Shown piece after piece: positions 1 through 64,000 of a DNA stretch of 64,000 nt. The translations under genes and the position numbers were made by a program. A model generated the notes under the pieces. That model was given only the letters and a program-made list of their open reading frames with translations, ran no database searches and was not told the DNA's origin. The number at the start of each line of letters is the position of its first letter. Position 1 is the stretch's first letter. The stretch is from Lachnospiraceae bacterium (GTDB lineage Bacteria; Bacillota; Clostridia; Lachnospirales; Lachnospiraceae), in assembly GCA_022800815.1 (NCBI GenBank), contig JAAWRC010000013.1, positions 1-64,000 of the forward strand. The letters run 5' to 3'.

Positions 1-13
1 CTTTTTGCATACT

Positions 14-388
14 TTAGAATAAATTTGTGTATGGAAGCTGTCTATATCTAGAAGAAAGAAAACTCCTGCTAAAAAAGTGGGAGTTTTTCAGTGCCCTCTT
101 GGGATAGGGCATTCTTGTCTCCCAGCAGGGATTGTCGGTCATTTCCTCCAGCAGGGCGGCTCCTGCATTCCGCATCATGACGTCCCGGACCGTTCGAATG
201 TTTTTCTCCACGTTTGCCAGTTCGGTGTGGCACATTCTGGCGACGGGAAGGTAGATTTCCTTGCGGATGTTCTGCAGTCGGTTCGGGTTTTCGGCGGCGA
301 AGGCGACGGCCAGGATGAAGTGCGGGTATCCGCAGTAGTGGCGGAAAACGCCGACGGACCGGAGCGTGGATTGCAAAGTCTGCTTCAT
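14..388 (-). CDS. Stand-alone Spo0A C-terminal-domain-like protein
   Basis: The 124-aa product resembles the DNA-binding effector domain of the sporulation regulator Spo0A and has no receiver domain. Residues 5-75 follow the Spo0A_C pattern: a short helix, a GY near residue 20, a run of hydrophobic helices, then LYPVAR-like and ANVEKNIR segments matching the recognition-helix region. Short proteins of this kind occur in Clostridia, but their function is not established. From about residue 103 the tail (KNSHFFSRSF and on) no longer resembles the domain and is encoded across a terminator-like hairpin at 59-87, so the natural C-terminus may have been lost. The start ATG at 386-388 is preceded by a GGGGGAA-type ribosome site. 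Family assignment is fairly secure; function is unknown. Confidence 0.7.
   Translation of the reverse strand: MKQTLQSTLRSVGVFRHYCGYPHFILAVAFAAENPNRLQNIRKEIYLPVARMCHTELANVEKNIRTVRDVMMRNAGAALLEEMTDNPCWETRMPYPKRALKNSHFFSRSFLSSRYRQLPYTNLF
50..88 (-). terminator. Terminator-like hairpin inside the 3' end of the Spo0A-C-like ORF
   Basis: Positions 59-66 (AAAACTCC) pair perfectly with 80-87 (GGAGTTTT). On the minus strand the hairpin is followed by the T-rich run TTTTCTTTCTTC. The reading frame stays open through it and stops only at 14-16, so termination here would give an mRNA without a stop codon. Confidence 0.55.
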
Positions 389-615
389 AAGTAATTCCCC
401 CTTTTTCTGCTTGTCTTATGTTTTCTTAGAATATAGAACATAAAAGACAGAAAATCCATACGCCAGAAAGAATTCGACGAAATAAGACGGAAATAGCCCG
501 GATGCTCCATGTTTGGACCGGATTTCCGTGTTTTCATGTTTATGGGGGCGAGGGTTGGTTCGGGAGGTGGATGGTTTGATGAGAAAAAATCTTTTTTAAT
601 ATCAAAGTATTTTGC

Positions 616-644
616 TTGCAAAACAAAAAGAGCTGCGTTATAAT
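616..644 (+). promoter_or_regulatory. Sigma-A-type promoter for the SCP2-like/adh pair
   Basis: TTGCAA at 616-621 and TATAAT at 639-644 are separated by 17 bases. The rest of the 304-base gap (389-692) is A+T-rich and shows no other clear element. A start near 651 excludes translation from codons upstream of about 650 and supports the ATG at 693. Confidence 0.65.
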
Positions 645-692
645 CCCAGAAGAATATTTGAAAAAGGGACGAAAATGCGTCCGGGAGGAGTT

Positions 693-1262
693 ATGAGCCA
701 GCTTACGATCAGGGCCGAAAAGGCGGGGATGGCGGAGGCCTTTCAGGTTTCCGCCGGGAGAAGGAGGAGACTTGCGGGGAAGAAGGCGTTTTCTGCGGTG
801 ATCCTTCATTTTTTGTTTCATGGACTGAATGTGCTTTACCGGAAGGACGAGCGGGTGCGCTCGGAGGTGGACGAGTGGGAGGATGGCTTTTCCTGGGGGA
901 TCGGCATGGGTGCGGGGGCTCCCGCCCTCTATATGAGAAAGACGGAGAACGGGCTTTTGCGGCTTTCCGGCAGGGAGACGGGGCCGGAGGAGATGGATTT
1001 GATGATCCGCTTTAAGAGCGTGGATGCGGCCTTCCAGGTGATGTCGGGGCAGGTCGGGGTGGCCGGTTCCTATGCGAGGCACGGCTTTGCGCTGAAGGGT
1101 GACATTGCCAGGGCCATGTCGGTGGTCCGCTGCATGGATCTGGCGGAGGCCTATCTGTTTCCCAAGGTGATTTCCGGACGGATCCTGAAGGAGGTTCCCG
1201 GAAAACGGATGGGGCTTCTTCACACGTATCTGGAGGTTCTGGGCAACATGGCGGTACGCTAG
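693..1262 (+). CDS. SCP2-like sterol/lipid-carrier-fold protein
   Basis: This 189-aa protein has the layout of bacterial SCP2-like proteins: a helical N-terminal third, then beta strands (GLLRLSGRETG, MDLMIRFKS) and a closing segment (FALKGDIARAMSVVRCMDLA) resembling the lipid-binding cavity end of sterol carrier protein 2. In Clostridia such proteins are often next to iron-dependent alcohol dehydrogenases; here one starts 30 bases downstream, so the two are probably co-transcribed. The ATG at 693 was chosen because GGGAGGAG precedes it and because the promoter at 616-644 overlaps earlier frame-compatible codons. An ATG at 675 is possible but lacks a good ribosome site. The ligand is unknown. 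Confidence 0.6.
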   Translation: MSQLTIRAEKAGMAEAFQVSAGRRRRLAGKKAFSAVILHFLFHGLNVLYRKDERVRSEVDEWEDGFSWGIGMGAGAPALYMRKTENGLLRLSGRETGPEEMDLMIRFKSVDAAFQVMSGQVGVAGSYARHGFALKGDIARAMSVVRCMDLAEAYLFPKVISGRILKEVPGKRMGLLHTYLEVLGNMAVR

Positions 1263-1292
1263 AGCGGAAAATGGTTTGAGGAGGAGAGGACG

Positions 1293-2480
1293 ATGCTGCC
1301 AAAGTATTATGAATTCCAGCACAGCACAAAGCTGCTTTCGGGGAAGGATGCCCTGGAGAACATACCGGCGGAGCTCCATATGCTGGAGGCTTCCCATCCC
1401 ATGGTGCTCTCGGACCACGTGCTCCATGAGATCGGGACGCTTTCAAAGGTCTGTGACGCCGTTCAGGGGGACGGGATCCAAATCGGGGCCCTGTTTCACG
1501 AGATTCCGGCGGATTCGTCGTCGGATGTGGTCAATGAAATTGCGGGGACTTACCGGAGCAGCGGCTGCGACAGTCTGGTGGCGGTGGGGGGAGGCTCCGT
1601 CCTCGACACGGCCAAGGGCGTGAGGATGCTGCTCTCCCAGGAGGTACATGACATCATGGAACTTCTCGGCTGCGAGATCTTGACCAGGGGGCGCCACATT
1701 CCTTTCGTGGCGGTTCCGACCACGTCGGGAACCGGGTCGGAATCGACGCTGGTGGCGGTGATCCGCAATGCGTCAAACGGCATGAAGATGGAATTCATCT
1801 CCTATTACCTGCAGCCGGACGTGACGGTCCTGGATTCCAGGATGACGCTGACCCTTCCGCCCAGAATGACGGCGGCTACGGGGATCGACACCCTCTGCCA
1901 CGCCATCGAGGCCTGCACCTGCCTGCAGAAAAATCCGCTGAGCCACGCCTACGGGACGGCAGCCATCCGCATGGTGGGAGAGTACCTGGAGCGGGCGGTG
2001 GAAAACGGGAAGGACAAGGAGGCGAGACTGGGGATGGCCAACGCCTCCACCATGGCGGGGGCCGCCTTTTCCAATTCCATGGTGGGAATGGTTCACGCCA
2101 TCGGCCATGCGCTGGGCGGGGTCTGTCACGTGCCCCATGCCGACGCCATGACGATCCTCCTGCCCCACTGCATGGAATACAATATGGAACTGCTTTCCGA
2201 GGATTACGGGGAGCTTCTTCTCTTCCTTGGCGATCCGGAAGAATATGCGGCCACGCCGAAAGACGAGAGGGGCCCGGCCATGGTGCGGAAGGTGCGGGAG
2301 CTTACGGGACGGCTTCACGGGCGCTGCGGCCTGCCCCTCAGCTTACGGGATGCGAAGGTGGAGCGGGAGAGCTTTGAAGCCGTGGCAAAGGCGGCCCTGT
2401 CCGACGGAGCCATGATCGTCAATCCGAAGCAGGTGGGGAGAGAGGACGTGCTCATGGTCCTGGAGAAGGCGTATGAATAG
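1293..2480 (+). CDS. Iron-containing (group III) alcohol dehydrogenase
   Basis: The 395-aa protein belongs to the Fe-ADH family, NAD(P)-dependent cytoplasmic oxidoreductases acting on alcohols and aldehydes. The dinucleotide-binding GGGSVLDTAK lies near residues 98-107 and the family signature PTTSGTGSE near 142-150. Metal ligands are supplied by GIDTLCHAIE and the histidines in GMVHAIGHALGG followed by HVPHA. Length is usual for the family (about 380-400 aa). A GAGGAGAGGAC ribosome site precedes the ATG. Substrate cannot be deduced; 1,3-propanediol, butanol and lactaldehyde dehydrogenases share this fold. It follows the SCP2-like gene by 30 bases and ends at a terminator. Confidence 0.9.
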   Translation: MLPKYYEFQHSTKLLSGKDALENIPAELHMLEASHPMVLSDHVLHEIGTLSKVCDAVQGDGIQIGALFHEIPADSSSDVVNEIAGTYRSSGCDSLVAVGGGSVLDTAKGVRMLLSQEVHDIMELLGCEILTRGRHIPFVAVPTTSGTGSESTLVAVIRNASNGMKMEFISYYLQPDVTVLDSRMTLTLPPRMTAATGIDTLCHAIEACTCLQKNPLSHAYGTAAIRMVGEYLERAVENGKDKEARLGMANASTMAGAAFSNSMVGMVHAIGHALGGVCHVPHADAMTILLPHCMEYNMELLSEDYGELLLFLGDPEEYAATPKDERGPAMVRKVRELTGRLHGRCGLPLSLRDAKVERESFEAVAKAALSDGAMIVNPKQVGREDVLMVLEKAYE

Positions 2481-2496
2481 GGAAGGCCGGTCTGCA

Positions 2497-2561
2497 AACC
2501 CTGGGCGGACCTGGAGGGGGCGTTTCGCCGTCTTCGGGCCCGCCGGGGTTTTTCTTTTTTT
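2497..2561 (+). terminator. Rho-independent terminator after the alcohol dehydrogenase
   Basis: AACCCTGGGCGG (2497-2508) pairs, with one bulge and one G-T pair, to CCGCCGGGGTT (2540-2550). A T-rich tract runs to 2561. Confidence 0.6.
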
Positions 2562-2718
2562 CTGCAACGATTTTTCTTTTTCCGGACACTTTATATATGA
2601 ACATGTTTACAGGATTCGAATCAAAAGACGGGAGCGGGTCGCCATGCTCTTACGACATCCCACCTTCGCCGTTCGGCGTCTGCGGGGTATGGCGACAGGT
2701 CCGAAAGGGCGGTGGAGT

Positions 2719-3282
2719 ATGGAACGAATGGAGGAGCTCGGCCTGGTCAGGCGGGCGAAACAGGGAGACGTGGATGCGTACGGGCGTCTGTATGAGATGG
2801 TGTACAAGGATTTGTATCGGTTTGCGCTGTTTACCTTGAAGAATCCGCAGGATGCGGAGGACGTGGTTGCGGACACGGTGGCGGATTCCTTTGTGGGGAT
2901 CGGCAAGCTGAAAGCGGACGAGGCGTTCCGCGGTTGGATTTTCAGAATCCTGACCAACAAATGCAGGAGGATTCTGAAGCGGTATGCCGAACGACCGGTG
3001 ATGAAGGAATACGGGGAGGCCATGTCCGGCAGGGAGAATGCGGCGGCGTTTTCCCTTGGCGGGGAGGACGGCGTGAACCGGGAGGATTTGATGGACCTGT
3101 ACCGGGCCTTCGGAAGCCTTCCGCAGGAGGACCGGCTGATCATCGGGCTGTCCTTTTTCGGAGGATACAGCAGCGAGGAAATTGCGGCAATGCTGAAACG
3201 GAAGTCCGGGACGGTGCGTTCCAGGCAGAGCAGGGCGCTTGCGAAAATGCGGCAGATGCTCACCGGGGCTTACGGCCTTTAA
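2719..3282 (+). CDS. ECF-type RNA polymerase sigma factor
   Basis: The 187-aa protein has the two conserved sigma-70 regions and no region 1. Region 2 runs from LVRRAKQGDVDAYG to the core-binding QDAEDVVADTVADSF, followed by GWIFRILTNKC. Region 4 near the C-terminus is LPQEDRLIIGLSFFGG with the helix-turn-helix SSEEIAAMLKRKSGTVRSR. It would recruit RNA polymerase to alternative promoters. Start choice is uncertain: ATG 2719 sits one base after GGTGGAG, ATG 2728 has better spacing, and ATG 2644 would add about 25 residues. The beta-propeller membrane protein starts 16 bases later, the usual place for an anti-sigma or sensor partner. A weak TATATA at 2592 could be its -10. Confidence 0.85.
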   Translation: MERMEELGLVRRAKQGDVDAYGRLYEMVYKDLYRFALFTLKNPQDAEDVVADTVADSFVGIGKLKADEAFRGWIFRILTNKCRRILKRYAERPVMKEYGEAMSGRENAAAFSLGGEDGVNREDLMDLYRAFGSLPQEDRLIIGLSFFGGYSSEEIAAMLKRKSGTVRSRQSRALAKMRQMLTGAYGL

Positions 3283-3298
3283 ATGGCGGGAAAAGGAG

Positions 3299-5386
3299 AT
3301 GAGTGAGATCATGAAGGAAAATTGGGAAACGGCTCCTGGGGATGAGAAGTGGATGGAAGAGGCGAAAAAAACGGCGGGACTGGTGGAGCCGCCGGAAAGC
3401 CTTTCTCCCGAAGCGGTGACGGAGCGTCTCAGGCAGGAGGGGATCAGACCGGCGGCGAGCCCGGTCAAAAGGTACCGGTACCTGGCACAGGCAGCCGTCC
3501 TGTTTCTGTTTTTGCTCCTCGGCGGCGGAAGCCTCTGGCTGTTCCGTCAGTTCGGCAGCGGCGAGGAAGGAAAATCGGAGACGAGGGCGGAGGAGGAGAT
3601 GGTGCGGATGGCGGCCCCGGAAGAGGGGGAGAGCATTCCCGGGGGATATCGGGCGGCGGCTTCCTATGAAGAACTCTATGCGTACGTGAAGGAACGGCAG
3701 GAGAGTTACACGGTTACGGAGGACGGTGCGAAAGGCGAAGGAAGCGGGACGGACGGAGCCTGGGAGGAGGCTGCGGAAGCACCGGCGGCGGATGCGGGGG
3801 CGGGAAACGGACAGTATGATTCTGCAGGGAAGAGTGAAACGGCGTTGGAGGTACAGGATGCGGCCTCTTCGGAGTCCGGTCCCGGCCATTCGGAGACCAA
3901 TACGCAGGTAAAAGGAGTCGACGAGGCGGACATTGTCAAGACGGACGGGAAATATCTGTACGTGGTCTATGGCGGGACGGATTTTGCCGGGCGGGTGCAC
4001 ATCATCGAAACGGACGGCGGGAAGATGCGGGAGGTGGCGAAGACGGAACCGGTGACCGACGGGATCTACCGGGATTATGACTCGGTGCTGGAGATCTACG
4101 TGGACGGGGACGTCATGACGGTGCTCATGGACTGTGTCGACGAGGAGAGTGCGGGAAGCTACACGGCGACGGCCGTTTACGACATCGCCGACCGCGGGAA
4201 CCCCAGGCTTCTGAACGTGCTGAGCCAGGACGGCCGTTATGAGACCAGTAGAAAGAACGGTTCCCATGTCTACGTGTTTACTTCCAGATACGCCGAGGCG
4301 AGGGTGACGGAGCGGCGCAGTTACATTCCGTATGCGGATGGAGGAATGCTTCGCTGTGAGGACATTTACTATTCGCCGGAGGCGAAGACGGACCGGATGC
4401 TGGTCGTGACGGCCCTGGACACGAAGGCGCCGGAAGCGTTTACGGACGCGAAGGCGGTTTTTAACAGCGGAGACACCATGTACGTCAGCGAAAACGCCGT
4501 CTATGCGGCGGAGACCATTTACGGGGAAGGGAAAAGCCAGACGGAGCTTTTCAAGCTGTCTTACAGGGAGGGAAAATTGGAGGCGGGGGGAAGCAGGCGG
4601 TTTCTCGGCTGGCTGAACAATCAGTTTTCCATGGACGAGTACGACGGCTTTCTGAGGCTTGTCGCCACGGTGGACGATGGGAGGAGCGGCAGCCAGGTGA
4701 ACTCCCTCTACGTGATGGATGAGGAGCTGGAGATCGTGGGCGGCATTCACAATCTGGCGCCCGGTGAACGGATCTATTCGGCCAGATTCATGGGCGACGT
4801 GGGCTATTTCGTCACCTTCCGGGAGACGGACCCCCTGTTCAGTGCGGACCTGTCGGACCCGGAAAACCCCAAAATCATGGGCGAGCTCAAGATTACCGGG
4901 TTTTCCAGCTACCTTCACGGCTATTCGGAGCACGGGCTTCTCGGGATCGGGGAGGAGATCAATCCCCGCACGGGGGAGATGGAGGGGCTCAAGCTCTCCA
5001 TGTTTGACACGGAGGATCCCTGCAACGTGACCGAGGAGGACAAGGTGGTTCTCAGGGAGTATCAGGAGGCTGCGGCCCTCTCCAACCACAAGGCGGTGCT
5101 GATCGACACGGAGAAGAACCTGTTCGGGTTCCTGGCTTACGGCTACGAGTGGGGAGCGGAGGCGGAGGAATACTGGGATTACGTTCTTTATTCCTATGAC
5201 GAGGAATGGGGCTTTACAAAACGGCTTTCCATCCGGTTTTCCTGGGAGGAGATTTCGCACGGCGGCGGAAGCGAGCCCAGGGGGCTCTACATCGGCGACA
5301 CGCTGTATCTGACCGGCGTGGGGGACGGCGTTTGCGCCTACTCCATGAGGACCGGGGAGGAGGTCGGACGTCTCAGGCTGAAATGA
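3299..5386 (+). CDS. Membrane-anchored beta-propeller-domain protein, possible sigma-factor partner
   Basis: The 695-aa protein has an N-terminal segment of about 60 polar residues, one membrane helix at about 62-82, a long acidic low-complexity linker (about 85-200, rich in E, G, A and S), and a large extracytoplasmic domain. That domain opens with the NTQVKGVDEADIVKTDG motif typical of the beta-propeller family found in secreted clostridial and archaeal proteins. Several repeated blades contain YVVYGG, YVFTSRY and MYVSENAVY-like strands. Its position directly behind an ECF sigma gene and its type II topology fit a membrane anti-sigma or sensor role, but no zinc anti-sigma HxxxCxxC motif is seen, so this is inference. 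ATG 3299 abuts GGAG; ATG 3311 is the alternative start. Confidence 0.75.
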   Translation: MSEIMKENWETAPGDEKWMEEAKKTAGLVEPPESLSPEAVTERLRQEGIRPAASPVKRYRYLAQAAVLFLFLLLGGGSLWLFRQFGSGEEGKSETRAEEEMVRMAAPEEGESIPGGYRAAASYEELYAYVKERQESYTVTEDGAKGEGSGTDGAWEEAAEAPAADAGAGNGQYDSAGKSETALEVQDAASSESGPGHSETNTQVKGVDEADIVKTDGKYLYVVYGGTDFAGRVHIIETDGGKMREVAKTEPVTDGIYRDYDSVLEIYVDGDVMTVLMDCVDEESAGSYTATAVYDIADRGNPRLLNVLSQDGRYETSRKNGSHVYVFTSRYAEARVTERRSYIPYADGGMLRCEDIYYSPEAKTDRMLVVTALDTKAPEAFTDAKAVFNSGDTMYVSENAVYAAETIYGEGKSQTELFKLSYREGKLEAGGSRRFLGWLNNQFSMDEYDGFLRLVATVDDGRSGSQVNSLYVMDEELEIVGGIHNLAPGERIYSARFMGDVGYFVTFRETDPLFSADLSDPENPKIMGELKITGFSSYLHGYSEHGLLGIGEEINPRTGEMEGLKLSMFDTEDPCNVTEEDKVVLREYQEAAALSNHKAVLIDTEKNLFGFLAYGYEWGAEAEEYWDYVLYSYDEEWGFTKRLSIRFSWEEISHGGGSEPRGLYIGDTLYLTGVGDGVCAYSMRTGEEVGRLRLK

Positions 5387-5485
5387 TCTTGAAATCCGGA
5401 AAGATTAGTGCTTGCAATTTGTGGGGAATGCATATAGAATAGAACCCGTGGGCCGCTTGCGGCCGCCGGAAGGGACGAGGGTTTT

Positions 5486-5737
5486 ATGATCTACGGATTT
5501 GAGGTGGAAGCGATCCAGGCAAGGAAGGGGACGCTCCCGAGAGAAGAGAGAAATGACATTACGGCCTACATGACCACGGTGCGGGTGGAGGCCGAGGAGG
5601 GGAAAAAGGCGTTTCGGAAGCTGGCGAGCCAGGTGAACGGACGGCTTTCCCGGGATTGCACGGACCGGGCGGCGACCATTACGCTTCCCGATTACGGCAG
5701 CTGCCAGATCATGCTGCGGCTGAGGGCGGAGGCATAA
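5486..5737 (+). CDS. Small hypothetical protein, 83 aa
   Basis: I do not recognise this product. It is a soluble, charged 83-aa polypeptide with no signal peptide or cysteine cluster in its first 60 residues, and alternates predicted strands (MIYGFEVEAIQ, ITAYMTTVRVEA) with a helix (GKKAFRKLASQV). It lies 99 bases after the beta-propeller gene on the same strand and may be read from the same transcript; no separate promoter is evident. The start ATG follows GGAAGGGACGAGG. A strong hairpin terminator lies 37 bases downstream. Codon usage matches neighbouring genes, which supports a real coding region. Confidence 0.55.
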   Translation: MIYGFEVEAIQARKGTLPREERNDITAYMTTVRVEAEEGKKAFRKLASQVNGRLSRDCTDRAATITLPDYGSCQIMLRLRAEA

Positions 5738-5773
5738 AGGCAGCAGGAAGATAGAAAACGGATTTTTGTGAAA

Positions 5774-5822
5774 CAAAAAGGCGACGTCCACAGCCGCAGG
5801 GGCTTAAGGGCGCGCCTTTTTG
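5774..5822. terminator. Bidirectional terminator between convergent units
   Basis: CAAAAAGGCG (5774-5783) pairs with CGCCTTTTTG (5813-5822). T-runs occur on both strands, so it can end the plus-strand sigma/propeller unit and the minus-strand tRNA-Leu transcript. Confidence 0.75.
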
Positions 5823-5898
5823 CGTACTGCCTGGAATCGGGGCGGGTGTCTGTTTTTGAGATGGAAAAAACCGAATCATTTTCGATCCGGCTTCCTGC

Positions 5899-5982
5899 TG
5901 CAGTTGGAGGGACTTGAACCCTCACGAGCTAATGCTCACATGAACCTGAATCATGCGCGTATGCCAATTCCGCCACAACTGC
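5899..5982 (-). tRNA. tRNA-Leu (anticodon CAG)
   Basis: On the minus strand the sequence starts GCAGTTG and ends CAACTGC plus discriminator A, which pair as the acceptor stem. The anticodon loop TTCAGGT sits on an ATGA/TCAT stem and gives anticodon CAG. A long variable arm (GTGAGCATTAGCTCG) marks a class II leucine tRNA, and GGTTCAAGTCC is the T loop. The CCA end is not encoded. A near-consensus promoter lies at 6030-6058. Confidence 0.93.
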
Positions 5983-6029
5983 AAATTTTCAATTTTTTGT
6001 CTGGCGACTTTCATCACCGGACGAAAAGT

Positions 6030-6058
6030 AGTATACCTTAAATAGTTTCAAATGTCAA
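6030..6058 (-). promoter_or_regulatory. Promoter of tRNA-Leu(CAG)
   Basis: Read on the minus strand, TTGACA (6053-6058) and TATACT (6030-6035) are spaced by 17 bases, about 48 bases upstream of the mature tRNA 5' end. Confidence 0.8.
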
Positions 6059-6112
6059 CACAATTTGAAAAAAATTTTTTGAAAAATAACGATTTTTTTT
6101 GCGGTAAAACCA

Positions 6113-6141
6113 TTGACAATTCTTTTGCGGGATGCTATCAT
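6113..6141 (+). promoter_or_regulatory. Promoter of tRNA-Leu(AAG)
   Basis: TTGACA at 6113-6118 and TATCAT at 6136-6141 are spaced by 17 bases and point right, back-to-back with the promoter of the other tRNA-Leu gene. Confidence 0.7.
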
Positions 6142-6168
6142 AATAGTCGTGCCAGTTAAATGACATAC

Positions 6169-6253
6169 GCAGTTGTGGCGGAATTGGCATACGCGCTAGA
6201 CTAAGGATCTAGTGAGCATTGTGCTCGTGCGGGTTCAAGTCCCGCCAACTGCA
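6169..6253 (+). tRNA. tRNA-Leu (anticodon AAG)
   Basis: The acceptor stem is GCAGTTG paired with CAACTGC, followed by discriminator A. The anticodon stem CTAGA/TCTAG encloses the loop CTAAGGA, giving anticodon AAG (A34 presumably becomes inosine). A class II variable arm (GTGAGCATTGTGCTCG) confirms leucine. CCA is not encoded. The first 30 bases are nearly identical to the divergent tRNA-Leu(CAG). Confidence 0.93.
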
Positions 6254-6357
6254 CGGCAGGCTCTTCCGGAAGGAAGAGCCTGTTTTGATGTACGGGCGCA
6301 TGAAAAGTGAGCGTCTGCGGGATTTTTGACTTTGCGAACAATAAGGAGCGGGAAAGC

Positions 6358-6738
6358 ATGGATACGGTGAAATACCTGAAACAGATGACGGTTATTATGG
6401 CGGTTTCCTTTGCGGGGGAATTTCTGAACAAGGCGCTGCCCCTTCCGGTGCCGGGGAGCGTGTACGGCCTGATTCTCATGTTCCTCTTTTTGCTGACGGG
6501 CCTTGTCAGGCTGGAGCAGGTGGAGGATGCGGGCGGCTTCCTGGTGAAGATCATGCCGGTGCTGTTTATCGGGCCCAGTGTCAGCCTGATCACGGTGATG
6601 GGAGGCCTGTCGGACCGGCTGGTCCCCATTCTGGCAGTCTGCATTGTCAGCACCATGGCGGTCATGGCGGTGACGGGACTGACGGCCCAGGCGGTCCTCA
6701 AATGGACCAGGAAGGGGGAGAAAAAAGATCATGAATGA
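6358..6738 (+). CDS. lrgA: LrgA/CidA family holin-like membrane protein
   Basis: The 126-aa protein is a small, very hydrophobic protein with four predicted membrane helices and the LrgA/CidA signature LPVPGSVYGLILMFLFLL near residues 28-45. In Staphylococcus LrgA/CidA act as holin-like proteins modulating murein hydrolase export or programmed lysis; elsewhere they are linked to pyruvate transport. The lrgB partner overlaps by eight bases. The ATG at 6358 is chosen because AAGGAGCGGG precedes it at a suitable distance. No adjacent LytTR or LysR regulator is visible, so control cannot be inferred. Confidence 0.85.
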   Translation: MDTVKYLKQMTVIMAVSFAGEFLNKALPLPVPGSVYGLILMFLFLLTGLVRLEQVEDAGGFLVKIMPVLFIGPSVSLITVMGGLSDRLVPILAVCIVSTMAVMAVTGLTAQAVLKWTRKGEKKDHE

Positions 6739-7426
6739 GATTTTGCAGGAGAGCATGTATTTTGGCTTTTTTCTGGCTCTCGGAACCTACTGGATCGGGC
6801 TTAAGCTCCAGAAACGGTTTCCTTATACCCTCTGCAATCCTCTGCTGGTCAGCACGGTGCTCTGCATCGGAATCCTTCTGGTTTTCCGGATCGATTATGA
6901 GGTCTTTGACGCGGGAGCCTCCCACATCAGCTATTTTTTAACGCCCTGTACCGTCTGCCTTGCCATTCCCATGTATAAGCAGGTGCGGATCTTGAAGAAA
7001 AATCTGGCGGCGATCCTGGTGAGTATTGTGAGCGGCTGCCTGGCGGCCTCCCTCACGATCTGGGGGCTCTGCGCCCTGTTCGGGCTGGACGGAGGCGTCT
7101 ACCACTCTCTGCAGCCCAAATCGGTGACGACGGCCATCGCCATCGGCGTTTCCTCAGAGCTGGGCGGAAATACGGCCCTGACGATCATGTCCGTGGTGGT
7201 CACGGGGATGTTCGGCGGGATCATGGCGAAGGTCCTCTGCCGTCTGTTCCGCATCAAAGATCCCATTGCCGTGGGCCTGGCCTGCGGAAATGGCGCCCAT
7301 GCCATGGGGACCAGCAAGGCCCTGGAGTTCGGGGAGCTGGAGGGGGCCATGTCCAGCCTGGCCGTGGTGGTGGCGGGAGTCGTCACGGTGATCCTTGCGC
7401 CCTTATTTGCAGGCATGATCCCCTGA
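6731..7426 (+). CDS. lrgB: LrgB family membrane protein
   Basis: The 231-aa polytopic membrane protein carries LrgB-family features: an N-terminal helix ending FRIDYEVFDAGA, the segment FLTPCTVCLAIPMYKQ, and the strongly conserved HSLQPKSVTTAIAIGVSSELGG written here as HSLQPKSVTTAIA plus GVSSELGG, then GNGAHAMGTSKALEFGE near the C-terminus. It is the usual partner of LrgA in lysis control or C3-acid transport. Its start codon overlaps the lrgA end (8 bases), so the pair is translationally coupled. Length is normal for the family. Confidence 0.9.
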   Translation: MNEILQESMYFGFFLALGTYWIGLKLQKRFPYTLCNPLLVSTVLCIGILLVFRIDYEVFDAGASHISYFLTPCTVCLAIPMYKQVRILKKNLAAILVSIVSGCLAASLTIWGLCALFGLDGGVYHSLQPKSVTTAIAIGVSSELGGNTALTIMSVVVTGMFGGIMAKVLCRLFRIKDPIAVGLACGNGAHAMGTSKALEFGELEGAMSSLAVVVAGVVTVILAPLFAGMIP

Positions 7427-7432
7427 CAGGAC

Positions 7433-7461
7433 TTGCGGCCCTTCTGGGAATATGGTAAAGT
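7433..7461 (+). promoter_or_regulatory. Candidate promoter upstream of ytvI
   Basis: TTGCGG (7433-7438) and TAAAGT (7456-7461) have a 17-base spacer and lie 28 bases before the ytvI start codon. Confidence 0.45.
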
Positions 7462-7488
7462 AAAAACAGGATTTTACGGAGGAGAACC

Positions 7489-8556
7489 ATGGACGGGAAG
7501 CTGGAGAAGCGAAAGGCGTTTATCATCAATTTTTTGTATTTTATTATTCTGGTGGGAGTGCTTTACTTTATCTTAAAAAAGCTGTTCCCGATCTTCCTTC
7601 CTTTTGTCATCGGGCTTTTGATCGCGGCCCTGTTAAATCCTCTGATCCGATTTCTGACGGTGCGGACGAATGTAGGGCGGAAGGTCTGGTCCCCGGCCGC
7701 AGTCCTTCTGTTCTATGCGCTGTTGGGAGCCCTGATCTATCTTTTTGGCGCAAGGATCGTGGGTTTCGTACAGGGGATCGCCGGAAGGCTTCCGGCTTAT
7801 TACAGCTCGACGATCGAACCGCAGATCAATCTTCTGGCAGACAAGATCGCCTCCAGCTTTCCGGAGAACCAGGGCCGGGTGCTGGAGATGGCCGGTTCTG
7901 TGGAGGGGACCGTGCAGGATATCATCAACCGGGCCTCCGGCACCATGATCAGCATGGGCGCCTCCTACGTGGTAGCCTTTCCCGGCCTTCTGATCCAGTT
8001 TATTTTTATGGTGATCTCCTCCTTCTTTTTCACGGCTGACCTGGAACAGGTCCGGGAATTCATCCTGCGCCAGGTACCGGAGGGAAAAAGGAGCGTGGCC
8101 CTGGAGGTGGTGAGAAACGCCAGGGTCATGGTGGGAAAGATCCTGAAGGTGTACCTGTTCCTGATGTGCGTGACCTTCGTGGAGCTCTATATCGGCTTCC
8201 GGGTGCTGGGAATCGAGATGGCCTTTCTGTATGCGTTTCTGACGGCGGTGGTGGACATCCTGCCGGTGCTGGGGACGGGGACGGTGCTGATCCCCTGGGG
8301 GTTGATTTCCTGTTTCCTTGGGAACGTGGGGGAGGGGGTCGGGCTCCTGATTCTGTATCTGATCATTACGGCGGTGCGCCAGTTTCTGGAGCCGAAGATC
8401 ATCGGAAAACAGGTGGGACTCCATCCCATTGTCACTTTGATCTGTATTTTTGCCGGCGGCCGGGTCATGGGGATCTGGGGAATCTTCCTGTTTCCGGTCA
8501 TGGCGACGGTGTTGAAGAAGATGAATGACGAGGGCAGCATCCACCTTTGGAAATAG
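7489..8556 (+). CDS. ytvI: YtvI-type AI-2E-family membrane permease (sporulation-associated)
   Basis: The 355-aa protein has the AI-2E/PerM topology: two N-terminal membrane helices (FIINFLYFIILVGVLYF, FLPFVIGLLIAALLNP), a soluble amphipathic middle region with QIN and DIINRASG segments, and four to five C-terminal helices containing the family signature VVDILPVLGTGTVLIPWG. The subgroup with this N-terminus is called sporulation integral membrane protein YtvI; its transported substrate is not known. The start has GGAGGAGAACC upstream. The beta-helix protein gene follows 36 bases later and may be co-transcribed. Confidence 0.8.
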   Translation: MDGKLEKRKAFIINFLYFIILVGVLYFILKKLFPIFLPFVIGLLIAALLNPLIRFLTVRTNVGRKVWSPAAVLLFYALLGALIYLFGARIVGFVQGIAGRLPAYYSSTIEPQINLLADKIASSFPENQGRVLEMAGSVEGTVQDIINRASGTMISMGASYVVAFPGLLIQFIFMVISSFFFTADLEQVREFILRQVPEGKRSVALEVVRNARVMVGKILKVYLFLMCVTFVELYIGFRVLGIEMAFLYAFLTAVVDILPVLGTGTVLIPWGLISCFLGNVGEGVGLLILYLIITAVRQFLEPKIIGKQVGLHPIVTLICIFAGGRVMGIWGIFLFPVMATVLKKMNDEGSIHLWK

Positions 8557-8592
8557 GAGGAGCCCTTACAAAATATAAGGAGAATGAGAAGG

Positions 8593-9261
8593 ATGAGAGA
8601 GCTTACCATTGAGGAATTATATGATTTGAATCACACGTTGGCGGCGCCCTATCTGGAGGGCTTTACCTATCCCTGGGAGGCCCTGGAAGGGCTGAGTGAT
8701 TTTATCATCGCTCTTGGGAGACGGCTTTCCGGAGAAGAGTATGAGGAGATCGGGGAACAGATCTGGGCGGCGAAGTCGGCGGTGGTCGCCCCGACGGCCT
8801 CCATCACGGGGCCGGCCATTATCGGGAAGAACTCGCAGGTGCGCCACTGCGCCTTTATCCGCGGCAGTGTCCTGGTGGGAGATACTTGCGTGGTGGGAAA
8901 TTCCACGGAGCTTAAAAACGTGATTCTTTTTGACCATGTGCAGGTGCCTCATTACAATTACGTGGGGGATTCCATCCTGGGATACCATTCCCACATGGGG
9001 GCCGGCTCCATCACCTCCAACGTGAAGTCCGACAAACAGCTGGTGGTCGTCAAGGCCGGGGAGGTGCGTCTGGAGACGGGGAGAAAAAAGGTGGGCGGCA
9101 TGCTGGGGGATTTCGTGGAGCTTGGCTGCGGGACGGTGGTCAATCCCGGCTCTGTGATCGGGCGGAACACCAGCGTCTATCCCCTGTCCATGGTGCGGGG
9201 ATATATCCCGGCGAATTCCGTTTATAAGAATCAGGGGGAGATCGTGGAACGGCGGCCTTGA
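8593..9261 (+). CDS. Left-handed beta-helix (hexapeptide-repeat) protein
   Basis: The 222-aa protein has an N-terminal helical segment (ELTIEELYDLNHTL) and then isoleucine/valine-rich hexapeptide repeats from about residue 65 onward (SAVVAPTASITGPAIIGKN, then IRGSVLVGDTCVVGNSTELKN), ending with GCGTVVNPGSVIGRNTSVYP. This architecture matches the C-terminal acyltransferase-like half of GlmU-type proteins without a nucleotidyltransferase domain. Clostridial relatives are often annotated as UDP-N-acetylglucosamine pyrophosphorylase-like, but the activity is unproven. ATG 8593 fits the AAGGAG at 8577-8582 better than ATG 8584, which sits one base from it. A HYNYVGDSILG loop suggests a sugar-nucleotide-like ligand site. 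Confidence 0.65.
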   Translation: MRELTIEELYDLNHTLAAPYLEGFTYPWEALEGLSDFIIALGRRLSGEEYEEIGEQIWAAKSAVVAPTASITGPAIIGKNSQVRHCAFIRGSVLVGDTCVVGNSTELKNVILFDHVQVPHYNYVGDSILGYHSHMGAGSITSNVKSDKQLVVVKAGEVRLETGRKKVGGMLGDFVELGCGTVVNPGSVIGRNTSVYPLSMVRGYIPANSVYKNQGEIVERRP

Positions 9262-9296
9262 GTGAAAAAGGAGAAAACGGCGGAGATGAAATCCGA

Positions 9297-9863
9297 TCAC
9301 CGGAGGGAAAGTTTATCTTTGGTAAATACGATTTCGGAATGACCGGATGCGTCTTCATAAATGCTGCGGAGAGTCTCAAAACCGATGGTGACCTCCGGAA
9401 TACAGGCATCGGTTTTCAGGGCTTCCATATTTTTTATGTGGGAAGTCAGCGCTTCTTTTTTATATTCCTTTCGGTCGTGGCCGCACAGGTAAGAGTCAAA
9501 TTCCAGGGAAAGCGTCTGCTTCAGGGTATGGTAAAGCTGTTTGAGGGAAAGCGAACCGTAATTGAACAGCCAAAGTTCCTCGTTGAGGGCGTCTCCTGCG
9601 ATCAAGAGGCGCTCTTCCTCCACGAGAAAGCCCGTGGAACCGGCAGTATGGCCGGGAAGGGGAATGACGGTTATATGTAAATTTCCGAGGGAAAGACGGT
9701 CTTTGACCGGCAGGATTTTTTGAGAGTAAAGGGGAGTGGTATCCAGGTTTTGTTCGATAAAGGTCCGCAGATTCCGTCGACCGTATCCGGTGTCAATCAA
9801 CAGAGCCTTTTCGCTGCCCTTGACCAGAGTGCAGCAGACGCCGTGGGTTTGTATATGCCTCAA
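9297..9863 (-). pseudogene. Metallo-beta-lactamase-fold hydrolase with its HxHxDH segment deleted
   Basis: The 188-aa product keeps the ends of an MBL-fold hydrolase: ALLIDTGYG near the N-terminus, then PLPGHTAGSTGF, RLLIAGDAL and YLCGHD, and the family-typical end IVFTKDKL. The segment that should lie between FIEQNLDTTP and LYSQKILPVKD, which carries the zinc-binding HxHxDH motif, is absent, and the N-terminus is short. With three metal-binding histidines and the catalytic aspartate missing, it is unlikely to be an active enzyme. The reading frame is nevertheless open throughout. Its start lies inside the 3' end of the upstream YihY-like gene in another frame (71 bases of overlap), which also suggests DNA was lost at this boundary. 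Confidence 0.7.
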
Positions 9864-10668
9864 ACAGCTTGTTGACCTCGGCGCCTAAGAGGACGATGTT
9901 CATGCAGATGTAAAGCCACAGCATGAGGAAGATGATGGCGGTCAGGCTGCCGTAGATATAGGAAAAGTTGGCGATGTGGTCGATATAGAGGGAGTACACG
10001 TAGGAAAAGATCAGCCATCCGAAGGTGGTGAAGGCGGCTCCCGGGATCTGCTTCCGGAAGGACAGGTGTTTGTTTGGCAGGATGGCATAGATCAGCACGA
10101 AAAACAACATGAACAGGGCCACGGAGAGCCCGGTGCGAAACAGGATGACCAGGCTGGAAAAATGGGCCAGCTTCGGGAACCAGGATTCCAGGAGAAGCTG
10201 GATCCGGTTGCCAAAAAGGAGGACGCCGATGGTGAAAATCAGCACGAACACGAAGCCGATGGTGTAGACGATGGACAACAGCCGCTGGACGGCGATGTTC
10301 CTGGTCTCTTTCAGGGAAGCGATGTTGTTTAAGCCCTGCTGGAGGGAATAAATGCCTTTGGAGGCTGACCACAGGGTGGTGAGGATGGAGACGGAGATGA
10401 TGGTTCCCGCCGAGTTGGTGTAGACATCATTTAAGATGCTGACGATAAAATTCTGCAGTTCGGGGGTATTTGGCAGGACCGACAGGATCGTGGCAGTCAG
10501 GGATTCCTGGGAAAGGGGAATCAAAAATTGAATCAGAGGGATCACCAGCATGACGATGGGGATCGCCGAGATGAGGACAAAAAAAGAAACCTGTGCCGCA
10601 TACACAGAAATCTTGTCTTCCACGATTAAATTGATGATCTTTCCGAGAAAAAGCCTGAACCGTTTCAT
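9793..10668 (-). CDS. YihY/virulence-factor BrkB family membrane protein
   Basis: The roughly 291-aa protein has six predicted membrane helices. The first follows SVYAAQVSFFVLISAIPIV, which is the diagnostic motif of the YihY/BrkB family (AAxxSFxxLxSxxP). The last region reads GSLTAIIFLMLWLYICMNIVLLGAEVN, also typical. The biochemical function is unsettled; the old RNase BN label for these proteins is considered wrong. ATG 10668 is preferred over ATG 10695 because GCAGGAGT lies six bases upstream. The C-terminal 20 or so residues (TNPRRLLHSGQG) look foreign to the family and overlap the decayed MBL gene, so the 3' end may have been altered by a deletion. Confidence 0.8.
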   Translation of the reverse strand: MKRFRLFLGKIINLIVEDKISVYAAQVSFFVLISAIPIVMLVIPLIQFLIPLSQESLTATILSVLPNTPELQNFIVSILNDVYTNSAGTIISVSILTTLWSASKGIYSLQQGLNNIASLKETRNIAVQRLLSIVYTIGFVFVLIFTIGVLLFGNRIQLLLESWFPKLAHFSSLVILFRTGLSVALFMLFFVLIYAILPNKHLSFRKQIPGAAFTTFGWLIFSYVYSLYIDHIANFSYIYGSLTAIIFLMLWLYICMNIVLLGAEVNKLFEAYTNPRRLLHSGQGQRKGSVD

Positions 10669-10788
10669 AACATACTCCTGCAATGCTTCCGGCATGGTTT
10701 TAAAATCCCTTTGGCAGTATTTCAGAGAAGTATAGCATGATACGGACCGGATTGCAAGGGAGGACAGGTACAGAAATAAAATTAATCC

Positions 10789-10816
10789 TTGACAAGAGGA
10801 GGTTTTATGTTAAAAT
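10789..10816 (+). promoter_or_regulatory. Promoter of the pheST T-box transcript
   Basis: TTGACA at 10789-10794 and TAAAAT at 10811-10816 are separated by 16 bases. Transcription would begin just before the T-box leader. Confidence 0.7.
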
Positions 10817-10822
10817 ATGTCA

Positions 10823-11191
10823 TAGGTTTCAAACAATGAAGCTTCAAACAGTGGAGCTTTAAACAATCTCAAGAAGAAAAGAAGAAAAGGCATAGAAGGT
10901 GTTTAGTAGACGTTCCGTTTTCTTACAGAGAGAGGAGGCCACCGGCTGGAAGCCCCCTTAAGTTCAGACGGACGCCGAATTTCCCACCGGAGCCGCATTT
11001 TTGAAGTCCGGGGTATAGGGGCCAGACGGAAGGAGCTATAGAACAGAGCTTTCGTCGGTTTTGCCGGATGGTAGGAGATGACGTGTACCTGTGCGTTAGA
11101 CGGGAAATGAGTGCCTGCAAAAGTGCAGGAATCAGGGTGGTACCGCGAGCAATTCGTCCCTTTGTCGTTAGACGGCAGGGGGATTTTTTTT
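10823..11191 (+). promoter_or_regulatory. T-box riboswitch leader controlling pheST (tRNA-Phe responsive)
   Basis: The leader contains the T-box core AGGGTGGTACCGCG at 11134-11147, which pairs with the uncharged tRNA acceptor end. It is followed by a terminator stem (TCCCT...AGGGGGA, about 11157-11183) and a run of eight Ts to about 11191. Upstream, AGAGAG...GGCTGGAAG (10927-10951) matches stem I landmarks, and a candidate specifier codon TTC (Phe) lies at 10981-10983 in the GAATTTCCCACCGG context. When tRNA-Phe is uncharged the antiterminator should form and pheST be expressed. The specifier is inferred from position and from the downstream genes. Confidence 0.88.
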
Positions 11192-11243
11192 CGTACAAAA
11201 CATGTAACCGCACAGGCGGAAAAATTTTATGAAGGAGAATGTC

Positions 11244-12263
11244 ATGAAGGAAAAACTGGAACAGATCAGGCAGGCAGCCCTTGAGAGGATCGCCGCCTCC
11301 GAGGCGCTGGAGACCCTCAACGAGATCCGGGTGGCTTACCTGGGGAAAAAGGGCGAGCTGACCGGTGTCCTGAAAGGGATGCGGGATGTGAGTGCGGAGG
11401 AGAGGCCCAGGGTGGGACAGATGGTCAACGACACCCGTGCCGTCATCGAGGCGAAGCTGGAGGAGCGGAAGATGAGGCTGGCGAAAAAAGCCAGGGAGGA
11501 GAAGCTTAAGAGAGAGGTCATTGACGTGACCCTCCCGGCCAAGAAAAATCATGTGGGCCACAAGCACCCCAACATGATCGCTCTGGAGGAGGTGGAGCGG
11601 ATCTTCGTGGGCATGGGCTACGAGGTGGTAGAGGGTCCCGAGGTGGAGTATGATTACTACAACTTCGAGGCGCTCAACATTCCCAAAGGCCATCCGGCCA
11701 GGGACGAGCAGGATACCTTTTACATCAACGACAGCATCCTGCTCAGGAGCCAGACCTCCCCGGTGCAGGTGCGCACCATGGAGAAGGGAAAGCTCCCCAT
11801 TCGCATGATTGCGCCGGGCCGGGTGTTCCGCTCCGACGAGGTGGATGCGACCCATTCGCCCTCCTTCCATCAGATTGAGGGTCTGGTTATTGACAAAAAT
11901 ATTACCTTTGCCGATCTGAAAGGGACTCTGGAGGAATTTGCCAGAGAACTCTTCGGCGCAGATACCAGGGTGAAGTTCCGCCCCCATCATTTCCCCTTCA
12001 CGGAGCCCAGCGCCGAGGTGGACGTGAGCTGCTTCAAATGCCACGGCAAGGGCTGCAGATTCTGCAAGGGCAGCGGCTGGATCGAGATCCTTGGCTGCGG
12101 CATGGTCCATCCCAATGTGCTGAGAATGTGTGACATCGACCCGGAGGAGTACTCCGGCTTCGCCTTCGGCGTGGGCCTGGAGCGGATCGCCCTCTTGAAA
12201 TACGAGATCGACGACATGCGTCTGCTGTATGAAAACGACATCCGTTTCCTGAAGCAGTTTTAG
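11244..12263 (+). CDS. pheS: Phenylalanine-tRNA ligase alpha subunit
   Basis: This 339-aa class II aminoacyl-tRNA synthetase subunit charges tRNA-Phe as part of an alpha2-beta2 enzyme. It has an N-terminal coiled coil that binds tRNA (residues about 1-85). The catalytic core includes the motif 2 region [23 protein letters not shown] (written as [16 protein letters not shown]) and motif 3 [15 protein letters not shown], with zinc-like cysteines in [16 protein letters not shown]. The start at 11244 is favoured over ATG 11229 because AAGGAG at 11232-11237 sits at ideal spacing. It lies 52 bases after the T-box terminator and is followed by pheT. Confidence 0.97.
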
Positions 12264-12299
12264 AGAGACAGAAGTTTTGGGCATCGCAAATAAGGAAAA

Positions 12300-12357
12300 T
12301 CAGGTAATTGCGAAACCGAAAAATATGGGGAGGATTCTGAGTTTTGCAATTACCTGA
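12300..12357 (+). repeat. Inverted repeat between pheS and pheT
   Basis: TCAGGTAATTGC (12300-12311) is the exact reverse complement of GCAATTACCTGA (12346-12357), forming a 12-bp stem with a 34-base loop in the 125-base gap between the two subunit genes. There is no T-run after it, so it is more likely an mRNA processing or stability structure than a terminator. Confidence 0.6.
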
Positions 12358-12388
12358 AGGAAAATCGGAGAAAGGAAAAGAACAGATT

Positions 12389-14809
12389 ATGAATACAGCA
12401 TTATCCTGGATCAAAGCATATGTGCCGGATCTTAACGTGACGGCGCAGGAATATACGGATGCCATGACCCTTTCCGGGACCAAGGTGGAGGGGTATGAGC
12501 GTCTGGACAAAAATCTGGAAAAGATCGTGGTGGGACAGATTCTGTCCATCGAAAAACACCCGGATGCAGATAAACTGATCGTCTGCCAGGTGGATATCGG
12601 TGAGAGGCAGATTCAGATTGTCACCGGGGCACCCAATGTGAAGGAGGGCGACAAGGTTCCCGTGGTCCTTGACGGGGGCAAGGTGGCGGGCGGCCATGAC
12701 GGCGGTCCCCTGCCGGAGAACGGCATCAAGATCAAGAAGGGCAAGCTTCGGGGAATCGAGTCCGACGGCATGATGTGCTCCATCGAGGAGCTGGGTTCCT
12801 CCAGGGACATGTATCCGGAAGCCCCGGAAATGGGCATTTATATCATGAAGGCAGATGCGCCCGTGGGAGCGGACGCCGTAGAGCTTTTGGGACTGCGGGA
12901 CGTGGTCTTCGAGTATGAGATCACCTCCAACCGGGTGGACTGCTACAGCGTCCTAGGGATTGCCAGGGAGGCGGCGGCCACCTTCGGGAAGAAATTCGTG
13001 GCGCCGGTGCCCGTGGTGAAGGGAAACGGAGAGGACGTTCACGACTATGCCTCCGTGGAGGTGGTGGATAAGGAGCTCTGCCCCCGCTACTGTGGCCGGG
13101 TGGTGAAGAACATCAAGATTGGCCCCTCTCCGGAATGGATGCAGAGGAGGCTGGCGGCCAGCGGAATCCGCCCTATCAACAACCTGGTGGACATCACCAA
13201 CTACGTGATGGAGGAGTACGGCCAGCCCATGCACGCCTTCGATCTGGACACGGTGGCGGGCCATAAGATCATCGTGAAACGGGCCAAGGACGGAGACGAG
13301 TTCCAGACCCTCGATGGACAGGTGCGGAAGCTTGATAAGGACGTGCTGATGATCAACGACGCCGAGAAAGAGATCGGCATCGCCGGAATCATGGGCGGGG
13401 AGAATTCCAAGATCACCGACCAGGTGAAGACGGTGCTCTTTGAGTCGGCCTGCTTTGACGGCACCAACAACCGCCTCTCGGCCAGAAGGCTGGGGCTTCG
13501 CACCGACGCCTCCGGAAAGTACGAGAAAGGCTTAGACCCCAACAATGCGGAGGCGGCCATCAACCGGGCCTGTGAACTGATCGAGGAGCTTGGCTGCGGG
13601 GAGGTGGTCGGCGGCATGATCGACGTGCGGGGAGAACTTCCCATACCGAAAAGGATTCCTTTCCGGCCGGAGAAGATCAACCGCTTCCTGGGAACGGATA
13701 TCCCGGGGGAGGATATGGTCTCTTATCTCGGTCCCCTGGAGATTCAGGTGGACGAGGAAGCGGGAGAGGTGATCGTGCCCACCTTCCGGCAGGACCTTGT
13801 CTGTGAGGCGGACATTGCCGAGGAGGTGGCCCGCTTCTACGGATACGACAAGATTCCCACCACTCTGCCCACCGGCGAGGCCACCACGGGAAAGCTTTCC
13901 TTCAAGCTCAGGGTGGAGGAGGCCGTCCGGGAGGTTGCGGAGTTCTGCGGTTATTCTCAGGGTATGAGTTACTCCTTTGAGAGCCCGAAGGTCTTCGACA
14001 AGCTGCTGCTCCCTACGGATTCTCCCCTTCGGAACGTGGTGACGATCATGAACCCGCTGGGCGAGGACTACAGCATTATGCGGACCGTTTCCTTAAACGG
14101 GATGCTCACCTCCCTGGCCACCAATTATAATAGAAGAAATAAGGACGTGAGGCTTTACGAGCTGGGCAATATTTACCTTCCGAAGGCATTGCCCCTCACG
14201 GAACTTCCCGACGAGCGGATGCAGCTCACCCTGGGCTTCTACGGGGAGGGGGATTTCTTCGCCCTGAAAGGGGTCATCGAGGAGATCTTTGACCGGCTGG
14301 GGATGACGAAGCGGATTGCCTATGACCCGAAGGCCGCAAAGCCCTTCCTCCATCCGGGGCGCCAGGCGGAGATCTCCTACCGGGGAACAGTCATGGGATA
14401 TCTGGGCGAGGTCCATCCGGAGGTCCTGGACAATTATGACATCGGCGAGAGGGCTTATGTGGCGGTGCTTGACATGCCCCAGGTGGTGAAGCTTGCCTCC
14501 TTCGACCGGAAATACACCGGTGTTGCCAGATTCCCGGCCGTCACCAGGGATATCAGCATGGTCATGGACAAAACGATCATGGTGGGCGAAGTGGAATCCG
14601 TCATCGAAAAGAAAGGCGGAAAGCTTTTAGAGTCCTATCACCTGTTCGACCTTTACGAGGGCGCCCAGATCGCCGAGGGTTATAAGTCGGTGGCTTACTC
14701 CATCACTTTCCGGGCGAAGGACCGGACGTTGGAGGACAAGGACGTGAACGAGGTCATGGAAAAGATTCTGGCGGAGTTAAAAGAGATGGGGATCGAACTT
14801 CGGGGATAA
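12389..14809 (+). CDS. pheT: Phenylalanine-tRNA ligase beta subunit
   Basis: The 806-aa protein is the full-length bacterial beta subunit. Residues 40-155 form a tRNA-binding OB fold (VVGQILSIEKHPDADKL, QIVTGAPN). B3/B4 and B5 domains follow, with the editing region containing GIAGIMGGENSKI. A catalytically inactive class II-like core comes next (SFESPKVFDKLL, MNPLGEDYSIMRT), and a C-terminal anticodon-binding FDX-ACB domain ends it (RFPAVTRDISMVMDK). The start MNTALSWIKAYV at 12389 matches the family N-terminus and has AAAGGAAAAG upstream. It shares the T-box-controlled transcript with pheS. Confidence 0.97.
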   Translation: MNTALSWIKAYVPDLNVTAQEYTDAMTLSGTKVEGYERLDKNLEKIVVGQILSIEKHPDADKLIVCQVDIGERQIQIVTGAPNVKEGDKVPVVLDGGKVAGGHDGGPLPENGIKIKKGKLRGIESDGMMCSIEELGSSRDMYPEAPEMGIYIMKADAPVGADAVELLGLRDVVFEYEITSNRVDCYSVLGIAREAAATFGKKFVAPVPVVKGNGEDVHDYASVEVVDKELCPRYCGRVVKNIKIGPSPEWMQRRLAASGIRPINNLVDITNYVMEEYGQPMHAFDLDTVAGHKIIVKRAKDGDEFQTLDGQVRKLDKDVLMINDAEKEIGIAGIMGGENSKITDQVKTVLFESACFDGTNNRLSARRLGLRTDASGKYEKGLDPNNAEAAINRACELIEELGCGEVVGGMIDVRGELPIPKRIPFRPEKINRFLGTDIPGEDMVSYLGPLEIQVDEEAGEVIVPTFRQDLVCEADIAEEVARFYGYDKIPTTLPTGEATTGKLSFKLRVEEAVREVAEFCGYSQGMSYSFESPKVFDKLLLPTDSPLRNVVTIMNPLGEDYSIMRTVSLNGMLTSLATNYNRRNKDVRLYELGNIYLPKALPLTELPDERMQLTLGFYGEGDFFALKGVIEEIFDRLGMTKRIAYDPKAAKPFLHPGRQAEISYRGTVMGYLGEVHPEVLDNYDIGERAYVAVLDMPQVVKLASFDRKYTGVARFPAVTRDISMVMDKTIMVGEVESVIEKKGGKLLESYHLFDLYEGAQIAEGYKSVAYSITFRAKDRTLEDKDVNEVMEKILAELKEMGIELRG

Positions 14810-14811
14810 GC

Positions 14812-14925
14812 ATAAGGTATGCCCAAAGGGTACTCGTGAACGCATGCGCTGCGCGCGGTAGAAATAAGGTATACCCGAAGGGCACTCGTGAACGCATGCG
14901 CTCCGCACTGTAGAAATAAGGTATA
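14812..14925 (+). repeat. 52-bp tandem repeat, 2.2 copies
   Basis: Units at 14812-14863 and 14864-14915 begin ATAAGGTATRCCC and contain the identical core ACTCGTGAACGCATGCGCT; a third partial copy (ATAAGGTATA) ends at 14925. The two full units differ at about eight positions. They fill most of the gap between pheT and eno. Confidence 0.9.
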
Positions 14926-15010
14926 AGTTTTTCTCTTCTTCAAATAATAAAGCGTAGGCGTCATAAGATATTGTATATGACGGCACGATTTTTATGCGGA
15001 GAAGGAGAAA

Positions 15011-16318
15011 ATGATGGAGAGATATTTAAAAATTGCAGGTGTGCGGGGCCGGGAAATTTTGGATTCCCGTGGAAATCCCACGGTGGAGGCGGAGGTGACG
15101 CTGGAGAGCGGCATCACCGGGAGGGCGAGCGTGCCTTCCGGTGCCTCCACGGGAAAGTTTGAGGCGGTGGAGCTTCGGGACGGCGGGGACCGTTACCGGG
15201 GACTTGGCGTAAGGCGGGCCGTAGAGCACGTGAACACGGTTCTGGCCCATGCGGTCCTCTCAAAGAATGCGGCCTGTCAGGGGGAGATTGACCGGCTGCT
15301 TTTGGAGGCGGACGGGACGGAGAACAAGGCGAATCTGGGGGCCAATGCGATCCTCGGTGTGTCCATGGCCGTATCCAGGGCGGCGGCAGCAGCACTCGGA
15401 CTTCCGCTGTTTTCTTATCTGGGCGGGATCTATACGGACCGGATGCCGGTTCCCATGATGAACGTCTTAAACGGCGGAAAGCATGCCGACAACACGGTGG
15501 ACCTGCAGGAGTTCATGATCATGCCCGTGGGAGCCTGTTGTTTTTCGGAGGCCCTCAGGACCTGTGCGGAAGTCTATCATACGCTGAAAGACATTTTAAA
15601 AGGAAAGGGACTTTCCACGGCCGTGGGGGACGAGGGTGGCTTTGCGCCCAATCTGCCGGACACGGAGTCGGTGCTCTCCCTTCTGGTGGAGGCCATGGAA
15701 AAATGCGGCCTGCGCCCAGGCGTGGACATGGCCATCGCCATGGATGCGGCTTCCAGCGAGCTCTACGACGAAGAGCGGGATGTTTATTATTTTCCCGGGG
15801 AGAGTAAGATGAGCGGAAAGGAAGTGCTCAGGCTTCGGGAGGAGATGGTGGATTACTATGAGAATCTGGTGAACCGCTTCCCCATCGTGTCCATCGAGGA
15901 CGGCCTCCACGAGGAGGACTGGTGCGGCTGGAAGCTCCTCACCGGCAGACTTGGCGAGCGGATTCAGCTTGTGGGGGACGATCTCTTTGTAACCAACACG
16001 GAGCGCCTTGGCCGGGGCATTGACCAGAAAATCGCCAATGCCATTTTGGTGAAAGTCAATCAGATCGGGACCCTCACGGAAGCCTTTGCGGCCACCCACA
16101 TGGCTCAGAAGGCCGGCTATCACGCAGTGATCTCCCATCGCTCCGGGGAGACGGAGGATGCGATCATCGCAGATATCGCCGTGGCTACAGGCGCAGGGCA
16201 GATCAAGACCGGCGCCCCCTGCCGCTCCGACCGGAACGCAAAGTACAATCAGCTTTTGCGCATCGAGGAAATGCTGGGGAAGACGGCGGTGTACGAGAAT
16301 CCCTTTGCGTCGTTTTAA
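15011..16318 (+). CDS. eno: Enolase (phosphopyruvate hydratase)
   Basis: The 435-aa protein interconverts 2-phosphoglycerate and phosphoenolpyruvate in glycolysis. The N-terminal lid contains [14 protein letters not shown] and the SGASTG loop. The barrel carries the metal-binding aspartates and glutamates in [23 protein letters not shown] and [10 protein letters not shown], the catalytic lysine in [12 protein letters not shown], and the signature [10 protein letters not shown]. An ATG at 15014 is an equally possible start two codons in; GAGAAGGAGAAA serves as ribosome site. It is monocistronic in appearance, and the protein would be cytoplasmic and homo-oligomeric. Confidence 0.97.
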
Positions 16319-16380
16319 GAGGAAATAGAAAGCCGGGGCTGTTTGAAAGGCTGATTGTGTCAGAATTCAGGAAAAAACAG

Positions 16381-16409
16381 TTGCCAATCCTGCCCATTTG
16401 TGGTAGACT
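16381..16409 (+). promoter_or_regulatory. Promoter of secG
   Basis: TTGCCA at 16381-16386 and TAGACT at 16404-16409 are 17 bases apart, 28 bases before the secG start. Confidence 0.55.
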
Positions 16410-16437
16410 ATCTTTGTTTGGCCTAGGAGGTGTGAAG

Positions 16438-16674
16438 ATGACTGCTTTGAAAGTGATTTTATCCGTGGTTTTTTTGATCATAAGTGTGGCATTGATGGTG
16501 ATCGTACTGCTCCAGGAGGGGAAGTCCGCAGGGTTGACCGGATCGATCAGCGGCGGATCGGAGACTTATTGGGGGAAAAATAAGAGTCGTTCCGCAGAGG
16601 GGAAGCTGGAGAAGCTTACCAAGTATGGTGTGATTTTATTTATGGTGTTGGCTCTTGTTTTGAATATGCTTTGA
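16438..16674 (+). CDS. secG: Preprotein translocase subunit SecG
   Basis: The 78-aa protein is the small auxiliary subunit of the SecYEG protein-export channel in the cytoplasmic membrane. It shows two membrane helices (residues 3-23 and 56-76) flanking a glycine/serine-rich loop with the family signature VLLQEGKSAGLTGSISGGSETYWGK, seen here as LLQEGKSAGLTGSISGG. The ATG at 16438 has TAGGAGGTG upstream and gives the expected length. In many Firmicutes secG is followed by rnr and smpB, as here, although a 380-base gap with a terminator and a palindromic element separates them. Confidence 0.95.
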   Translation: MTALKVILSVVFLIISVALMVIVLLQEGKSAGLTGSISGGSETYWGKNKSRSAEGKLEKLTKYGVILFMVLALVLNML

Positions 16675-16701
16675 TGATCGGAGCTTATAGCAGAGAAAAC
16701 G

Positions 16702-16762
16702 GGATTCATTGACTTGCCGAGGCGAAAGAGGACAGGCTTTGGGGGTGGATGAATCCTTTTTT
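16702..16762 (+). terminator. Terminator after secG
   Basis: GGATTCAT (16702-16709) pairs with ATGAATCC (16749-16756), followed by six Ts. Confidence 0.6.
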
Positions 16763-16772
16763 ATGTTTGGGG

Positions 16773-17025
16773 ACCTGTCCGGAGCCTATGCCGGTTTCGA
16801 AGGTGTCGCCCCTCTGGCGGCGGTCTCCGTCCTCGCAGACCCGGCAATTTCACCGATTTTCCTGCGCCGCTTATGATCACCGGTTGTTGCTTCCTATAGA
16901 GGCGGGGAAGCAAAACCGCCGAAGCTAGCCGCAGAAAAATCAGCAAAATTTCGCCGATTGTCTGCTTCGGAAGGAGACCGCCGCCGGAGGGAATCAGGTT
17001 TTCGGAAACGGCACAGAGGGGCAGG
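16773..17025. repeat. Long imperfect palindromic element A (family with elements at 29700 and 37806)
   Basis: The gap between secG and rnr folds on itself for nearly its full length. CTGGCGGCGGTCTCC (16813-16828) matches the reverse complement of GGAGACCGCCGCCGG (16972-16987); next, GCAGACC...GATTTTCCTGCG matches the reverse complement of CGCAGAAAAATC...GTCTGC; and TTGCTTCC faces GGAAGCAAAA around a centre near 16900. Inner sequence motifs (CCGC..TATAG, GCGGCGCAG, GTCTGCG) are shared with elements B and C. No coding potential is evident. Confidence 0.75.
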
Positions 17026-17055
17026 TATTCAAATCAGAAAAGAATAGAGGAGTTT

Positions 17056-19428
17056 ATGGAGACGAAGAGAAAGAACGGAAATAGAAAGAGCGGCCGGAGG
17101 GGCGCACGGAGCGGAGGAAGGCCCTGGGAGAAGCGGCAGGACGGCCATGGAAGGGGGAAGGCGTCCGGAACGAATGCCGGAGGAGAAAATGCCGGAAGGA
17201 AGCGCAGGTTGGAGGAGAACTCTGCCGGAGCGGAGGACGAAGGAGTCCGGCAGGCGGAGAGGGATGCCCTGGAGGATGGCAAGAGGCGGCTGTTGGAGCT
17301 GATGGGGCACAAGGACTATAAGCCCATGAGGGTGAAGGAACTGGCGATTCTTCTTGGCGTGGCGAAGGAGGAGAGGCCCTTCTTGCAGAAGGCGCTTGAT
17401 GGGCTTCTTGCGGAGGGGAAGCTGGGGCTTTCCAGGAGAGGGAAATATGCGCCGGTGGAAAATTTTCTGGTGAAGGGAACGTTTATCGGGAACCGGAAGG
17501 GCTTTGGGTTCGTGGCGCCGGAGCGGACGGGAGAGACGGATGCCGGAACGGGGGCCGGGAAAGAGCCGGGGCCGGATATTTACATTGGAGAACGGGATAC
17601 TTTTGGCGCCATGGACGGGGACACGGTCCAGGCCGCAATCCTCTACGGGAGGCGGTGGGGCAGGAACCAGAATCCGGAGGGGAAGATTGTGCGGATCCTG
17701 GAGCGGGCCCATAAGGAGGTGGTGGCCACCTATGAGCGGTGCCGTCGTTTCGGCTTTGCCGTGCCCCTGAACGCAAAAATGGGAAAGGACGTGTTTATTC
17801 CGGAGGGGGCCTCCATGGAGGCCCAGACGGGAGAGCGGGTTCTGATCACGATCACCGACTACGGGAATGCCAGGAAGAACCCGGAGGGGCGGGTGACGGA
17901 GATTCTTGGCCGGGTGGACGCACCTGGCGTGGACGTGCTGTCGGTGGCGAAGGCATACGGCTTTGAGAGCGAATTTCCGCCGGAAGTTCTGGCGGAGGTC
18001 TCGCAGATCCCGTCGGAGGTTTCCGGGGAGGAACGGGCGGGTCGGAGGGACCTTGCCGGGCTTCCCACCGTGACCATCGACGGGGAGGACGCCAAGGACC
18101 TGGACGACGCCATCACCCTCTCCGTGGAAAACGGGATTTACCGACTGGGTGTCCACATTGCGGACGTGTCCCATTACGTGCGGGAGGGGACGGCCCTGGA
18201 CAGGGAGGCCCTTTCCAGGGGGACCAGCGTCTATCTCACCGACCGGGTGATCCCCATGCTTCCGAGGGAACTGAGCAACGGGATCTGTTCCCTCAATGCG
18301 GGTGTGCCCAGGCTGGCATTCAGTTGCCTGATGGAGCTGGATAAAACGGGGCGCCTGTTAAACCATGAGTTTGTGAAATCCGTGATCTGCGTGGACAGGA
18401 GGATGACTTACAAGGCGGTGGACGGAATTCTTTCCGGGGACGAAGCCCTTTCCGGGGAATATGCGGATTTCGTGCCCATGTTCCGGAATATGAAGGAATT
18501 GTCGGAAATCCTGCGGGAGCGGAGGCGGGCCAGAGGTTCCATCGACTTTGACTTCCCGGAGAGCAAGATCATTCTGGATAAAAACGGGCGAGCCGTGGAC
18601 GTTGCGCCTTATGAGCGGAATGCGGCCACCATGCTCATCGAGGATTTCATGCTCCTTGCCAATGAGACCGTGGCGGAGGATTTCTTCTGGCAGGGCAGTC
18701 CCTTCGTGTACCGGACTCATGAGAAGCCGGATCAGGACAAGATAGGGGAGCTGGCGCTCTTGATCAGCAATTTCGGCTATCATCTGAAAACAGGGCAGGA
18801 GGAGATTCATCCGAAGGAGCTGCAAAAGCTTTTGGCGCGGATTCAGGATTCGCCGGAGGAGGCATTGATCAGCCGCCTGACCCTGCGCTCCATGAGACGG
18901 GCCGAGTATCAGACGGAATGTGTGGGCCATTTCGGCCTGGCTGCCAGATATTATTGTCATTTCACGTCGCCGATCCGCCGGTATCCGGATTTGCAGATTC
19001 ACCGGATTATGACGGAATGTCTGGCGGGAGGCATGTCCGAGGCCAGAAAGGAGCACTACGAGGAGCGGCTTCCCGGCGTGTGCCGCCAGTGCTCTTTGAA
19101 GGAGCGAAAGGCGGACGAGGCAGAGCGGGAAGTGGAAAAGATGAAGAAATGCCAGTATATGGAGAATCATACCGGAGAGGTGTTTGAGGGCGTGGTGTCC
19201 GGCGTGACCGGCTGGGGCATGTATGTGGAGCTCCCCAATACGGTGGAGGGGATGGTTTCCCTGTCTGCTCTGGAAGGGGATTATTACGAATATGACCAGG
19301 CAAACCACCGGCTGGTGGGTACTTCCGCCGGAAGGGTCTACTCTTTGGGACAGAGACTTAAGGTGCGGGCGGTCTCGGCGGACCCGGTGGGCGGCACCAT
19401 TGATTTTATACCGGAGGAGGAAGGATAA
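17056..19428 (+). CDS. rnr: Ribonuclease R (3'-5' exoribonuclease)
   Basis: The 790-aa RNB-family enzyme degrades structured RNA and takes part in trans-translation-linked mRNA decay. A basic Arg/Gly/Lys-rich N-terminal tail (about 60 residues) precedes a winged-helix segment, cold-shock domains, and the RNB domain. The catalytic aspartates lie in [16 protein letters not shown]; further landmarks are [25 protein letters not shown] and [14 protein letters not shown]-terminal S1 domain follows ([20 protein letters not shown]). The ATG is preceded by GAGGAGTTT. Its stop overlaps the smpB start by one base, coupling the two partners of trans-translation. Confidence 0.96.
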
Positions 19429-19895
19429 TGGGCAGGGACAGTTATAAGCTGGTGGCTAACAACAAAAAGGCCTACCATGATTATTTTATCGACGATACCT
19501 ACGAGGCCGGGATTTCCCTGTCGGGAACGGAGGTGAAATCCATTCGCATGGGGAAATGCAGCATCAAGGAGTCCTTTATCAAGATTGACCGGGGCGAGGT
19601 CTTTGTGTATGGGATGCACATCAGCCCCTATGAGAAGGGAAATATTTTCAACAAGGATCCCTTAAGAGTGCGGAAGCTTTTGATGCATAGCTATGAGATC
19701 AATAAGCTTTATGGGAAGATTCAGCAGAAGGGTTTCACGCTGGTGCCCCTTAAAGTGTATTTTAAGGGCAGCTTGGTCAAGGTGGAGGTGGGACTTGCCA
19801 GGGGCAAGAAACTCTATGACAAGCGGCAGGATATTGCGAAAAAGGACCAGAGGAGAGAGGCCGAGAAGGAGTTCAAGGTAAGGAACCTGGGCTGA
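19428..19895 (+). CDS. smpB: SsrA-binding protein SmpB
   Basis: The 155-aa protein binds tmRNA and delivers it to stalled ribosomes during trans-translation. It has the SmpB OB-fold signatures [24 protein letters not shown] (here [17 protein letters not shown]), the HISPYEKGN segment and the basic C-terminal tail [15 protein letters not shown] followed by RREAEKEF, which enters the ribosomal mRNA channel. Its ATG overlaps the rnr stop codon by one base. The tmRNA gene itself is not seen in the following gap. Confidence 0.97.
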
Positions 19896-20281
19896 TGTAC
19901 AAATATATTTGCCGGAATCCTGCAGGCGGTCGGGGATAGCCGCCACCCGCTGTATTATCCGGCCTTCTGATTCAGATAGAAAAGCTGTTTTGTTCCGGCC
20001 GGAGAGAGGGCTTCCTTCTGTAAAAGCTCGCCATATCCCAGGGGCCCGGCCAAAAAGCTCCCGGAGGACGAATAGCAGAAGAAGGACGCCGAGGAAAGAG
20101 GCCGTGGCGTCTGTCAGTGAAAAAAGCGACTAAGATTTGATATGTTTTTGGCTCCCGATTTGTCATAAATGAATTCTCCAAAATGTGTAGGAAGTTCTTT
20201 TGTTATTTCTACCAGTATACCTTATAAGGGGGGCATAGTTCAAATGATAAGAGAGAAAATGTCAAAGCGGAAATCAAACCA
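19896..20281. other. Non-coding gap between smpB and the chemoreceptor gene
   Basis: About 385 bases hold no convincing gene and no tmRNA. There are several G+C-rich short inverted repeats, and a CACCCGCTGTATTAT segment near 19947 faintly recalls the centre of the palindromic family. GAAGTTCT at 20191-20198 is mirrored by AGAACTTC at 20288-20295, which straddles the downstream promoter and could be an operator. These readings are tentative. Confidence 0.3.
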
Positions 20282-20311
20282 TTGACAAGAACTTCTTTCG
20301 GCCTATATAAT
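20282..20311 (+). promoter_or_regulatory. Promoter of the chemoreceptor gene
   Basis: TTGACA at 20282-20287 and TATAAT at 20306-20311 are spaced by 18 bases, 52 bases before the ATG. Confidence 0.75.
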
Positions 20312-20363
20312 GGATGTATGGATATCGAAATATGACAAAATATAGAACCTATGGAGGGGGATC

Positions 20364-22346
20364 ATGATGAAAAAGAGTAGCATCCGGAAGAAGATCAGGG
20401 CTTGTCTGGTGACCACTGTCCTGGTTGCCCTGGTGCTCGTGGGAGGAGCCAGCGCCGCCCTCAGCTACCGAAGCACCGTTGCCACGGTGGAGCAGATGAT
20501 GAGCGAGACTGCCGTGCTGGCGGCGGAGCGTATCGAGAAGGAACTGGAAGCGTACAAAAATGTGGCCATGGATACCGGTCGTATTTCACAGCTTTCCGAT
20601 GAGACGGTGCCGCTGGAGGAACGGCGTGCCATTATTGACGAGAGAGTGTCCATGCACGGCTTCCAGAGGGGCAATGTCATTGGGGCCGACGGGATCAGCA
20701 TTTTTGACGGGAATGATTATTCCGACAGGGAATACGTCCGGCAGGCCATGCAGGGGAACGTCTATGTTTCCGAGCCGCTTGTCAGCAAGGTTACCGGGGA
20801 GCTGTCTATCATGGTGGCGGCACCTATCTACGACGGCGGGAGCGAGGACGGCGGCGTCGCAGGCGTGGTGTACTTCGTGCCTCCGGAGACCTTTTTGAAT
20901 GACATCGTCTCTTCGATCAAGATTGGTGAGAACTGCAGGGCCTATATGATCAATAAAAATGGCGATACCATTGCCGACGTTACGCTGGATACGATAACCA
21001 CTCAGAATGTCGAGAGGGAGGCCGAAAGTGACAGATCTCTGAAGGGCCGGGCTGCCCTTCACGAAGCCATGCGGGGTGGAGAAAACGGCTTTGGGAGTGT
21101 ACGAAGCTCGGAGGGTCCCTGCTATCTGGCATATGCCCCGGTCGGAGGGACGGACGGCTGGTCCGTGGCCGTGGAGGCACCGAAGAAGAATTATCTGGCA
21201 GATACCTATTTTAGTATGCTGATTACGGTAATCATCGTGGTGCTGTCGATTGTGGCCTCTGTTGTGGTGGCGGTGAGACTTTCCGGCAGCATCGGAGGTC
21301 CCATGCAGGCCTGTGCGGAGCGGATGAAGCGGTTGGTACAGGGAGATCTCAAATCCCCGGTTCCCCAGGTTACCAGCCGGGATGAGACGGCGGAGCTGAC
21401 CCAGGCCACGGCGGACATGATCGACGGGCTGAATGTCATTATCAGTGATATCAGATATCTTTTGAACGAGCTGGCCAATAAGAATTTTGACGTCCGCTCC
21501 GACAAGCGGGAGGCCTATGTGGGAGAGTTTCAGACCATCCTCTTAACCATGCGCAATTTGAAGATGGCCCTGAGCGGCACCATCCGTCAGATTGATGTTT
21601 CTGCGGGCCAGGTGTCCTCCGCCAGCGGTCAGGTTTCCACCGGCGCCCAGAGCTTAAGCCAGGGTTCCGTGCAGCAGGCCAGCGCCGTGGAGGAACTGGC
21701 GGCCACCATCAATGAGATTTCTAACAATGCGAAGCGGACTGCGGAGGCTGCGGAGAAGGCGGGAGTGGCCGTTGGCCAGGCAGGAGGCCAGCTGGGAGTC
21801 AGCGTGGAGTACGTCGGGGAGCTCAACCAGGCAATGGAGAAAGTGTCCGACTCCTCCGAAGAGATTTCCAAGATTATCGCCACCATCGAGGACATCGCCT
21901 TCCAGACGAATATCCTGGCGCTCAATGCCGCCGTGGAGGCGGCCAGGGCGGGAACCGCCGGCAAGGGATTTGCGGTGGTGGCGGACGAGGTCCGCAATCT
22001 GGCGCAGAAGTCCGATGAGGCTGCCAAGGCCACCAAGGAGCTGATCGAGGGTTCCATTGTCGCAGTCACTGCCGGCAGCGAGGCGGTGAAGAAGGTCACG
22101 GAGGCCCTGGAGCAGACCAGCGTCTACGCCGGAGGCGTGACGACCCAGATGGAGGTGGTGGTCAAGGAGATCGAGGACCAGAGCGAAGCCATCAACCAGA
22201 TCACCGAGGGCATCGACCAGGTTTCCAGCGTGGTGCAGACCAACAGTGCCACCGCCCAGGAGAGTGCGGCCGCCAGCGAGGAGCTTTCTGCGGAGGCTTC
22301 CGGGCTTAAGCGTTTGGTGGGTGAATTCCAGTTGGCCAGAGAGTAG
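20364..22346 (+). CDS. Methyl-accepting chemotaxis protein
   Basis: The 660-aa receptor has an N-terminal membrane helix (about residues 12-33), an extracytoplasmic dCache-like sensor (about 34-275, with [14 protein letters not shown] and VAAPIYDGG segments), a second helix (about 280-303, [19 protein letters not shown]), a HAMP segment and a long cytoplasmic coiled coil. The signalling hairpin tip reads [22 protein letters not shown], given here by its key run [19 protein letters not shown], the universal CheA/CheW contact region. The ligand is unknown; dCache domains bind amino acids, organic acids or amines. Ribosome site is GGAGGGGG. No che genes flank it, so it is an orphan receptor. The gene implies a chemosensory, probably motile, organism. 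Confidence 0.95.
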
Positions 22347-22373
22347 GCGGGAAGGAAAAACCGTCGGAACAGC

Positions 22374-22420
22374 AAAAAGCCAGAGAGCGCGCTTGCAATG
22401 AGCGGCGCTCCTGGCTTTTT
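22374..22420 (+). terminator. Terminator after the chemoreceptor gene
   Basis: AAAAAGCCAGAGAGCGC (22374-22390) pairs with GCGCTCCTGGCTTTTT (22405-22420), allowing a small mismatch. The 3' arm ends in five Ts. Confidence 0.8.
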
Positions 22421-22492
22421 AAAAGAGTCGGAAAACTTGGTTAAAAGGGCCGAAAAACCTGGTGACGGATCATGGAAAGGAAATTTGGAAAC

Positions 22493-22975
22493 ATGAGAAT
22501 TGGAATGGGATATGACGTCCACCGGCTGGCAGAGGGGCGGGCATTGATTTTGGGAGGAGTGGAGGTCCCTTATGAGAAGGGACTTCTCGGGCATTCAGAT
22601 GCCGACGTGCTGCTTCACGCAGTGATGGATGCGCTTTTAGGGGCGGCAGCCCTGGGGGACATCGGACAGCATTTTCCGGATACGGACGAGGCTTACAGGG
22701 GGATTTCCAGCCTGGAGCTTTTGAAACGAGTGGGAAAGCTTCTGGAGGAGCACCGATATGCCGTGGGGAATATTGATGCAACCGTGATCGCCCAGAGGCC
22801 GAAGCTTTCCCCGTACCGGGAAGAAATGCGGCGAAACATCGCAGAAACCCTCCGCATTTCCGTTTCCCAGGTGAATGTGAAGGCGACCACCGAGGAGGGG
22901 CTTGGGTTTACGGGGAGCGGGGAGGGGATTTCCGCCCAGGCGGCGGTTCTTTTGGAACAGAGGGAACGAGACTGA
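22493..22975 (+). CDS. ispF: 2-C-methyl-D-erythritol 2,4-cyclodiphosphate synthase
   Basis: The 160-aa enzyme of the non-mevalonate isoprenoid pathway converts CDP-methylerythritol 2-phosphate to the cyclic diphosphate. Zinc ligands are the D and H of MGYDVHRL at the N-terminus and the H of [19 protein letters not shown] (key run [11 protein letters not shown]). The [10 protein letters not shown] loop and the C-terminal [17 protein letters not shown] are also typical. It acts as a cytoplasmic homotrimer. MRIGMGYDV at 22493 matches the family start; the upstream ATG at 22472 would add seven unusual residues. The gene appears alone, without ispD. Confidence 0.95.
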
Positions 22976-23086
22976 TCGGAAGCTTTTGAAAACCGGAAAC
23001 GGATTGGCATGGACTTTGGGAAAAAATTATGCTAAACTGGTACGGCATTACAGAGTGAGCAGAGAAAACAGAGCCGGGAGGAAATT

Positions 23087-24898
23087 ATGGCGGCAGATCA
23101 GAGTAAAATCAGAAATTTTTGTATTATCGCCCATATCGACCACGGGAAGTCCACCCTGGCCGATCGGATCATTGAGAAGACGGGATTGCTCACCAGCCGG
23201 GAAATGCAGTCCCAGGTCCTTGACAACATGGAGCTGGAGCGGGAGCGGGGGATCACCATCAAGTCCCAGGCGGTCCGCACCATTTATAAGGCGAGGGACG
23301 GGGAGGAGTATCAGTTCAACCTGATCGACACGCCGGGCCACGTGGACTTCAACTACGAGGTGTCCAGGAGCCTGGCGGCCTGCGACGGGGCCGTGCTGGT
23401 GGTGGATGCGGCCCAGGGCATCGAGGCCCAGACCATGGCCAACGTGTACCTGGCCCTGGATCATGACCTGGAGGTGTTCCCGGTCATCAACAAGATCGAC
23501 CTTCCCAGCGCCGAGCCACAGAGGGTCATCGACGAGATCGAGGACGTGATCGGGATCGAGGCCCAGGATGCGCCTCAAATCTCCGCCAAGGCCGGCATCA
23601 ATATCGAGGAGGTGCTGGAACAGATCGTGACGAAGTTTCCGGCGCCCACGGGCGATCCGGAGGCTCCCCTCAAGGCCCTGATCTTTGATTCGGTCTACGA
23701 TTCCTACAAGGGCGTGATCGTGTTCTGCAGGATCAGGGAGGGCACCGTGAGGAAGGGCGTGAAGATCCGCTTTATGGCCACCGGGGCCGAGTTTGAGACG
23801 GTGGAGGTGGGATATTTCGGCGCCGGTCAGTTCATTTCCTGCGAGGAGCTCTCTGCCGGGATGGTGGGGTATCTGACGGCCAGCATCAAGAACGTTCGGG
23901 ATACGAGAGTGGGAGACACGGTGACGGACGGGGACAATCCCTGCGCCGAGCCCCTTCCCGGCTACAAGAAGGTGACCTCCATGGTCTACTGCGGCCTGTA
24001 TCCGGCGGACGGAGCCAAGTACAATGACTTGAGGGAGGCGCTGGAGAAGCTGCAGTTAAACGACGCATCCCTTAAGTTCGAGCCTGAGACCTCCGTGGCG
24101 TTGGGATTCGGGTTCCGGTGCGGCTTCCTGGGCCTTCTGCATCTGGAGATCATCCAGGAGCGGCTGGAGCGGGAGTACAACCTGGACCTGGTGACCACGG
24201 CGCCGGGGGTGGTCTACAAGGTCTACCGGACCAACGGCGAGGTCATGGAGCTCACCAATCCCTCCAACCTGCCGGACCCTTCGGAGATCGAATATATGGA
24301 AGAACCCATGGTGAAGGCGGAAATCATGGTCACCACCGAGTTCATCGGGGCCATCATGGGGCTCTGCCAGGAGCGGCGGGGGGTGTACGTGGGGACGGAG
24401 TACATGGAGGACACCAGGGCCCTCCTGCGCTACGAGCTTCCCCTGAACGAGATCATTTACGATTTCTTTGACGCGTTAAAGTCCCGCTCCAGGGGGTATG
24501 CGTCCTTTGACTATGAACTGAAGGGATACGAACGCTCCAATCTGGTGAAGCTGGACATCCTCATCAACAAGGAGGCGGTCGACGCCCTGTCCTTCATCGT
24601 CCACGCAGACACGGCCTACGAGCGGGGGAGGAAGATGTGCGAGAAATTAAAGGAGGAGATCCCCAGGCACCTCTTCGAGATCCCCATCCAGGCCGCCATC
24701 GGGAACCGGATCATCGCCAGGGAGACCGTGAAGGCCATGCGCAAGGACGTGCTGGCCAAGTGTTACGGCGGAGACATCAGCAGGAAGAGAAAGCTCCTGG
24801 AGAAGCAGAAGGAGGGCAAGAAGCGGATGCGCCAGGTGGGGAGCGTGGAGATTCCGCAGAAGGCCTTCATGAGCGTGCTGAAGCTGGACGACAAATAA
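23087..24898 (+). CDS. lepA: Elongation factor 4 (LepA), ribosome back-translocase GTPase
   Basis: The 603-aa translational GTPase is of normal length. G1 is [11 protein letters not shown]3 is DTPGHVDF and G4 is [13 protein letters not shown]-like domains II, III and V follow ([14 protein letters not shown] in domain III region), and the LepA-specific C-terminal domain ends with [21 protein letters not shown] (key run [19 protein letters not shown]). EF4 helps ribosomes under stress or during assembly. The ATG follows GGGAGGAAATT. A weak TTGGCA/TATGCT pair (23004-23033) may be its promoter. A long palindromic gap separates it from hemW, its frequent neighbour in Firmicutes. Confidence 0.97.
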
Positions 24899-24984
24899 AG
24901 GTGGTGGGGGGAGTCACGAAAGAGGGGGTGACGAAAGGAAACTGCCGCCGGCCCTGTTCGAGGTTGCCGGACAAGCCGCCCGTC

Positions 24985-25245
24985 TCATCCGTTGCTGTCA
25001 AATTGCACAATGGTTCGTGATCCTGCGACTCTCCGGGGGCCTTAGAATTTCTTGGCGTTCCAGTCGTAAAACAGCAATTTCCGGATAGGATGTCCGGAAA
25101 AGGCTTATGCCGCCATGGACGGCGGGTCATAAGCCGGTTGCGTGAAACTTGCTCAGATTCAATTGGAACGTTTAGAAATTCAAGGCCTGCGGAACCGGAG
25201 CAGAGAACGAACCAATTGTGCAATTTGACGGCAGCCAACTTGGGA
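24985..25245. repeat. Long imperfect palindromic element D between lepA and hemW
   Basis: CTGTCAAATTGCACAATGG (24995-25013) is the near-exact reverse complement of the sequence at 25207-25234. Further in, CTCCGG..GGCCTTAGAATTTCTTGGCGTTCC faces GGAACGTTTAGAAATTCAAGGCC..CCGGAG. At the centre GGCTTATGCCGCC (25102-25114) pairs with GGCGGGTCATAAGCC (25121-25135). The whole 260-base region can fold as one branched hairpin. No gene is seen in it. It does not clearly share sequence with elements A-C. Confidence 0.75.
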
Positions 25246-25288
25246 TGCGGCTTCCAGCACCGGAATCCTTTAAAAAAGAGGAGAGGAA

Positions 25289-26647
25289 ATGGAATTATAT
25301 GTGCATATCCCGTTCTGTGTGAGGAAGTGCGGGTACTGTGACTTTGTGTCGGCGCCGGCGGGGAGGGCGGTACAGGAATCCTATATGAAGGCGCTGAGAA
25401 AAGAGATCTGTCTGGCGGCAGAAGAGCGAAGGGCCGATGGATGCGGCAAAAGGCGGCGGGGAGCGGATATGCGGGCAGAGAGGCGGGGAAGCTCCCGGCA
25501 AAGCGGGAGAGAAGGCTGCATGGACGATGTGGTGACTTCCGTGTTCTTCGGGGGCGGGACGCCCTCCATCGTGGAGGCCGGGGAGCTTGCAAAAACTCTT
25601 GCCTGTATCCGCCGGGAGTTTGTGGTGGCGCAGGATGCGGAGATCACCCTGGAGGCCAATCCGGGGACGCTGGCAAAGGAGAAGCTGGAGATCTACCGGA
25701 AGGCCGGAGTGAACCGCTTGAGTATCGGGCTTCAGTCTGCGGAGGATAAAGAGCTTTCTCTTCTCGGGCGGATTCATACGTTTGAAGAGTTTAAAGAGAG
25801 TTATCGGCTCGCCGGGGAGGCGGGCTTTCGCAATATAAGCGTGGATTTGATGGCGGCGCTTCCGGGGCAGAGCGTAAAGAGCTTTGAAAGAAGCCTTCGG
25901 GCGGTGACGGGGCTTTTTCCTGCGCCGGAGCATATTTCGGTGTACAACTTGATTGTTGAGGAGGGCACTCCCTTTTATGAGAAATATCACAGGCAGGTAT
26001 TGGCCCGGGAGGCGGGAGAGGAGGACTGCCGCCCCCTGCCCACGGAGGAAGAAGAGCGGGACATGTATGCCCTGACCGGGAATCTGCTTGCCGCCTGCGG
26101 TTATGAGCGGTATGAGATCTCCAACTATGCGAAGCCCGGCTTTGCCTGCCGCCACAATGTGGGCTACTGGACGGGCGCCCCTTATCTTGGTTTCGGGATT
26201 TCTGCCTCTTCCTATTTAAGCGGGAGCTATGCTCGAAATGGGAGTCGTGCGGATGAAAGGTTCACCGACGGAAGACGGTTTTCCAACACGGATGATCTGG
26301 GAACCTATCTGAGGATTCTGGAAGAATGGGAGAGCGGGCGGGAAACGGCCCTGGGACGGAAGCTTCTGGGGCGGCTCCGTCAGGGCGAGGAGACCGTGAC
26401 CAGGGAGCGGGCCATGGAGGAATTTATGTTTCTGGGTCTGCGCATGACAAAAGGGGTTTCTGGGGACGAGTTTGCGGGGCGGTTCGGAACGGACCTGGAG
26501 GATGTCTATGGAACGGCTCTTGGAGCGCTGGAACGGGACGGGCTGATGGAGCGGACGATGCCTGGAGAGGGAATGGACGTGCGCTGGCGTCTGACGGCAC
26601 GGGGGATTGACGTGAGTAATTGCGTGCTGGCGGAGTTTCTGTTCTGA
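25289..26647 (+). CDS. hemW: HemW-type radical SAM heme chaperone
   Basis: The 452-aa protein belongs to the HemN/HemW radical SAM group; HemW binds heme and delivers it to client proteins. The SAM cluster motif is CVRKCGYCDF at residues 10-19, followed by FFGGGTPS, EANPG and RLSIGLQS. The C-terminal HemN domain contains YEISNYAKPGFACRHNVGYW. The absence of the HemN N-terminal extension and short spacing before the first Cys favour HemW over a coproporphyrinogen dehydrogenase. A stretch of about 30 residues (53-83, very Arg/Gly-rich) before DVVTSVFFGGG is longer than usual. GAGGAGAGGAA precedes the ATG. Confidence 0.9.
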   Translation: MELYVHIPFCVRKCGYCDFVSAPAGRAVQESYMKALRKEICLAAEERRADGCGKRRRGADMRAERRGSSRQSGREGCMDDVVTSVFFGGGTPSIVEAGELAKTLACIRREFVVAQDAEITLEANPGTLAKEKLEIYRKAGVNRLSIGLQSAEDKELSLLGRIHTFEEFKESYRLAGEAGFRNISVDLMAALPGQSVKSFERSLRAVTGLFPAPEHISVYNLIVEEGTPFYEKYHRQVLAREAGEEDCRPLPTEEEERDMYALTGNLLAACGYERYEISNYAKPGFACRHNVGYWTGAPYLGFGISASSYLSGSYARNGSRADERFTDGRRFSNTDDLGTYLRILEEWESGRETALGRKLLGRLRQGEETVTRERAMEEFMFLGLRMTKGVSGDEFAGRFGTDLEDVYGTALGALERDGLMERTMPGEGMDVRWRLTARGIDVSNCVLAEFLF

Positions 26648-26666
26648 CGTCCCTGATTTTATGGGA

Positions 26667-26715
26667 AAACCATGCGCATCCCATGGTTTACAGAACAGAC
26701 CAAAACTGTTAAACT
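26667..26715 (+). promoter_or_regulatory. Hairpin and candidate promoter after hemW
   Basis: AAACCATG (26667-26674) pairs with CATGGTTT (26682-26689); no T-run follows. TTTACA (26687-26692) and TAAACT (26710-26715) with a 17-base spacer could drive the small reading frames that follow. Confidence 0.35.
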
Positions 26716-26736
26716 TTAAGGAGAGACTGGCATTTG

Positions 26737-26886
26737 ATGTTTGAGCCTGCCTGGAAAGCGCTGCAGGCGGTGCTAAGAGTACATGGCGCAGAAACAGGTT
26801 CACGTTTGCGTTTATTCGATTGGAAAAGGTACTTGGCGAGAAGCTGGGGGAAGCGGAGAACGGTTGGGGGCGAAAGAGGAGTTTGA
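26737..26886 (+). CDS. Possible small protein, 49 aa
   Basis: An open frame of 49 codons starts at an ATG 13 bases after AAGGAG (26718-26723) and just downstream of a promoter-like pair. The product is basic (MFEPAWKALQAVLRVHG at the start, many Arg and Lys later) and I do not recognise it. It may be spurious. Confidence 0.25.
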   Translation: MFEPAWKALQAVLRVHGAETGSRLRLFDWKRYLARSWGKRRTVGGERGV

Positions 26887-26984
26887 AAAGATCGCCCGGC
26901 CTTAGCCGGACGGACGTGACAGGTGTTTTTTGCCGGCGGGGAGGGTGGGAGCGGTGGAAATCGTGTCGACGAAGGAGGGGGCTT

Positions 26985-27053
26985 ATGTGGATTTGCCCGG
27001 TTTGTGGGTATGGCGCCTTTGAGGGATGTGACGGCCTGGACATCGTGCAGTGA
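26985..27053 (+). CDS. Possible 22-aa cysteine-containing peptide (zinc-ribbon fragment)
   Basis: A 22-codon frame begins MWICPVCGYGAFEG and is preceded by an excellent ribosome site, AAGGAGGGGGC. CPVCGY is the first half of a rubredoxin-like zinc knuckle; the second CxxC is missing, so it is either a tiny peptide or the start of a truncated gene. The next gene begins 44 bases later. Confidence 0.3.
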   Translation: MWICPVCGYGAFEGCDGLDIVQ

Positions 27054-27096
27054 GTCTGTCATGGGAACCGGTGATGGGGCAGAGGGAGGTTGGTCT

Positions 27097-27618
27097 ATGG
27101 GAAAGAAAACAAAGAAATGGTTCATCGCATTGGGCGTTCTGTCGCTGTTTTTTGTCCTTTACGGGATCTGGCGGGTGCAGGTTCCGGCGGTTGATGCGGG
27201 GGAGATCACGGCGGTCTCCTTCACCTTCAACCCGGTCGGCGTGACCTCCAGGAAAAACTGCACGGTGTGGGACCAGGAGTCCGTCAGACGTCTGTGTGAT
27301 TATGTGAACCAAATGGAAAAGAACGGTTTTGCTTTTAATCGAACTCTTAAGGGCGGCGGCTGGGCGAGCGTCTTTCTAAACTTCTACAAGGGTGACGTGC
27401 TCCGCTGGACCGTGAGCATTTCCGGCGGGGAGATCGTTGAGTATCAGGGGGCTTTTTTACCAAAGACCTTCCATCTGGGAGAAGGGGAAGCAGAAGAACT
27501 GCAGCAGATTTTGACAGAGCTCTGGGAGGAAAACCCGGACAGTTCCGGCATTTCCTACACCGCCATGCGATTACGGAAGCGCCTGGCGGAGTTTGGAGGG
27601 GGAGGCGGCTCCCCCTGA
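27097..27618 (+). CDS. Hypothetical membrane-anchored protein, 173 aa
   Basis: I do not recognise this protein. It starts MGKKTKKWFIALGVLSLFF, a positively charged stretch followed by one membrane helix (about residues 8-26), so most of it is probably extracytoplasmic. The rest has strands such as AVSFTFNPVGVTS and WASVFLNFYKGDVLRW, without recognisable motifs. AGGGAGGTT precedes the ATG. The last residues (EFGGGGGSP) and the stop codon lie in a direct repeat that recurs at 29712-29794, so the natural 3' end may have been changed by that repeat. Confidence 0.6.
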   Translation: MGKKTKKWFIALGVLSLFFVLYGIWRVQVPAVDAGEITAVSFTFNPVGVTSRKNCTVWDQESVRRLCDYVNQMEKNGFAFNRTLKGGGWASVFLNFYKGDVLRWTVSISGGEIVEYQGAFLPKTFHLGEGEAEELQQILTELWEENPDSSGISYTAMRLRKRLAEFGGGGGSP

Positions 27619-27664
27619 CAGCACGGCCCTCGCATCTCCCGCAAAACAGGAAGAGTTCTAGCTG
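27588..27664 (+). repeat. Direct repeat bordering the SirTM cassette, left copy
   Basis: The core GGCTCCCCCTGAC...CAAAACAGGAAGA (27607-27655) recurs at 29736-29786 with roughly 80 percent identity by eye, in the same orientation. The 2.1 kb between the copies holds the HxlR, macrodomain and sirtuin genes. The right copy is part of palindromic element C. Confidence 0.65.
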
Positions 27665-27981
27665 TTTTTCTTTTTATATTCTGTTCCCCAGGAGAACATA
27701 GCGTCCAAAATCGGCTTTAGGCTGAATCCGGTTTCAGTGAGTGTATACTCTACCAGCGGCGGCACTTCAGGATAAATTTTACGGGTAAGCAATCCGTTGT
27801 CTTCCATAGAGCGTAAATTGGCAGTCAATACTTTTTGCGAAATGTTTCCAACAGATTTTTTCAACTCTCCAAATCGCTTTGTACCTTCCAGCAGGTCACG
27901 GATAATAAGAACTTTCCAGCGGTCACTGATCAGCATCAAAGTGGTTTCCACCGGACAGGCAGGTAAATTTTTTTCCATCAA
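27658..27981 (-). CDS. HxlR-family winged-helix transcriptional regulator
   Basis: The 107-aa protein has the HxlR signature: a CPVETTLMLISDRWKVLII N-terminus (a redox-relevant Cys conserved in part of the family), then LLEGTKRFGELKKSVGNISQKVLTANLRSME (key run RFGELKKSVGNISQKVL) as the recognition helix region and EVPPLVEYTLTETG as the wing. Such proteins are usually dimeric repressors or activators responding to aldehydes or disulfide stress. It is divergent from the macrodomain gene with about 118 bases between the starts, so it probably controls that operon. Its DNA is more A+T-rich than the surroundings, like its cassette neighbours. A second ATG one codon in (27978) is possible. Confidence 0.9.
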   Translation of the reverse strand: MMEKNLPACPVETTLMLISDRWKVLIIRDLLEGTKRFGELKKSVGNISQKVLTANLRSMEDNGLLTRKIYPEVPPLVEYTLTETGFSLKPILDAMFSWGTEYKKKNS

Positions 27982-28099
27982 AATCCCCCATGTTAAAGGG
28001 AAACCACATTCAGCAGAGAATTTCAGTTGTGGCAGAATAGGCGAATTAAAAAGTCAATCAGTCAAATATGCCCGCACCGGCAATGGGAAGGAGGACGTT

Positions 28100-28873
28100 A
28101 TGACACAGAAAGAAAGGCTTCTTTATCTGCTCCAATATCTCACAGGGGAAGACAGGGAGTTACAATCGATAGAGATTCCTGCGGAGGATGCCGCACGGAA
28201 GCGCCTGTTACGTTCCCTCATGAATGTCCGTCCGCCAAAACCGGCCGCAAAAGATTTTTTGAACGTACAGGATGAATATTTGCGGGAGGAGCGGGCAGAA
28301 AAAGGCATCATCTCTCTAGAGGATATTTCCTTTGTGAAATCCGGTATTTACTTGTGGCAGGGCGATATTACACGGTTATCCGTAGACGCCGTCGTAAATG
28401 CTGCTAACAGCGCCATGCTGGGCTGCTTTGTCCCCTGCCACGGGTGTATTGACAACGCCATTCATTCTGCCGCAGGCGTGGAGCTCCGCCTGGAATGTTC
28501 CCGCATCATGGAGAGACAGAACGTAAAAGAGCCCGTGGGAAAGGCCAAAATAACGGGAGCCTATAATCTTCCGTGCCGTTATGTTCTCCACACGGTCGGC
28601 CCGACGGTCCACGGGGAAGTCACGAGAAGGGACCGTGACCTGTTATCAGACTGTTACCGCTCCTGTCTTGCACTCGCCGCAGAATATCGGTTGAAAAGCA
28701 TAGCTTTCTGCTGCATTTCCACGGGCGAGTTTCATTTCCCGAACGAAGCTGCCGCCGAGATAGCGATCCGAACGGTAACGGACTATCGGCAAGAGAATCC
28801 GGGTGATATGGAGGTGGTTTTCAATGTTTTCAAAGATTGCGACTATGAAATCTACAGACAGTTATTGGGATAA
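28100..28873 (+). CDS. Zinc-containing macrodomain protein-ADP-ribose hydrolase
   Basis: The 257-aa protein has an alpha-helical N-terminal extension (about residues 1-75) and a macrodomain. ADP-ribose-binding loops are VDAVVNAANSAMLG and CISTGEFHFPNEAA; the zinc-macro signature GCFVPCHGCIDNAIHSAAG supplies Cys/His/Cys ligands near the active site. This is the type encoded next to class M sirtuins in Staphylococcus and Streptococcus, where it removes ADP-ribose added by the sirtuin. The start has GAAGGAGGACG upstream. Its 3' end overlaps the sirtuin gene by 50 bases. The GcvH-like target and lipoate ligase genes found in those other operons are not present here. Confidence 0.9.
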   Translation: MTQKERLLYLLQYLTGEDRELQSIEIPAEDAARKRLLRSLMNVRPPKPAAKDFLNVQDEYLREERAEKGIISLEDISFVKSGIYLWQGDITRLSVDAVVNAANSAMLGCFVPCHGCIDNAIHSAAGVELRLECSRIMERQNVKEPVGKAKITGAYNLPCRYVLHTVGPTVHGEVTRRDRDLLSDCYRSCLALAAEYRLKSIAFCCISTGEFHFPNEAAAEIAIRTVTDYRQENPGDMEVVFNVFKDCDYEIYRQLLG

Positions 28874-29690
28874 GATCGAAAAAGTGAAGATGAAAATCCG
28901 GAGTGCGGACGCTATCTTGATCGGTGCGGGTGCGGGGCTGTCTACTTCTGCCGGATTTACTTATTCCGGGAAACGGTTTGAGGACCACTTCCCGGATTTT
29001 ATAAAAAAATACGGTTTCAAGGATATGTATTCGGCGGGCTTTTATCCCTACGAGACCCTGGAAGAACATTGGGCGTACTGGAGCCGTTACGTTTTTATCA
29101 ACCGTTATGAAAATGCACCGAAAAGCGTCTATCATGATTTGTACAACCTGGTACGGGACAAGGACTATTTTGTTTTAACAACAAATGTTGACCACTGTTT
29201 TCAAAAGGCGGGTTTTGATAAGCGCAGACTCTTTTATACACAGGGCGATTATGGGCTATGGCAATGTTCAAAACCCTGTCACAATAAAACTTACGATAAC
29301 GAGGCCATTATTAAAAAGATGGTTGCCGAACAGGAAAAGATGCGTGTTCCGCCCGAATTGGTTCCACGCTGTCCGGTCTGCGGTGCGCCGATGTCAATGA
29401 ATTTAAGGGCAGACAATACCTTTGTTGGAGATGACGGCTGGCATATGGCGGCAGAGAGGTATCAAGCCTTTGTGAGCCGCCATAAGGACCTGAATCTTGT
29501 ATATTTGGAATTGGGCGTTGGCGGCAACACGCCGGGGATTATCAAATATCCCTTCTGGCGGATGACAGAGGAAAACCCGCAGGCGGCGTATATCTGTGTG
29601 AATTACGGGGAGGCGGTCTGCCCGAGGGAGATTGAAGGGCAGTCGATATGCATTGACGGGGATATCGGGGAAGTATTAGAACTGCTTTAA
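28824..29690 (+). CDS. Class M sirtuin (SirTM), protein ADP-ribosyltransferase
   Basis: The 288-aa protein has the sirtuin NAD-binding fold: ILIGAGAGLSTSAGFTYSG near residues 29-47, then TTNVDHCFQKAGF, YLELGVGGNTPGIIKYPFW and CVNYGE. The place of the deacetylase catalytic His-Gly is taken by YTQGDYG, with Gln in place of His, as in class M enzymes, which ADP-ribosylate proteins. Zinc cysteines are in QCSKPC and CPVC. The ATG at 28824 follows GGAGGTGG at good spacing and lies in the 3' end of the macrodomain gene. Base composition resembles the macrodomain gene and not the flanking genes, suggesting transfer as a unit. Confidence 0.9.
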   Translation: MFSKIATMKSTDSYWDKIEKVKMKIRSADAILIGAGAGLSTSAGFTYSGKRFEDHFPDFIKKYGFKDMYSAGFYPYETLEEHWAYWSRYVFINRYENAPKSVYHDLYNLVRDKDYFVLTTNVDHCFQKAGFDKRRLFYTQGDYGLWQCSKPCHNKTYDNEAIIKKMVAEQEKMRVPPELVPRCPVCGAPMSMNLRADNTFVGDDGWHMAAERYQAFVSRHKDLNLVYLELGVGGNTPGIIKYPFWRMTEENPQAAYICVNYGEAVCPREIEGQSICIDGDIGEVLELL

Positions 29691-29699
29691 TGTATCATG

Positions 29700-29884
29700 A
29701 TGCCTGTCCCGACAGAGTTTCGGGATGAGGGCAGGGGCTCCCCCTGACGACGGCAGCCCCCATATCCCCCACAAAACAGGAAGAAGATTCGCTGCCCGCT
29801 TTTATAGCAGTAAAATTGCCTGCAGATAAGCGACGCAGTGAAAACTCCAAAACCGACGTGTCTGCGGCAGGAAAGGACAGGCAT
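29700..29884. repeat. Palindromic element C (family with A and B), with embedded right direct repeat
   Basis: The outer arms TGCCTGTCC (29701-29709) and GGACAGGCA (29875-29883) pair, and the last is followed by five Ts, so it can also end the sirtuin transcript. The right half (CCCGCTTTTATAGC...GATAAGCGACGCAG...ACGTGTCTGCG) aligns with the right half of element B. The left half contains 29712-29794, repeated at 27588-27664. Confidence 0.6.
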
Positions 29885-29984
29885 TTTTGGCGTCGAATAT
29901 TTTAAAAGGACCTCTCTTCTTCCGTCTTTCCCCTAAAACCCAAAAGCAGCCCCGCATAGTTTTACAGAAATTTGAAAAAATATA

Positions 29985-30013
29985 TTGACAAAGGATAAAG
30001 GGAGTGCTATCTT
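29985..30013 (+). promoter_or_regulatory. Promoter of the hrcA heat-shock operon
   Basis: TTGACA at 29985-29990 and TATCTT at 30008-30013 have a 17-base spacer, just upstream of the CIRCE operator. An extra GAGTGCTA (30002-30009) overlapping the -10 matches a CIRCE half-site. Confidence 0.75.
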
Positions 30014-30026
30014 ATTCATATGGATG

Positions 30027-30053
30027 TTAGCACTCCCTCTTGTCGAGTGCTAA
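30027..30053 (+). promoter_or_regulatory. CIRCE operator (HrcA binding site)
   Basis: TTAGCACTC, nine bases, GAGTGCTAA is an exact CIRCE inverted repeat between the promoter and the hrcA start. It indicates HrcA repression relieved by heat shock. Confidence 0.97.
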
Positions 30054-30075
30054 CAGGAAGGGAGAGACGTGAGAC

Positions 30076-31125
30076 GTGGAACTGGACGAACGGAAGAAGA
30101 AGATTTTAAACGCGATCATCCGCAACTACCAGGAAACCGGAGAGCCGGTCGGCTCACGGACCATCTCCAAATATTCGGACCTGCAGCTCTCCTCGGCGAC
30201 GATCCGCAATGAGATGTCGGATCTGGAGGAGATGGGACTGATCGTCCAGCCCCATACCTCGGCGGGGCGGATTCCCACGGACCGGGGCTATCGCCTTTAT
30301 GTGGATCACATGCTGGAGACTGCGGACCGGGATGCGGGGCGGCAGGAGTTAGCCCAGACCAGCGAGTTCCTGATCGACCGGATGGACCGGATGGAGCAGG
30401 TGTTAAAGCAGATGGCCAAGGTCCTGGCGCTCAATACCAACTATGCGTCCATGATCTCCGCCCCCAGGTACAACCGGAACAAGTTAAAATTCATTCAGCT
30501 TTCCCGGGTGGAGGAACACAAGCTTTTGGCCGTGGTGGTCGTGGAGGGCAACCTCATCAAGAACACCATCTTCGAGGTGGAGGAGAAGCTTTCGGAGGAA
30601 GAGATCCTTTCCCTGAACCTTTTGCTCAACACGAACTTAAACGGGCTGACCATCGACGAAATCAACCTGGGGATCATCACCAGGCTCAAGGAGCAGGCCG
30701 GCGGCCATACCGAGGTGGTGGGAAAGGTCCTGGATGCGGTAGCGGAGGCCATCCGAGGGGATGACGAGGATCTGCAGATTTACACCAGCGGGGCCACCAA
30801 CATCTTCCGGTATCCGGAACTCTCCGACAGCAGCAAGGCCAAGGAGATTATCCAGGTATTCGAGGAGAAGAAGCAGCTCACCAATCTCCTGAGCGACAAG
30901 CTGGGGGAGGAAGGGCAGCAGGGCATTCAGGTCTATATCGGGGATGAAACTCCGGTTCAAAGCATGAAAGACTGCAGCGTTGTCACGGCCACCTACGATT
31001 TGGGAGATGGCCTTCAGGGCACCATCGGGATCGTGGGTCCCAAGCGGATGGATTATGAGAAGGTGGTTTCGGCGCTCCAGACAGTGATGGGGCAGCTTGA
31101 CACCATGTTTAAAAAGGAAGAATAG
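30076..31125 (+). CDS. hrcA: Heat-inducible transcription repressor HrcA
   Basis: The 349-aa repressor binds CIRCE and controls chaperone genes. The N-terminal winged helix includes VGSRTISKYSDLQLSSATIRNEMSDLEEMG (key run SSATIRNEMSDLE), followed by QPHTSAGRIPTDRGYR, the family hallmark. The middle and C-terminal dimerisation domains contain GLTIDEINLG and MDYEKVVSALQTV. The start codon is GTG, preceded by AAGGGAG about 12 bases upstream. It is the first gene of hrcA-grpE-dnaK-dnaJ and is under its own CIRCE. Confidence 0.97.
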   Translation: MELDERKKKILNAIIRNYQETGEPVGSRTISKYSDLQLSSATIRNEMSDLEEMGLIVQPHTSAGRIPTDRGYRLYVDHMLETADRDAGRQELAQTSEFLIDRMDRMEQVLKQMAKVLALNTNYASMISAPRYNRNKLKFIQLSRVEEHKLLAVVVVEGNLIKNTIFEVEEKLSEEEILSLNLLLNTNLNGLTIDEINLGIITRLKEQAGGHTEVVGKVLDAVAEAIRGDDEDLQIYTSGATNIFRYPELSDSSKAKEIIQVFEEKKQLTNLLSDKLGEEGQQGIQVYIGDETPVQSMKDCSVVTATYDLGDGLQGTIGIVGPKRMDYEKVVSALQTVMGQLDTMFKKEE

Positions 31126-31163
31126 ATGTCCTTGGAAATGAGAAATAGAAAGGCGGAGAGAAC

Positions 31164-31835
31164 GTGACGGATACGGAGAAAGATCAGATGGAAGATCAGC
31201 TGGAAAAGGAGAAGGAACATCCGGCCGAGACGGTTTCGGAGGAAGAGGCTGGCGAAGCGGCACAGGAAGAGGCTTCCGCAGAGGAGGAAGCGGCCGAAGC
31301 GGAAGCCGAGACCTCCGGAGAGGAGGGGACGGACGCCGGGAAGGATGGCGGGCCGGCTCCGGAAAAGAAGGGCTTCTTTAAAAAGAAGGAGAAGAAGGAT
31401 AAGAGAGATGAACAGATCGAGGATCTGACGGACCGGCTGAAACGGTCCATGGCGGAATTTGAGAACTTCCGGAAACGGACGGAGAAGGAAAAGGCCGCCA
31501 TGTATGAAGTGGGGGCCAAGAGCGTCATCGAAAAGATTCTGCCGGTGGTGGATAATTTCGAGCGGGGCATGGCAACCTTAAAAGAAGAAGAAGCACATTC
31601 TCCTTTTGCGGAGGGAATGGATAAGATATATAAGCAGCTTCTTACGACCTTGGAGTCTCTGGACGTGACAGTCATTGAGGCGGTGGGTCAGGAGTTCAAC
31701 CCGGACTTCCACAATGCGGTCATGCACGTGGAGGATGAGGGGGCCGGCGAGAATGTCGTCGTGGAGGAATTCCAGAAGGGCTATCTTTACCGGGGCGGCG
31801 TGGTGCGCCACAGCATGGTAAAGGTTGCAAACTAA
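31164..31835 (+). CDS. grpE: Nucleotide exchange factor GrpE
   Basis: The 223-aa protein releases ADP from DnaK. It has a long, very acidic and alanine-rich disordered N-terminus (residues about 1-60), a lysine patch (KKKEKKDKR), the long coiled coil beginning DLTDRLKRSMAEFENFRKR, and the C-terminal beta domain ending YLYRGGVVRHSMVKVAN, matching the GrpE signature. The start is a GTG with AGGCGGAGAG upstream. Second gene of the heat-shock operon. Confidence 0.96.
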   Translation: MTDTEKDQMEDQLEKEKEHPAETVSEEEAGEAAQEEASAEEEAAEAEAETSGEEGTDAGKDGGPAPEKKGFFKKKEKKDKRDEQIEDLTDRLKRSMAEFENFRKRTEKEKAAMYEVGAKSVIEKILPVVDNFERGMATLKEEEAHSPFAEGMDKIYKQLLTTLESLDVTVIEAVGQEFNPDFHNAVMHVEDEGAGENVVVEEFQKGYLYRGGVVRHSMVKVAN

Positions 31836-31877
31836 ATGGTTAACAAGAAGTAAAGTGGATAATACAGGAGGAAATGA

Positions 31878-33740
<1,863 letters not shown>

Positions 33741-33760
33741 TCGTTTATCCCCCTTTTATA

Positions 33761-33808
33761 CGGATTCAGGGCGGCCCCCAGGGGGGACTGCCTTGAATCC
33801 TTTTGATG
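33761..33808 (+). terminator. Terminator or attenuator between dnaK and dnaJ
   Basis: GGATTCAGGGCGG (33761-33773) pairs, with small mismatches, to ACTGCCTTGAATCC (33788-33801), with an inner CCCCC/GGGGG; TTTT follows. Confidence 0.6.
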
Positions 33809-33901
33809 CGCACGGGCCCCAAAGAAAAAGTGTCAGCAAAGCTGACGGGGCAGGCGCAGGAGTTTAAATATTTACGGTGGGACGTGGAGAGGTGAGGAAA
33901 A

Positions 33902-35047
33902 GTGGCTGAGAGTAAAAGAGATTATTACGAGGTGCTGGGCGTGCCCAAGGATGCCGACGATGCGGCTCTCAAGAAGGCATACCGGGTGCTGGCGAAAAAA
34001 TACCATCCGGACACCAATCAGGGGAATCCGGAGGCGGAGGCGAAGTTCAAGGAGGCCTCGGAGGCTTATGCGGTCTTAAGTGACCCGGACAAGAGGAGGC
34101 AGTATGACCAGTTCGGCCATGCGGCCTTCGAGGGCGGCGGGGCCGGAGGCTTCGGCGGTTTTGACTTTAACGCTGCGGACATGGGCGACATTTTCGGCGA
34201 TATCTTTGGAGATCTGTTCGGCGGCGGAAGAAGGAGCCGGTCAAACAACGGGCCCATGCGGGGGGCGAACCTGCGCTCCAGGATCCGCATTACCTTTGAG
34301 GAGGCGCTCTTTGGCTGTGAGAAGGAGATCGAGCTGACCAGCCGGGACGAGTGCAAGGAGTGCGGCGGAACCGGAGCCAAGCCTGGAACCAAGCCGGAGA
34401 CCTGCCCCAAGTGCAACGGCAAGGGCCGGGTGGTTTACACGCAGCAGTCCCTTTTTGGCATGGTGCGCAGTGAGCAGGCCTGCCCGGACTGCGGCGGAAC
34501 CGGAAAGATCATCAAGGAAAAGTGTCCGGTCTGCCGTGGAACGGGGCATACCAGTTCTAAAAAGCGGATTTCCGTGTCCATTCCTGCGGGCATTGACAAT
34601 GGCCAGAGTGTGCGGATCCGGGGCAAGGGCGAGCTTGGTGTAAACGGCGGCGAGCGGGGTGACCTTCTGGTGGAGGTGGTGGTGTCGGAGCACCCGACTT
34701 TCCGCAGACAGGATACCAGTATTTATTCCACGGTTCCCATCTCCTTCACCATGGCGGCCCTGGGCGGAGAGATCCGGATCAAGACGGTGGACGGGGAAGT
34801 GGCCTACACGGTGGCTCCCGGCACCCAGACGGATACAAGGATCCGCTTGAAGGGCAAGGGTGTGCCTTATCTCAGGAATAAGGATGTCCGGGGTGACCAC
34901 TACGTGACGCTGGTGGTGAAGGTGCCGGAGCGGATGAATAAGGAGCAGAAGGAGGCCCTCTGGAAGTTCCGGGAGGCCATGGGAGAGACCCTGCCTTCGC
35001 CGGCTCCGGAGGAAAAACACAAAAAGAAGGGATTTTTTAACAAGTAA
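33902..35047 (+). CDS. dnaJ: Chaperone protein DnaJ (Hsp40)
   Basis: The 381-aa type I Hsp40 stimulates DnaK ATPase activity. The J domain carries HPD in KYHPDTNQG (about residues 34-43), a Gly/Phe region follows ([12 protein letters not shown]), and the zinc-binding domain has four CxxCxGxG-type repeats ([32 protein letters not shown]). The C-terminal peptide-binding domain ends near VPERMNKEQ. The start codon is GTG with GAGGTGAGG upstream. Last chaperone gene of the operon. Confidence 0.97.
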
Positions 35048-35155
35048 AGGTTCCTTTTTGGTGAGAAATGTGCTATGATAGTCCCAGTAGTTTAACGGAG
35101 CGGCAAAGCCGGAGGCGACGCCGTCTCCAGAATTTTACAGGTGGTGGGAAAGCTT

Positions 35156-35287
35156 ATGGATCCGTTTCTTTTTTACTTTTTGGTCGGCCTGATCATTTTT
35201 ATCGTGATCGTTGCCGCAGTGACTGCGGTGGTAAGCGCAGTGAGCTGCATATCGGCGGCGGTTGCCGATGAGGACGAGGAAGATTAG
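35156..35287 (+). CDS. Small single-helix membrane protein, 43 aa
   Basis: A 43-codon frame encodes MDPFLFYFLVGLIIFIV and continues as one long hydrophobic helix (about residues 4-36), followed by an acidic tail ADEDEED. GGTGGGAAAGC precedes the ATG. Base and codon use are consistent with a real gene. It follows dnaJ by about 110 bases, and a terminator directly after it (35293-35336) ends the unit. No family is recognised. Confidence 0.55.
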   Translation: MDPFLFYFLVGLIIFIVIVAAVTAVVSAVSCISAAVADEDEED

Positions 35288-35292
35288 ACGGA

Positions 35293-35336
35293 AAGAGAGC
35301 TGTCGTAAAGGATGAGGAGTTTACGGCGGCTCTTTT
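35293..35336 (+). terminator. Terminator after the 43-aa membrane peptide gene
   Basis: AGAGCTGTCGTAAA pairs with TTTACGGCGGCTCT, allowing G-T pairs, followed by TTTT. Confidence 0.7.
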
Positions 35337-35340
35337 TATG

Positions 35341-35424
35341 CACACGCCCGTGCAGAGGAAATATGCCACTGGGGTGGCGCACGGGCGGTGCGACGAGTAG
35401 GGGAAAAGACTTTTCCCCTACTCA
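35341..35424. repeat. Two adjacent hairpins upstream of pyrC
   Basis: CACGCCCGTGC (35343-35353) pairs with GCGCACGGGCGGTG. Then GAGTAGGGGAAAAG (35396-35409) and CTTTTCCCCTACTC (35411-35424) form a perfect 14-bp palindrome around a single A. It could be a terminator or a regulatory stem in the 200-base gap before pyrC. Confidence 0.6.
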
Positions 35425-35487
35425 ATTGCACACGTATCTTTTTGTGCCGACAGAGGGGTTGCGTGTTTGTCTGAGGAGGACGTGCTT

Positions 35488-36804
35488 ATGATATGGATAC
35501 GGGGCGGACATGTCCTTGATCCGGATACGGGGCGGGACGGGATTTATGACGTTTTGGTGGCGGACGGGAAGGTCTGCCGGGTGCAGGAGCCGGGGGCCTT
35601 TTTCGGCGGGGAGCCGGAAGGGCGGGAGCCTTGCCGGGTGATTGACGGGACGGGGCTCTATGTGATGCCGGGGATCGTGGATCTCCATGTGCACCTTCGG
35701 GATCCGGGCTTTGAGTATAAGGAGACTCTGACCACGGGAGCCAGGGCGGCGGCGAAGGGGGGCGTGACGACCCTCTGTGCCATGCCCAACACGAAGCCGG
35801 TGACGGACTCGCCGGAGATGATCCGGGCCCAGCGGGAACGGGCGGAGAGAGAATGCCCGGTCCACGTCTCATTCGTGGGGGCGGTCACGCTGGGACAGGA
35901 GGGAGAGGAGCTCACGGACATTGCCGGGATGAAGCGGGAGGGGATGGCCTGCATCAGCGAGGACGGGAAGTCCGTCATGGATGCGAAGCTCTATAAAAAA
36001 GCCATGGAGACTGCCGCCAGGGAGAAGGTTCTGGTGATGGCCCACTGTGAGGACCAGAACATGGTCAAGGGCACCGTCATCGTCAATGAGTCGAAGCGGG
36101 CAGAGGAGCTGGGGCTCTCCGGTGTCTCCAATGCGGTGGAGGACGTGATTGCGGCCAGGGACATTCTCCTTGCGAAGGAGACCGGGGCCAGGCTTCACTT
36201 GTGCCACTGTTCCACGAGGGACAGCGTGACGATGGTGCGGCTGGCGAAGGAGGCCGGCGTTTCGGTGACGGCGGAGGTCTGCCCCCATCATTTTATCCTC
36301 ACGAGCGGGGACATTCCGGGCGATGACGCAAATTTTAAGATGAATCCGCCCCTCAGGGAGCAGGAGGACGTGGAGGCCCTGATCGAAGGGCTGAAAACGG
36401 GGGTCATCGACGTGATTTCCACGGACCACGCCCCCCACGGGGGGGAGGAGAAGGCGGTGGGCTTTCGGGACGCCCCCTGCGGGATCGTGGGGCTGGAGAC
36501 CTCCCTGGCGCTCTCCATGACGGAACTGGTCCACAAAGGGATCCTGACGCCCATGGAACTGGCGGAACGGATGTGCCATGCCCCGGCGAGGATCCTCGGG
36601 ATTGACAGGGGGAGCCTGGCGGAGGGAAAATGCGCCGACGTGATCTTAGTGGACCCGGAGCGGGACTGGGTGATTCGGAAGGAAGGCTTTGTATCCAAGG
36701 GAAAAAACTCCCCTTTTGACGGAAAGGAAGTCAGAGGCAAGGTGGTTATGACCATGGTGGACGGGGAGATCGTATACGAAGAGAAGAAAGGGTTTTTGAA
36801 ATGA
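35488..36804 (+). CDS. pyrC: Dihydroorotase
   Basis: The 438-aa zinc amidohydrolase cyclises carbamoyl-aspartate to dihydroorotate in pyrimidine synthesis. The metal site starts with DLHVHLRDPGFEYKE; the carboxylated-lysine and His ligands fall in CEDQNMVKG and CHCSTRDS; the catalytic Asp is in STDHAPHGGEEK. This is class I dihydroorotase of usual length. ATG 35488 is favoured by GAGGAGG at 35473-35479; an in-frame TTG at 35467 is less likely. The pyrF start overlaps its stop by four bases. Confidence 0.95.
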   Translation: MIWIRGGHVLDPDTGRDGIYDVLVADGKVCRVQEPGAFFGGEPEGREPCRVIDGTGLYVMPGIVDLHVHLRDPGFEYKETLTTGARAAAKGGVTTLCAMPNTKPVTDSPEMIRAQRERAERECPVHVSFVGAVTLGQEGEELTDIAGMKREGMACISEDGKSVMDAKLYKKAMETAAREKVLVMAHCEDQNMVKGTVIVNESKRAEELGLSGVSNAVEDVIAARDILLAKETGARLHLCHCSTRDSVTMVRLAKEAGVSVTAEVCPHHFILTSGDIPGDDANFKMNPPLREQEDVEALIEGLKTGVIDVISTDHAPHGGEEKAVGFRDAPCGIVGLETSLALSMTELVHKGILTPMELAERMCHAPARILGIDRGSLAEGKCADVILVDPERDWVIRKEGFVSKGKNSPFDGKEVRGKVVMTMVDGEIVYEEKKGFLK

Positions 36805-37733
36805 TCAATCGGCTTTGTGAGAAAATCAAAAAATTGAATGCGCCTGTGGTGGTGGGGCTGGATCCGATGCTCTCCTATGTGCCGGAGCACGTGGTGAAGC
36901 GGTCCCTGTCGGAATACGGGGAGACCCTTGCGGGGGCGGCGGACGCCATCTGGCAGTTCAACAAGGAGATCGTGGATTCCATTTGGGATCTGATCCCGGC
37001 GGTGAAGCCCCAGGTCGCCATGTACGAGCAGTTCGGCGTGGAAGGAATGAAGGCCTATCAGAAAACGGTGGACTATTGTCATGAGAAGGGGCTGCTCGTC
37101 ATCGGTGACGTGAAACGGGGCGACATCGGCTCCACCTCGGCGGCCTATGCGGCGGGGCATCTGGGGAAGGTGCAGGTGGGAAGCTGTCTTCTCTCCGCCT
37201 TCAACGAGGATTTTGCGACGGTGAACCCGTACCTGGGGACGGACGGGGTGAAGCCCTTCGTGGATGTGTGCCGGGAGGAAAGGAAAGGGCTGTTCATTCT
37301 GGTCAAGACCTCCAACCCTTCCAGCGGCGAGTTTCAGGATCGGCTGATCGACGGAAGGCCCCTCTATGAATGGGTGGGCGAGCAGGTGGCCGCATGGGGT
37401 GGGACCTGCATGGGCGAGACCTACAGCTACATAGGCGCCGTGGTGGGCGCTACCTATCCGGAGATGGGAAAGGAACTCCGGAAGCTGATGCCGAAATCGT
37501 TCATTCTGGTGCCTGGCTACGGCGCCCAGGGCGGCAAGGCGGAGGATCTGGTCCATTACTTTAACGAGGACGGCCTGGGTGCCATCGTCAACTCCTCCAG
37601 GGGGATCATCGCCGCCCACAAGAAAGAGGCCTATGCGAGGTTCGGCGCAGAGCATTTCGGTGAGGCCTCCAGGCAGGCCGTGGTCGACATGATCGAGGAT
37701 ATCAGAGGGGCGCTGAATGCACAGCTCTGCTAA
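36801..37733 (+). CDS. pyrF: Orotidine 5'-phosphate decarboxylase (long form)
   Basis: The 310-aa enzyme makes UMP from OMP, the last step of de novo pyrimidine synthesis. It belongs to the longer type 2 group: GLDPMLSYVPE near the N-terminus, the catalytic DVKRGDIGSTSAAYAAG with its Lys-Asp network, and PGYGAQGGKAEDLVHYF towards the end. It overlaps pyrC by the ATGA tetranucleotide, so the two are translationally coupled. A palindromic element separates it from pyrK. Confidence 0.96.
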   Translation: MINRLCEKIKKLNAPVVVGLDPMLSYVPEHVVKRSLSEYGETLAGAADAIWQFNKEIVDSIWDLIPAVKPQVAMYEQFGVEGMKAYQKTVDYCHEKGLLVIGDVKRGDIGSTSAAYAAGHLGKVQVGSCLLSAFNEDFATVNPYLGTDGVKPFVDVCREERKGLFILVKTSNPSSGEFQDRLIDGRPLYEWVGEQVAAWGGTCMGETYSYIGAVVGATYPEMGKELRKLMPKSFILVPGYGAQGGKAEDLVHYFNEDGLGAIVNSSRGIIAAHKKEAYARFGAEHFGEASRQAVVDMIEDIRGALNAQLC

Positions 37734-37805
37734 AGAGCAATATACGTATTTGCACTTGTTCCTGAGCCGTGCGGGTGCGGCGCAGTCAGGGAGTTGAGTA
37801 ACGTA

Positions 37806-37986
37806 GCCGTGTCCCTGGCGCTTCCCTTTCCAAGCAGACGATAGGCAGATTTCGCAGGTTTTGCGAGCATAGTGTTGGTGGTCATGCCGACCCGCTTTTA
37901 TGGAGGCATGGCCACCGACAATAGGCGGCGCAGCAAAACCAAGAAATCAACGTGTCTGCGTGAAAGGGAAGCGCCAGGGGCACGGC
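37806..37986. repeat. Palindromic element B (family with A and C) between pyrF and pyrK
   Basis: GCCGTGTCCCTGGCGCTTCC (37806-37825) is matched, with one or two changes, by the reverse complement of 37967-37986, and CAAGCAGACG faces CGTGTCTGCG. Inner arms GGTTTTGCGAGC/GCGCAGCAAAACC and TGGTGGTCATGCC/GGCATGGCCACC continue to a centre at about 37894-37902. The palindrome spans nearly the whole intergenic region, inside an otherwise continuous pyr cluster. Confidence 0.85.
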
Positions 37987-38008
37987 GGGATACAGGAGGA
38001 ATTGGTTT

Positions 38009-38773
38009 ATGAAGAGAAAGGAATCGGCGAGGGTACTGTCTCAGGAGTGCCTGGCGCCGGGAATTTTCAGCTTGTGGCTGGAGACGGGAATCGGGGACGA
38101 GGCAGTTCCGGGACAGTTTGTCTCTCTGTACAGCAGGGACGGTTCCAGGCTTCTGCCAAGGCCCATAAGCCTCTGTGAGATCGGTGATGGCAGGATCCGG
38201 CTGGTCTACCGGGTGGCTGGGGCGGGCACAGAGGAGTTTTCCACCCTGCGGCCGGGCGATGCCATAGAGGTCCTGGGCCCCCTCGGGAACGGCTTTCCTC
38301 TGGAGGAGGCCGGGGGAAGGCGGGTCTTTCTGATCGGCGGCGGGATCGGCGTGCCGCCCATGTTGGAGCTGGCGAAAAGGCTTTCCGGGGAGAAGCTCTT
38401 GGTCATGGGGTACCGGGACGACGTACTGTTCCTGAAAAGGGAGCTGGAGGAGAACGGGTCCCTGTTTCTGGCGACGGAGGACGGAAGCGTCGGCACAAAG
38501 GGAAACGTGCTGGACGCCATCCGGGAGAACGGCCTTTCGGCGGAAATGATCTTCGCCTGTGGTCCGGCCCCCATGCTGCGGGCGCTCAAGGCTTATGCGG
38601 GAGAGCGGGGGATTCCGGCCTGGATTTCCATGGAGGAGCGGATGGCCTGCGGGATCGGGGCCTGCCTGGCCTGTGTCTGCGGCTCCCGGGAGGTGGACGG
38701 CCACAGCCACGTGAAAAATAAACGGATCTGCAAGGACGGGCCCGTGTTTCTTGCCGAGGAGGTGGAGCTTTGA
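38009..38773 (+). CDS. pyrK: Dihydroorotate dehydrogenase electron-transfer subunit
   Basis: The 254-aa iron-sulfur flavoprotein passes electrons from PyrD to NAD. FAD binding is indicated by LLPRPISLCEI and the NAD region by RVFLIGGGIGVPPM and FACGPAPML. The C-terminal 2Fe-2S site has cysteines in MACGIGACLACVC followed by a further Cys at KRICKDGPVF. AGGAGGAATTGG precedes the ATG. Its stop codon shares a base with the pyrD start, as expected for subunits of the type 1B enzyme. Confidence 0.95.
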   Translation: MKRKESARVLSQECLAPGIFSLWLETGIGDEAVPGQFVSLYSRDGSRLLPRPISLCEIGDGRIRLVYRVAGAGTEEFSTLRPGDAIEVLGPLGNGFPLEEAGGRRVFLIGGGIGVPPMLELAKRLSGEKLLVMGYRDDVLFLKRELEENGSLFLATEDGSVGTKGNVLDAIRENGLSAEMIFACGPAPMLRALKAYAGERGIPAWISMEERMACGIGACLACVCGSREVDGHSHVKNKRICKDGPVFLAEEVEL

Positions 38774-39675
38774 TGAATTTGTCGGTGGACCTTGCCGGAG
38801 TGACCCTCAAAAATCCGGTCATGACGGCCTCCGGAACCTTTGGCTCAGGGGAAGAATATAGTGAGTTCGTGGATCTTGGCCGCCTGGGGGCGGTGGTCAC
38901 CAAGGGGGTGGCGAACGTGCCCTGGCCGGGGAATCCCGCGCCCAGGATCGCAGAGACTTACGGGGGGATGCTGAACGCCATCGGTCTGCAAAATCCCGGT
39001 ATTGACGTGTTCGTGAAGCGGGACATTCCTTTTTTAAAGCAGTTTGACACCAGGATCGTGGTCAATGTCTGCGGGAGGACCACGGAGGATTACGAGGAAG
39101 TCGTCGAACGGCTGTCCGGGGAACCGGTGGATCTTCTGGAGATCAATATCTCCTGCCCCAACGTGAAGGAGGGAGGCATTGCCTTCGGCCAGAATGCGGG
39201 AGCGGCGGAAGCCATCACCAGGGCGGTGAAGGCGAAGGCAAGGCAGCCGGTGATCATGAAGCTGAGCCCCAACGTGACGGACATTGCCGAGATGGCGAGG
39301 GCGGTGGAAGCGGGAGGGGCCGACGCCGTCTCCCTCATCAACACCCTGACGGGCATGAAGATCGACGTCCACAGGCGGACCTTCGCCCTGGCCAACCGGA
39401 CGGGAGGCCTTTCCGGCCCAGCCGTCAGGCCGGTGGCGGTGCGCATGGTTTATCAGGCGGCCCAGGCGGTGGAGATCCCGGTGGTCGGCATGGGCGGGAT
39501 CCGGAATGCGGAGGACGCACTGGAATTCATTCTGGCGGGGGCCACGGCCGTGTCGGTGGGAACGGCCAACTTCCACGACCCTTATGTGACTGTAAAGATC
39601 GTGGACGGACTCCGGGAGTATATGGAACGGTACGGGGTTTCTGACATCAGAGAGCTTATTGGGGCGGTAAAGTAG
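38773..39675 (+). CDS. pyrD: Dihydroorotate dehydrogenase B, catalytic subunit
   Basis: The 300-aa FMN enzyme oxidises dihydroorotate to orotate using the NAD-linked PyrK subunit. Type 1B features are NPVMTASGTFGSG near the start, the active-site Cys in LEINISCPNVKEGG, the FMN-binding KLSPNVTDI and SLINTLTGM, and GMGGIRNAEDALEFILAGA near the end. The ATG at 38773 overlaps the pyrK stop by one base and has GGAGGTGGAG upstream. Cytoplasmic heterotetramer with PyrK. Confidence 0.97.
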   Translation: MNLSVDLAGVTLKNPVMTASGTFGSGEEYSEFVDLGRLGAVVTKGVANVPWPGNPAPRIAETYGGMLNAIGLQNPGIDVFVKRDIPFLKQFDTRIVVNVCGRTTEDYEEVVERLSGEPVDLLEINISCPNVKEGGIAFGQNAGAAEAITRAVKAKARQPVIMKLSPNVTDIAEMARAVEAGGADAVSLINTLTGMKIDVHRRTFALANRTGGLSGPAVRPVAVRMVYQAAQAVEIPVVGMGGIRNAEDALEFILAGATAVSVGTANFHDPYVTVKIVDGLREYMERYGVSDIRELIGAVK

Positions 39676-39703
39676 GGGGTGGCCATTCTCCCGGATTTGC
39701 CGG

Positions 39704-39732
39704 TTGAAAGAACGTGTGGTTCGTGATATACT
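39704..39732 (+). promoter_or_regulatory. Promoter of pyrE
   Basis: TTGAAA at 39704-39709 and TATACT at 39727-39732 are spaced by 17 bases, 78 bases before pyrE. Confidence 0.65.
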
Positions 39733-39809
39733 TGTCAGCGGCATGCAAGCTCAGGCAGTATGCGGCGTGCCGATTTTAGGAAGATCAGACTGAAGGAGAG
39801 AAGGAAGCC

Positions 39810-40487
39810 ATGGAAGCGTACAAGAAGGAATTCATTGAATTTATGGTGGACTGCAAGGTACTTAAATTCGGGGATTTTGTGACTAAGAGCGGGAGGAAGA
39901 CGCCCTTTTTTATCAACACCGGCTTTTACCGGACCGGCGGACAGCTAAAGCGGCTGGGGAGCTATTATGCGAAGGCCATCAGGGACAGGTTCGGCACGGA
40001 TTTTGACGTGCTGTTCGGGCCGGCCTACAAGGGGATCCCTTTGAGTGCGGCGGCGGTCATCGCCCTCTCCGAGGAGTGGGGGGCGGACATCCGTTACTGC
40101 TCCAACCGGAAAGAGGTGAAGGACCACGGGGACAAGGGGATCCTTCTCGGCGGTCCCGTGGGGGACGGCGACCGGGTGGTCATCATTGAGGACGTGACCA
40201 CGGCGGGCACTTCCATTGAGGAGACCCTTCCGATCATAAAAGCCCGGGGGGCGGTGGAGGTCCTTGGCCTGGTGGTTTCCGTGGACCGGATGGAGCGGGG
40301 GCAGGGGAAGAAGTCGGCCCTCAGGGAGATTCACGAAAAGTACGGCCTGGAGACGACGGCCATCGTGACCATGGCGGAAGTGGTCGAGCACCTTTACAAC
40401 AGGCCCTACAAGGGGGAAATCGTCATTGACGATACATTAAAGAGCGCCATTGACGCATATTATGAACAGTATGGAGCGGAAGAGTAA
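39810..40487 (+). CDS. pyrE: Orotate phosphoribosyltransferase
   Basis: The 225-aa enzyme joins orotate to PRPP to make OMP. The PRPP-binding motif is VVIIEDVTTAGTSIEE and the conserved lysine loop lies in YCSNRKEVKDHGDKG. FVTKSGRKTPFFINTG near the N-terminus is typical for the clostridial form. GAGAAGGAAGCC precedes the ATG. It has its own promoter and may also be read from the upstream pyr genes. Small membrane-protein genes follow closely. Confidence 0.96.
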   Translation: MEAYKKEFIEFMVDCKVLKFGDFVTKSGRKTPFFINTGFYRTGGQLKRLGSYYAKAIRDRFGTDFDVLFGPAYKGIPLSAAAVIALSEEWGADIRYCSNRKEVKDHGDKGILLGGPVGDGDRVVIIEDVTTAGTSIEETLPIIKARGAVEVLGLVVSVDRMERGQGKKSALREIHEKYGLETTAIVTMAEVVEHLYNRPYKGEIVIDDTLKSAIDAYYEQYGAEE

Positions 40488-40498
40488 GGAGGCGGCTT

Positions 40499-40651
40499 AT
40501 GAGTGAAAAGGTATATAAGACCATGAAAAATGCGGGCGGCTTTTCCATTGCCATGGGAATCGTGATTCTCGTGGCGGGGCTGGCGGTCGGGATTGGCAGC
40601 ATTGTAAGCGGTGCGTTTTTGCTGAAACGGAAATCGGACATTACGTTCTGA
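40499..40651 (+). CDS. Small single-helix membrane protein, 50 aa
   Basis: A 50-codon frame starts MSEKVYKTMKNAGGFSIAMG and contains one membrane helix (about residues 15-43, with GIVILVAGLAVGIGSIVSG) and a basic end LLKRKSD. AAGGAGGCGGC precedes the ATG, an excellent ribosome site. It is 11 bases downstream of pyrE on the same strand. No family name is known to me, but similar short proteins in Clostridia follow pyrE, which I recall only loosely. Confidence 0.6.
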   Translation: MSEKVYKTMKNAGGFSIAMGIVILVAGLAVGIGSIVSGAFLLKRKSDITF

Positions 40652-40666
40652 CAAGGGTGGATTTAA

Positions 40667-41164
40667 TTGAAAACTCGTATAAAAACAGAAACCATCCGGA
40701 GGATTGGCTGGGTGCTTTTCGGCTGTTATCTGGCCGGGCTTGTCTATTTTATGTTTTTTGCCGAGTCACTGGGGCGGACGGAGGCAGCCGGGGGGTACCG
40801 TTATAATCTGGAGCCTTTTCTGGAGATTAAGCGGTGTATCCGTCACTGGGACGTGCTGGGGCCTCTGAATGCGGGCATGAACCTGTTCGGGAACGTGGCG
40901 GCTTTCATGCCTTTTGGGTTTATTCTGCCCATGCTGCGGTTCTCCAACAGGAGATGGTACGTGATCGTGCTTCTCAGCTTTCTCTGCAGCCTCTGCATCG
41001 AGATCCTGCAGCTTGTATCCATGCGGGGAAGCTTTGACGTGGACGACTTGATGCTCAATACCCTGGGAGGCTTTCTCGGTTATCTGTGCTTCCTGGTGGC
41101 GGTGTTTTTCCGGTGGAGGATTCGGAGGACGGAGAAGGGGGACCGAGGGACGAAGAGACCGTGA
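40667..41164 (+). CDS. VanZ-like family membrane protein
   Basis: The 165-aa protein has four predicted membrane helices and VanZ-like landmarks: YNLEPFLEIKRCI after the first helix, NLFGNVAAFMPFGFILPML, SFLCSLCIEILQL, and the acidic loop GSFDVDDLMLNTLGGFLGY. VanZ gives low-level teicoplanin resistance in enterococci, but most family members have no proven function. The start is a TTG with GGGTGG upstream; no ATG near the N-terminus fits. It is in a run of small membrane genes after pyrE. Confidence 0.85.
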   Translation: MKTRIKTETIRRIGWVLFGCYLAGLVYFMFFAESLGRTEAAGGYRYNLEPFLEIKRCIRHWDVLGPLNAGMNLFGNVAAFMPFGFILPMLRFSNRRWYVIVLLSFLCSLCIEILQLVSMRGSFDVDDLMLNTLGGFLGYLCFLVAVFFRWRIRRTEKGDRGTKRP

Positions 41165-41191
41165 CGGACCGTGTACGGAAGGAGAGTTATA

Positions 41192-41518
41192 TTGAACGGA
41201 AAGAGAATGAAGCTTTTGAGAATGAAGTTTTCAGCGGCGGGAATGGCCTCGGTGCTGATTTTCGTGGGCTCCCTGCTGATCCTGCTGGCGGCTTTCTGGA
41301 TTGCCTTTCGGACTTATGGGCATGGGAACGCAGACATTGCGGCGCTGGGATTTCTCGCCCTGTTTTTTAATATTCTTGGGATTTTTCTTCCCCTCCACGA
41401 TATGAAGCGGCGGGGGAGCGAGGAGGGGATTCCGGTCCTTTCCAGGGTCGCCATCATCCTGAACGTTCTGGTGATCTGCGGAATCCTCGGGATTTATATT
41501 TTGGGAATCGTGGTCTGA
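41192..41518 (+). CDS. Hypothetical three-helix membrane protein, 108 aa
   Basis: The product has three hydrophobic helices (FSAAGMASVLIFVGSLLILL, then AALGFLALFFNILGIFLPL, then VAIILNVLVICGILGIYIL) joined by short basic loops. Start is probably the TTG at 41192, eight bases after AAGGAG; an ATG four codons in is the alternative. No family is recognised. It lies between the VanZ-like gene and the HD hydrolase gene and is probably co-transcribed with them. Confidence 0.6.
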   Translation: MNGKRMKLLRMKFSAAGMASVLIFVGSLLILLAAFWIAFRTYGHGNADIAALGFLALFFNILGIFLPLHDMKRRGSEEGIPVLSRVAIILNVLVICGILGIYILGIVV

Positions 41519-41552
41519 CCGGAGAGGAAAAAGGTTCGGGAGGGAGGAAGAC

Positions 41553-42191
41553 ATGGAAGAGAAAACGAAGATGGAAGCCGGGAGGAAAAAGGAAACGGAA
41601 CCGGGGCGGCTGGAGAGGCAGCTCCGGTTCATCCTGGAGGTGGACAAGAGTAAGCAGGTGTTCCGCCAGACCTATCTTTCCGACGGGAGCCGGAAAGAGA
41701 ATGATGCGGAGCATTCCTGGCATCTGGCGCTGATGTGCGCCCTCCTCGGCGAGTATGCCAATGAGTCCATAGACGTTGCGAAGACCATGGTCATGGTACT
41801 GATTCACGACATCATCGAGATCGACGCCGGGGACACCTACGCCTACGACGAGGCGGGGAACGCCACGAAGCGGGAGCGGGAGGTCAGGGCGGCGGAGCGG
41901 ATTTTTTCGCTTCTCCCGGAAGACCAGGCGGCTTCTTTCCGGGCGCTGTGGGAGGAGTTTGAGGCCGGGGAGACGCCGGAGGCGAAATTCGCCCTGACGC
42001 TGGACAAGGTACAGCCCCTGCTTTTAAATGACGCCACCGAGGGCAGGGCGTGGAAGGAGCATGGAATCCGAATTTCCCAGGTTCTGAAACGGAACGAGCG
42101 GACCGGGGAGGGATCGGAGCGGCTCTGGGAGCACGCAAAGGGGCTGATTGAAAAAAATGCGGAGCTGGGAAGGCTTCTGGACGACAGATAA
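41553..42191 (+). CDS. HD-domain hydrolase, YfbR/HDDC2-like
   Basis: The 212-aa protein carries a metal-dependent HD domain: H in ENDAEHSWHLAL, HD in LIHDIIEIDAGDTYAYD, and a later Asp in TLDKVQPLLLND. This pattern is that of HDDC2/YfbR-like 5'-deoxynucleotidases, which dephosphorylate deoxyribonucleoside monophosphates. About 20 polar residues precede the domain. GGGAGGAAG precedes the ATG. The exact substrate is inferred from family resemblance only, though its neighbourhood of pyrimidine and purine synthesis genes fits a nucleotide role. Confidence 0.8.
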   Translation: MEEKTKMEAGRKKETEPGRLERQLRFILEVDKSKQVFRQTYLSDGSRKENDAEHSWHLALMCALLGEYANESIDVAKTMVMVLIHDIIEIDAGDTYAYDEAGNATKREREVRAAERIFSLLPEDQAASFRALWEEFEAGETPEAKFALTLDKVQPLLLNDATEGRAWKEHGIRISQVLKRNERTGEGSERLWEHAKGLIEKNAELGRLLDDR

Positions 42192-42206
42192 AAGGAGGAT
42201 ATTCAG

Positions 42207-42518
42207 ATGGGAGACAATTTCAACCTGCTTTGGAGCGTCCTGATGGCGGCGATTTTTGCCTTCGGGGCCTTTCAGACGTGGAACGGGAAGACGGACTTTG
42301 TGGGAAAAAACGTGGAAAATATCAAACCGGAGCTGCGGACGGCCTACTGCAAGGAGATGAGTCTGCCGATGTTTATGTTGGCCGGGGTCGAGGTGCTCGA
42401 CGTGATTTTGCAGCTCACGGTCAATTTCGGGACCTGGTCCCTGATGCTCCTCGGCGGGGGCATTCTCGTGGGAATCAGCTGGATCGTGGTCATCCAGCGC
42501 AAGTATAACAAGATGTAA
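42207..42518 (+). CDS. Hypothetical membrane protein, 103 aa
   Basis: The protein has an N-terminal membrane helix (LLWSVLMAAIFAFGAFQTW), a polar middle (GKTDFVGKNVENIKPELR), and two further helices (MFMLAGVEVLDVILQL, LMLLGGGILVGISWIVVI). I do not recognise a family. It begins 15 bases after the HD hydrolase gene with AAAGGAGGATATTC as ribosome site, and 20 bases separate it from the M29 aminopeptidase gene, so all belong to one likely transcript. Confidence 0.6.
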   Translation: MGDNFNLLWSVLMAAIFAFGAFQTWNGKTDFVGKNVENIKPELRTAYCKEMSLPMFMLAGVEVLDVILQLTVNFGTWSLMLLGGGILVGISWIVVIQRKYNKM

Positions 42519-42538
42519 GAGACAGAGGAGTGAGGGAA

Positions 42539-44617
42539 TTGGAGCATTCGGTTTTGGAGGAACGGTATCGGCTTTCTGTGGAACGGATCCGGGAGATTGA
42601 GCGGGAATGTGAGGGAGACTCCGTACTTCGGGGGGAAGCGGCAGCGTACTTTAAAAGGCAGGCCGCTTTCATCCTTTTTCTGGACGGGGTGCGGGAGGCC
42701 CTTGCAAAAGAGAGCACAGAGGGGCTTCCCTCCATGGAGGTTTTGCGGGAACGGAACGAGCGGCTCTACGAGGATATTTCCGGGGCTTCCTATGAGCGGA
42801 GCTTTGCCAATCCTGCTTACGCTGTGGCGCTTTTGGGAGAAGAGATCGGGAGGCGGCTCGCATTTCTGGCGGCGGAGATTCGGGGCGGGATCGCCTACGT
42901 CTACGAGGATCGGATGGAGGAATGGGTTCCCTGCCTGGAGGTCTTTATCGAGGTTTACAATCTTTTCGAGGCGGAGCGGGCGGGAGAGTTTCCGGAGGAG
43001 GTGCTTCTCTCGGAGCTTCGGGAAGCGTTGTATTATTATGTGAGTGATTACTGTGACGTGACGGTGGCAAGGCGAATCCGGGAGCAGGTGGATCCGTCAC
43101 TGGATTTCGCCGTGGGGATTGTCATGGACAGTGATCTTTCGGATCTGCGCTATCTGTACCGGTTCGGCGAGTACGTCACGGAGAACGAGGAAAAGACCGC
43201 AGAATTTTTGAATGGTTTGCCGAAAGAGACCATTGAACAGATGGCCTTGGTGTATACCGAGGGTTACCGCAAGGGCTTTGAGCTGGCCGGAATCGATCTG
43301 AAAAAAAAGAAGACGGTGGAGCTCCGTTACCGTGTGGGGTTTGAGCGGGTCCTTAAGGAGGCCATGGAACAGTTTATGAACATGGGACTTTCGCCGGTCC
43401 TGTTCCGGGCGGCCGTGGGGGCTGCCAATAAGAGACAGCATTTAAAGATCGGCTATTACGGAGCTTATGCCAATCCGCAGTATGAGTATGACCATCGCTT
43501 TGACCAGGCCCTGTTTTTGGACAAGGCCTTCAAGGAACGCAAGCTTTCCGTCATGCGGGTGGTCTACGAAGAATACAAAGAGCTGGCGGCGGTCTATGCG
43601 GGCCCCGCCGTCATGGAGACCTTCGGGGAGGAGCCCTTTTCCTATAAAAATAAGCCGGAATCCGTTCATTTGAGTGAGAAACAGAAACGACTGTCGGTGG
43701 AGCTTTCCTCCCAGTTGGCGGAGCTTGTCAATCGATACATCAAGGGGGAGGAGCGAAGCTTCACCATTATTTCCTGGCCCACGCCGGAGATCGGGAACGA
43801 TTTTGAGGAGATCTTCCGGGAGACCATCCGGATCAACACCCTGGACTACGAAGCGTACAAAACCATTCAGGGAGCCCTGATCGATGCGCTGGACGAAGGG
43901 GAATTCGTGGAGATTCGGGGGACGAACGGAAATCGGACGGACCTTAAGGTGGCACTCCATGGGTTGTCGGACAGGGCAAGGGAGACGAATTTTGAGAACT
44001 GTCTGGCGGACGTGAACATTCCCCTGGGCGAGGTCTTCACTTCCCCCAGGCTTTCCGGAACCAATGGCATTCTCCATGTGTCCCAGATTTACTTAAGCGA
44101 GGTGGAGTATCGGGATTTGGAGCTCACCTTTCGGGACGGCATGACGGCCGCCTATTCCTGTAGGAATTACGAATCGGAGGAGGAGAACCGGAAGCTGATT
44201 GAGGAGAATCTTCTTTACAACCACAAGGCCCTTCCCCTGGGCGAGTTTGCCATCGGCACCAACACGGCGGCCTACGCCATGGCGAGGCGATACGGGATCA
44301 TAAGCCGCTTAAAGATTCTGGTCATTGAGAAGATGGGTCCTCACTTCGCCATCGGTGACACCTGCTACAGTCACAGTGAGGAAGTGAAGGTTCATAATCC
44401 CGACGGGAAGGAAGTGACGGCCAGGGACAACGAATGCTCCATCCGGCGAAAGGAGGATCAGGCGGCGGCTTATTTCAACTGCCACACGGACATCACCATC
44501 CCCTACGACGAGCTGGGCGAGATTGCGGTGGTCCGCCCGGACGGCACCCGGATTCCCCTGATCGAAGAGGGCCGCTTCGTCCTTCCGGGCACGGAAGCCC
44601 TCAACGAGAATCTGTGA
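42539..44617 (+). CDS. M29-family metallo-aminopeptidase
   Basis: The roughly 692-aa protein has an N-terminal helical half without familiar motifs (about residues 1-320) and a C-terminal half resembling M29 (AmpS/PepS type) aminopeptidases. Metal-binding landmarks are CLADVNIPLGEVFTSPRLSG, LPLGEFAIGTNTAAYAMARR, EKMGPHFAIGDTCYSHSEE and YFNCHTDITIPYDEL. M29 enzymes are cobalt- or zinc-dependent peptidases of about 400 aa; this longer form is known in Clostridia. TTG 42539 lies eight bases after GAGGAG; GTG 42530 abuts that site and is less likely. It closes the run of genes begun after pyrE. Confidence 0.8.
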   Translation: MEHSVLEERYRLSVERIREIERECEGDSVLRGEAAAYFKRQAAFILFLDGVREALAKESTEGLPSMEVLRERNERLYEDISGASYERSFANPAYAVALLGEEIGRRLAFLAAEIRGGIAYVYEDRMEEWVPCLEVFIEVYNLFEAERAGEFPEEVLLSELREALYYYVSDYCDVTVARRIREQVDPSLDFAVGIVMDSDLSDLRYLYRFGEYVTENEEKTAEFLNGLPKETIEQMALVYTEGYRKGFELAGIDLKKKKTVELRYRVGFERVLKEAMEQFMNMGLSPVLFRAAVGAANKRQHLKIGYYGAYANPQYEYDHRFDQALFLDKAFKERKLSVMRVVYEEYKELAAVYAGPAVMETFGEEPFSYKNKPESVHLSEKQKRLSVELSSQLAELVNRYIKGEERSFTIISWPTPEIGNDFEEIFRETIRINTLDYEAYKTIQGALIDALDEGEFVEIRGTNGNRTDLKVALHGLSDRARETNFENCLADVNIPLGEVFTSPRLSGTNGILHVSQIYLSEVEYRDLELTFRDGMTAAYSCRNYESEEENRKLIEENLLYNHKALPLGEFAIGTNTAAYAMARRYGIISRLKILVIEKMGPHFAIGDTCYSHSEEVKVHNPDGKEVTARDNECSIRRKEDQAAAYFNCHTDITIPYDELGEIAVVRPDGTRIPLIEEGRFVLPGTEALNENL

Positions 44618-44656
44618 GAACCCGCATGAAATACGGAAACTCAAGCATTTTCGTCC

Positions 44657-44685
44657 TTGTACCCGGTGTCTCTTTGTGATACGAT
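44657..44685 (+). promoter_or_regulatory. Promoter of the purE-purM-purN-purD cluster
   Basis: TTGTAC at 44657-44662 and TACGAT at 44680-44685 have a 17-base spacer, 37 bases before purE. No purine riboswitch fits in the short leader. Confidence 0.55.
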
Positions 44686-44722
44686 AGTAACGTGATTTTT
44701 GAACAGTGAGAGGAGAAGCATT

Positions 44723-45235
44723 ATGGCAAAAGTAGGGATTGTGATGGGAAGCGATTCGGACCTGGCGGTCATGGGCAAGGCGGCCGACGTGCTTTCCGAG
44801 CTTGGCGTGGACTATGAGATGACGATCATTTCCGCCCACAGGGAGCCGGACGTGTTTTTTGAATATGCGAAGTCCGCAGAGGCGAAGGGCTTCAAGGTGA
44901 TCATTGCGGGGGCGGGCATGGCGGCCCATCTTCCCGGCATGTGTGCGGCGATCTTCCCCCTGCCGGTCATCGGGGTTCCCATGCACACCACGTCCCTGGG
45001 AGGAAGGGATTCGCTGTATTCCATCGTCCAGATGCCCTCCGGCATTCCCGTGGCCACGGTTGCCATAAACGGCGGGGCCAATGCGGGGCTTCTGGCGGCG
45101 AAGATGCTGGCGGTGTCCGACGGGGCCCTCCTTGAAAGGCTGAAAAAGTATGCGGAGAACCTGAAGGAGCAGGTGGAGGCGAAGGCCGAAAAGCTCTCGA
45201 AGCTGGGCCATAAAGAGTATCTGAACCAGAAATAA
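44723..45235 (+). CDS. purE: N5-carboxyaminoimidazole ribonucleotide mutase
   Basis: The 170-aa class I PurE converts N5-CAIR to CAIR in purine synthesis. It shows GIVMGSDSDLAVMGKA, the active-site SAHREPDVFFEY and GAGMAAHLPGM followed by GVPMHTTSLGGRDSLYSIVQMP (key run PMHTTSLGGRDSLYSI). It forms a cytoplasmic octamer. No purK is visible here. The ATG at 44723 has GAGAGGAGAAGC upstream and starts the pur cluster. Confidence 0.97.
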   Translation: MAKVGIVMGSDSDLAVMGKAADVLSELGVDYEMTIISAHREPDVFFEYAKSAEAKGFKVIIAGAGMAAHLPGMCAAIFPLPVIGVPMHTTSLGGRDSLYSIVQMPSGIPVATVAINGGANAGLLAAKMLAVSDGALLERLKKYAENLKEQVEAKAEKLSKLGHKEYLNQK

Positions 45236-45280
45236 GGGACTCACAGGGGATTTACAGAGGACTCATCCAAGGAGGAAAAC

Positions 45281-46306
45281 ATGGATTACAAGAAAGCAGG
45301 AGTTGACATTGAGGCCGGTTACAAGGCCGTGGAGCTGATGAAGAAGCATGTGCAGGGGACCATGCGCCCGGAGGTCCTTGGCGGTCTCGGCGGCTTTTCC
45401 GGGGCTTTTTCCATGGACGCTTTTAAGACCATGGAGCATCCGACGCTGGTGTCCGGCACCGACGGCGTGGGCACGAAGCTAAAGCTGGCCTTTGCCCTGG
45501 ACAGGCACGACACCATCGGCATCGACTGCGTGGCCATGTGCGTGAACGACATTGCCTGTGCGGGCGGCGAGCCCTTATTTTTCCTGGATTACATTGCCTG
45601 CGGCAAGAACGAGCCGGAGAAGATCGCCACCATCGTGAGCGGCGTGGCAGAGGGGTGCAGGCAGGCGGGAGCGGCCCTGATCGGCGGGGAGACGGCGGAG
45701 ATGCCGGGCTTTTATCCGGTGGAGGAATACGACCTGGCCGGGTTTGCGGTGGGGATCGTGGACCGGAAGGACCTGATCGACGGGAAGGACCTGGCGGCCG
45801 GGGACGTGCTCATCGGCATGGCCTCCTCCGGCATCCACTCCAACGGCTATTCCCTGGTGCGGAAGGTCTTCTCCATGTCGGAGACGAGCCTCTCCACCTA
45901 CTGTGAATCTCTGGGGGCGACTCTGGGCGAGACCCTTCTCACGCCCACGAAGATCTATGTGAGGGCGCTAAAGTCCGTCCGGGAGGCCGGCGTGCAGATC
46001 CGGGCGTGCAGCCACATTACCGGCGGCGGGTTTTACGAGAACGTGCCCCGGATGCTAAGGGAGGGGACCCGGGCAGTCATCGAGAAGGCCAGCTATCCCG
46101 TGCCCCCCATCTTCGGGCTTCTGGCGAAGGACGGGGATATCGAGGAGAAGATGATGTACAATACCTTCAACATGGGCATCGGCATGGTGCTGGCGGTGAA
46201 GGAAGACCAGACGGACGCAGCTTTGGAGGCAATTCGGGCGGCCGGGGAGAAGCCTTACGTGATCGGAAGGATCGAGGCGGGCGAAAAGGGAGTGACCTTA
46301 TGTTAA
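45281..46306 (+). CDS. purM: Phosphoribosylformylglycinamidine cyclo-ligase (AIR synthetase)
   Basis: The 341-aa ATP-dependent enzyme closes the imidazole ring to give AIR. Landmarks are [39 protein letters not shown] (key run [17 protein letters not shown]), [29 protein letters not shown] and [27 protein letters not shown] precedes the ATG. It overlaps purN by seven bases. Confidence 0.97.
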
Positions 46307-46926
46307 GGGTCGGCGTGTGCGTGTCCGGCGGGGGGACCAATCTCCAGGCGATCATGGACAAGATGGAGAGCGGCGCCGTCACGGGTGCGGAGCTCTCCGC
46401 GGTGGTGAGCAACAACGCCGGGGCCTACGCCCTGACGAGGGCGAAAAACCGCGGGATTCCGGCGGTCTGCGTGTCACCCAAAGATTATGAGACCAGGGAG
46501 GCCTTCCACGAAGCCCTCGTGGAGACGCTGGACGGATTCCGTCTGGACCTGATCGTGCTGGCCGGTTTTCTGGTGGTGCTCCCGGAGGAATTGATCAAGA
46601 AATACAGGAACCGGATCATCAACATCCATCCGTCCCTGATCCCGTCCTTCTGCGGGACGGGGAATTACGGGCTGGCGGTCCATGAACATGCGCTGGAGCG
46701 GGGGGTGAAGGTGACGGGGGCCACGGTCCATTTCGTGGACGAGGGCACGGATACCGGGCCCATCATCCTGCAAAGGGCGGTGGCGGTCCGGGATGACGAC
46801 ACGCCGAAGAGCCTGCAGCTTCGGGTCATGGAGGAGGCGGAGTGGGAGATCCTGCCTGCGGCCATCGACCTGATCGCAAACGGGAAGATACAAGTGGAAA
46901 ACGGACGGGTGGTCCGAGTAAAATGA
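46300..46926 (+). CDS. purN: Phosphoribosylglycinamide formyltransferase
   Basis: The 208-aa enzyme transfers a formyl group from 10-formyl-tetrahydrofolate to GAR. It has the substrate loop [15 protein letters not shown], the catalytic Asn/His in [13 protein letters not shown] and the catalytic Asp in [14 protein letters not shown]. The ATG at 46300 lies seven bases inside purM and follows AAAGGGAGTG. It belongs to the pur cluster; the folate-dependent form requires one-carbon supply. Confidence 0.97.
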
Positions 46927-46935
46927 GGAGATAGG

Positions 46936-48213
46936 ATGAATATATTGATTGTAGGAAGCGGCGGCAGGGAGCATGCCCTTGCCTGGAAGATCGCAAAGAG
47001 CAGCCGGGTGGAGAAGATCTACTGCGCCCCGGGGAATGCGGGCATTGAGGAATACGCCCAGTGCGTGCCCATCGGCGTGCTGGATTTTCCGGCGCTTGTG
47101 GCTTTTGCGAAGGAGCATGCCGTCGGCCTGACGGTGATTGGCATGGACGACCCGCTGGTGGCCGGCGTGGTGGATGCCTTTGAGGCGGAGGGCCTGCGGG
47201 TGTTCGGCCCTGAGAAGGCGGCGGCCATTCTGGAGGGCTCCAAGGCGTTTTCCAAGGACCTGATGAAGAAATATGGGATCCCCACGGCGGCTTATGAAAA
47301 TTTTACCGATGCGGATGCGGCCATCGCCTATCTGGAGACAGTGAAATTTCCCATTGTCTTAAAGGCGGACGGACTGGCCCTGGGGAAGGGCGTCCTGATC
47401 TGCAACACCCTGGAGGAGGCGAAGGACGGGGTGCGGGAGATCATGTTGGATAAGAAGTTCGGCACGGCGGGAAACCAGATGGTGGTCGAGGAGTTTCTGA
47501 CGGGCCGGGAGGTGTCGGTGCTCTCCTTCGTGGACGGGAACACGGTGCGGGTCATGACCTCCGCCCAGGACCACAAGCGGGCCGGGGACGGGGACACGGG
47601 GCTCAACACCGGCGGGATGGGAACCTTCTCCCCCAGTCCTTTTTATACCAAAGAGGTGGACGAGTTCTGCCAGAAGCATATTTACCAGGCGACGGTGGAC
47701 GCCATGCGGGCGGAGGGACGCACCTTCAAGGGCATCATTTTTTTCGGCCTCATGCTGACGGAGGACGGGCCCAGGGTGTTGGAGTACAACGCCCGCTTCG
47801 GCGACCCGGAGGCCCAGGTGGTGATCCCCAGGATGAAGAACGACATCGTGGACGTGATGGAGGCCTGTATTGACGGGACGCTCTCCGAGGTCACGCTGGA
47901 GTTCGAGGATAATGCGGCGGTCTGCGTGGTGCTGGCCTCCGACGGCTATCCGGTCAAGTACGAGAAGGGCTTTGTCATCGAGGGGCTGGACACGGTGAAG
48001 GCGAAGGAGGACGAGGGCTATTACGTGTTCCATGCCGGGACGAAGCGGACCGAGGCGGGGATCGTCACAAACGGCGGCCGGGTGCTGGGCGTGACGGCCA
48101 AGGGCGAGGACTTAAAGGCCGCCCGTGCCAACGCCTATCGGGCCACGGAGTGGGTGAACTTCGGGAATAAATACATGCGCCATGACATCGGCAAGGCCAT
48201 CGACGAGGCGTAG
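46936..48213 (+). CDS. purD: Phosphoribosylamine-glycine ligase
   Basis: The 425-aa ATP-grasp enzyme makes GAR from phosphoribosylamine and glycine. It starts MNILIVGSGGREHALAWKIA, has the ATP-grasp region (PIVLKADGLALGKGVLIC, EEFLTGREVSVLSF) and FFGLMLTEDGPRVLEYNARFGDPEAQ (key run VLEYNARFGDPEAQ), the family signature. purH often lies between purN and purD in Firmicutes but is absent here. TGAGGAGATAGG precedes the ATG. Confidence 0.97.
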   Translation: MNILIVGSGGREHALAWKIAKSSRVEKIYCAPGNAGIEEYAQCVPIGVLDFPALVAFAKEHAVGLTVIGMDDPLVAGVVDAFEAEGLRVFGPEKAAAILEGSKAFSKDLMKKYGIPTAAYENFTDADAAIAYLETVKFPIVLKADGLALGKGVLICNTLEEAKDGVREIMLDKKFGTAGNQMVVEEFLTGREVSVLSFVDGNTVRVMTSAQDHKRAGDGDTGLNTGGMGTFSPSPFYTKEVDEFCQKHIYQATVDAMRAEGRTFKGIIFFGLMLTEDGPRVLEYNARFGDPEAQVVIPRMKNDIVDVMEACIDGTLSEVTLEFEDNAAVCVVLASDGYPVKYEKGFVIEGLDTVKAKEDEGYYVFHAGTKRTEAGIVTNGGRVLGVTAKGEDLKAARANAYRATEWVNFGNKYMRHDIGKAIDEA

Positions 48214-48272
48214 GGAGGATCAAGTCTTGCCCGTGGGAGCCTTGTGATTGTATCTGTCCGGAATCCACGGGG

Positions 48273-48479
48273 ATGTTGAAAGGGGGCGTTGAGGCGGTGC
48301 GGAGTTTATCCGAGCTTCAAAGGATTTTGATACCGGTGTTTCATGCCTATGGTATTTCAAAAGCCGTCCGCCGTGCCGCCGGAATGCCGGTAGATGTTTT
48401 TGATGTGTCACATATTGAAAAGGATTCCAAAATTGACTGCGAGATCCGTTCCACGGGAGTGACAATTTATGAAAAATGA
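48273..48479 (+). pseudogene. MntA-type nucleotidyltransferase antitoxin remnant
   Basis: The 68-aa frame reads SLSELQRILIPVFHAYGISKAV and then directly RRAAGMPVDVFDVSHIEKDSKIDCEIRSTGV (given as key parts). Those are the start and end of a minimal nucleotidyltransferase; the central GSxxxGxxxxxSDxDL active site of about 40 residues is missing, apparently as one in-frame deletion. It cannot be an active enzyme. It overlaps the HepT-like remnant by 11 bases, preserving the ancestral gene order of a HEPN/MNT toxin-antitoxin pair. Confidence 0.75.
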
Positions 48480-48650
48480 AATGCTTCTCCATAAAATGTG
48501 CGCATATGCAGAAAAATTGATGGATTATTGTTTTGGTTATACGTATGACAGTTTTATGGCCGATACCAGCTTGTGTGGGAAATCATCAGTGAGGATATTC
48601 CGGAATTAAGGGATGCATTGAAACGATTGCTGGCTGAGACAGGCGGATGA
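48469..48650 (+). pseudogene. HepT-type HEPN toxin remnant with internal deletion and frameshift
   Basis: The frame starts MKNEMLLHKMCAYAEKLMDY and runs to FMADTS, matching the first helices of HepT-like HEPN proteins, then goes out of frame and stops at 48609. In the next frame LVWEIISEDIPELRDALKRL (48573 to the stop at 48650) matches the last helix of the same family. The middle, which holds the RxxxxH ribonuclease motif, is gone. It follows the MntA-like remnant and confirms that a HEPN/MNT module once stood here. Confidence 0.75.
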
Positions 48651-48690
48651 CGGAAGCGTAGGAAAAAGAAAAACAGATCGAACGAACTTG

Positions 48691-48730
48691 GGAGCAGCGG
48701 GCGATACAGGCCTGCTGCTCCAGATTTTTT
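48691..48730 (+). terminator. Terminator after the HEPN/MNT remnant
   Basis: GGAGCAGCGGGC (48691-48702) pairs with GCCTGCTGCTCC (48710-48721), followed by AGATTTTTT. Confidence 0.75.
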
Positions 48731-48742
48731 ATGTGCACTTCT

Positions 48743-48901
48743 TTAGCGTTTCCTGCGGGAGGCTCCGATGCCGAAGCAGACCAGTCTGGCCACGACGCCT
48801 CCGATCAGAATGTTGGCGGCCCCGGCCCGGAACCATCGGCGGACCTTCGGGTAGCGGCATACCAGGAACAGCAGCCCGCTTTTAAAGATTAGACGGGTCA
48901 A
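48743..48901 (-). CDS. Possible small minus-strand protein, 52 aa
   Basis: A minus-strand frame with a TTG start encodes LIFKSGLLFLVCRYPKVRRW, a second hydrophobic stretch (NILIGGVVARLVCFGIG) and a basic end SRRKR. Codon use looks coding-like, but the start has only a weak ribosome site and no family is recognised. It fills part of the 500-base gap before the desulfidase gene; a C-terminal fragment of a longer lost gene is an alternative. Confidence 0.3.
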   Translation of the reverse strand: MTRLIFKSGLLFLVCRYPKVRRWFRAGAANILIGGVVARLVCFGIGASRRKR

Positions 48902-49015
48902 TCCGGGTTTCGTTCCAAAAATTTTAAATTTTTTCCACCAAAAGCCTGCCCATCCTAAGTCCCCGCATTTTATATTTTGCCAGAGATCTTAGAATGCGGA
49001 ACCCAAATCCCTTTG

Positions 49016-49043
49016 TTGACATTGTTTCCGAATGCTTTATAAT
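49016..49043 (+). promoter_or_regulatory. Promoter of the desulfidase-family gene
   Basis: TTGACA at 49016-49021 and TATAAT at 49038-49043 are spaced by 16 bases; both hexamers match the consensus. The start codon is 108 bases downstream, leaving a short leader. Confidence 0.8.
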
Positions 49044-49151
49044 GAATATAGCTGACATGATACAACGTAAGAACGATATTTGCAAAAAAAGGAGAAGAAG
49101 GGGAAAGAGCATGAAAAGGAAAGACATGCCGTTCCGAAGGAGGTGGGGAGT

Positions 49152-50447
49152 ATGGATTTTGCCGACTTGATCCGACGGGACATGAAACCGGCCCTGGGAG
49201 TGACGGAGCCTGCCGCCATCGCTCTGGCCTGTGCGATGGCGAGAAGCCTGAGCGGGGAGCCGCCAAAGAAGGTTTCGGTCCGGGTGAATTCCGGTATCTT
49301 TAAAAATGCCTTTACCTGCGGGATCCCCAACACCGGCAAGGTGGGGAACGAATATGCGGCGGCTCTGGGCTGCTTTTTCGGCCGGTCGGACAAGGGGCTG
49401 CTGGTCCTTGACGCCATCACGGAGGAGGACGTCCTTTTCTGCGAAAAGCAGATCGCCGGGGGGAACGTGGGGGTTACTCTGGGGGAGGTGAGCCCGGATC
49501 TCTCCATCGAGGCGACGGTCGTCACGGAGCATGATGTCTGCGAGGCGCACATTCTCGATACTCACACCAATGTCTGCTTTCTGCGAAAAAATCAGGAGAT
49601 CCTTCTGGATGAGCGGAGACGGGGGAGGGATTCCGAGAGTGAGGGGGATTTAAGGGCGGCGTCCCTGGCGGAGATGGTTTCCTTTGCCGTGGAGACGCCG
49701 GAGGAGGAGATCGGGTTTATCCGGGAGGCTTACCGGGTCAACGGGGAGCTGGCTGAGGCGGGGCTTTCCTCGGAGCGGTGCGTGATCGCAGGGGAGCTGA
49801 TTAAGAAAAACGGCGGCCGGCGGATCTCGGAGGATGCGGAAAAGACGGCCGTGCTTTTTGCCGCCGCCGCTGCGGAGGCGAGGGTGCTGGGGCTGGATTA
49901 CCCGGCCATGAGCATCACGGGCAGCGGGAACCACGGCATCATCAGCACGCTGCCTCTGTACGGGGTCAAGGAGGCGGAGGGGCATTCTGAGCCTGCGCTC
50001 CTTCGGGCGACGGCCCTCAGCTATCTCGTGACCATGTACATCAAGCAGTATTCCGGGCTTTTATCCGCCCTCTGCGGCTGCGGCGTGGCGGCTGGCACGG
50101 GGATGGCCTGCGGCCTCACCCTGCTTCGGGGAGGAACTTACGAGGTGGTGGTCCATACGCTCTACAACATGGTGAACTCCATCGTCGGCATGATCTGCCA
50201 GGGAGGGAACCATGGATGCGTCATGAAGGTGATTTCCGCCGTGAAGACCGGCTTTTCGGCGGCGGAGCTGGGGCTTTCGGGGGTGCAGATCGAGGCCTGC
50301 CACGGGATCGGGGGCACGACGCCGGAGGAGACCATGAGGAATATCGGGCGGATCGCCAATCCGGGCATGGTGGGGACGGAGCGGACGATCGTGGAGATCA
50401 TGAGGGAGAAGGGCCTGCGAAATCCGTTGATTGACAATCCCCCGTAA
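49152..50447 (+). CDS. L-cysteine desulfidase / serine dehydratase-like iron-sulfur protein (UPF0597 type)
   Basis: The 431-aa protein matches the CdsB/CyuA/YhaM family, iron-sulfur enzymes that break L-cysteine down to pyruvate, sulfide and ammonia. Landmarks are the N-terminal MKPALGVTEPAAIALAC, NSGIFKNAFTCGIPNTG, SITGSGNHGIISTLPLYGV, and cysteines in SALCGCGVAAGTGMACG and MICQGGNHGCVMK that can hold the cluster. ATG 49152 is chosen because AAGGAGGTGG lies at ideal spacing; upstream codons would add a basic tail not seen in the family. Its last codons overlap the promoter of the next operon. Confidence 0.88.
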   Translation: MDFADLIRRDMKPALGVTEPAAIALACAMARSLSGEPPKKVSVRVNSGIFKNAFTCGIPNTGKVGNEYAAALGCFFGRSDKGLLVLDAITEEDVLFCEKQIAGGNVGVTLGEVSPDLSIEATVVTEHDVCEAHILDTHTNVCFLRKNQEILLDERRRGRDSESEGDLRAASLAEMVSFAVETPEEEIGFIREAYRVNGELAEAGLSSERCVIAGELIKKNGGRRISEDAEKTAVLFAAAAAEARVLGLDYPAMSITGSGNHGIISTLPLYGVKEAEGHSEPALLRATALSYLVTMYIKQYSGLLSALCGCGVAAGTGMACGLTLLRGGTYEVVVHTLYNMVNSIVGMICQGGNHGCVMKVISAVKTGFSAAELGLSGVQIEACHGIGGTTPEETMRNIGRIANPGMVGTERTIVEIMREKGLRNPLIDNPP

Positions 50448-50458
50448 AACTATATAAT
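50431..50458 (+). promoter_or_regulatory. Promoter of the YesN/YesM operon inside the desulfidase 3' end
   Basis: TTGACA (50431-50436) and TATAAT (50453-50458), 16 bases apart; the -35 lies within the last codons of the preceding gene. Confidence 0.7.
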
Positions 50459-50493
50459 AAACAGTAGAAAAGAAGCAGAGGGGAGGCGGATCC

Positions 50494-52101
50494 ATGGAAC
50501 TTTACAAGATCATGATCGTGGACGACGAAGAAGAGGTCCGGAAGGCCATCGTAAAAAAGATGGACTGGGAAGGCCTGGGCTTCGAGGTGGTGGCAGATGC
50601 GGAGAACGGGATCGATGCGCTGGAAAAAGCGGAGAACCTGGATCTGGACGTGATCCTCACGGATATCAAAATGCCTTTTATGGATGGGCTGGAGCTTGGG
50701 AGGGTGCTGCAGGAGAAGCATTCTCCCATCAAGCTGATCGTGTTTTCCGGCTTTGATGAATTTGAATATGCCAAGGAGGCAATCCGCCTCAATGTGATCG
50801 AGTATGTGTTAAAGCCGGTCAATGCCGAGGAGCTGGGCCAGGTGCTTGCCAGGGTAAAAGGGGAGCTGGACACCATGATGGCGGAAAACAGAAGCCTGGA
50901 ACGGCTGAAGAAGAGCTATGAGGAGATGCTTCCCATGATTCGAGAACGGTTTCTGACCGATTTCGTCCGGGGACTTTTTGAGGAGGGGGATGTGGAGGGC
51001 CATCTGGAGGAGCTTCAGATTCCCGGAAGGGAGAAACGCTTTCACCTGGCGGCCGTGGCCAGAGTCGGCCGTCCGCCGGAGGGAAACCGGACGACGAGGG
51101 AGCAGGAGATGCTTCGGATCTCGGCGGGGAAATTTCTGGAGGAGCAGCTTCTGCCGGAGTTCGTCCCGGTGATCTGGACCTACAAGACTTATCTGATCCT
51201 GATTGTCTCCATGGATGAGGAGCAGGAAGCCTCCGTGCTTCTGGATATTCTGGAGAGTGCCTGCCGTAAGTGCCAGCGGATCTTCGGCGTCAGCCTGACG
51301 GTGGGGCTCGGCGGGACCGGGGAGGGATACGAGCGGATTCCGGAATCCTACCGGGAGGCCTTCTCGGCTCTGGAATACCGGGCAATTCTGGGAAGCGGCC
51401 GAGCCATCTGCTATCAGGATGTGGATGATTCCGTGTCTGTGCCGGTGTGCTTTGGCGGTGAGGAGGCGGCTCTGCTCACCAAGGCCGCCACCTTTGGAGG
51501 CGGAGAGGAAGAAAAGATTCGGGCGGCCGTGGAGACCATTGTGGAGAAGGCGGAGGAGACGGACGCCCTGGCCAGAAATGAGCAGCTTTATATGATCGGC
51601 CTTTTGAACACAGTGACTCAGATCGTGGAAAAGTACGGCCTTTCCATGGAACAAGCGGTAGGACATGGCGGAAATTACCTGGAGTTGATTACGGCGTTCC
51701 AGAGTGCAGGGGAACTTTCCGGCTGGCTCTTTGACACCTGTATGAATCTGAGCCGGGCCATTGAGGAAAAGCGGGCGGCGACCACCAGGAATACCGTGGA
51801 CGAGGCCAGAGAATATATTGAAAAGAATTATGCGGATCCGGGACTTTCCGTGGACCGGCTCTGCCAGGAACTTCATTTGAGCCCTTCCTATTTTTCCACG
51901 ATTTTCAAGCAGGAGACGGGAAGCAGCTACGTGAATTATCTGACAGAGGTGCGTCTTGCTAAGGCGGTGGAGCTTCTGCAGACCACGGAGGACAAGACGT
52001 ATTTGATCGCCTCCAAAGTGGGTTACCCGGAGGCAAACTATTTCAGTTATGTGTTCAAAAAACGATTTGGCATCTCGCCGACCAAATATCGGAACAGGTA
52101 A
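50494..52101 (+). CDS. YesN-type response regulator (receiver plus AraC-type DNA binding)
   Basis: The 535-aa regulator has an N-terminal receiver domain (MIVDDEEEVRKAIV; phospho-acceptor Asp in VILTDIKMPFMDG; LIVFSGFDEFEYAKEAI; conserved Lys in YVLKPVN), a long middle region of about 280 residues typical of YesN-like regulators, and a C-terminal AraC-type double helix-turn-helix (LSVDRLCQELHLSPSYFSTIFK, second HTH YLIASKVGYPEANYFSYVFK; key parts SPSYFSTIFKQETG and FGISPTKYR). It probably activates sugar-uptake genes, here mglBAC, on a signal from the kinase four bases downstream. Confidence 0.95.
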   Translation: MELYKIMIVDDEEEVRKAIVKKMDWEGLGFEVVADAENGIDALEKAENLDLDVILTDIKMPFMDGLELGRVLQEKHSPIKLIVFSGFDEFEYAKEAIRLNVIEYVLKPVNAEELGQVLARVKGELDTMMAENRSLERLKKSYEEMLPMIRERFLTDFVRGLFEEGDVEGHLEELQIPGREKRFHLAAVARVGRPPEGNRTTREQEMLRISAGKFLEEQLLPEFVPVIWTYKTYLILIVSMDEEQEASVLLDILESACRKCQRIFGVSLTVGLGGTGEGYERIPESYREAFSALEYRAILGSGRAICYQDVDDSVSVPVCFGGEEAALLTKAATFGGGEEEKIRAAVETIVEKAEETDALARNEQLYMIGLLNTVTQIVEKYGLSMEQAVGHGGNYLELITAFQSAGELSGWLFDTCMNLSRAIEEKRAATTRNTVDEAREYIEKNYADPGLSVDRLCQELHLSPSYFSTIFKQETGSSYVNYLTEVRLAKAVELLQTTEDKTYLIASKVGYPEANYFSYVFKKRFGISPTKYRNR

Positions 52102-52105
52102 ATCT

Positions 52106-53911
52106 ATGGGGAAAAAGAGAATCGGCTTCTTGGCCCGGATTTCCGGCATTCACGGAAGAAGCAGCATTCGCTACAGTGTCTTTTTGACCTTTACGGTCAG
52201 TGCGGTGCTGGTGGTGATGCTGACTGTATTTTTTTTCTATCGCCGTTTTTCCAGTCAGTTGGAAGAGAGCATGCTCTCTGAGAATCAGATTTTGATCTCC
52301 CAGGTCAATCAGGCCATGGAAACCTATCTTCGGGAAAAAATGCGGATTTCGGATGCCTTCTATTATAATGTCATTAAAAATAAAAATCTGGACGACGAGG
52401 CCGTGACGGAAAAGCTGCAGCTCCTCTATGAGGCCAACCAGAGCAGCGTGGAGAATATGGCGATTTTTTCCATGACGGGGAAGGTCCTGGCGACGGCGCC
52501 GCCGGCGACGCCCAAGCAGAATGTCAACATCATGGGGCAGGAGTGGTTTGTAAAGTCCGTTCAGAAGACGGAGGATCTGCATTTTTTTAATCCCATGATC
52601 CAGAATGTGTTCGTGGACACGGTCAGTCCCTTCAAATGGGTGATCCCCCTCAGCAGTTCCGTGGAGATCACCAGGGAAAAGAGCACGCAGCAGGGAGTGC
52701 TTCTGATCAACCTCAAATACAGCAGCCTGGAGCAGATCATGAGCAAGGCCACGCTGGGGAACGGCGGCTATCTTTACCTGACGGACCAGGAGGGAGATAT
52801 CATTTATCATCCCAAAAAGCAGTTGATCTTTTCCGGCCTTGCCAAAGAGAGCAATCTCTGGGCGGCGTCTCTTCCTGACGGGAACCACAAGGAGACCTTC
52901 GAGGGGGAAGAGCGGGTTCTGACGGTGAAGACGGTGGGCTATACCGGGTGGAAGCTTGTGGGAGTCATGCCCGGCCGAGGCTTTTCGTTTAACACCTTTC
53001 AGAACCGGATGTTCATTTCCAGTATGATTCTGGCGCTGCTTCTGGTGCTGGTGGCGGTCAATTCCAGAGTCTCCTCCATGTTAACCGATCCCATCCGCAG
53101 GCTGGAACAGAGTGTTCATGAGATGGAGGAGGGGAATCTGGAGGCGGTCATCTACACGGGCGGCTCCTACGAGGTGATGCATCTTGGCCGGGCCATCCAG
53201 GACATGGTGGACGAGATGAAGCGGCTCATGGAGGCCACGGTGGCGGAGCACGAGTCCAAGAGGAAGAGTGAGCTGGACGCCCTCCAGTCCCAGATCAATC
53301 CACATTTCCTATATAATACTTTGGATATTATCGTGTGGATGATCGAAAACGAACAGTCCCAGGATGCGGTCCGGGTGGTGACCTCCTTAGCCAGGTTGTT
53401 TCGGATTAGTCTGAGCAAGGGGCGGAATATCATTCCGATCCGGGATGAGCTGGAGCATGTGCGCAATTACCTGACGATCCAGCAAATGCGGTTTAAAAAT
53501 AAATTTGAGTTTTCCGTGGAGGCGGACGAGGAGGTCTGCGCCCTGTCCACCATCAAGCTGGTGGTGCAGCCTTTGGCGGAAAATGCCCTTTACCACGGGA
53601 TCGAGTTTATGGACGAGGATGGACACATTGACATCAGGGCCTGGAGGGAGGGGGAGGATGTCTATATCAGCGTCGGCGACAACGGGCTCGGAATGACGGA
53701 GGAAACGGTGGAGGCGCTTCTCAAAGGGGAGATCGTGCCGGGAACCAAGGGCTCCGGAATCGGTTTCAGCAACGTCAACGAGCGGATCGAGCTGTATTTT
53801 GGCAAAGGATACGGACTTCGGATCGAGAGTGAACCGGACGAGGGGACGACCGTCATCATCCATATCCCGTCCGTGCCTTATGGGGAGGAGGTGGCCAGAT
53901 GGGGAAAATAG
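52106..53911 (+). CDS. YesM-type sensor histidine kinase
   Basis: The 601-aa membrane kinase has an N-terminal helix (about residues 22-43), a large extracytoplasmic Cache-like sensor (about 44-300), a second helix (MFISSMILALLLVLVAVNS), a HAMP segment (LTDPIRRLEQSVHEMEEG), the His-kinase motif with its histidine in SQINPHFLYNTLDIIVWM, and an ATPase domain (PLAENALYHGIEF, DNGLGMTEE, GSGIGFSNVNERIELYFG). It pairs with the response regulator upstream. Its 3' end overlaps the first sugar-binding-protein gene by 13 bases, which ties sensor and binding protein in translation. ATG 52106 has a weak ribosome site (GGAACAGGT). Confidence 0.95.
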   Translation: MGKKRIGFLARISGIHGRSSIRYSVFLTFTVSAVLVVMLTVFFFYRRFSSQLEESMLSENQILISQVNQAMETYLREKMRISDAFYYNVIKNKNLDDEAVTEKLQLLYEANQSSVENMAIFSMTGKVLATAPPATPKQNVNIMGQEWFVKSVQKTEDLHFFNPMIQNVFVDTVSPFKWVIPLSSSVEITREKSTQQGVLLINLKYSSLEQIMSKATLGNGGYLYLTDQEGDIIYHPKKQLIFSGLAKESNLWAASLPDGNHKETFEGEERVLTVKTVGYTGWKLVGVMPGRGFSFNTFQNRMFISSMILALLLVLVAVNSRVSSMLTDPIRRLEQSVHEMEEGNLEAVIYTGGSYEVMHLGRAIQDMVDEMKRLMEATVAEHESKRKSELDALQSQINPHFLYNTLDIIVWMIENEQSQDAVRVVTSLARLFRISLSKGRNIIPIRDELEHVRNYLTIQQMRFKNKFEFSVEADEEVCALSTIKLVVQPLAENALYHGIEFMDEDGHIDIRAWREGEDVYISVGDNGLGMTEETVEALLKGEIVPGTKGSGIGFSNVNERIELYFGKGYGLRIESEPDEGTTVIIHIPSVPYGEEVARWGK

Positions 53912-54822
53912 AACGGGGGCTGATGTGTTTTCTGGCGGCTGCCCTCATCCTGTCTCTGTCCGTCACCTTCCTGTGGGAGGTCCTGAAGAAGGATGAAGAG
54001 GCGGTGAATATTTCCGTGATCGTCCATGACAGGGACGATGCCCAGTGGGCGAAATTTAAAATGGGCATGGACCAGGCGGCATCTGAGTGCAATGCCGAGG
54101 TAAATTTTGTGACCCTCTATGACCGGAATGACCCGGGGCAGCAGGCGGAGCTCGTCCGGCGGGAGATCGAGGACGGCGCACAGGCCGTCATCCTCTCTCC
54201 GGCGGGAGGGGAGGCGCTTTCCCGGGCCTTGGAAAAAGAGGGGGCCGTGGGAGTCCCTCTCATTCTGGTCGGAGGGGAGCTTGAGGGGGAAACGGCAGAT
54301 CGGAAGGTTTCCGCCGACCAGGAGGCCATGGGCTACGACCTGGGCATGGCCATGAACGAGGACGGCGTGGAACACTGCATCATTTACACGGGAGACGGGA
54401 CACAGAGCTTCATCGAGGACCGGTTAGACGGCATGCTCAGGGCCTTCTCGGAGACCGGAATTTCCAGCACCGTTACCAGAGAGCAGCCGGAGACTTATTT
54501 CTGGCGGGGGACGGACGCAGTTGCCGCCCTGGATGACGCCCTGACCATGGAGCTCTGCATGGACGGGATGTTTTATTATTATGGAAAGAAGGTGTATGGA
54601 TTCGGCTCCTCGGACCAGCTTCTCAGGTATTTGGATAACGGAGAGCTGGAGCTCCTTATGTATGTGAACGGCTACGACGAGGGGTATCTGAGCCTCCTGG
54701 CGGCCGTGGAGGAGATCAAAAAGGAGGGGCATGAGAGGGATACGGTTCTCGACTATTATGCGATCAAGCGGGAACGGATCTACCAGAACCGGTATCAGAA
54801 GCTTTTATTTCCGGTATCCTAA
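53899..54822 (+). CDS. Membrane-anchored sugar-binding-protein-like sensor component
   Basis: The 307-aa protein has the periplasmic binding protein (Peripla_BP_4) fold: SVIVHDRDDAQWAKFKMGMD at the first strand, VILSPAGGEAL in the hinge region and HCIIYTGDGTQSFIEDRLDGML further on. The N-terminus is one membrane helix (about 8-27) with no lipobox Cys, so it should stay anchored outside the cell. It overlaps the kinase gene by 13 bases. In Clostridium beijerinckii a comparable binding protein (XylFII) works with a LytS kinase and YesN regulator as a co-sensor; that role is inferred here from gene order and topology. Confidence 0.8.
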   Translation: MGKIERGLMCFLAAALILSLSVTFLWEVLKKDEEAVNISVIVHDRDDAQWAKFKMGMDQAASECNAEVNFVTLYDRNDPGQQAELVRREIEDGAQAVILSPAGGEALSRALEKEGAVGVPLILVGGELEGETADRKVSADQEAMGYDLGMAMNEDGVEHCIIYTGDGTQSFIEDRLDGMLRAFSETGISSTVTREQPETYFWRGTDAVAALDDALTMELCMDGMFYYYGKKVYGFGSSDQLLRYLDNGELELLMYVNGYDEGYLSLLAAVEEIKKEGHERDTVLDYYAIKRERIYQNRYQKLLFPVS

Positions 54823-54836
54823 GGAGGGGACAAGCG

Positions 54837-55901
54837 GTGAAGAGGAAAAGACAAAGGATCTTTCTGGCGGCGGGAGCGCTTCTGGCAGCCGTGGCTCTTG
54901 TCGTTGTTTGGATGAATAAAAACCGCAGCCAGATGGAAAAGTCGGAGATCATAAAGATCGGAGTGCTGATTTACAAGGAAGACGACACCTTTGTGAGCGG
55001 TATTGTGGAGGAGATGAAGCGCCAGTTTAAGGACTACGAGCGGGAGAATGGCAGCCGGATCCGCCTGGACTTTTCCTATGCGGAGGAGAATCAGAGTATT
55101 CAGAACGAGCAGATCGACAAATATCTGTCTCTGGATTATGACGTTCTGTGTGTGAACCTGGTGGACCGGACCGAGGCGGCCATCGTGATCGAGAAGGCGA
55201 AGGCGGCCGACGTGCCGGTGGTATTCTTCAACCGGGAGCCGGTGGCGGAGGATTTACAGCAGTGGGACAGGCTCTACTATGTGGGCTCCGACGCCAAGGA
55301 GAGCGGAACCCTGGAAGGGCTCCTGGTGGCGGATTACTACCAAAAATATCCGGAACAGCTGGACAGGAACCAGGACGGCGTGATCCAGTATGTGCTTTTG
55401 GAGGGGGAGAGCCGCCATCAGGATTCCCTGATTCGGACGGAATATTCCATTCAGACCCTGGTGGAGGAGGGTTTTTCTCTGGAGCGGCTGGACGGGGGGA
55501 TCGCCAACTGGGTCCGCAGCCAGGGGGAGGCGCTGACGACCCAGTGGCTCAGGGAGTATGGAAGCGAGATTGAGCTCATCATCAGCAACAACGACGACAT
55601 GGCCCTGGGGGCCATCGACGCCGTGGAAAACTGGCATGTGAAATTTTCCAATATTGTGGGGATCGACGGTACGCCGGAGGGGCTTGCCGCCGTGGAGGCG
55701 GGAAAGATGATCGGGACCATCGTGGCCGGGCAGGAGGAGTACGCCAGGGTCATCCTGGACCTGGCGGAACGGATGGCGAGGAGAGAAGCGCTGGACGGCC
55801 TTGCCATCCGGGAGGATAAATCCATCCGGGTTCCCATGTACAGCATCAACAGTGACGGGGAGATCCGGCGGCTGGAAGAGGAAGGAAACGAAAGAAATTA
55901 G
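54837..55901 (+). CDS. Membrane-anchored galactose/glucose-binding-protein homologue
   Basis: The 354-aa protein resembles MglB: IKIGVLIYKEDDTFVSGIVEEMK, VLCVNLVDRTEAAIVIEKAK, VVFFNREPVAEDL, the calcium-loop-like LDRNQDGVIQYVLLEGES, and ISNNDDMALGAIDAVE. The N-terminus (MKRKRQRIFLAAGALLAAVALVVV) is an uncleaved-looking helix without a lipobox Cys, unlike the mglB product downstream. It starts at a GTG 14 bases after the previous gene with AAGGAGGGG upstream. A second sensing subunit or a spare binding protein are both possible. Confidence 0.85.
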   Translation: MKRKRQRIFLAAGALLAAVALVVVWMNKNRSQMEKSEIIKIGVLIYKEDDTFVSGIVEEMKRQFKDYERENGSRIRLDFSYAEENQSIQNEQIDKYLSLDYDVLCVNLVDRTEAAIVIEKAKAADVPVVFFNREPVAEDLQQWDRLYYVGSDAKESGTLEGLLVADYYQKYPEQLDRNQDGVIQYVLLEGESRHQDSLIRTEYSIQTLVEEGFSLERLDGGIANWVRSQGEALTTQWLREYGSEIELIISNNDDMALGAIDAVENWHVKFSNIVGIDGTPEGLAAVEAGKMIGTIVAGQEEYARVILDLAERMARREALDGLAIREDKSIRVPMYSINSDGEIRRLEEEGNERN

Positions 55902-55906
55902 AGGAA

Positions 55907-55968
55907 TTGCATAAAAATCGAATAAATTCTAAGATGGACAGTAGAATTTTGTATAGAAATTCTGCTGT
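55907..55968 (+). promoter_or_regulatory. Candidate promoter plus hairpin in the mglB leader
   Basis: TTGCAT (55907-55912) and TAAGAT (55930-55935) have a 17-base spacer. GACAGTAGAATTT (55937-55949) then pairs with AAATTCTGCTGTC (55956-55968), followed by ATTTTTAT. The hairpin may end the upstream sensor operon or attenuate or stabilise the mgl transcript. TGTAAGCG at 55982 weakly resembles half of a cre site. Confidence 0.5.
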
Positions 55969-56024
55969 CATTTTTATATGATGTAAGCGTAAGAAACAAA
56001 AATACATATCACAGGAGGAGAAAC

Positions 56025-57131
56025 ATGAGAAAAGTATTAGCAGCATTACTTGCATCTGCGATGGTCTTCTCTCTGGCTGCCTGCGGCGGCGGAGACAAGA
56101 AGGAGACTGAGGCGGCCACCGAAGCGCCGGCCACCGAAGCGCCGGCCACCGAGGCGGCGACGGAAGCGGCAGGGGATACCGAGGCGGCGACGGAAGCAGC
56201 CACCGAGGCGGCAGGGGATACCCAGGCGGCTCCGGCTGCAAACGGCGAAGGCTTAAAGATCGGCGTCTGCATCTACAAGTTTGACGACAACTTCATGACT
56301 CTGTACCGTCAGGAACTCCAGAAATATCTGGAAGAGACTTACGGCGCAGAAGTGACGATCGTGGACGGCAAGGGCGATCAGGCCGAGCAGACCAACCAGA
56401 TCGACAACTTCATCTCCCAGGGCGTGGACGTTCTGATCCTGAACCTGGTACAGGCTTCCGCTACGGAGACCGTGGCAAAGACCTGTGCGGATGCCGGAAT
56501 TCCTGCAGTGTTCATCAACCGTGAGCCCGATGCAGCCGAGCTTGAGAGATGGGAGAGCGAAGGCGTGGCAGCTACTTATGTCGGTGCCGACGCAAGACAG
56601 TCCGGAACCTTCCAGGGCGAGATCATCCTGGATACTGCCAACAAGGGCGACATCAACGGCGACGGCAAGGTTTCCTACATCATGCTGATCGGCGATCCCG
56701 AGAACGTGGATGCCCAGTACAGGACCGAGTTCTCCGTGAAGGCTCTGACCGACGCAGGTGTGGAAGTGGAAGAGCTCTTCGCACAGCGTGGTGACTGGGA
56801 TCAGGCCAAGGGCCAGGAGCTGACTGCCAACGCTCTGGCACAGTTCGGTGATCAGGTCGAGGTCGTGTTTGCAAACAATGACGCCATGGCTCTGGGTGCG
56901 ATCGAGGCCATCGAGGCTGAGCAGCGCAAGATGAACGAGGACATTTATCTGGTAGGCGTTGACGCTCTGGACGAGGCGACCGCAGCCATCAAAGAGGGCA
57001 GAATGACCGGTACGGTTCTCAACGACCACATCGGACAGTCCCACACGGCGGCCGACGTTGCCATCAAGATGGCAAACGGCGAGAAGGTTGATACCAAGTA
57101 TACCGTTGACTACGTAAAGGTTACCGAATAA
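56025..57131 (+). CDS. mglB: Galactose/methyl-galactoside ABC transporter substrate-binding lipoprotein
   Basis: The 368-aa lipoprotein captures sugar outside the membrane. The signal peptide ends in the lipobox FSLAACGGG (Cys about residue 20). A repetitive Thr/Glu/Ala linker (about 25-70) follows, then the binding domain: KIGVCIYKFDDNFMTLYRQ, VLILNLVQASATETVAK, AVFINREPDAAEL, the EF-hand-like calcium loop DINGDGKVSYIML, and VFANNDAMALGAIEAIE. These match E. coli MglB. AGGAGGAGAAAC precedes the ATG. It is followed by mglA and mglC. Codon use is biased to preferred codons, suggesting high expression. Confidence 0.92.
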   Translation: MRKVLAALLASAMVFSLAACGGGDKKETEAATEAPATEAPATEAATEAAGDTEAATEAATEAAGDTQAAPAANGEGLKIGVCIYKFDDNFMTLYRQELQKYLEETYGAEVTIVDGKGDQAEQTNQIDNFISQGVDVLILNLVQASATETVAKTCADAGIPAVFINREPDAAELERWESEGVAATYVGADARQSGTFQGEIILDTANKGDINGDGKVSYIMLIGDPENVDAQYRTEFSVKALTDAGVEVEELFAQRGDWDQAKGQELTANALAQFGDQVEVVFANNDAMALGAIEAIEAEQRKMNEDIYLVGVDALDEATAAIKEGRMTGTVLNDHIGQSHTAADVAIKMANGEKVDTKYTVDYVKVTE

Positions 57132-57220
57132 TCCTTCTCCGGATTGTTTCAGGGAATCAATATGGAAAGGTCGGGTGCGTCTTCCAGGCGCACCCGATTC
57201 TTGAAAGAGGAGGTTTGAGC

Positions 57221-58732
57221 ATGGCTGAGTACAGACTGGAGATGAAAGGGATTAGCAAAAGCTTTCCCGGCGTCAAGGCCCTGGACCAGGTATCCCTAAA
57301 GGTGCGTCCGGGCACGGTTCATTCCCTCATGGGAGAGAACGGCGCAGGAAAGTCCACGCTGATGAAATGTCTCTTCGGAATCTATAAAATGGATGAGGGC
57401 GAGGTCTATCTGGACGGGGAGAAGGTTCAGATCGCTAATGCCGACGATGCCCTGCACAAGGGGATCGCCATGGTGCACCAGGAATTGCAGCCCATCCCGG
57501 AGCGGAGCATCGGGGAAAATATTTTCTGCGGCCGCTATCCGCTTAAGAAGCTTCTGGGATTTATCCCGGTGGTGGACCATAAAAAAATGTATGAGGAGTC
57601 GGAGCGGCTTTTGAGAGAGGTTCGTATGGAATACGATCCCAAGGCGAAACTGGGCTCCCTCTCGGTGTCCCAGATGCAGTCGGTGGAGATTGCGAAGGCC
57701 GTTTCCATGAATGCGAAGGTGGTGATCCTGGATGAGCCCACCTCGTCGCTCACCGCCAATGAGGTGGAGGCGCTGTTCCGCATCATCGACGACCTCAGGG
57801 AAAAGGGCGTGTCCATCATCTACATCTCCCACAAAATGGACGAGATCCTCAGGATCTCCGACGATGTCTCCATCATGCGGGACGGACAGTATATCGGCAC
57901 CTGGGAAGCCAAGGAGCTGACCACCGATATGATCATCACCAAGATGGTAGGACGGGAACTGACCAACCTCTATCCGCCCAAGCACAACGAGCCGGGCGAG
58001 GTGGTCCTCAGGGTCTCCGGCTTTACCAGCATCCACGACAAATCCTTCAAGGATTGCGGATTCGAGCTGAGAAAGGGTGAGATCTTAGGAATCGGCGGCC
58101 TGGTGGGCGCCCAGAGGACGGAACTGGTGGAGGCCATCTTCGGCGTCCGGGCGATCGTGGACGGGGAAGTGGAATACAAGGGGCAGAAACTGAAGATCAA
58201 ACGGCCCAAGGATGCCATCGACAACGGCATCGCCCTTCTCACGGAGGACCGGAGAGGCTCCGGCATTTTCGGCGTGCTTTCGATTTCCGACAACGTCGCC
58301 ATATCCTCCCTCAATAAATATTTAAGCTTCGGCGTCATGATCAACGACAAGAAGGTTGAAGACCTGGTCAATGAAAACGTGGCCAAGTTAAGCATCAAGA
58401 CTCCCAGCAACAAGACGCAGATCCAGTCGCTCTCCGGCGGCAACCAGCAGAAGGTGATCATTTCCAGATGGCTGGCCAATGACCCGGACGTGCTGATTCT
58501 GGACGAGCCGACCAGGGGAATCGACGTAGGCGCCAAGTACGAAATTTATACCATTATGGCGGAACTGGCGGCCCAGGGCAAGAGCATCATCATGATTTCT
58601 TCCGAGATGGCAGAGTTAATCGGCATGTCTGACCGGATCGTCGTCATGTGCAACGGACGCGTGACCGGCGAGGTGGCGAAGGAAGACGCCACCCAGGAGA
58701 ACATCATGAGCCTGGCGACCAAGTTCAATTAG
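57221..58732 (+). CDS. mglA: Galactose/methyl-galactoside ABC transporter ATP-binding protein
   Basis: The 503-aa protein holds two ABC ATPase domains. The first has Walker A GENGAGKSTLMK, a diverged signature region LSVSQMQSVEIAKAVS and Walker B VVILDEPTSSL. The second has a degenerate Walker A region (GIGGLVGAQRTELVEAIFG), signature SLSGGNQQKVIISRWL and Walker B VLILDEPTRGIDVG. This is the MglA/RbsA layout. AGAGGAGGTTTGAGC precedes the ATG at 57221. It powers the MglC channel. Confidence 0.95.
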   Translation: MAEYRLEMKGISKSFPGVKALDQVSLKVRPGTVHSLMGENGAGKSTLMKCLFGIYKMDEGEVYLDGEKVQIANADDALHKGIAMVHQELQPIPERSIGENIFCGRYPLKKLLGFIPVVDHKKMYEESERLLREVRMEYDPKAKLGSLSVSQMQSVEIAKAVSMNAKVVILDEPTSSLTANEVEALFRIIDDLREKGVSIIYISHKMDEILRISDDVSIMRDGQYIGTWEAKELTTDMIITKMVGRELTNLYPPKHNEPGEVVLRVSGFTSIHDKSFKDCGFELRKGEILGIGGLVGAQRTELVEAIFGVRAIVDGEVEYKGQKLKIKRPKDAIDNGIALLTEDRRGSGIFGVLSISDNVAISSLNKYLSFGVMINDKKVEDLVNENVAKLSIKTPSNKTQIQSLSGGNQQKVIISRWLANDPDVLILDEPTRGIDVGAKYEIYTIMAELAAQGKSIIMISSEMAELIGMSDRIVVMCNGRVTGEVAKEDATQENIMSLATKFN

Positions 58733-58746
58733 AGGAGGAGAAGCAG

Positions 58747-59742
58747 ATGAATAAGAAATCAGGAAAAGATATTAAGAATTTTCTGCAGAATAACAGCATT
58801 ATCATTCTGTTGGTGATTCTGGTCATTGTCGTGGCAGTCCTTAAAGACAATTTCTTCGGGAAGAGCAACATCACCAACACCGCTTCCAACGTGGCGGTCC
58901 GCATGTTCATCGCCCTCGGCGTCAGCGGCTGTCTGATCACCAAGGGCACGGACCTTTCCGCAGGCCGTCTGGTGGGCCTCTCCGCCTGCCTTTCCGGTAT
59001 CCTGCTGCAGACGACGGATGCGGCCAGCAAGTTTTATCCCAACCTGGGAGACATGAACATCTTCCTGGTGCTGCTCATCGTCATCGCCATCACGGCCGTG
59101 TTCGGCCTGATCAACGGCCTGGTCATCGCCATTTTGAAGGTTCCGCCCTTTATCGCAACCCTGGGCATGCAGCAGTTGGTGTACGGCATCTGCCTGATCT
59201 ACACCAAGGCGACTCCTCTGGGCGGATTCCGGGAGGATTACACCAACATCGCCAAGGGCAAGATCCTGGCCGGATGGCTCCCTTACCTGGTGATCATCGC
59301 CCTGATCGTGGGCTTCCTCATGTGGTTCCTCTACAATAAGACCAGACACGGCAAATACATGTACGCCATCGGCGGCAACGAAGTGGCCGCAGAGGTTTCC
59401 GGTGTCAACGTGACTAAGACCAAGATCCTGATCTACGTGCTGGCGGCCATCCTTTATGCCTGTGCGGGTTTCCTTCTGGCGGCGAAAACCGGCGGTGCGA
59501 CCGTCAATGCCGGACAGGGCTATGAGCTGGAGGCCATCGCCGCCTGTACCATCGGCGGCGTTTCCACCAACGGCGGTATCGGCCGCATCTCCGGCATCTT
59601 CGTCGGCGTGCTGGTGTTCGAGCTCTTGAAGGTCTGCCTGCAGTTCCTCGGCGTGCCTTCGGACTACACTTACGTGGTGCAGGGCCTTGTCATCATCGTG
59701 GCAGTTGCCCTGGATATCCGGAAGTACCTCAGCAAGAAATAA
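58747..59742 (+). CDS. mglC: Galactose/methyl-galactoside ABC transporter permease
   Basis: The 331-aa permease has eight to ten membrane helices and the branched BPD_transp_2 signature: NTASNVAVRMFIALGVSGCLITKGTDLSAGR (key run GCLITKGTDLSAGRLVGL), KVPPFIATLGMQQLVYG, YAIGGNEVAAEVSGVNV and the C-terminal GGVSTNGGIGRISG. ATG 58747 follows AGGAGGAGAAGC and gives the expected N-terminus. It completes the mglBAC uptake operon and is followed by a strong terminator. Confidence 0.95.
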   Translation: MNKKSGKDIKNFLQNNSIIILLVILVIVVAVLKDNFFGKSNITNTASNVAVRMFIALGVSGCLITKGTDLSAGRLVGLSACLSGILLQTTDAASKFYPNLGDMNIFLVLLIVIAITAVFGLINGLVIAILKVPPFIATLGMQQLVYGICLIYTKATPLGGFREDYTNIAKGKILAGWLPYLVIIALIVGFLMWFLYNKTRHGKYMYAIGGNEVAAEVSGVNVTKTKILIYVLAAILYACAGFLLAAKTGGATVNAGQGYELEAIAACTIGGVSTNGGIGRISGIFVGVLVFELLKVCLQFLGVPSDYTYVVQGLVIIVAVALDIRKYLSKK

Positions 59743-59829
59743 GACGGAAGACAGCGTATGGACAGGTCTGCCGGATGAGGATCCGGCGCATCATCTGCCA
59801 GCCATGCAATAGCTTTTTATATAAGGAAG

Positions 59830-59868
59830 GAGGGGCCGTCGGCTTATGCCGATTTTGGCCCCTCTTTT
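59830..59868 (+). terminator. Terminator of the mglBAC operon
   Basis: GAGGGGCC (59830-59837) pairs with GGCCCCTC (59857-59864), with an inner CGGC/GCCG, followed by TTTT. Confidence 0.75.
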
Positions 59869-59949
59869 CTGCTGTGCAGCGTCACACCGTTTTCGGATAG
59901 GCTGTTCCATCTCCGCCGTCTGGCCGGCGTAGACCTTCCCGAAGGCTCT

Positions 59950-60228
59950 TTATTTCCCAAACAGATCCGCATGACTGCCAGTTGCGGTAGCTGAAAGGAT
60001 AAGCGTATCTTCGTAAATCTGGTACAGGAGCAACCAATCCGGTTCTATATGGCATTCCCTAAAGTCATGGAGGTTCCCGGTCAGAGAGTGGTCCCTGTAC
60101 TGAGCAGGTAGAGGAACGCCGTTGGCCAACAAGGAAAGCACGTTGACAAGTTTGTTCATATCCTTGCCGCGTTTTTTCATAGACTTAGCGTCTTTTTTCA
60201 TGCGGTTCGTGTAGACGATCTTATACAT
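59950..60228 (-). CDS. yafQ: YafQ-family type II toxin (mRNA interferase)
   Basis: The 92-aa protein has the YafQ pattern within the RelE/ParE superfamily: YKIVYTNRMKKDAKSMKKRG at the start, LPAQYRDHSLTGNLHDFRECHIEPDWLLLY (key runs YRDHSLTGN and RECHIEPDWLLLY) and TATGSHADLFGK at the C-terminus with the catalytic His. YafQ cleaves mRNA on the ribosome. It lies three bases downstream of the DinJ-like antitoxin gene on the minus strand and appears intact. Confidence 0.92.
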   Translation of the reverse strand: MYKIVYTNRMKKDAKSMKKRGKDMNKLVNVLSLLANGVPLPAQYRDHSLTGNLHDFRECHIEPDWLLLYQIYEDTLILSATATGSHADLFGK

Positions 60229-60231
60229 AGG

Positions 60232-60495
60232 TCAATCCTCCAACATGGAGGCGACGGCATCTTCCGCATTATCAAAAGGACCATTAAGATTCCTTCGGAA
60301 CCGGCTGTCATAAACAGCCTCCTGAAGCTGATGGGGGATTGCCCTATGTTGTACGGAAAAAGGGATCCCTGCGTTTTCGATAGCGGCATTCAAAAAAATA
60401 CGGATCGCTGTCGACGTGTCCAGCCCCAGGCTGGAAAATAGTGTGTCTGCTTGTTTTTTTATGGTATCATCAATGCGCACTTGTAATGTGGCCAT
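60232..60495 (-). CDS. dinJ: DinJ/RelB-family antitoxin
   Basis: The 87-aa protein starts MATLQVRIDDTIKKQADTLF, a ribbon-helix-helix N-terminus of the RelB/DinJ type, with the family feature LGLDTSTAIRIFLNAAIENAGIPF (key run DTSTAIRIFLNAAI). It neutralises the YafQ-like toxin downstream and represses the operon. ATG 60495 is chosen because TGGAGGTG precedes it. The promoter and an 18-bp palindrome overlapping its -10 lie just upstream. Confidence 0.93.
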   Translation of the reverse strand: MATLQVRIDDTIKKQADTLFSSLGLDTSTAIRIFLNAAIENAGIPFSVQHRAIPHQLQEAVYDSRFRRNLNGPFDNAEDAVASMLED

Positions 60496-60515
60496 ATTGC
60501 ACCTCCAATAGATTA

Positions 60516-60552
60516 ATGGTACAATTGTATCATATGTGCAATATAAAAGCAA
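60516..60552 (-). promoter_or_regulatory. Promoter and palindromic operator of dinJ-yafQ
   Basis: On the minus strand TTGCTT (60547-60552) and TACAAT (60524-60529) are spaced by 17 bases. ATGGTACAATTGTATCAT (60516-60533) is an almost perfect 18-bp palindrome covering the -10, a likely site for antitoxin autorepression. Confidence 0.7.
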
Positions 60553-60658
60553 TGATAATTTAGCTGCTTAGAGCTGGATTGCATATGGAGAGAAGAGTGG
60601 CAAGGATTGGATGATTCCGGACAATGTAAAATAATGTAAAATTAAAATTAATCAAGGT

Positions 60659-61201
60659 TCAGAAAAGGACACAGGCCGTGTAGGCGATGTTTTTTTCTCC
60701 ATAGTAGTAGGGGACGCCGACGTCCCGGCAGACCTGAGTCACGAACAGGCCGTAGCCCTCCATGCTGGACATGGCCTTTTGCGGAAAACGGTATTCCGAA
60801 GGATAAGCGCATTCTTTGCAGATGCGGCAGCCGCCGATGATGATTTTCACGTCATCCATTCCGGCCTCCTTGAATGCGGCGACGGTTTTCTTCATAGAGT
60901 CCAGGGCCAGCGTCAGAACACCGGACAGGGCAACGATGCGGATATTCTCCGCTTTTGCCGTCTCTATGATTTTTTCGGGCGCCACGTCAATGCCTAGGTC
61001 TAAGACGTCAAAGCCTGCGGCCTCCAGCATGGAGCGGACAATGTTCTTGCCGATATCATGCAGGTCGTCCTTCACCGTGCAGATAATCATCTTGGATTTC
61101 ACACCGGAGCCCTCGCCGGAGGCCAAAAATGGTTTCAAAACCTCCACGGCATCCTCATCCAAATCGCCCATGGCAGCGGCCAATTTTTCAAAATCAATCA
61201 T
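60659..61201 (-). pseudogene. Corrinoid protein / DUF2284 chimera from a deletion
   Basis: The 180-aa frame begins MIDFEKLAAAMGDLDEDAV as in methyltransferase corrinoid proteins, but joins directly to EVLKPFLASGEG, so the B12-binding helical cap of about 65 residues is missing. The Rossmann half is present with the cobalamin-ligand motif DLHDIGKNIV and SGVLTLALDSMKKTV. After KIIIGG the sequence changes to CRICKECAYPSEYRFPQK, SSMEGYGLFVTQVCRD and YTACVLF, which resemble the C-terminus of DUF2284 putative metal-binding proteins. I read this as a deletion that fused two adjacent genes in frame. Activity is unlikely, though a B12 base-off site remains. Confidence 0.65.
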
Positions 61202-61204
61202 AGG

Positions 61205-61690
61205 TCAAATCTCCTTTGCTATTTTTTTCTTTCCAAACTTACCTTGGCGGTAAGTGCGGTTATACTTCCTGCCGCCTTTGTCCTTGCCGCAGAGTGCTTC
61301 GCAGGCAAAGATTGTGCCCATCATATCTTGAGAACAGGGATCCATGATGGCACTGTCCAGCCCGGCGGCAATGGCGTAGGACATACAGTTCATGTTCACG
61401 TATTTTCTTGCGGGCATCTCAAAGCTAATGTTGGAAATCCGCCTTGTCAATGATGCGTTCGGCGAGTCGATGCACAAGGGTACGTCAGTGCAGCCCTGCA
61501 TGAGGTCGATGGGCCACACCATGGTGTCATATTCGACTTCCGTGGCCGTGGAGGGGGCGCAGTCCAAGAAGTTCGCCCCGGCTTTGGCCTGGGCCAGCGT
61601 CCGCTCCAGGATCAGGGCCTCGTTGCGCTCTGCGATCGCCTGCTTGACGGAGGGGATTGCCCCGTTGATTTTTTCACCGATGATGATCAT
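61205..61690 (-). pseudogene. Methyltetrahydrofolate:corrinoid methyltransferase with internal deletion
   Basis: The 161-aa frame starts MIIIGEKINGAIPSVKQAI and includes EYDTMVW and PLCIDSPNA, as in pterin-binding methyltransferases (AcsE/MtvA type, about 265 aa). It then jumps to SNISFEMPARKYVNMNCM and the C-terminal ALCGKDKGGRKYNRTYRQGK. About 100 residues of the TIM barrel, including most of the pterin site, are absent, without loss of frame. It sits three bases upstream of the corrinoid chimera and has AAGGAGAAAAG before its ATG. The locus looks like a shrunken one-carbon methyltransfer operon. Confidence 0.7.
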
Positions 61691-61760
61691 GTCTTTTCTC
61701 CTTGTCTTTTACAGTCCTAAAAGGCCCCATTCCAGGTTTGCCACAAGGAAGAAACGCATT

Positions 61761-62105
61761 GATGTGGGAATACGCGGTTGACAATAAGCGTATCGTGGAA
61801 AAATACTGCCGGGAACCACTCTACCATTACCTTCTGGCGATATATATGTTTTGGAAACAGATGCATGAAGATGGACAAATGCGCCGCTTGCCTTTGCCTC
61901 TGTTTACGGTTATGTGGTTTGCTGCATGAGGATGCTGTGCGAGTATCCGGAGAAATATGAGCCTATGGAATTGTTTGTGCACTGTGCCGATTCCAGCGCC
62001 TCCATCTGGGGGATCCCCAAAGAAAAAATGGAGGAGATATGGCCGCAGGTCCGCCGTTATCTTGCGCAGATACCGGAAGAAGAGATGAAGGTACGGTTTG
62101 CTTGA
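61761..62105 (+). pseudogene. Unrecognised small gene, probably frameshifted
   Basis: Two consecutive frames fill this stretch. The first reads MWEYAVDNKRIVEKYCREPL and on to a stop at 61929; the second overlaps it and contains LCEYPEKYEPMELFVHC and a coding-like C-terminus WGIPKEKMEEIWPQVRRYLA, stopping at 62105. They may be one gene broken by a frameshift near 61890. No family is recognised. The remainder of the 61691-62182 gap has nothing else apart from the truA promoter. Confidence 0.3.
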
Positions 62106-62131
62106 ATGGAAACTCAAGTGGAAACTGATGG

Positions 62132-62160
62132 TTATCAAAAACCGTATTTTATGGTATACT
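62132..62160 (+). promoter_or_regulatory. Promoter of truA
   Basis: TTATCA (62132-62137) and TATACT (62155-62160) have a 17-base spacer, 22 bases before the ATG. Confidence 0.5.
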
Positions 62161-62182
62161 GGAACAACGACCGGAGGAAGCC

Positions 62183-62929
62183 ATGTTAAAAAACTATAAA
62201 ATGACCATAAGCTACGACGGGACCCGCTATGACGGCTGGCAGAAACAGAAAAATACGGAAAACACGATTCAGGGAAAGTTGGAGACGCTACTTTCCAGGA
62301 TGGCCGGCACGGAAATCTCCGTCCACGGCTCCGGCCGCACCGACGCCGGTGTCCATGCCCTGGGACAGACGGCCAATTTCCGGATGGACACGGAGCTTTC
62401 CGAGAAAGAGCTTTTGGATACGATCAATGAATATTTGCCCGACGACATTGCGGTGCTGGACCTTAAGGCGGCCTCGGACCGGTTCCACAGCCGCTTCGGT
62501 GCCGTGGGAAAGGTGTACCGCTACCGGCTCTATGTGGGAGGGGGAAAACCGGTCTTTGACCGGAAATATGTGTGGCAGCTTTCCGAAAAACCGGATATAG
62601 ATAACATGAGGGCAGCGGCCGACTTTCTTGTGGGACAGCATGATTTCAGGGCTTTTTGTGGAAACCGTCATATGAAAAAGTCCACGGTGCGCAGACTTGA
62701 CCGTATTAAAATAGAAGAAAGCCAGGATGGCGCAAGGCTTGACTTGATCTTCGAGGGGAACGGTTTTCTCCAGAACATGGTGCGGATCCTCGTGGGGACC
62801 TTGGTGGAGTGCGGTCTGGGACTGCGGGATCCCAAGGATATGGAGCGCATTCTGGCCTCGGGAGAGCGGCGTCTGGCCGGACAGACGGCACCGGCAAAGG
62901 GGCTTACTTTAATGGAAGTGAACTATTAG
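62183..62929 (+). CDS. truA: tRNA pseudouridine synthase A
   Basis: The 248-aa enzyme makes pseudouridine at positions 38-40 of tRNA anticodon arms. The catalytic Asp is in GSGRTDAGVHALGQ near residues 51-64. Other features are ISYDGTRYDGWQKQKN at the start, the RYRLYVGG strand, FLVGQHDFRAFCGN and GNGFLQNMVRILVGTLVE near the C-terminus. Length is typical. CGGAGGAAGCC precedes the ATG. The CDF transporter gene begins 11 bases after its stop. Confidence 0.96.
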   Translation: MLKNYKMTISYDGTRYDGWQKQKNTENTIQGKLETLLSRMAGTEISVHGSGRTDAGVHALGQTANFRMDTELSEKELLDTINEYLPDDIAVLDLKAASDRFHSRFGAVGKVYRYRLYVGGGKPVFDRKYVWQLSEKPDIDNMRAAADFLVGQHDFRAFCGNRHMKKSTVRRLDRIKIEESQDGARLDLIFEGNGFLQNMVRILVGTLVECGLGLRDPKDMERILASGERRLAGQTAPAKGLTLMEVNY

Positions 62930-62940
62930 GAGGCAGAGGC

Positions 62941-64000
62941 ATGACAGAATTTCTTGTCCGGAGGTTCGTAAAGGATTACAATCAGGTGAAGCGGGCGAAG
63001 GTGCGGACGGCTTACGGCGTCCTCGCCAGCGGAGTGGGGATCTGCTGCAACCTGCTTTTATTTTTGGCGAAACTGTTCCTGGGCCTGTTTTTAAACAGCA
63101 TCTCCGTGATTTCCGATGCGGTCAACAATCTTTCCGATGCGGCCTCGTCGATCATCAGCCTGGTCGGTGTCAAGATGGCAGAGCGACCGGCGGATAAGGA
63201 TCATCCCTTCGGCCACGGCCGGATGGAGTATGTGGCCGCTCTGATCGTTTCCTTTCTGGTCATCGAGGTGGGATGGACCTTCATGAAGACCTCCTTCGGA
63301 AAGGTCAGGAACCCGGAGGAACTGGGCTTTCATGCCGTTTCGCTGGTAATCCTGGCTCTCTCCATCGGCGTGAAGCTGTGGCTGGGCCTGTTCAACAAAA
63401 GGCTGGGGAAGCGGATTGGCTCCAAGGTCATGGAGGCCACGGCCGCAGACTCCCTGGGCGACGTGTTGGTGACTTCGGCGACATTGGTGTCCGTGGCTCT
63501 CTATGGACTCTTTCAGATCAACATCGACGGCTATATCGGTATGGCCGTGTCCGTGGCCGTGATTCTGGCCGGGATCGGGATTGCGAGGGATACCTTGAAG
63601 CCGCTGATCGGCGAGGCCATCGACCCTTCCCTTTACCGGAAAATCAAAGAGTTTGTGGAAAGCTATCGGGGAATTCTGGGGACTCACGATCTGCTGGTCC
63701 ACAGCTATGGACCCTCCACCAACATGGCTTCCATTCATGCGGAGGTGGATGCCCATGGACGGATGGAAGAAATCCACGAGGTTATTGACCGGATCGAGAG
63801 GGAGGCGAAGGAACAGCTCGGCGTTCTCCTGGTGATCCATATGGATCCGGTGGAGCATGAGGATCCGGACTGGGAAGAGCGGAAACAAGCGGTGCTGGAG
63901 ATCCTGGATGAGTTGGATGGGAGGATCACCCTCCATGATTTCCGGGTGGTGAGAGGGAGAGAAAGGATCCGACTCTTCTTCGATATCGTGGTGCCTTATG
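62941..64000 (+). CDS. Cation diffusion facilitator (CDF) metal transporter, 3' end beyond the window
   Basis: At least 353 codons are present before the window ends. The protein has the CDF layout: first helices with the metal-binding Asp pair in SISVISDAVNNLSDAASS, a HPFGHGRMEYVAALI motif, and the second metal site in EATAADSLGDVLVTSATLV. The cytoplasmic domain contains HSYGPSTNMASIHAEVDAHG. Such proteins export Zn, Mn, Fe or Co by proton exchange; the ion cannot be told from the visible part. The C-terminal region after about residue 310 extends beyond the usual CDF end. AGGAGGCAGAGGC precedes the ATG. Confidence 0.92.
   Translation, partial: MTEFLVRRFVKDYNQVKRAKVRTAYGVLASGVGICCNLLLFLAKLFLGLFLNSISVISDAVNNLSDAASSIISLVGVKMAERPADKDHPFGHGRMEYVAALIVSFLVIEVGWTFMKTSFGKVRNPEELGFHAVSLVILALSIGVKLWLGLFNKRLGKRIGSKVMEATAADSLGDVLVTSATLVSVALYGLFQINIDGYIGMAVSVAVILAGIGIARDTLKPLIGEAIDPSLYRKIKEFVESYRGILGTHDLLVHSYGPSTNMASIHAEVDAHGRMEEIHEVIDRIEREAKEQLGVLLVIHMDPVEHEDPDWEERKQAVLEILDELDGRITLHDFRVVRGRERIRLFFDIVVPY

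Follow-up and report, generated by a model that had tools for sequence, protein, structure and literature searches.

Class-M sirtuins (SirTMs) are defined by a QG in place of the catalytic HG (PMC4518038), and Zn-macrodomains by a zinc-binding catalytic loop with a Dx3H motif (PMC11490716). The minimal SirTM/Zn-macrodomain operon, the "pair", was described by Rack et al. (2015) and Ariza et al. (2024); Lachnospiraceae are already among its listed hosts, and the pair-type Zn-macrodomain tested, MorMacro, showed no demodification of GcvH-L (PMC4518038, PMC11490716). In the extended operon of Staphylococcaceae and Lactobacillales, the Zn-macrodomain and SirTM genes are found together with GcvH-L and LplA2, with OYE and LLM, and the SirTM circuit described in this literature depends on lipoylated GcvH-L. 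The Bacillus loci of the DUF24/HxlR thiol sensors YodB, CatR and HypR have azoreductase, nitroreductase and flavin reductase as targets, according to the sections of PMC6943732 drawn on here.

The window analysed in this study, a stretch of 64,000 nucleotides from a Lachnospiraceae bacterium, comes from a draft genome (G000) that is 97% complete. Within it, an hxlR gene, a Zn-macrodomain gene and a SirTM gene form a 2-kb A+T-rich block with an imperfect direct repeat, some 75 bp long, at each end (Table 1). A first-pass annotation had named these three genes and remarked on the composition of the block; Pfam, NCBIfam and PDB matches agree with the identities, and the G+C content is indeed foreign, at 47.8% in 27655-29690 against 56.2% across the window, which is lower than in all 1159 same-length windows outside the block (50-nt steps; minimum 49.1%). 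The G+C deficit of the macrodomain-SirTM genes amounts to 8 points and ranks fourth among 60 loci, while low G+C as a trait of the gene family was rejected, as only 27 of the 60 cassette loci lie below their own flanks. The block is likely to stem from a mobile redox-stress ADP-ribosylation cassette that was acquired horizontally and has since lost its control region in this copy. The mobile SirTM/Zn-macrodomain cassette occurs mostly in Clostridia, going by record titles. An annotation as anti-phage defence was rejected, with no PADLOC match for the four proteins submitted, and an Rfam search gave no match inside the block.

Table 1. Features of the cassette region, in window coordinates
Feature	Position	Strand	Description
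orfX	27097..27618	+	Left neighbour, 173 aa; no match in Pfam/NCBIfam; last codons AEFGGGGGSP* within left repeat
Left direct repeat	27581..27654	+	orfX 3' end plus hairpin sequence; matches single G008 copy
hxlR	27658..27981	-	DUF24/HxlR regulator; Pfam HxlR 111.5 bits
Deletion junction	27991..27992	.	725 nt (6418-7142) missing in alignment with L057
nmrA-like remnant	27993..28040	+	NAD(P)H-binding gene; final 15 codons plus stop codon, 93% identical to L071 residues 195-209
Zn-macrodomain ADP-ribosylhydrolase gene	28100..28873	+	NCBIfam PRK04143 362 bits (cut-off 272); GCFVPCHGCIDNAIH motif intact
SirTM gene	28824..29690	+	Best PDB match 5a3a, E 3.9e-80; QG replacing HG, Cys residues and TNVD motif intact
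Right direct repeat	29702..29784	+	In register with orfX end (EFRDEGRGSP*)
Interspersed palindromic repeat, about one half	29788..29890	.	Whole element ~125 bp; abuts right repeat
hrcA	30076..31125	+	Right neighbour; marker for locating the site in 10 congeners

The two overlapping enzyme genes (overlap 50 nt) look intact and able to attach and remove protein ADP-ribose tags. The QG of the window SirTM is Q140-G141, and Q and G are found in all 86 sequences covering those columns among 91 matches. The match to 5a3a spans residues 18-284; this structure is titled SIR2 family protein, and we take it to be a SirTM. A further match of the window SirTM is to the fungal fusion Foc1Mfs1 (8rsn, E 7.5e-32). 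For the macrodomain, the nearest solved structure is 8rsi (E 4e-87), and in the zinc loop GCFVPCHGCIDNAIH the residues G108, C109, H114, C116 and H122 are present in 72 of 72 covering sequences and D118 in 71.

In near relatives the complete cassette consists of hxlR and, divergent from it across an operator/promoter region, an nmrA-like oxidoreductase gene followed by the Zn-macrodomain and SirTM genes. Window positions 27665-27991 and 27992-29668 align to 6091-6417 and 7143-8863 of L057, the nearest complete relative, and a single deletion at 27991/27992 removed the divergent promoter, the operator and all of nmrA except 15 codons. No other nmrA-like match was found in the source genome at E 0.001. 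Oxidoreductases vary among cassettes: some are nmrA-like, others combine ferredoxin-like with PPOX-like proteins or a radical-SAM protein with a nitroreductase. The first-pass annotation had described the unit as shorter than the known operon and had overlooked the damage; the unit does lack GcvH-L and LplA2, but it is a deletion derivative, not a naturally short operon. A chimaeric draft assembly, at the junction or across the entire block, is very improbable: the genome is in 75 contigs, but a single contig carries the block together with its flanks on either side, and nmrA deletions of a similar kind, ending at different points, are seen in records titled as named strains (L058, Acetatifactor muris DSM 23669; L078, strain 526-35).

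The mobile cassette is probably under the control of a thiol sensor, by analogy with related regulators. All 53 aligned HxlR sequences, the window protein among them, have Cys9; the window protein has Leu76 at a position occupied by Arg in 48 of the 53. An operator core with at most 4 mismatches in 23 lies upstream of 28 of 53 hxlR homologues, and of 28 of the 32 with HxlR identity of at least 71%; the best of 1060 base shuffles had 5 mismatches. In the window, the divergent hxlR is present with its operator/promoter deleted, and the best match to the core has 10 mismatches in 27501-28200 and 7 anywhere on both strands. A promoter scan of the + strand from the junction to the macrodomain start gave no promoter-like site, whereas it detects one when run on the intergenic region of L057. 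Because the divergent promoter, the operator and nearly all of nmrA have been lost, stress inducibility in the source genome is doubtful.

The block could nevertheless be a functional compact three-gene operon, in which HxlR still represses both enzyme genes through a rewired or unrecognised promoter and the oxidoreductase is dispensable. The reading frames are intact, the ribosome-binding site upstream of the macrodomain gene is retained, and changes on the window branch are mostly synonymous (synonymous:non-synonymous codons 32:7 in SirTM and 17:2 in HxlR; sister L057, outgroup L071), so SirTM and HxlR are perhaps still in use, or the deletion is recent. As a check for relaxed selection on the macrodomain gene, the same ratios were taken for the window versus the sister and were 17:8 vs 18:5 (L057), 17:12 vs 22:5 (L059), 25:16 vs 24:5 (L063) and 21:14 vs 29:11 (L057, outgroup L059). 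Several other cassettes are likewise without a whole nmrA gene, which is partial in L058, L059, L060, L061 and L078 and has left no trace in L064, L067, L068, L069 and L098; however, these cassettes retain the operator and promoter that the window has lost. In addition, the promoter matches left in the window are at chance level (3 vs 0.9 expected), with 0 on the + strand before the macrodomain start. We therefore regard a compact operon as unlikely and prefer decay of a once complete cassette.

The first-pass annotation had also noted similar sequences of about 75 bp in direct orientation at both borders, and alignment supports this. The repeat core comprises 57 columns at 79% identity (27599-27654 vs 29729-29784), and its extension to 74 nt and 83 nt was set by eye; the local alignment score is 55, against a maximum of 26 in 500 order-1 Markov sequence pairs. 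From its sequence, the border repeat is a duplication of the orfX 3' end plus its hairpin. The copies of the repeat differ by 21%, about as much as orfX differs between G000 and G008 (18%), which argues that the duplication is not recent. The right copy had been taken as part of a "palindromic element C", a unit that does not hold together: two separate elements abut there, and the sequence from 29788 is about half of an interspersed repeat with matches at 16 other places in the genome (E 5e-5 or better). The border repeat was itself rejected as a dispersed or mobile element, since pattern and DNA searches in the 11 genomes of the genus found its core only in the window (two copies) and at the G008 site (one), with none in the 9 other congeners; the remaining DNA matches cover at most 27 query bases, with E 0.04 or worse. 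A repeat scan revealed no inverted repeat at either block border, and a reading by eye of the ORF list for 22-36 kb, not all of it profile-searched, brought no recognisable recombinase.

Cassette DNA is absent upstream of hrcA in all 10 congeners. G008, the nearest congener, offers a counterpart without the cassette, in which orfX, one copy of the repeat and the hrcA promoter follow one another, and may be an empty site. G005 and G010 have orfX beside hrcA without the repeat, and in seven further congeners neither orfX nor the cassette was found at the hrcA site. The earlier proposal of entry by transfer or recombination at the repeat is consistent with the foreign G+C and with the site lacking the block in congeners, but the repeat is not a dispersed recombination element. 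Gain followed by loss in G008 may be an alternative history. In a three-way alignment with few informative positions, the right part of the G008 copy looks slightly closer to the right repeat. Such closeness, together with the divergence of the repeat copies, would suit vertical ancestry, with a cassette ancestral between orfX and hrcA that relatives lost when their repeats recombined, G008 then being a scar. We consider this quite unlikely, given the state of the site in the other nine congeners, the foreign G+C, and the different places occupied by cassettes elsewhere. Complete cassettes have different neighbourhoods in different genomes, and a flanking ORF in common is seen in only 8 of the 595 pairwise comparisons within the nearest 35 loci, where contig ends cut some of the flanks. 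Several congeners carry SirTM at other loci, apparently whole in G006 and up to the contig end in G002, and transfer from outside the genus is thus not proven. The three gene histories, compared by pairwise distances in place of a likelihood tree, correlated across 42 loci, window included, with r of 0.56 for HxlR-SirTM, 0.48 for HxlR-macrodomain and 0.66 for macrodomain-SirTM.

The absence of GcvH-L and LplA2 from the unit, already reported from the first reading, extends to the genome: profile searches of G000 gave 0 matches for GcvH (PF01597) and 0 for lipoate ligase LplA2 (PF21948), each with controls positive in 13 of 14 genomes, and no E2 was found in a profile search of this 97% complete draft. 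No sign of the lipoic-acid proteins that are the known targets of this tagging was found in the genome. Of 50 SirTM-bearing genomes, four have a full GcvH and seven a ligase; the genome of L057 (G011) has a lipoate ligase, while GcvH was not found in it. Sixteen genomes gave weak GcvH matches only, 7 below the curated cut-off and 9 above it; each of the latter is an open frame, 124-160 residues long, that carries an EAMKM biotin site, and was rejected as GcvH. Since GcvH, lipoate ligase and E2 were not found in the source genome, we infer a substrate other than lipoylated GcvH-L. A speculative extension, improbable when taken as a whole, is that in Clostridia without detectable lipoylation SirTM acts on the cassette-encoded oxidoreductase, which would take the substrate role that GcvH-L has in the extended operon, and that the pair is an exchangeable post-translational switch for this oxidoreductase, with the thiol-sensing HxlR setting the timing.

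In complete cassettes, as the protein families suggest, thiol-reactive stress would modify Cys9 of HxlR and free the operator, leading to co-induction of the oxidoreductase, the SirTM writer (NAD-dependent mono-ADP-ribosylation) and the Zn-macrodomain eraser, which would act on a protein other than lipoylated GcvH-L. In the window, HxlR control would be lost, and writer and eraser would be transcribed at best through read-through or an unrecognised promoter. Many SirTM/Zn-macrodomain pairs occur in genomes in which searches for GcvH and lipoate ligase mostly found neither; these pairs are connected with a putative thiol-sensing repressor, whose operator can be read from the sequence, and with interchangeable oxidoreductases. 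This narrows the substrate question to a few candidates and provides an inducible promoter for experiments, and the window illustrates both the arrival and the decay of such cassettes.

Compared with the extended operon, the cassette has the same writer and eraser families and a link to oxidoreductases, but GcvH-L and lipoate ligase were not found in the window operon or genome, the regulator is of the HxlR family and relatives carry other oxidoreductases. It resembles the Bacillus YodB, CatR and HypR loci, as presented in the sections of PMC6943732 consulted, in that its regulator is a small HxlR-family protein whose N-terminal part has one conserved Cys, and in the adjoining reductase genes; unlike in those loci as described there, its HxlR, a putative sensor, stands beside an ADP-ribosylation writer and eraser. 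With the minimal pair it shares adjacent Zn-macrodomain and class-M sirtuin genes, QG for HG, the zinc-binding loop and the Dx3H motif. In contrast to that pair, complete relatives add a divergent one-cysteine HxlR, a conserved operator of their own and a cassette oxidoreductase, while the window has lost operator, promoter and oxidoreductase by deletion, in a genome without detected GcvH, LplA or E2. We see in the window cassette a new form of the minimal SirTM operon already known.

The three genes that the first-pass annotation had placed in an A+T-rich block, for an HxlR-type regulator, a Zn-macrodomain protein and a class-M sirtuin (SirTM), were borne out at their positions by ORF and family assignments; among solved sequences, the macrodomain is nearest to 8rsi (E 4e-87) and the sirtuin to 5a3a (E 3.9e-80). 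PMC11490716 identifies 8RSI as MorMacro, of a minimal operon. The atypical composition was likewise confirmed: the G+C content of the block is 47.8%, below every one of 1159 equal-length windows outside it (50-nt steps, 64 kb). Among 60 loci, 27 of which have a macrodomain-SirTM stretch lower in G+C than the flanks, the deficit of this stretch in the window ranks fourth (strongest = 1). The composition of the block is foreign, and the block is quite probably a horizontally acquired copy of a mobile cassette that has since lost its control region.

Features in and around the cassette (window coordinates)
Feature	Position	Strand	Remark
TwoAYGGAY RNA	25030-25195		between lepA and hemW; 94.4 bits; conserved RNA without known function
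orfX	27097-27618	+	left neighbour of the block
hxlR	27658-27981	-	
nmrA remnant	27993-28040		last 15 codons and stop; directly right of the deletion point
Zn-macrodomain gene	28100-28873	+	overlaps SirTM gene
SirTM gene	28824-29690	+	overlaps Zn-macrodomain gene
Interspersed palindromic repeat, half copy	29788-29890		other copies L003-L018
Perfect inverted repeat	30027-30053		TTAGCACTC-N9-GAGTGCTAA; before hrcA, ~0.3 kb from the cassette border; the CIRCE heat-shock operator
hrcA	30076-31125	+	right neighbour of the block

The cassette is absent from this site in the 10 congeners. hrcA was located in all 11 genomes of the genus, counting that of the window, and blastn (E 0.01) found no cassette DNA in the ~1.5 kb upstream of it in the congeners, the scan reaching hemW in 9/10 and taking in the complete orfX-hrcA interval in G008, the nearest congener by HrcA (97%). 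G008 carries, in this order, orfX, a single copy of the repeat and the hrcA promoter, which is the kind of cassette-free site that the annotation had proposed to seek in relatives. In G005 and G010, orfX adjoins hrcA and the repeat is absent, and orfX was not found at the hrcA site in the seven other congeners. The direct repeats described at the cassette borders are indeed similar, with an alignment score of 55, whereas none of 500 random pairs scored above 26. The left copy ends ...AEFGGGGGSP* in the register of the orfX end and the right one, in the same register, ...EFRDEGRGSP*; because both share this register, the border repeat is the 3' end of orfX, duplicated together with its hairpin. 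A pattern search with the repeat core gave two matches in the window's genome, one in G008 and none in the nine other congeners. The right repeat had also been taken as part of a palindromic element, but it only abuts, from 29788, about half of a separate interspersed repeat found at 16 further places in the genome (E 5e-5 or better). Read by eye, this element is ~125 bp long (GCAGACGATAGGAAGG...CCGACGTGTCTGC); its half copy in the window has no match in Rfam.

The window's copy is a deletion derivative that has lost its control region. We compared a named collection of 80 loci, the best-matching among at least 579 with SirTM relatives. Complete near relatives have the order hxlR, divergent promoter region, nmrA-like NAD(P)H-binding oxidoreductase gene (209 codons; PF13460 match for the complete cassette L071), macrodomain and SirTM. 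Since window segments 27665-27991 and 27992-29668 are collinear with 6091-6417 and 7143-8863 of the complete cassette L057, 725 nt of the latter's arrangement are missing at a single point; the window's genome has no other nmrA relative at E 0.001. The nmrA sub-type, defined by at least 80% HxlR identity or some trace of nmrA, comprises 25 cassettes including the window's: the full set of four genes, in order, is present in six (L057, L063, L066 with an extra gene, L071, L073, L088), another six have a partial nmrA (the window, L058, L059, L060, L078 and L061, the last called from a 12-residue match at E 0.6), and L065, L070 and L091 have nmrA and SirTM with no adjoining macrodomain gene. The other ten (L064, L067, L068, L069, L083, L085, L098, L100, L104, L110) carry nmrA at another place or are missing nmrA or hxlR in the vicinity, where some of the contigs end. 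Because genes are partial or missing in many of these cassettes, with differing endpoints, loss is recurrent; losses of SirTM are under-counted, as SirTM was the search handle. In L065, L070, L091 and others the SirTM frame is intact, a writer without a neighbouring eraser.

A 23-base operator core upstream of hxlR is conserved together with the sequence around it (consensus TAGTTTCnTTTnGGTAACTATnGCACAATAAAGTGCTTACTTTAC, followed by a TATTATAAT box). The core occurs with at most 4 mismatches at 28 of the 53 named loci tested, namely at 28/32 with HxlR identity of at least 71% (L072, L075, L087 and L106 reach this identity yet fail) and at 0/21 below it; the best of 1060 base shuffles had 5 mismatches. 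The window has no operator, its best sites showing 10 mismatches in 27501-28200 and 7 overall, and no promoter-like match on the plus strand from the deletion junction to the macrodomain start. HxlR Cys9 is invariant in all 53 aligned sequences, the window's included; residue 76 is Leu in the window alone and Arg in 48/53. Bacillus HxlR-family members sense quinones, HOCl and diamide via a conserved N-terminal Cys (PMC6943732), and by analogy we infer thiol sensing by the cassette HxlR.

A flanking ORF (at least 100 residues, within 5 kb) is common to only 8 of the 595 pairs formed by the nearest 35 loci, some flanks being cut by contig ends, and the DNA similarity of the window's cassette to others breaks off near the ends of hxlR and SirTM. 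Because the HxlR of L088 is 95% identical to the window's and its SirTM 69%, the regulator and enzyme parts have partly separate histories, and cassettes appear to swap such modules, as in L088.

Of the 11 genomes of the genus, 10 contain a SirTM match of some kind at E 0.001 or better. Beyond the window's genome, whole or nearly whole genes lie in G006 (C56; 61% identity, residues 4-288) and G002 (C9, at a contig end; 60-63%, residues 1-275), the latter with an additional partial copy (49%, residues 14-211). G008 has a fragment interrupted by an in-frame stop, and G001, G005, G006 and G007 have fragments, some near contig ends; matches of only ~30-40% identity (G003, G004, G009, one more in G006, C42 in G002) may be other sirtuins. 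Given this scatter of genes and fragments, the cassette is gained, moved and decaying inside one genus. With SirTM genes present at other loci of G002 and G006, the cassette may also have been transferred inside the genus, which slightly lowers our confidence in the main reading. Eight congener loci away from the site (L174-L178, L180, L182, L183) carry SirTM, macrodomain or HxlR genes or fragments, some internally deleted and some near contig ends.

Across the 80 loci compared, the nmrA-like gene falls in a sequence cluster of 14 loci; other branches carry a gene with a ferredoxin-like end (cluster of 20/80; EFR1 is hit by one member, under the curated cut-off) and a PPOX-like gene (cluster of 8/80; one member, below cut-off), or radical-SAM/SPASM (16/80) with nitroreductase (15/80). 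All these partners suggest redox or electrophile stress. Minimal SirTM/Zn-macrodomain operons are already published, with Lachnospiraceae among the hosts, in PMC4518038, whose main text does not mention HxlR; no link of HxlR to SirTM or the macrodomain was found in the literature searched (open articles, main texts). The wider class is the more interesting: SirTM cassettes that are putatively under thiol control, combine with exchangeable oxidoreductases and lie for the most part in genomes where neither GcvH nor lipoate ligase was detected.

The search for GcvH-L and LplA2 suggested by the annotation returned neither family: GcvH (PF01597), lipoate ligase (PF21948) and E2 (PF00198) were not found in the 97% complete genome, controls being positive in 13/14, 13/14 and 10/14 genomes, respectively. 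Across the genus (11 genomes), GcvH occurs in one, the ligase in two and a partial E2 match in one. In 50 genomes of the first 50 of the 80 SirTM loci, of unstated completeness, PF01597 matched in 20 at E 0.001: 13 exceeded the curated cut-off, only four with full-length matches (E below 1e-38) and nine with biotinyl-type carriers (EAMKM), and seven more were weaker. The ligase occurs in 7/50; one of these seven genomes, home to the nearest complete relative L057, has no GcvH match. As GcvH and the ligase were mostly not found in SirTM-bearing genomes, lipoylated GcvH-L, the substrate shown in PMC4518038, is probably not the general target of SirTM cassettes, in agreement with PMC11490716, which reports that a pair-type Zn-macrodomain leaves GcvH-L modified.
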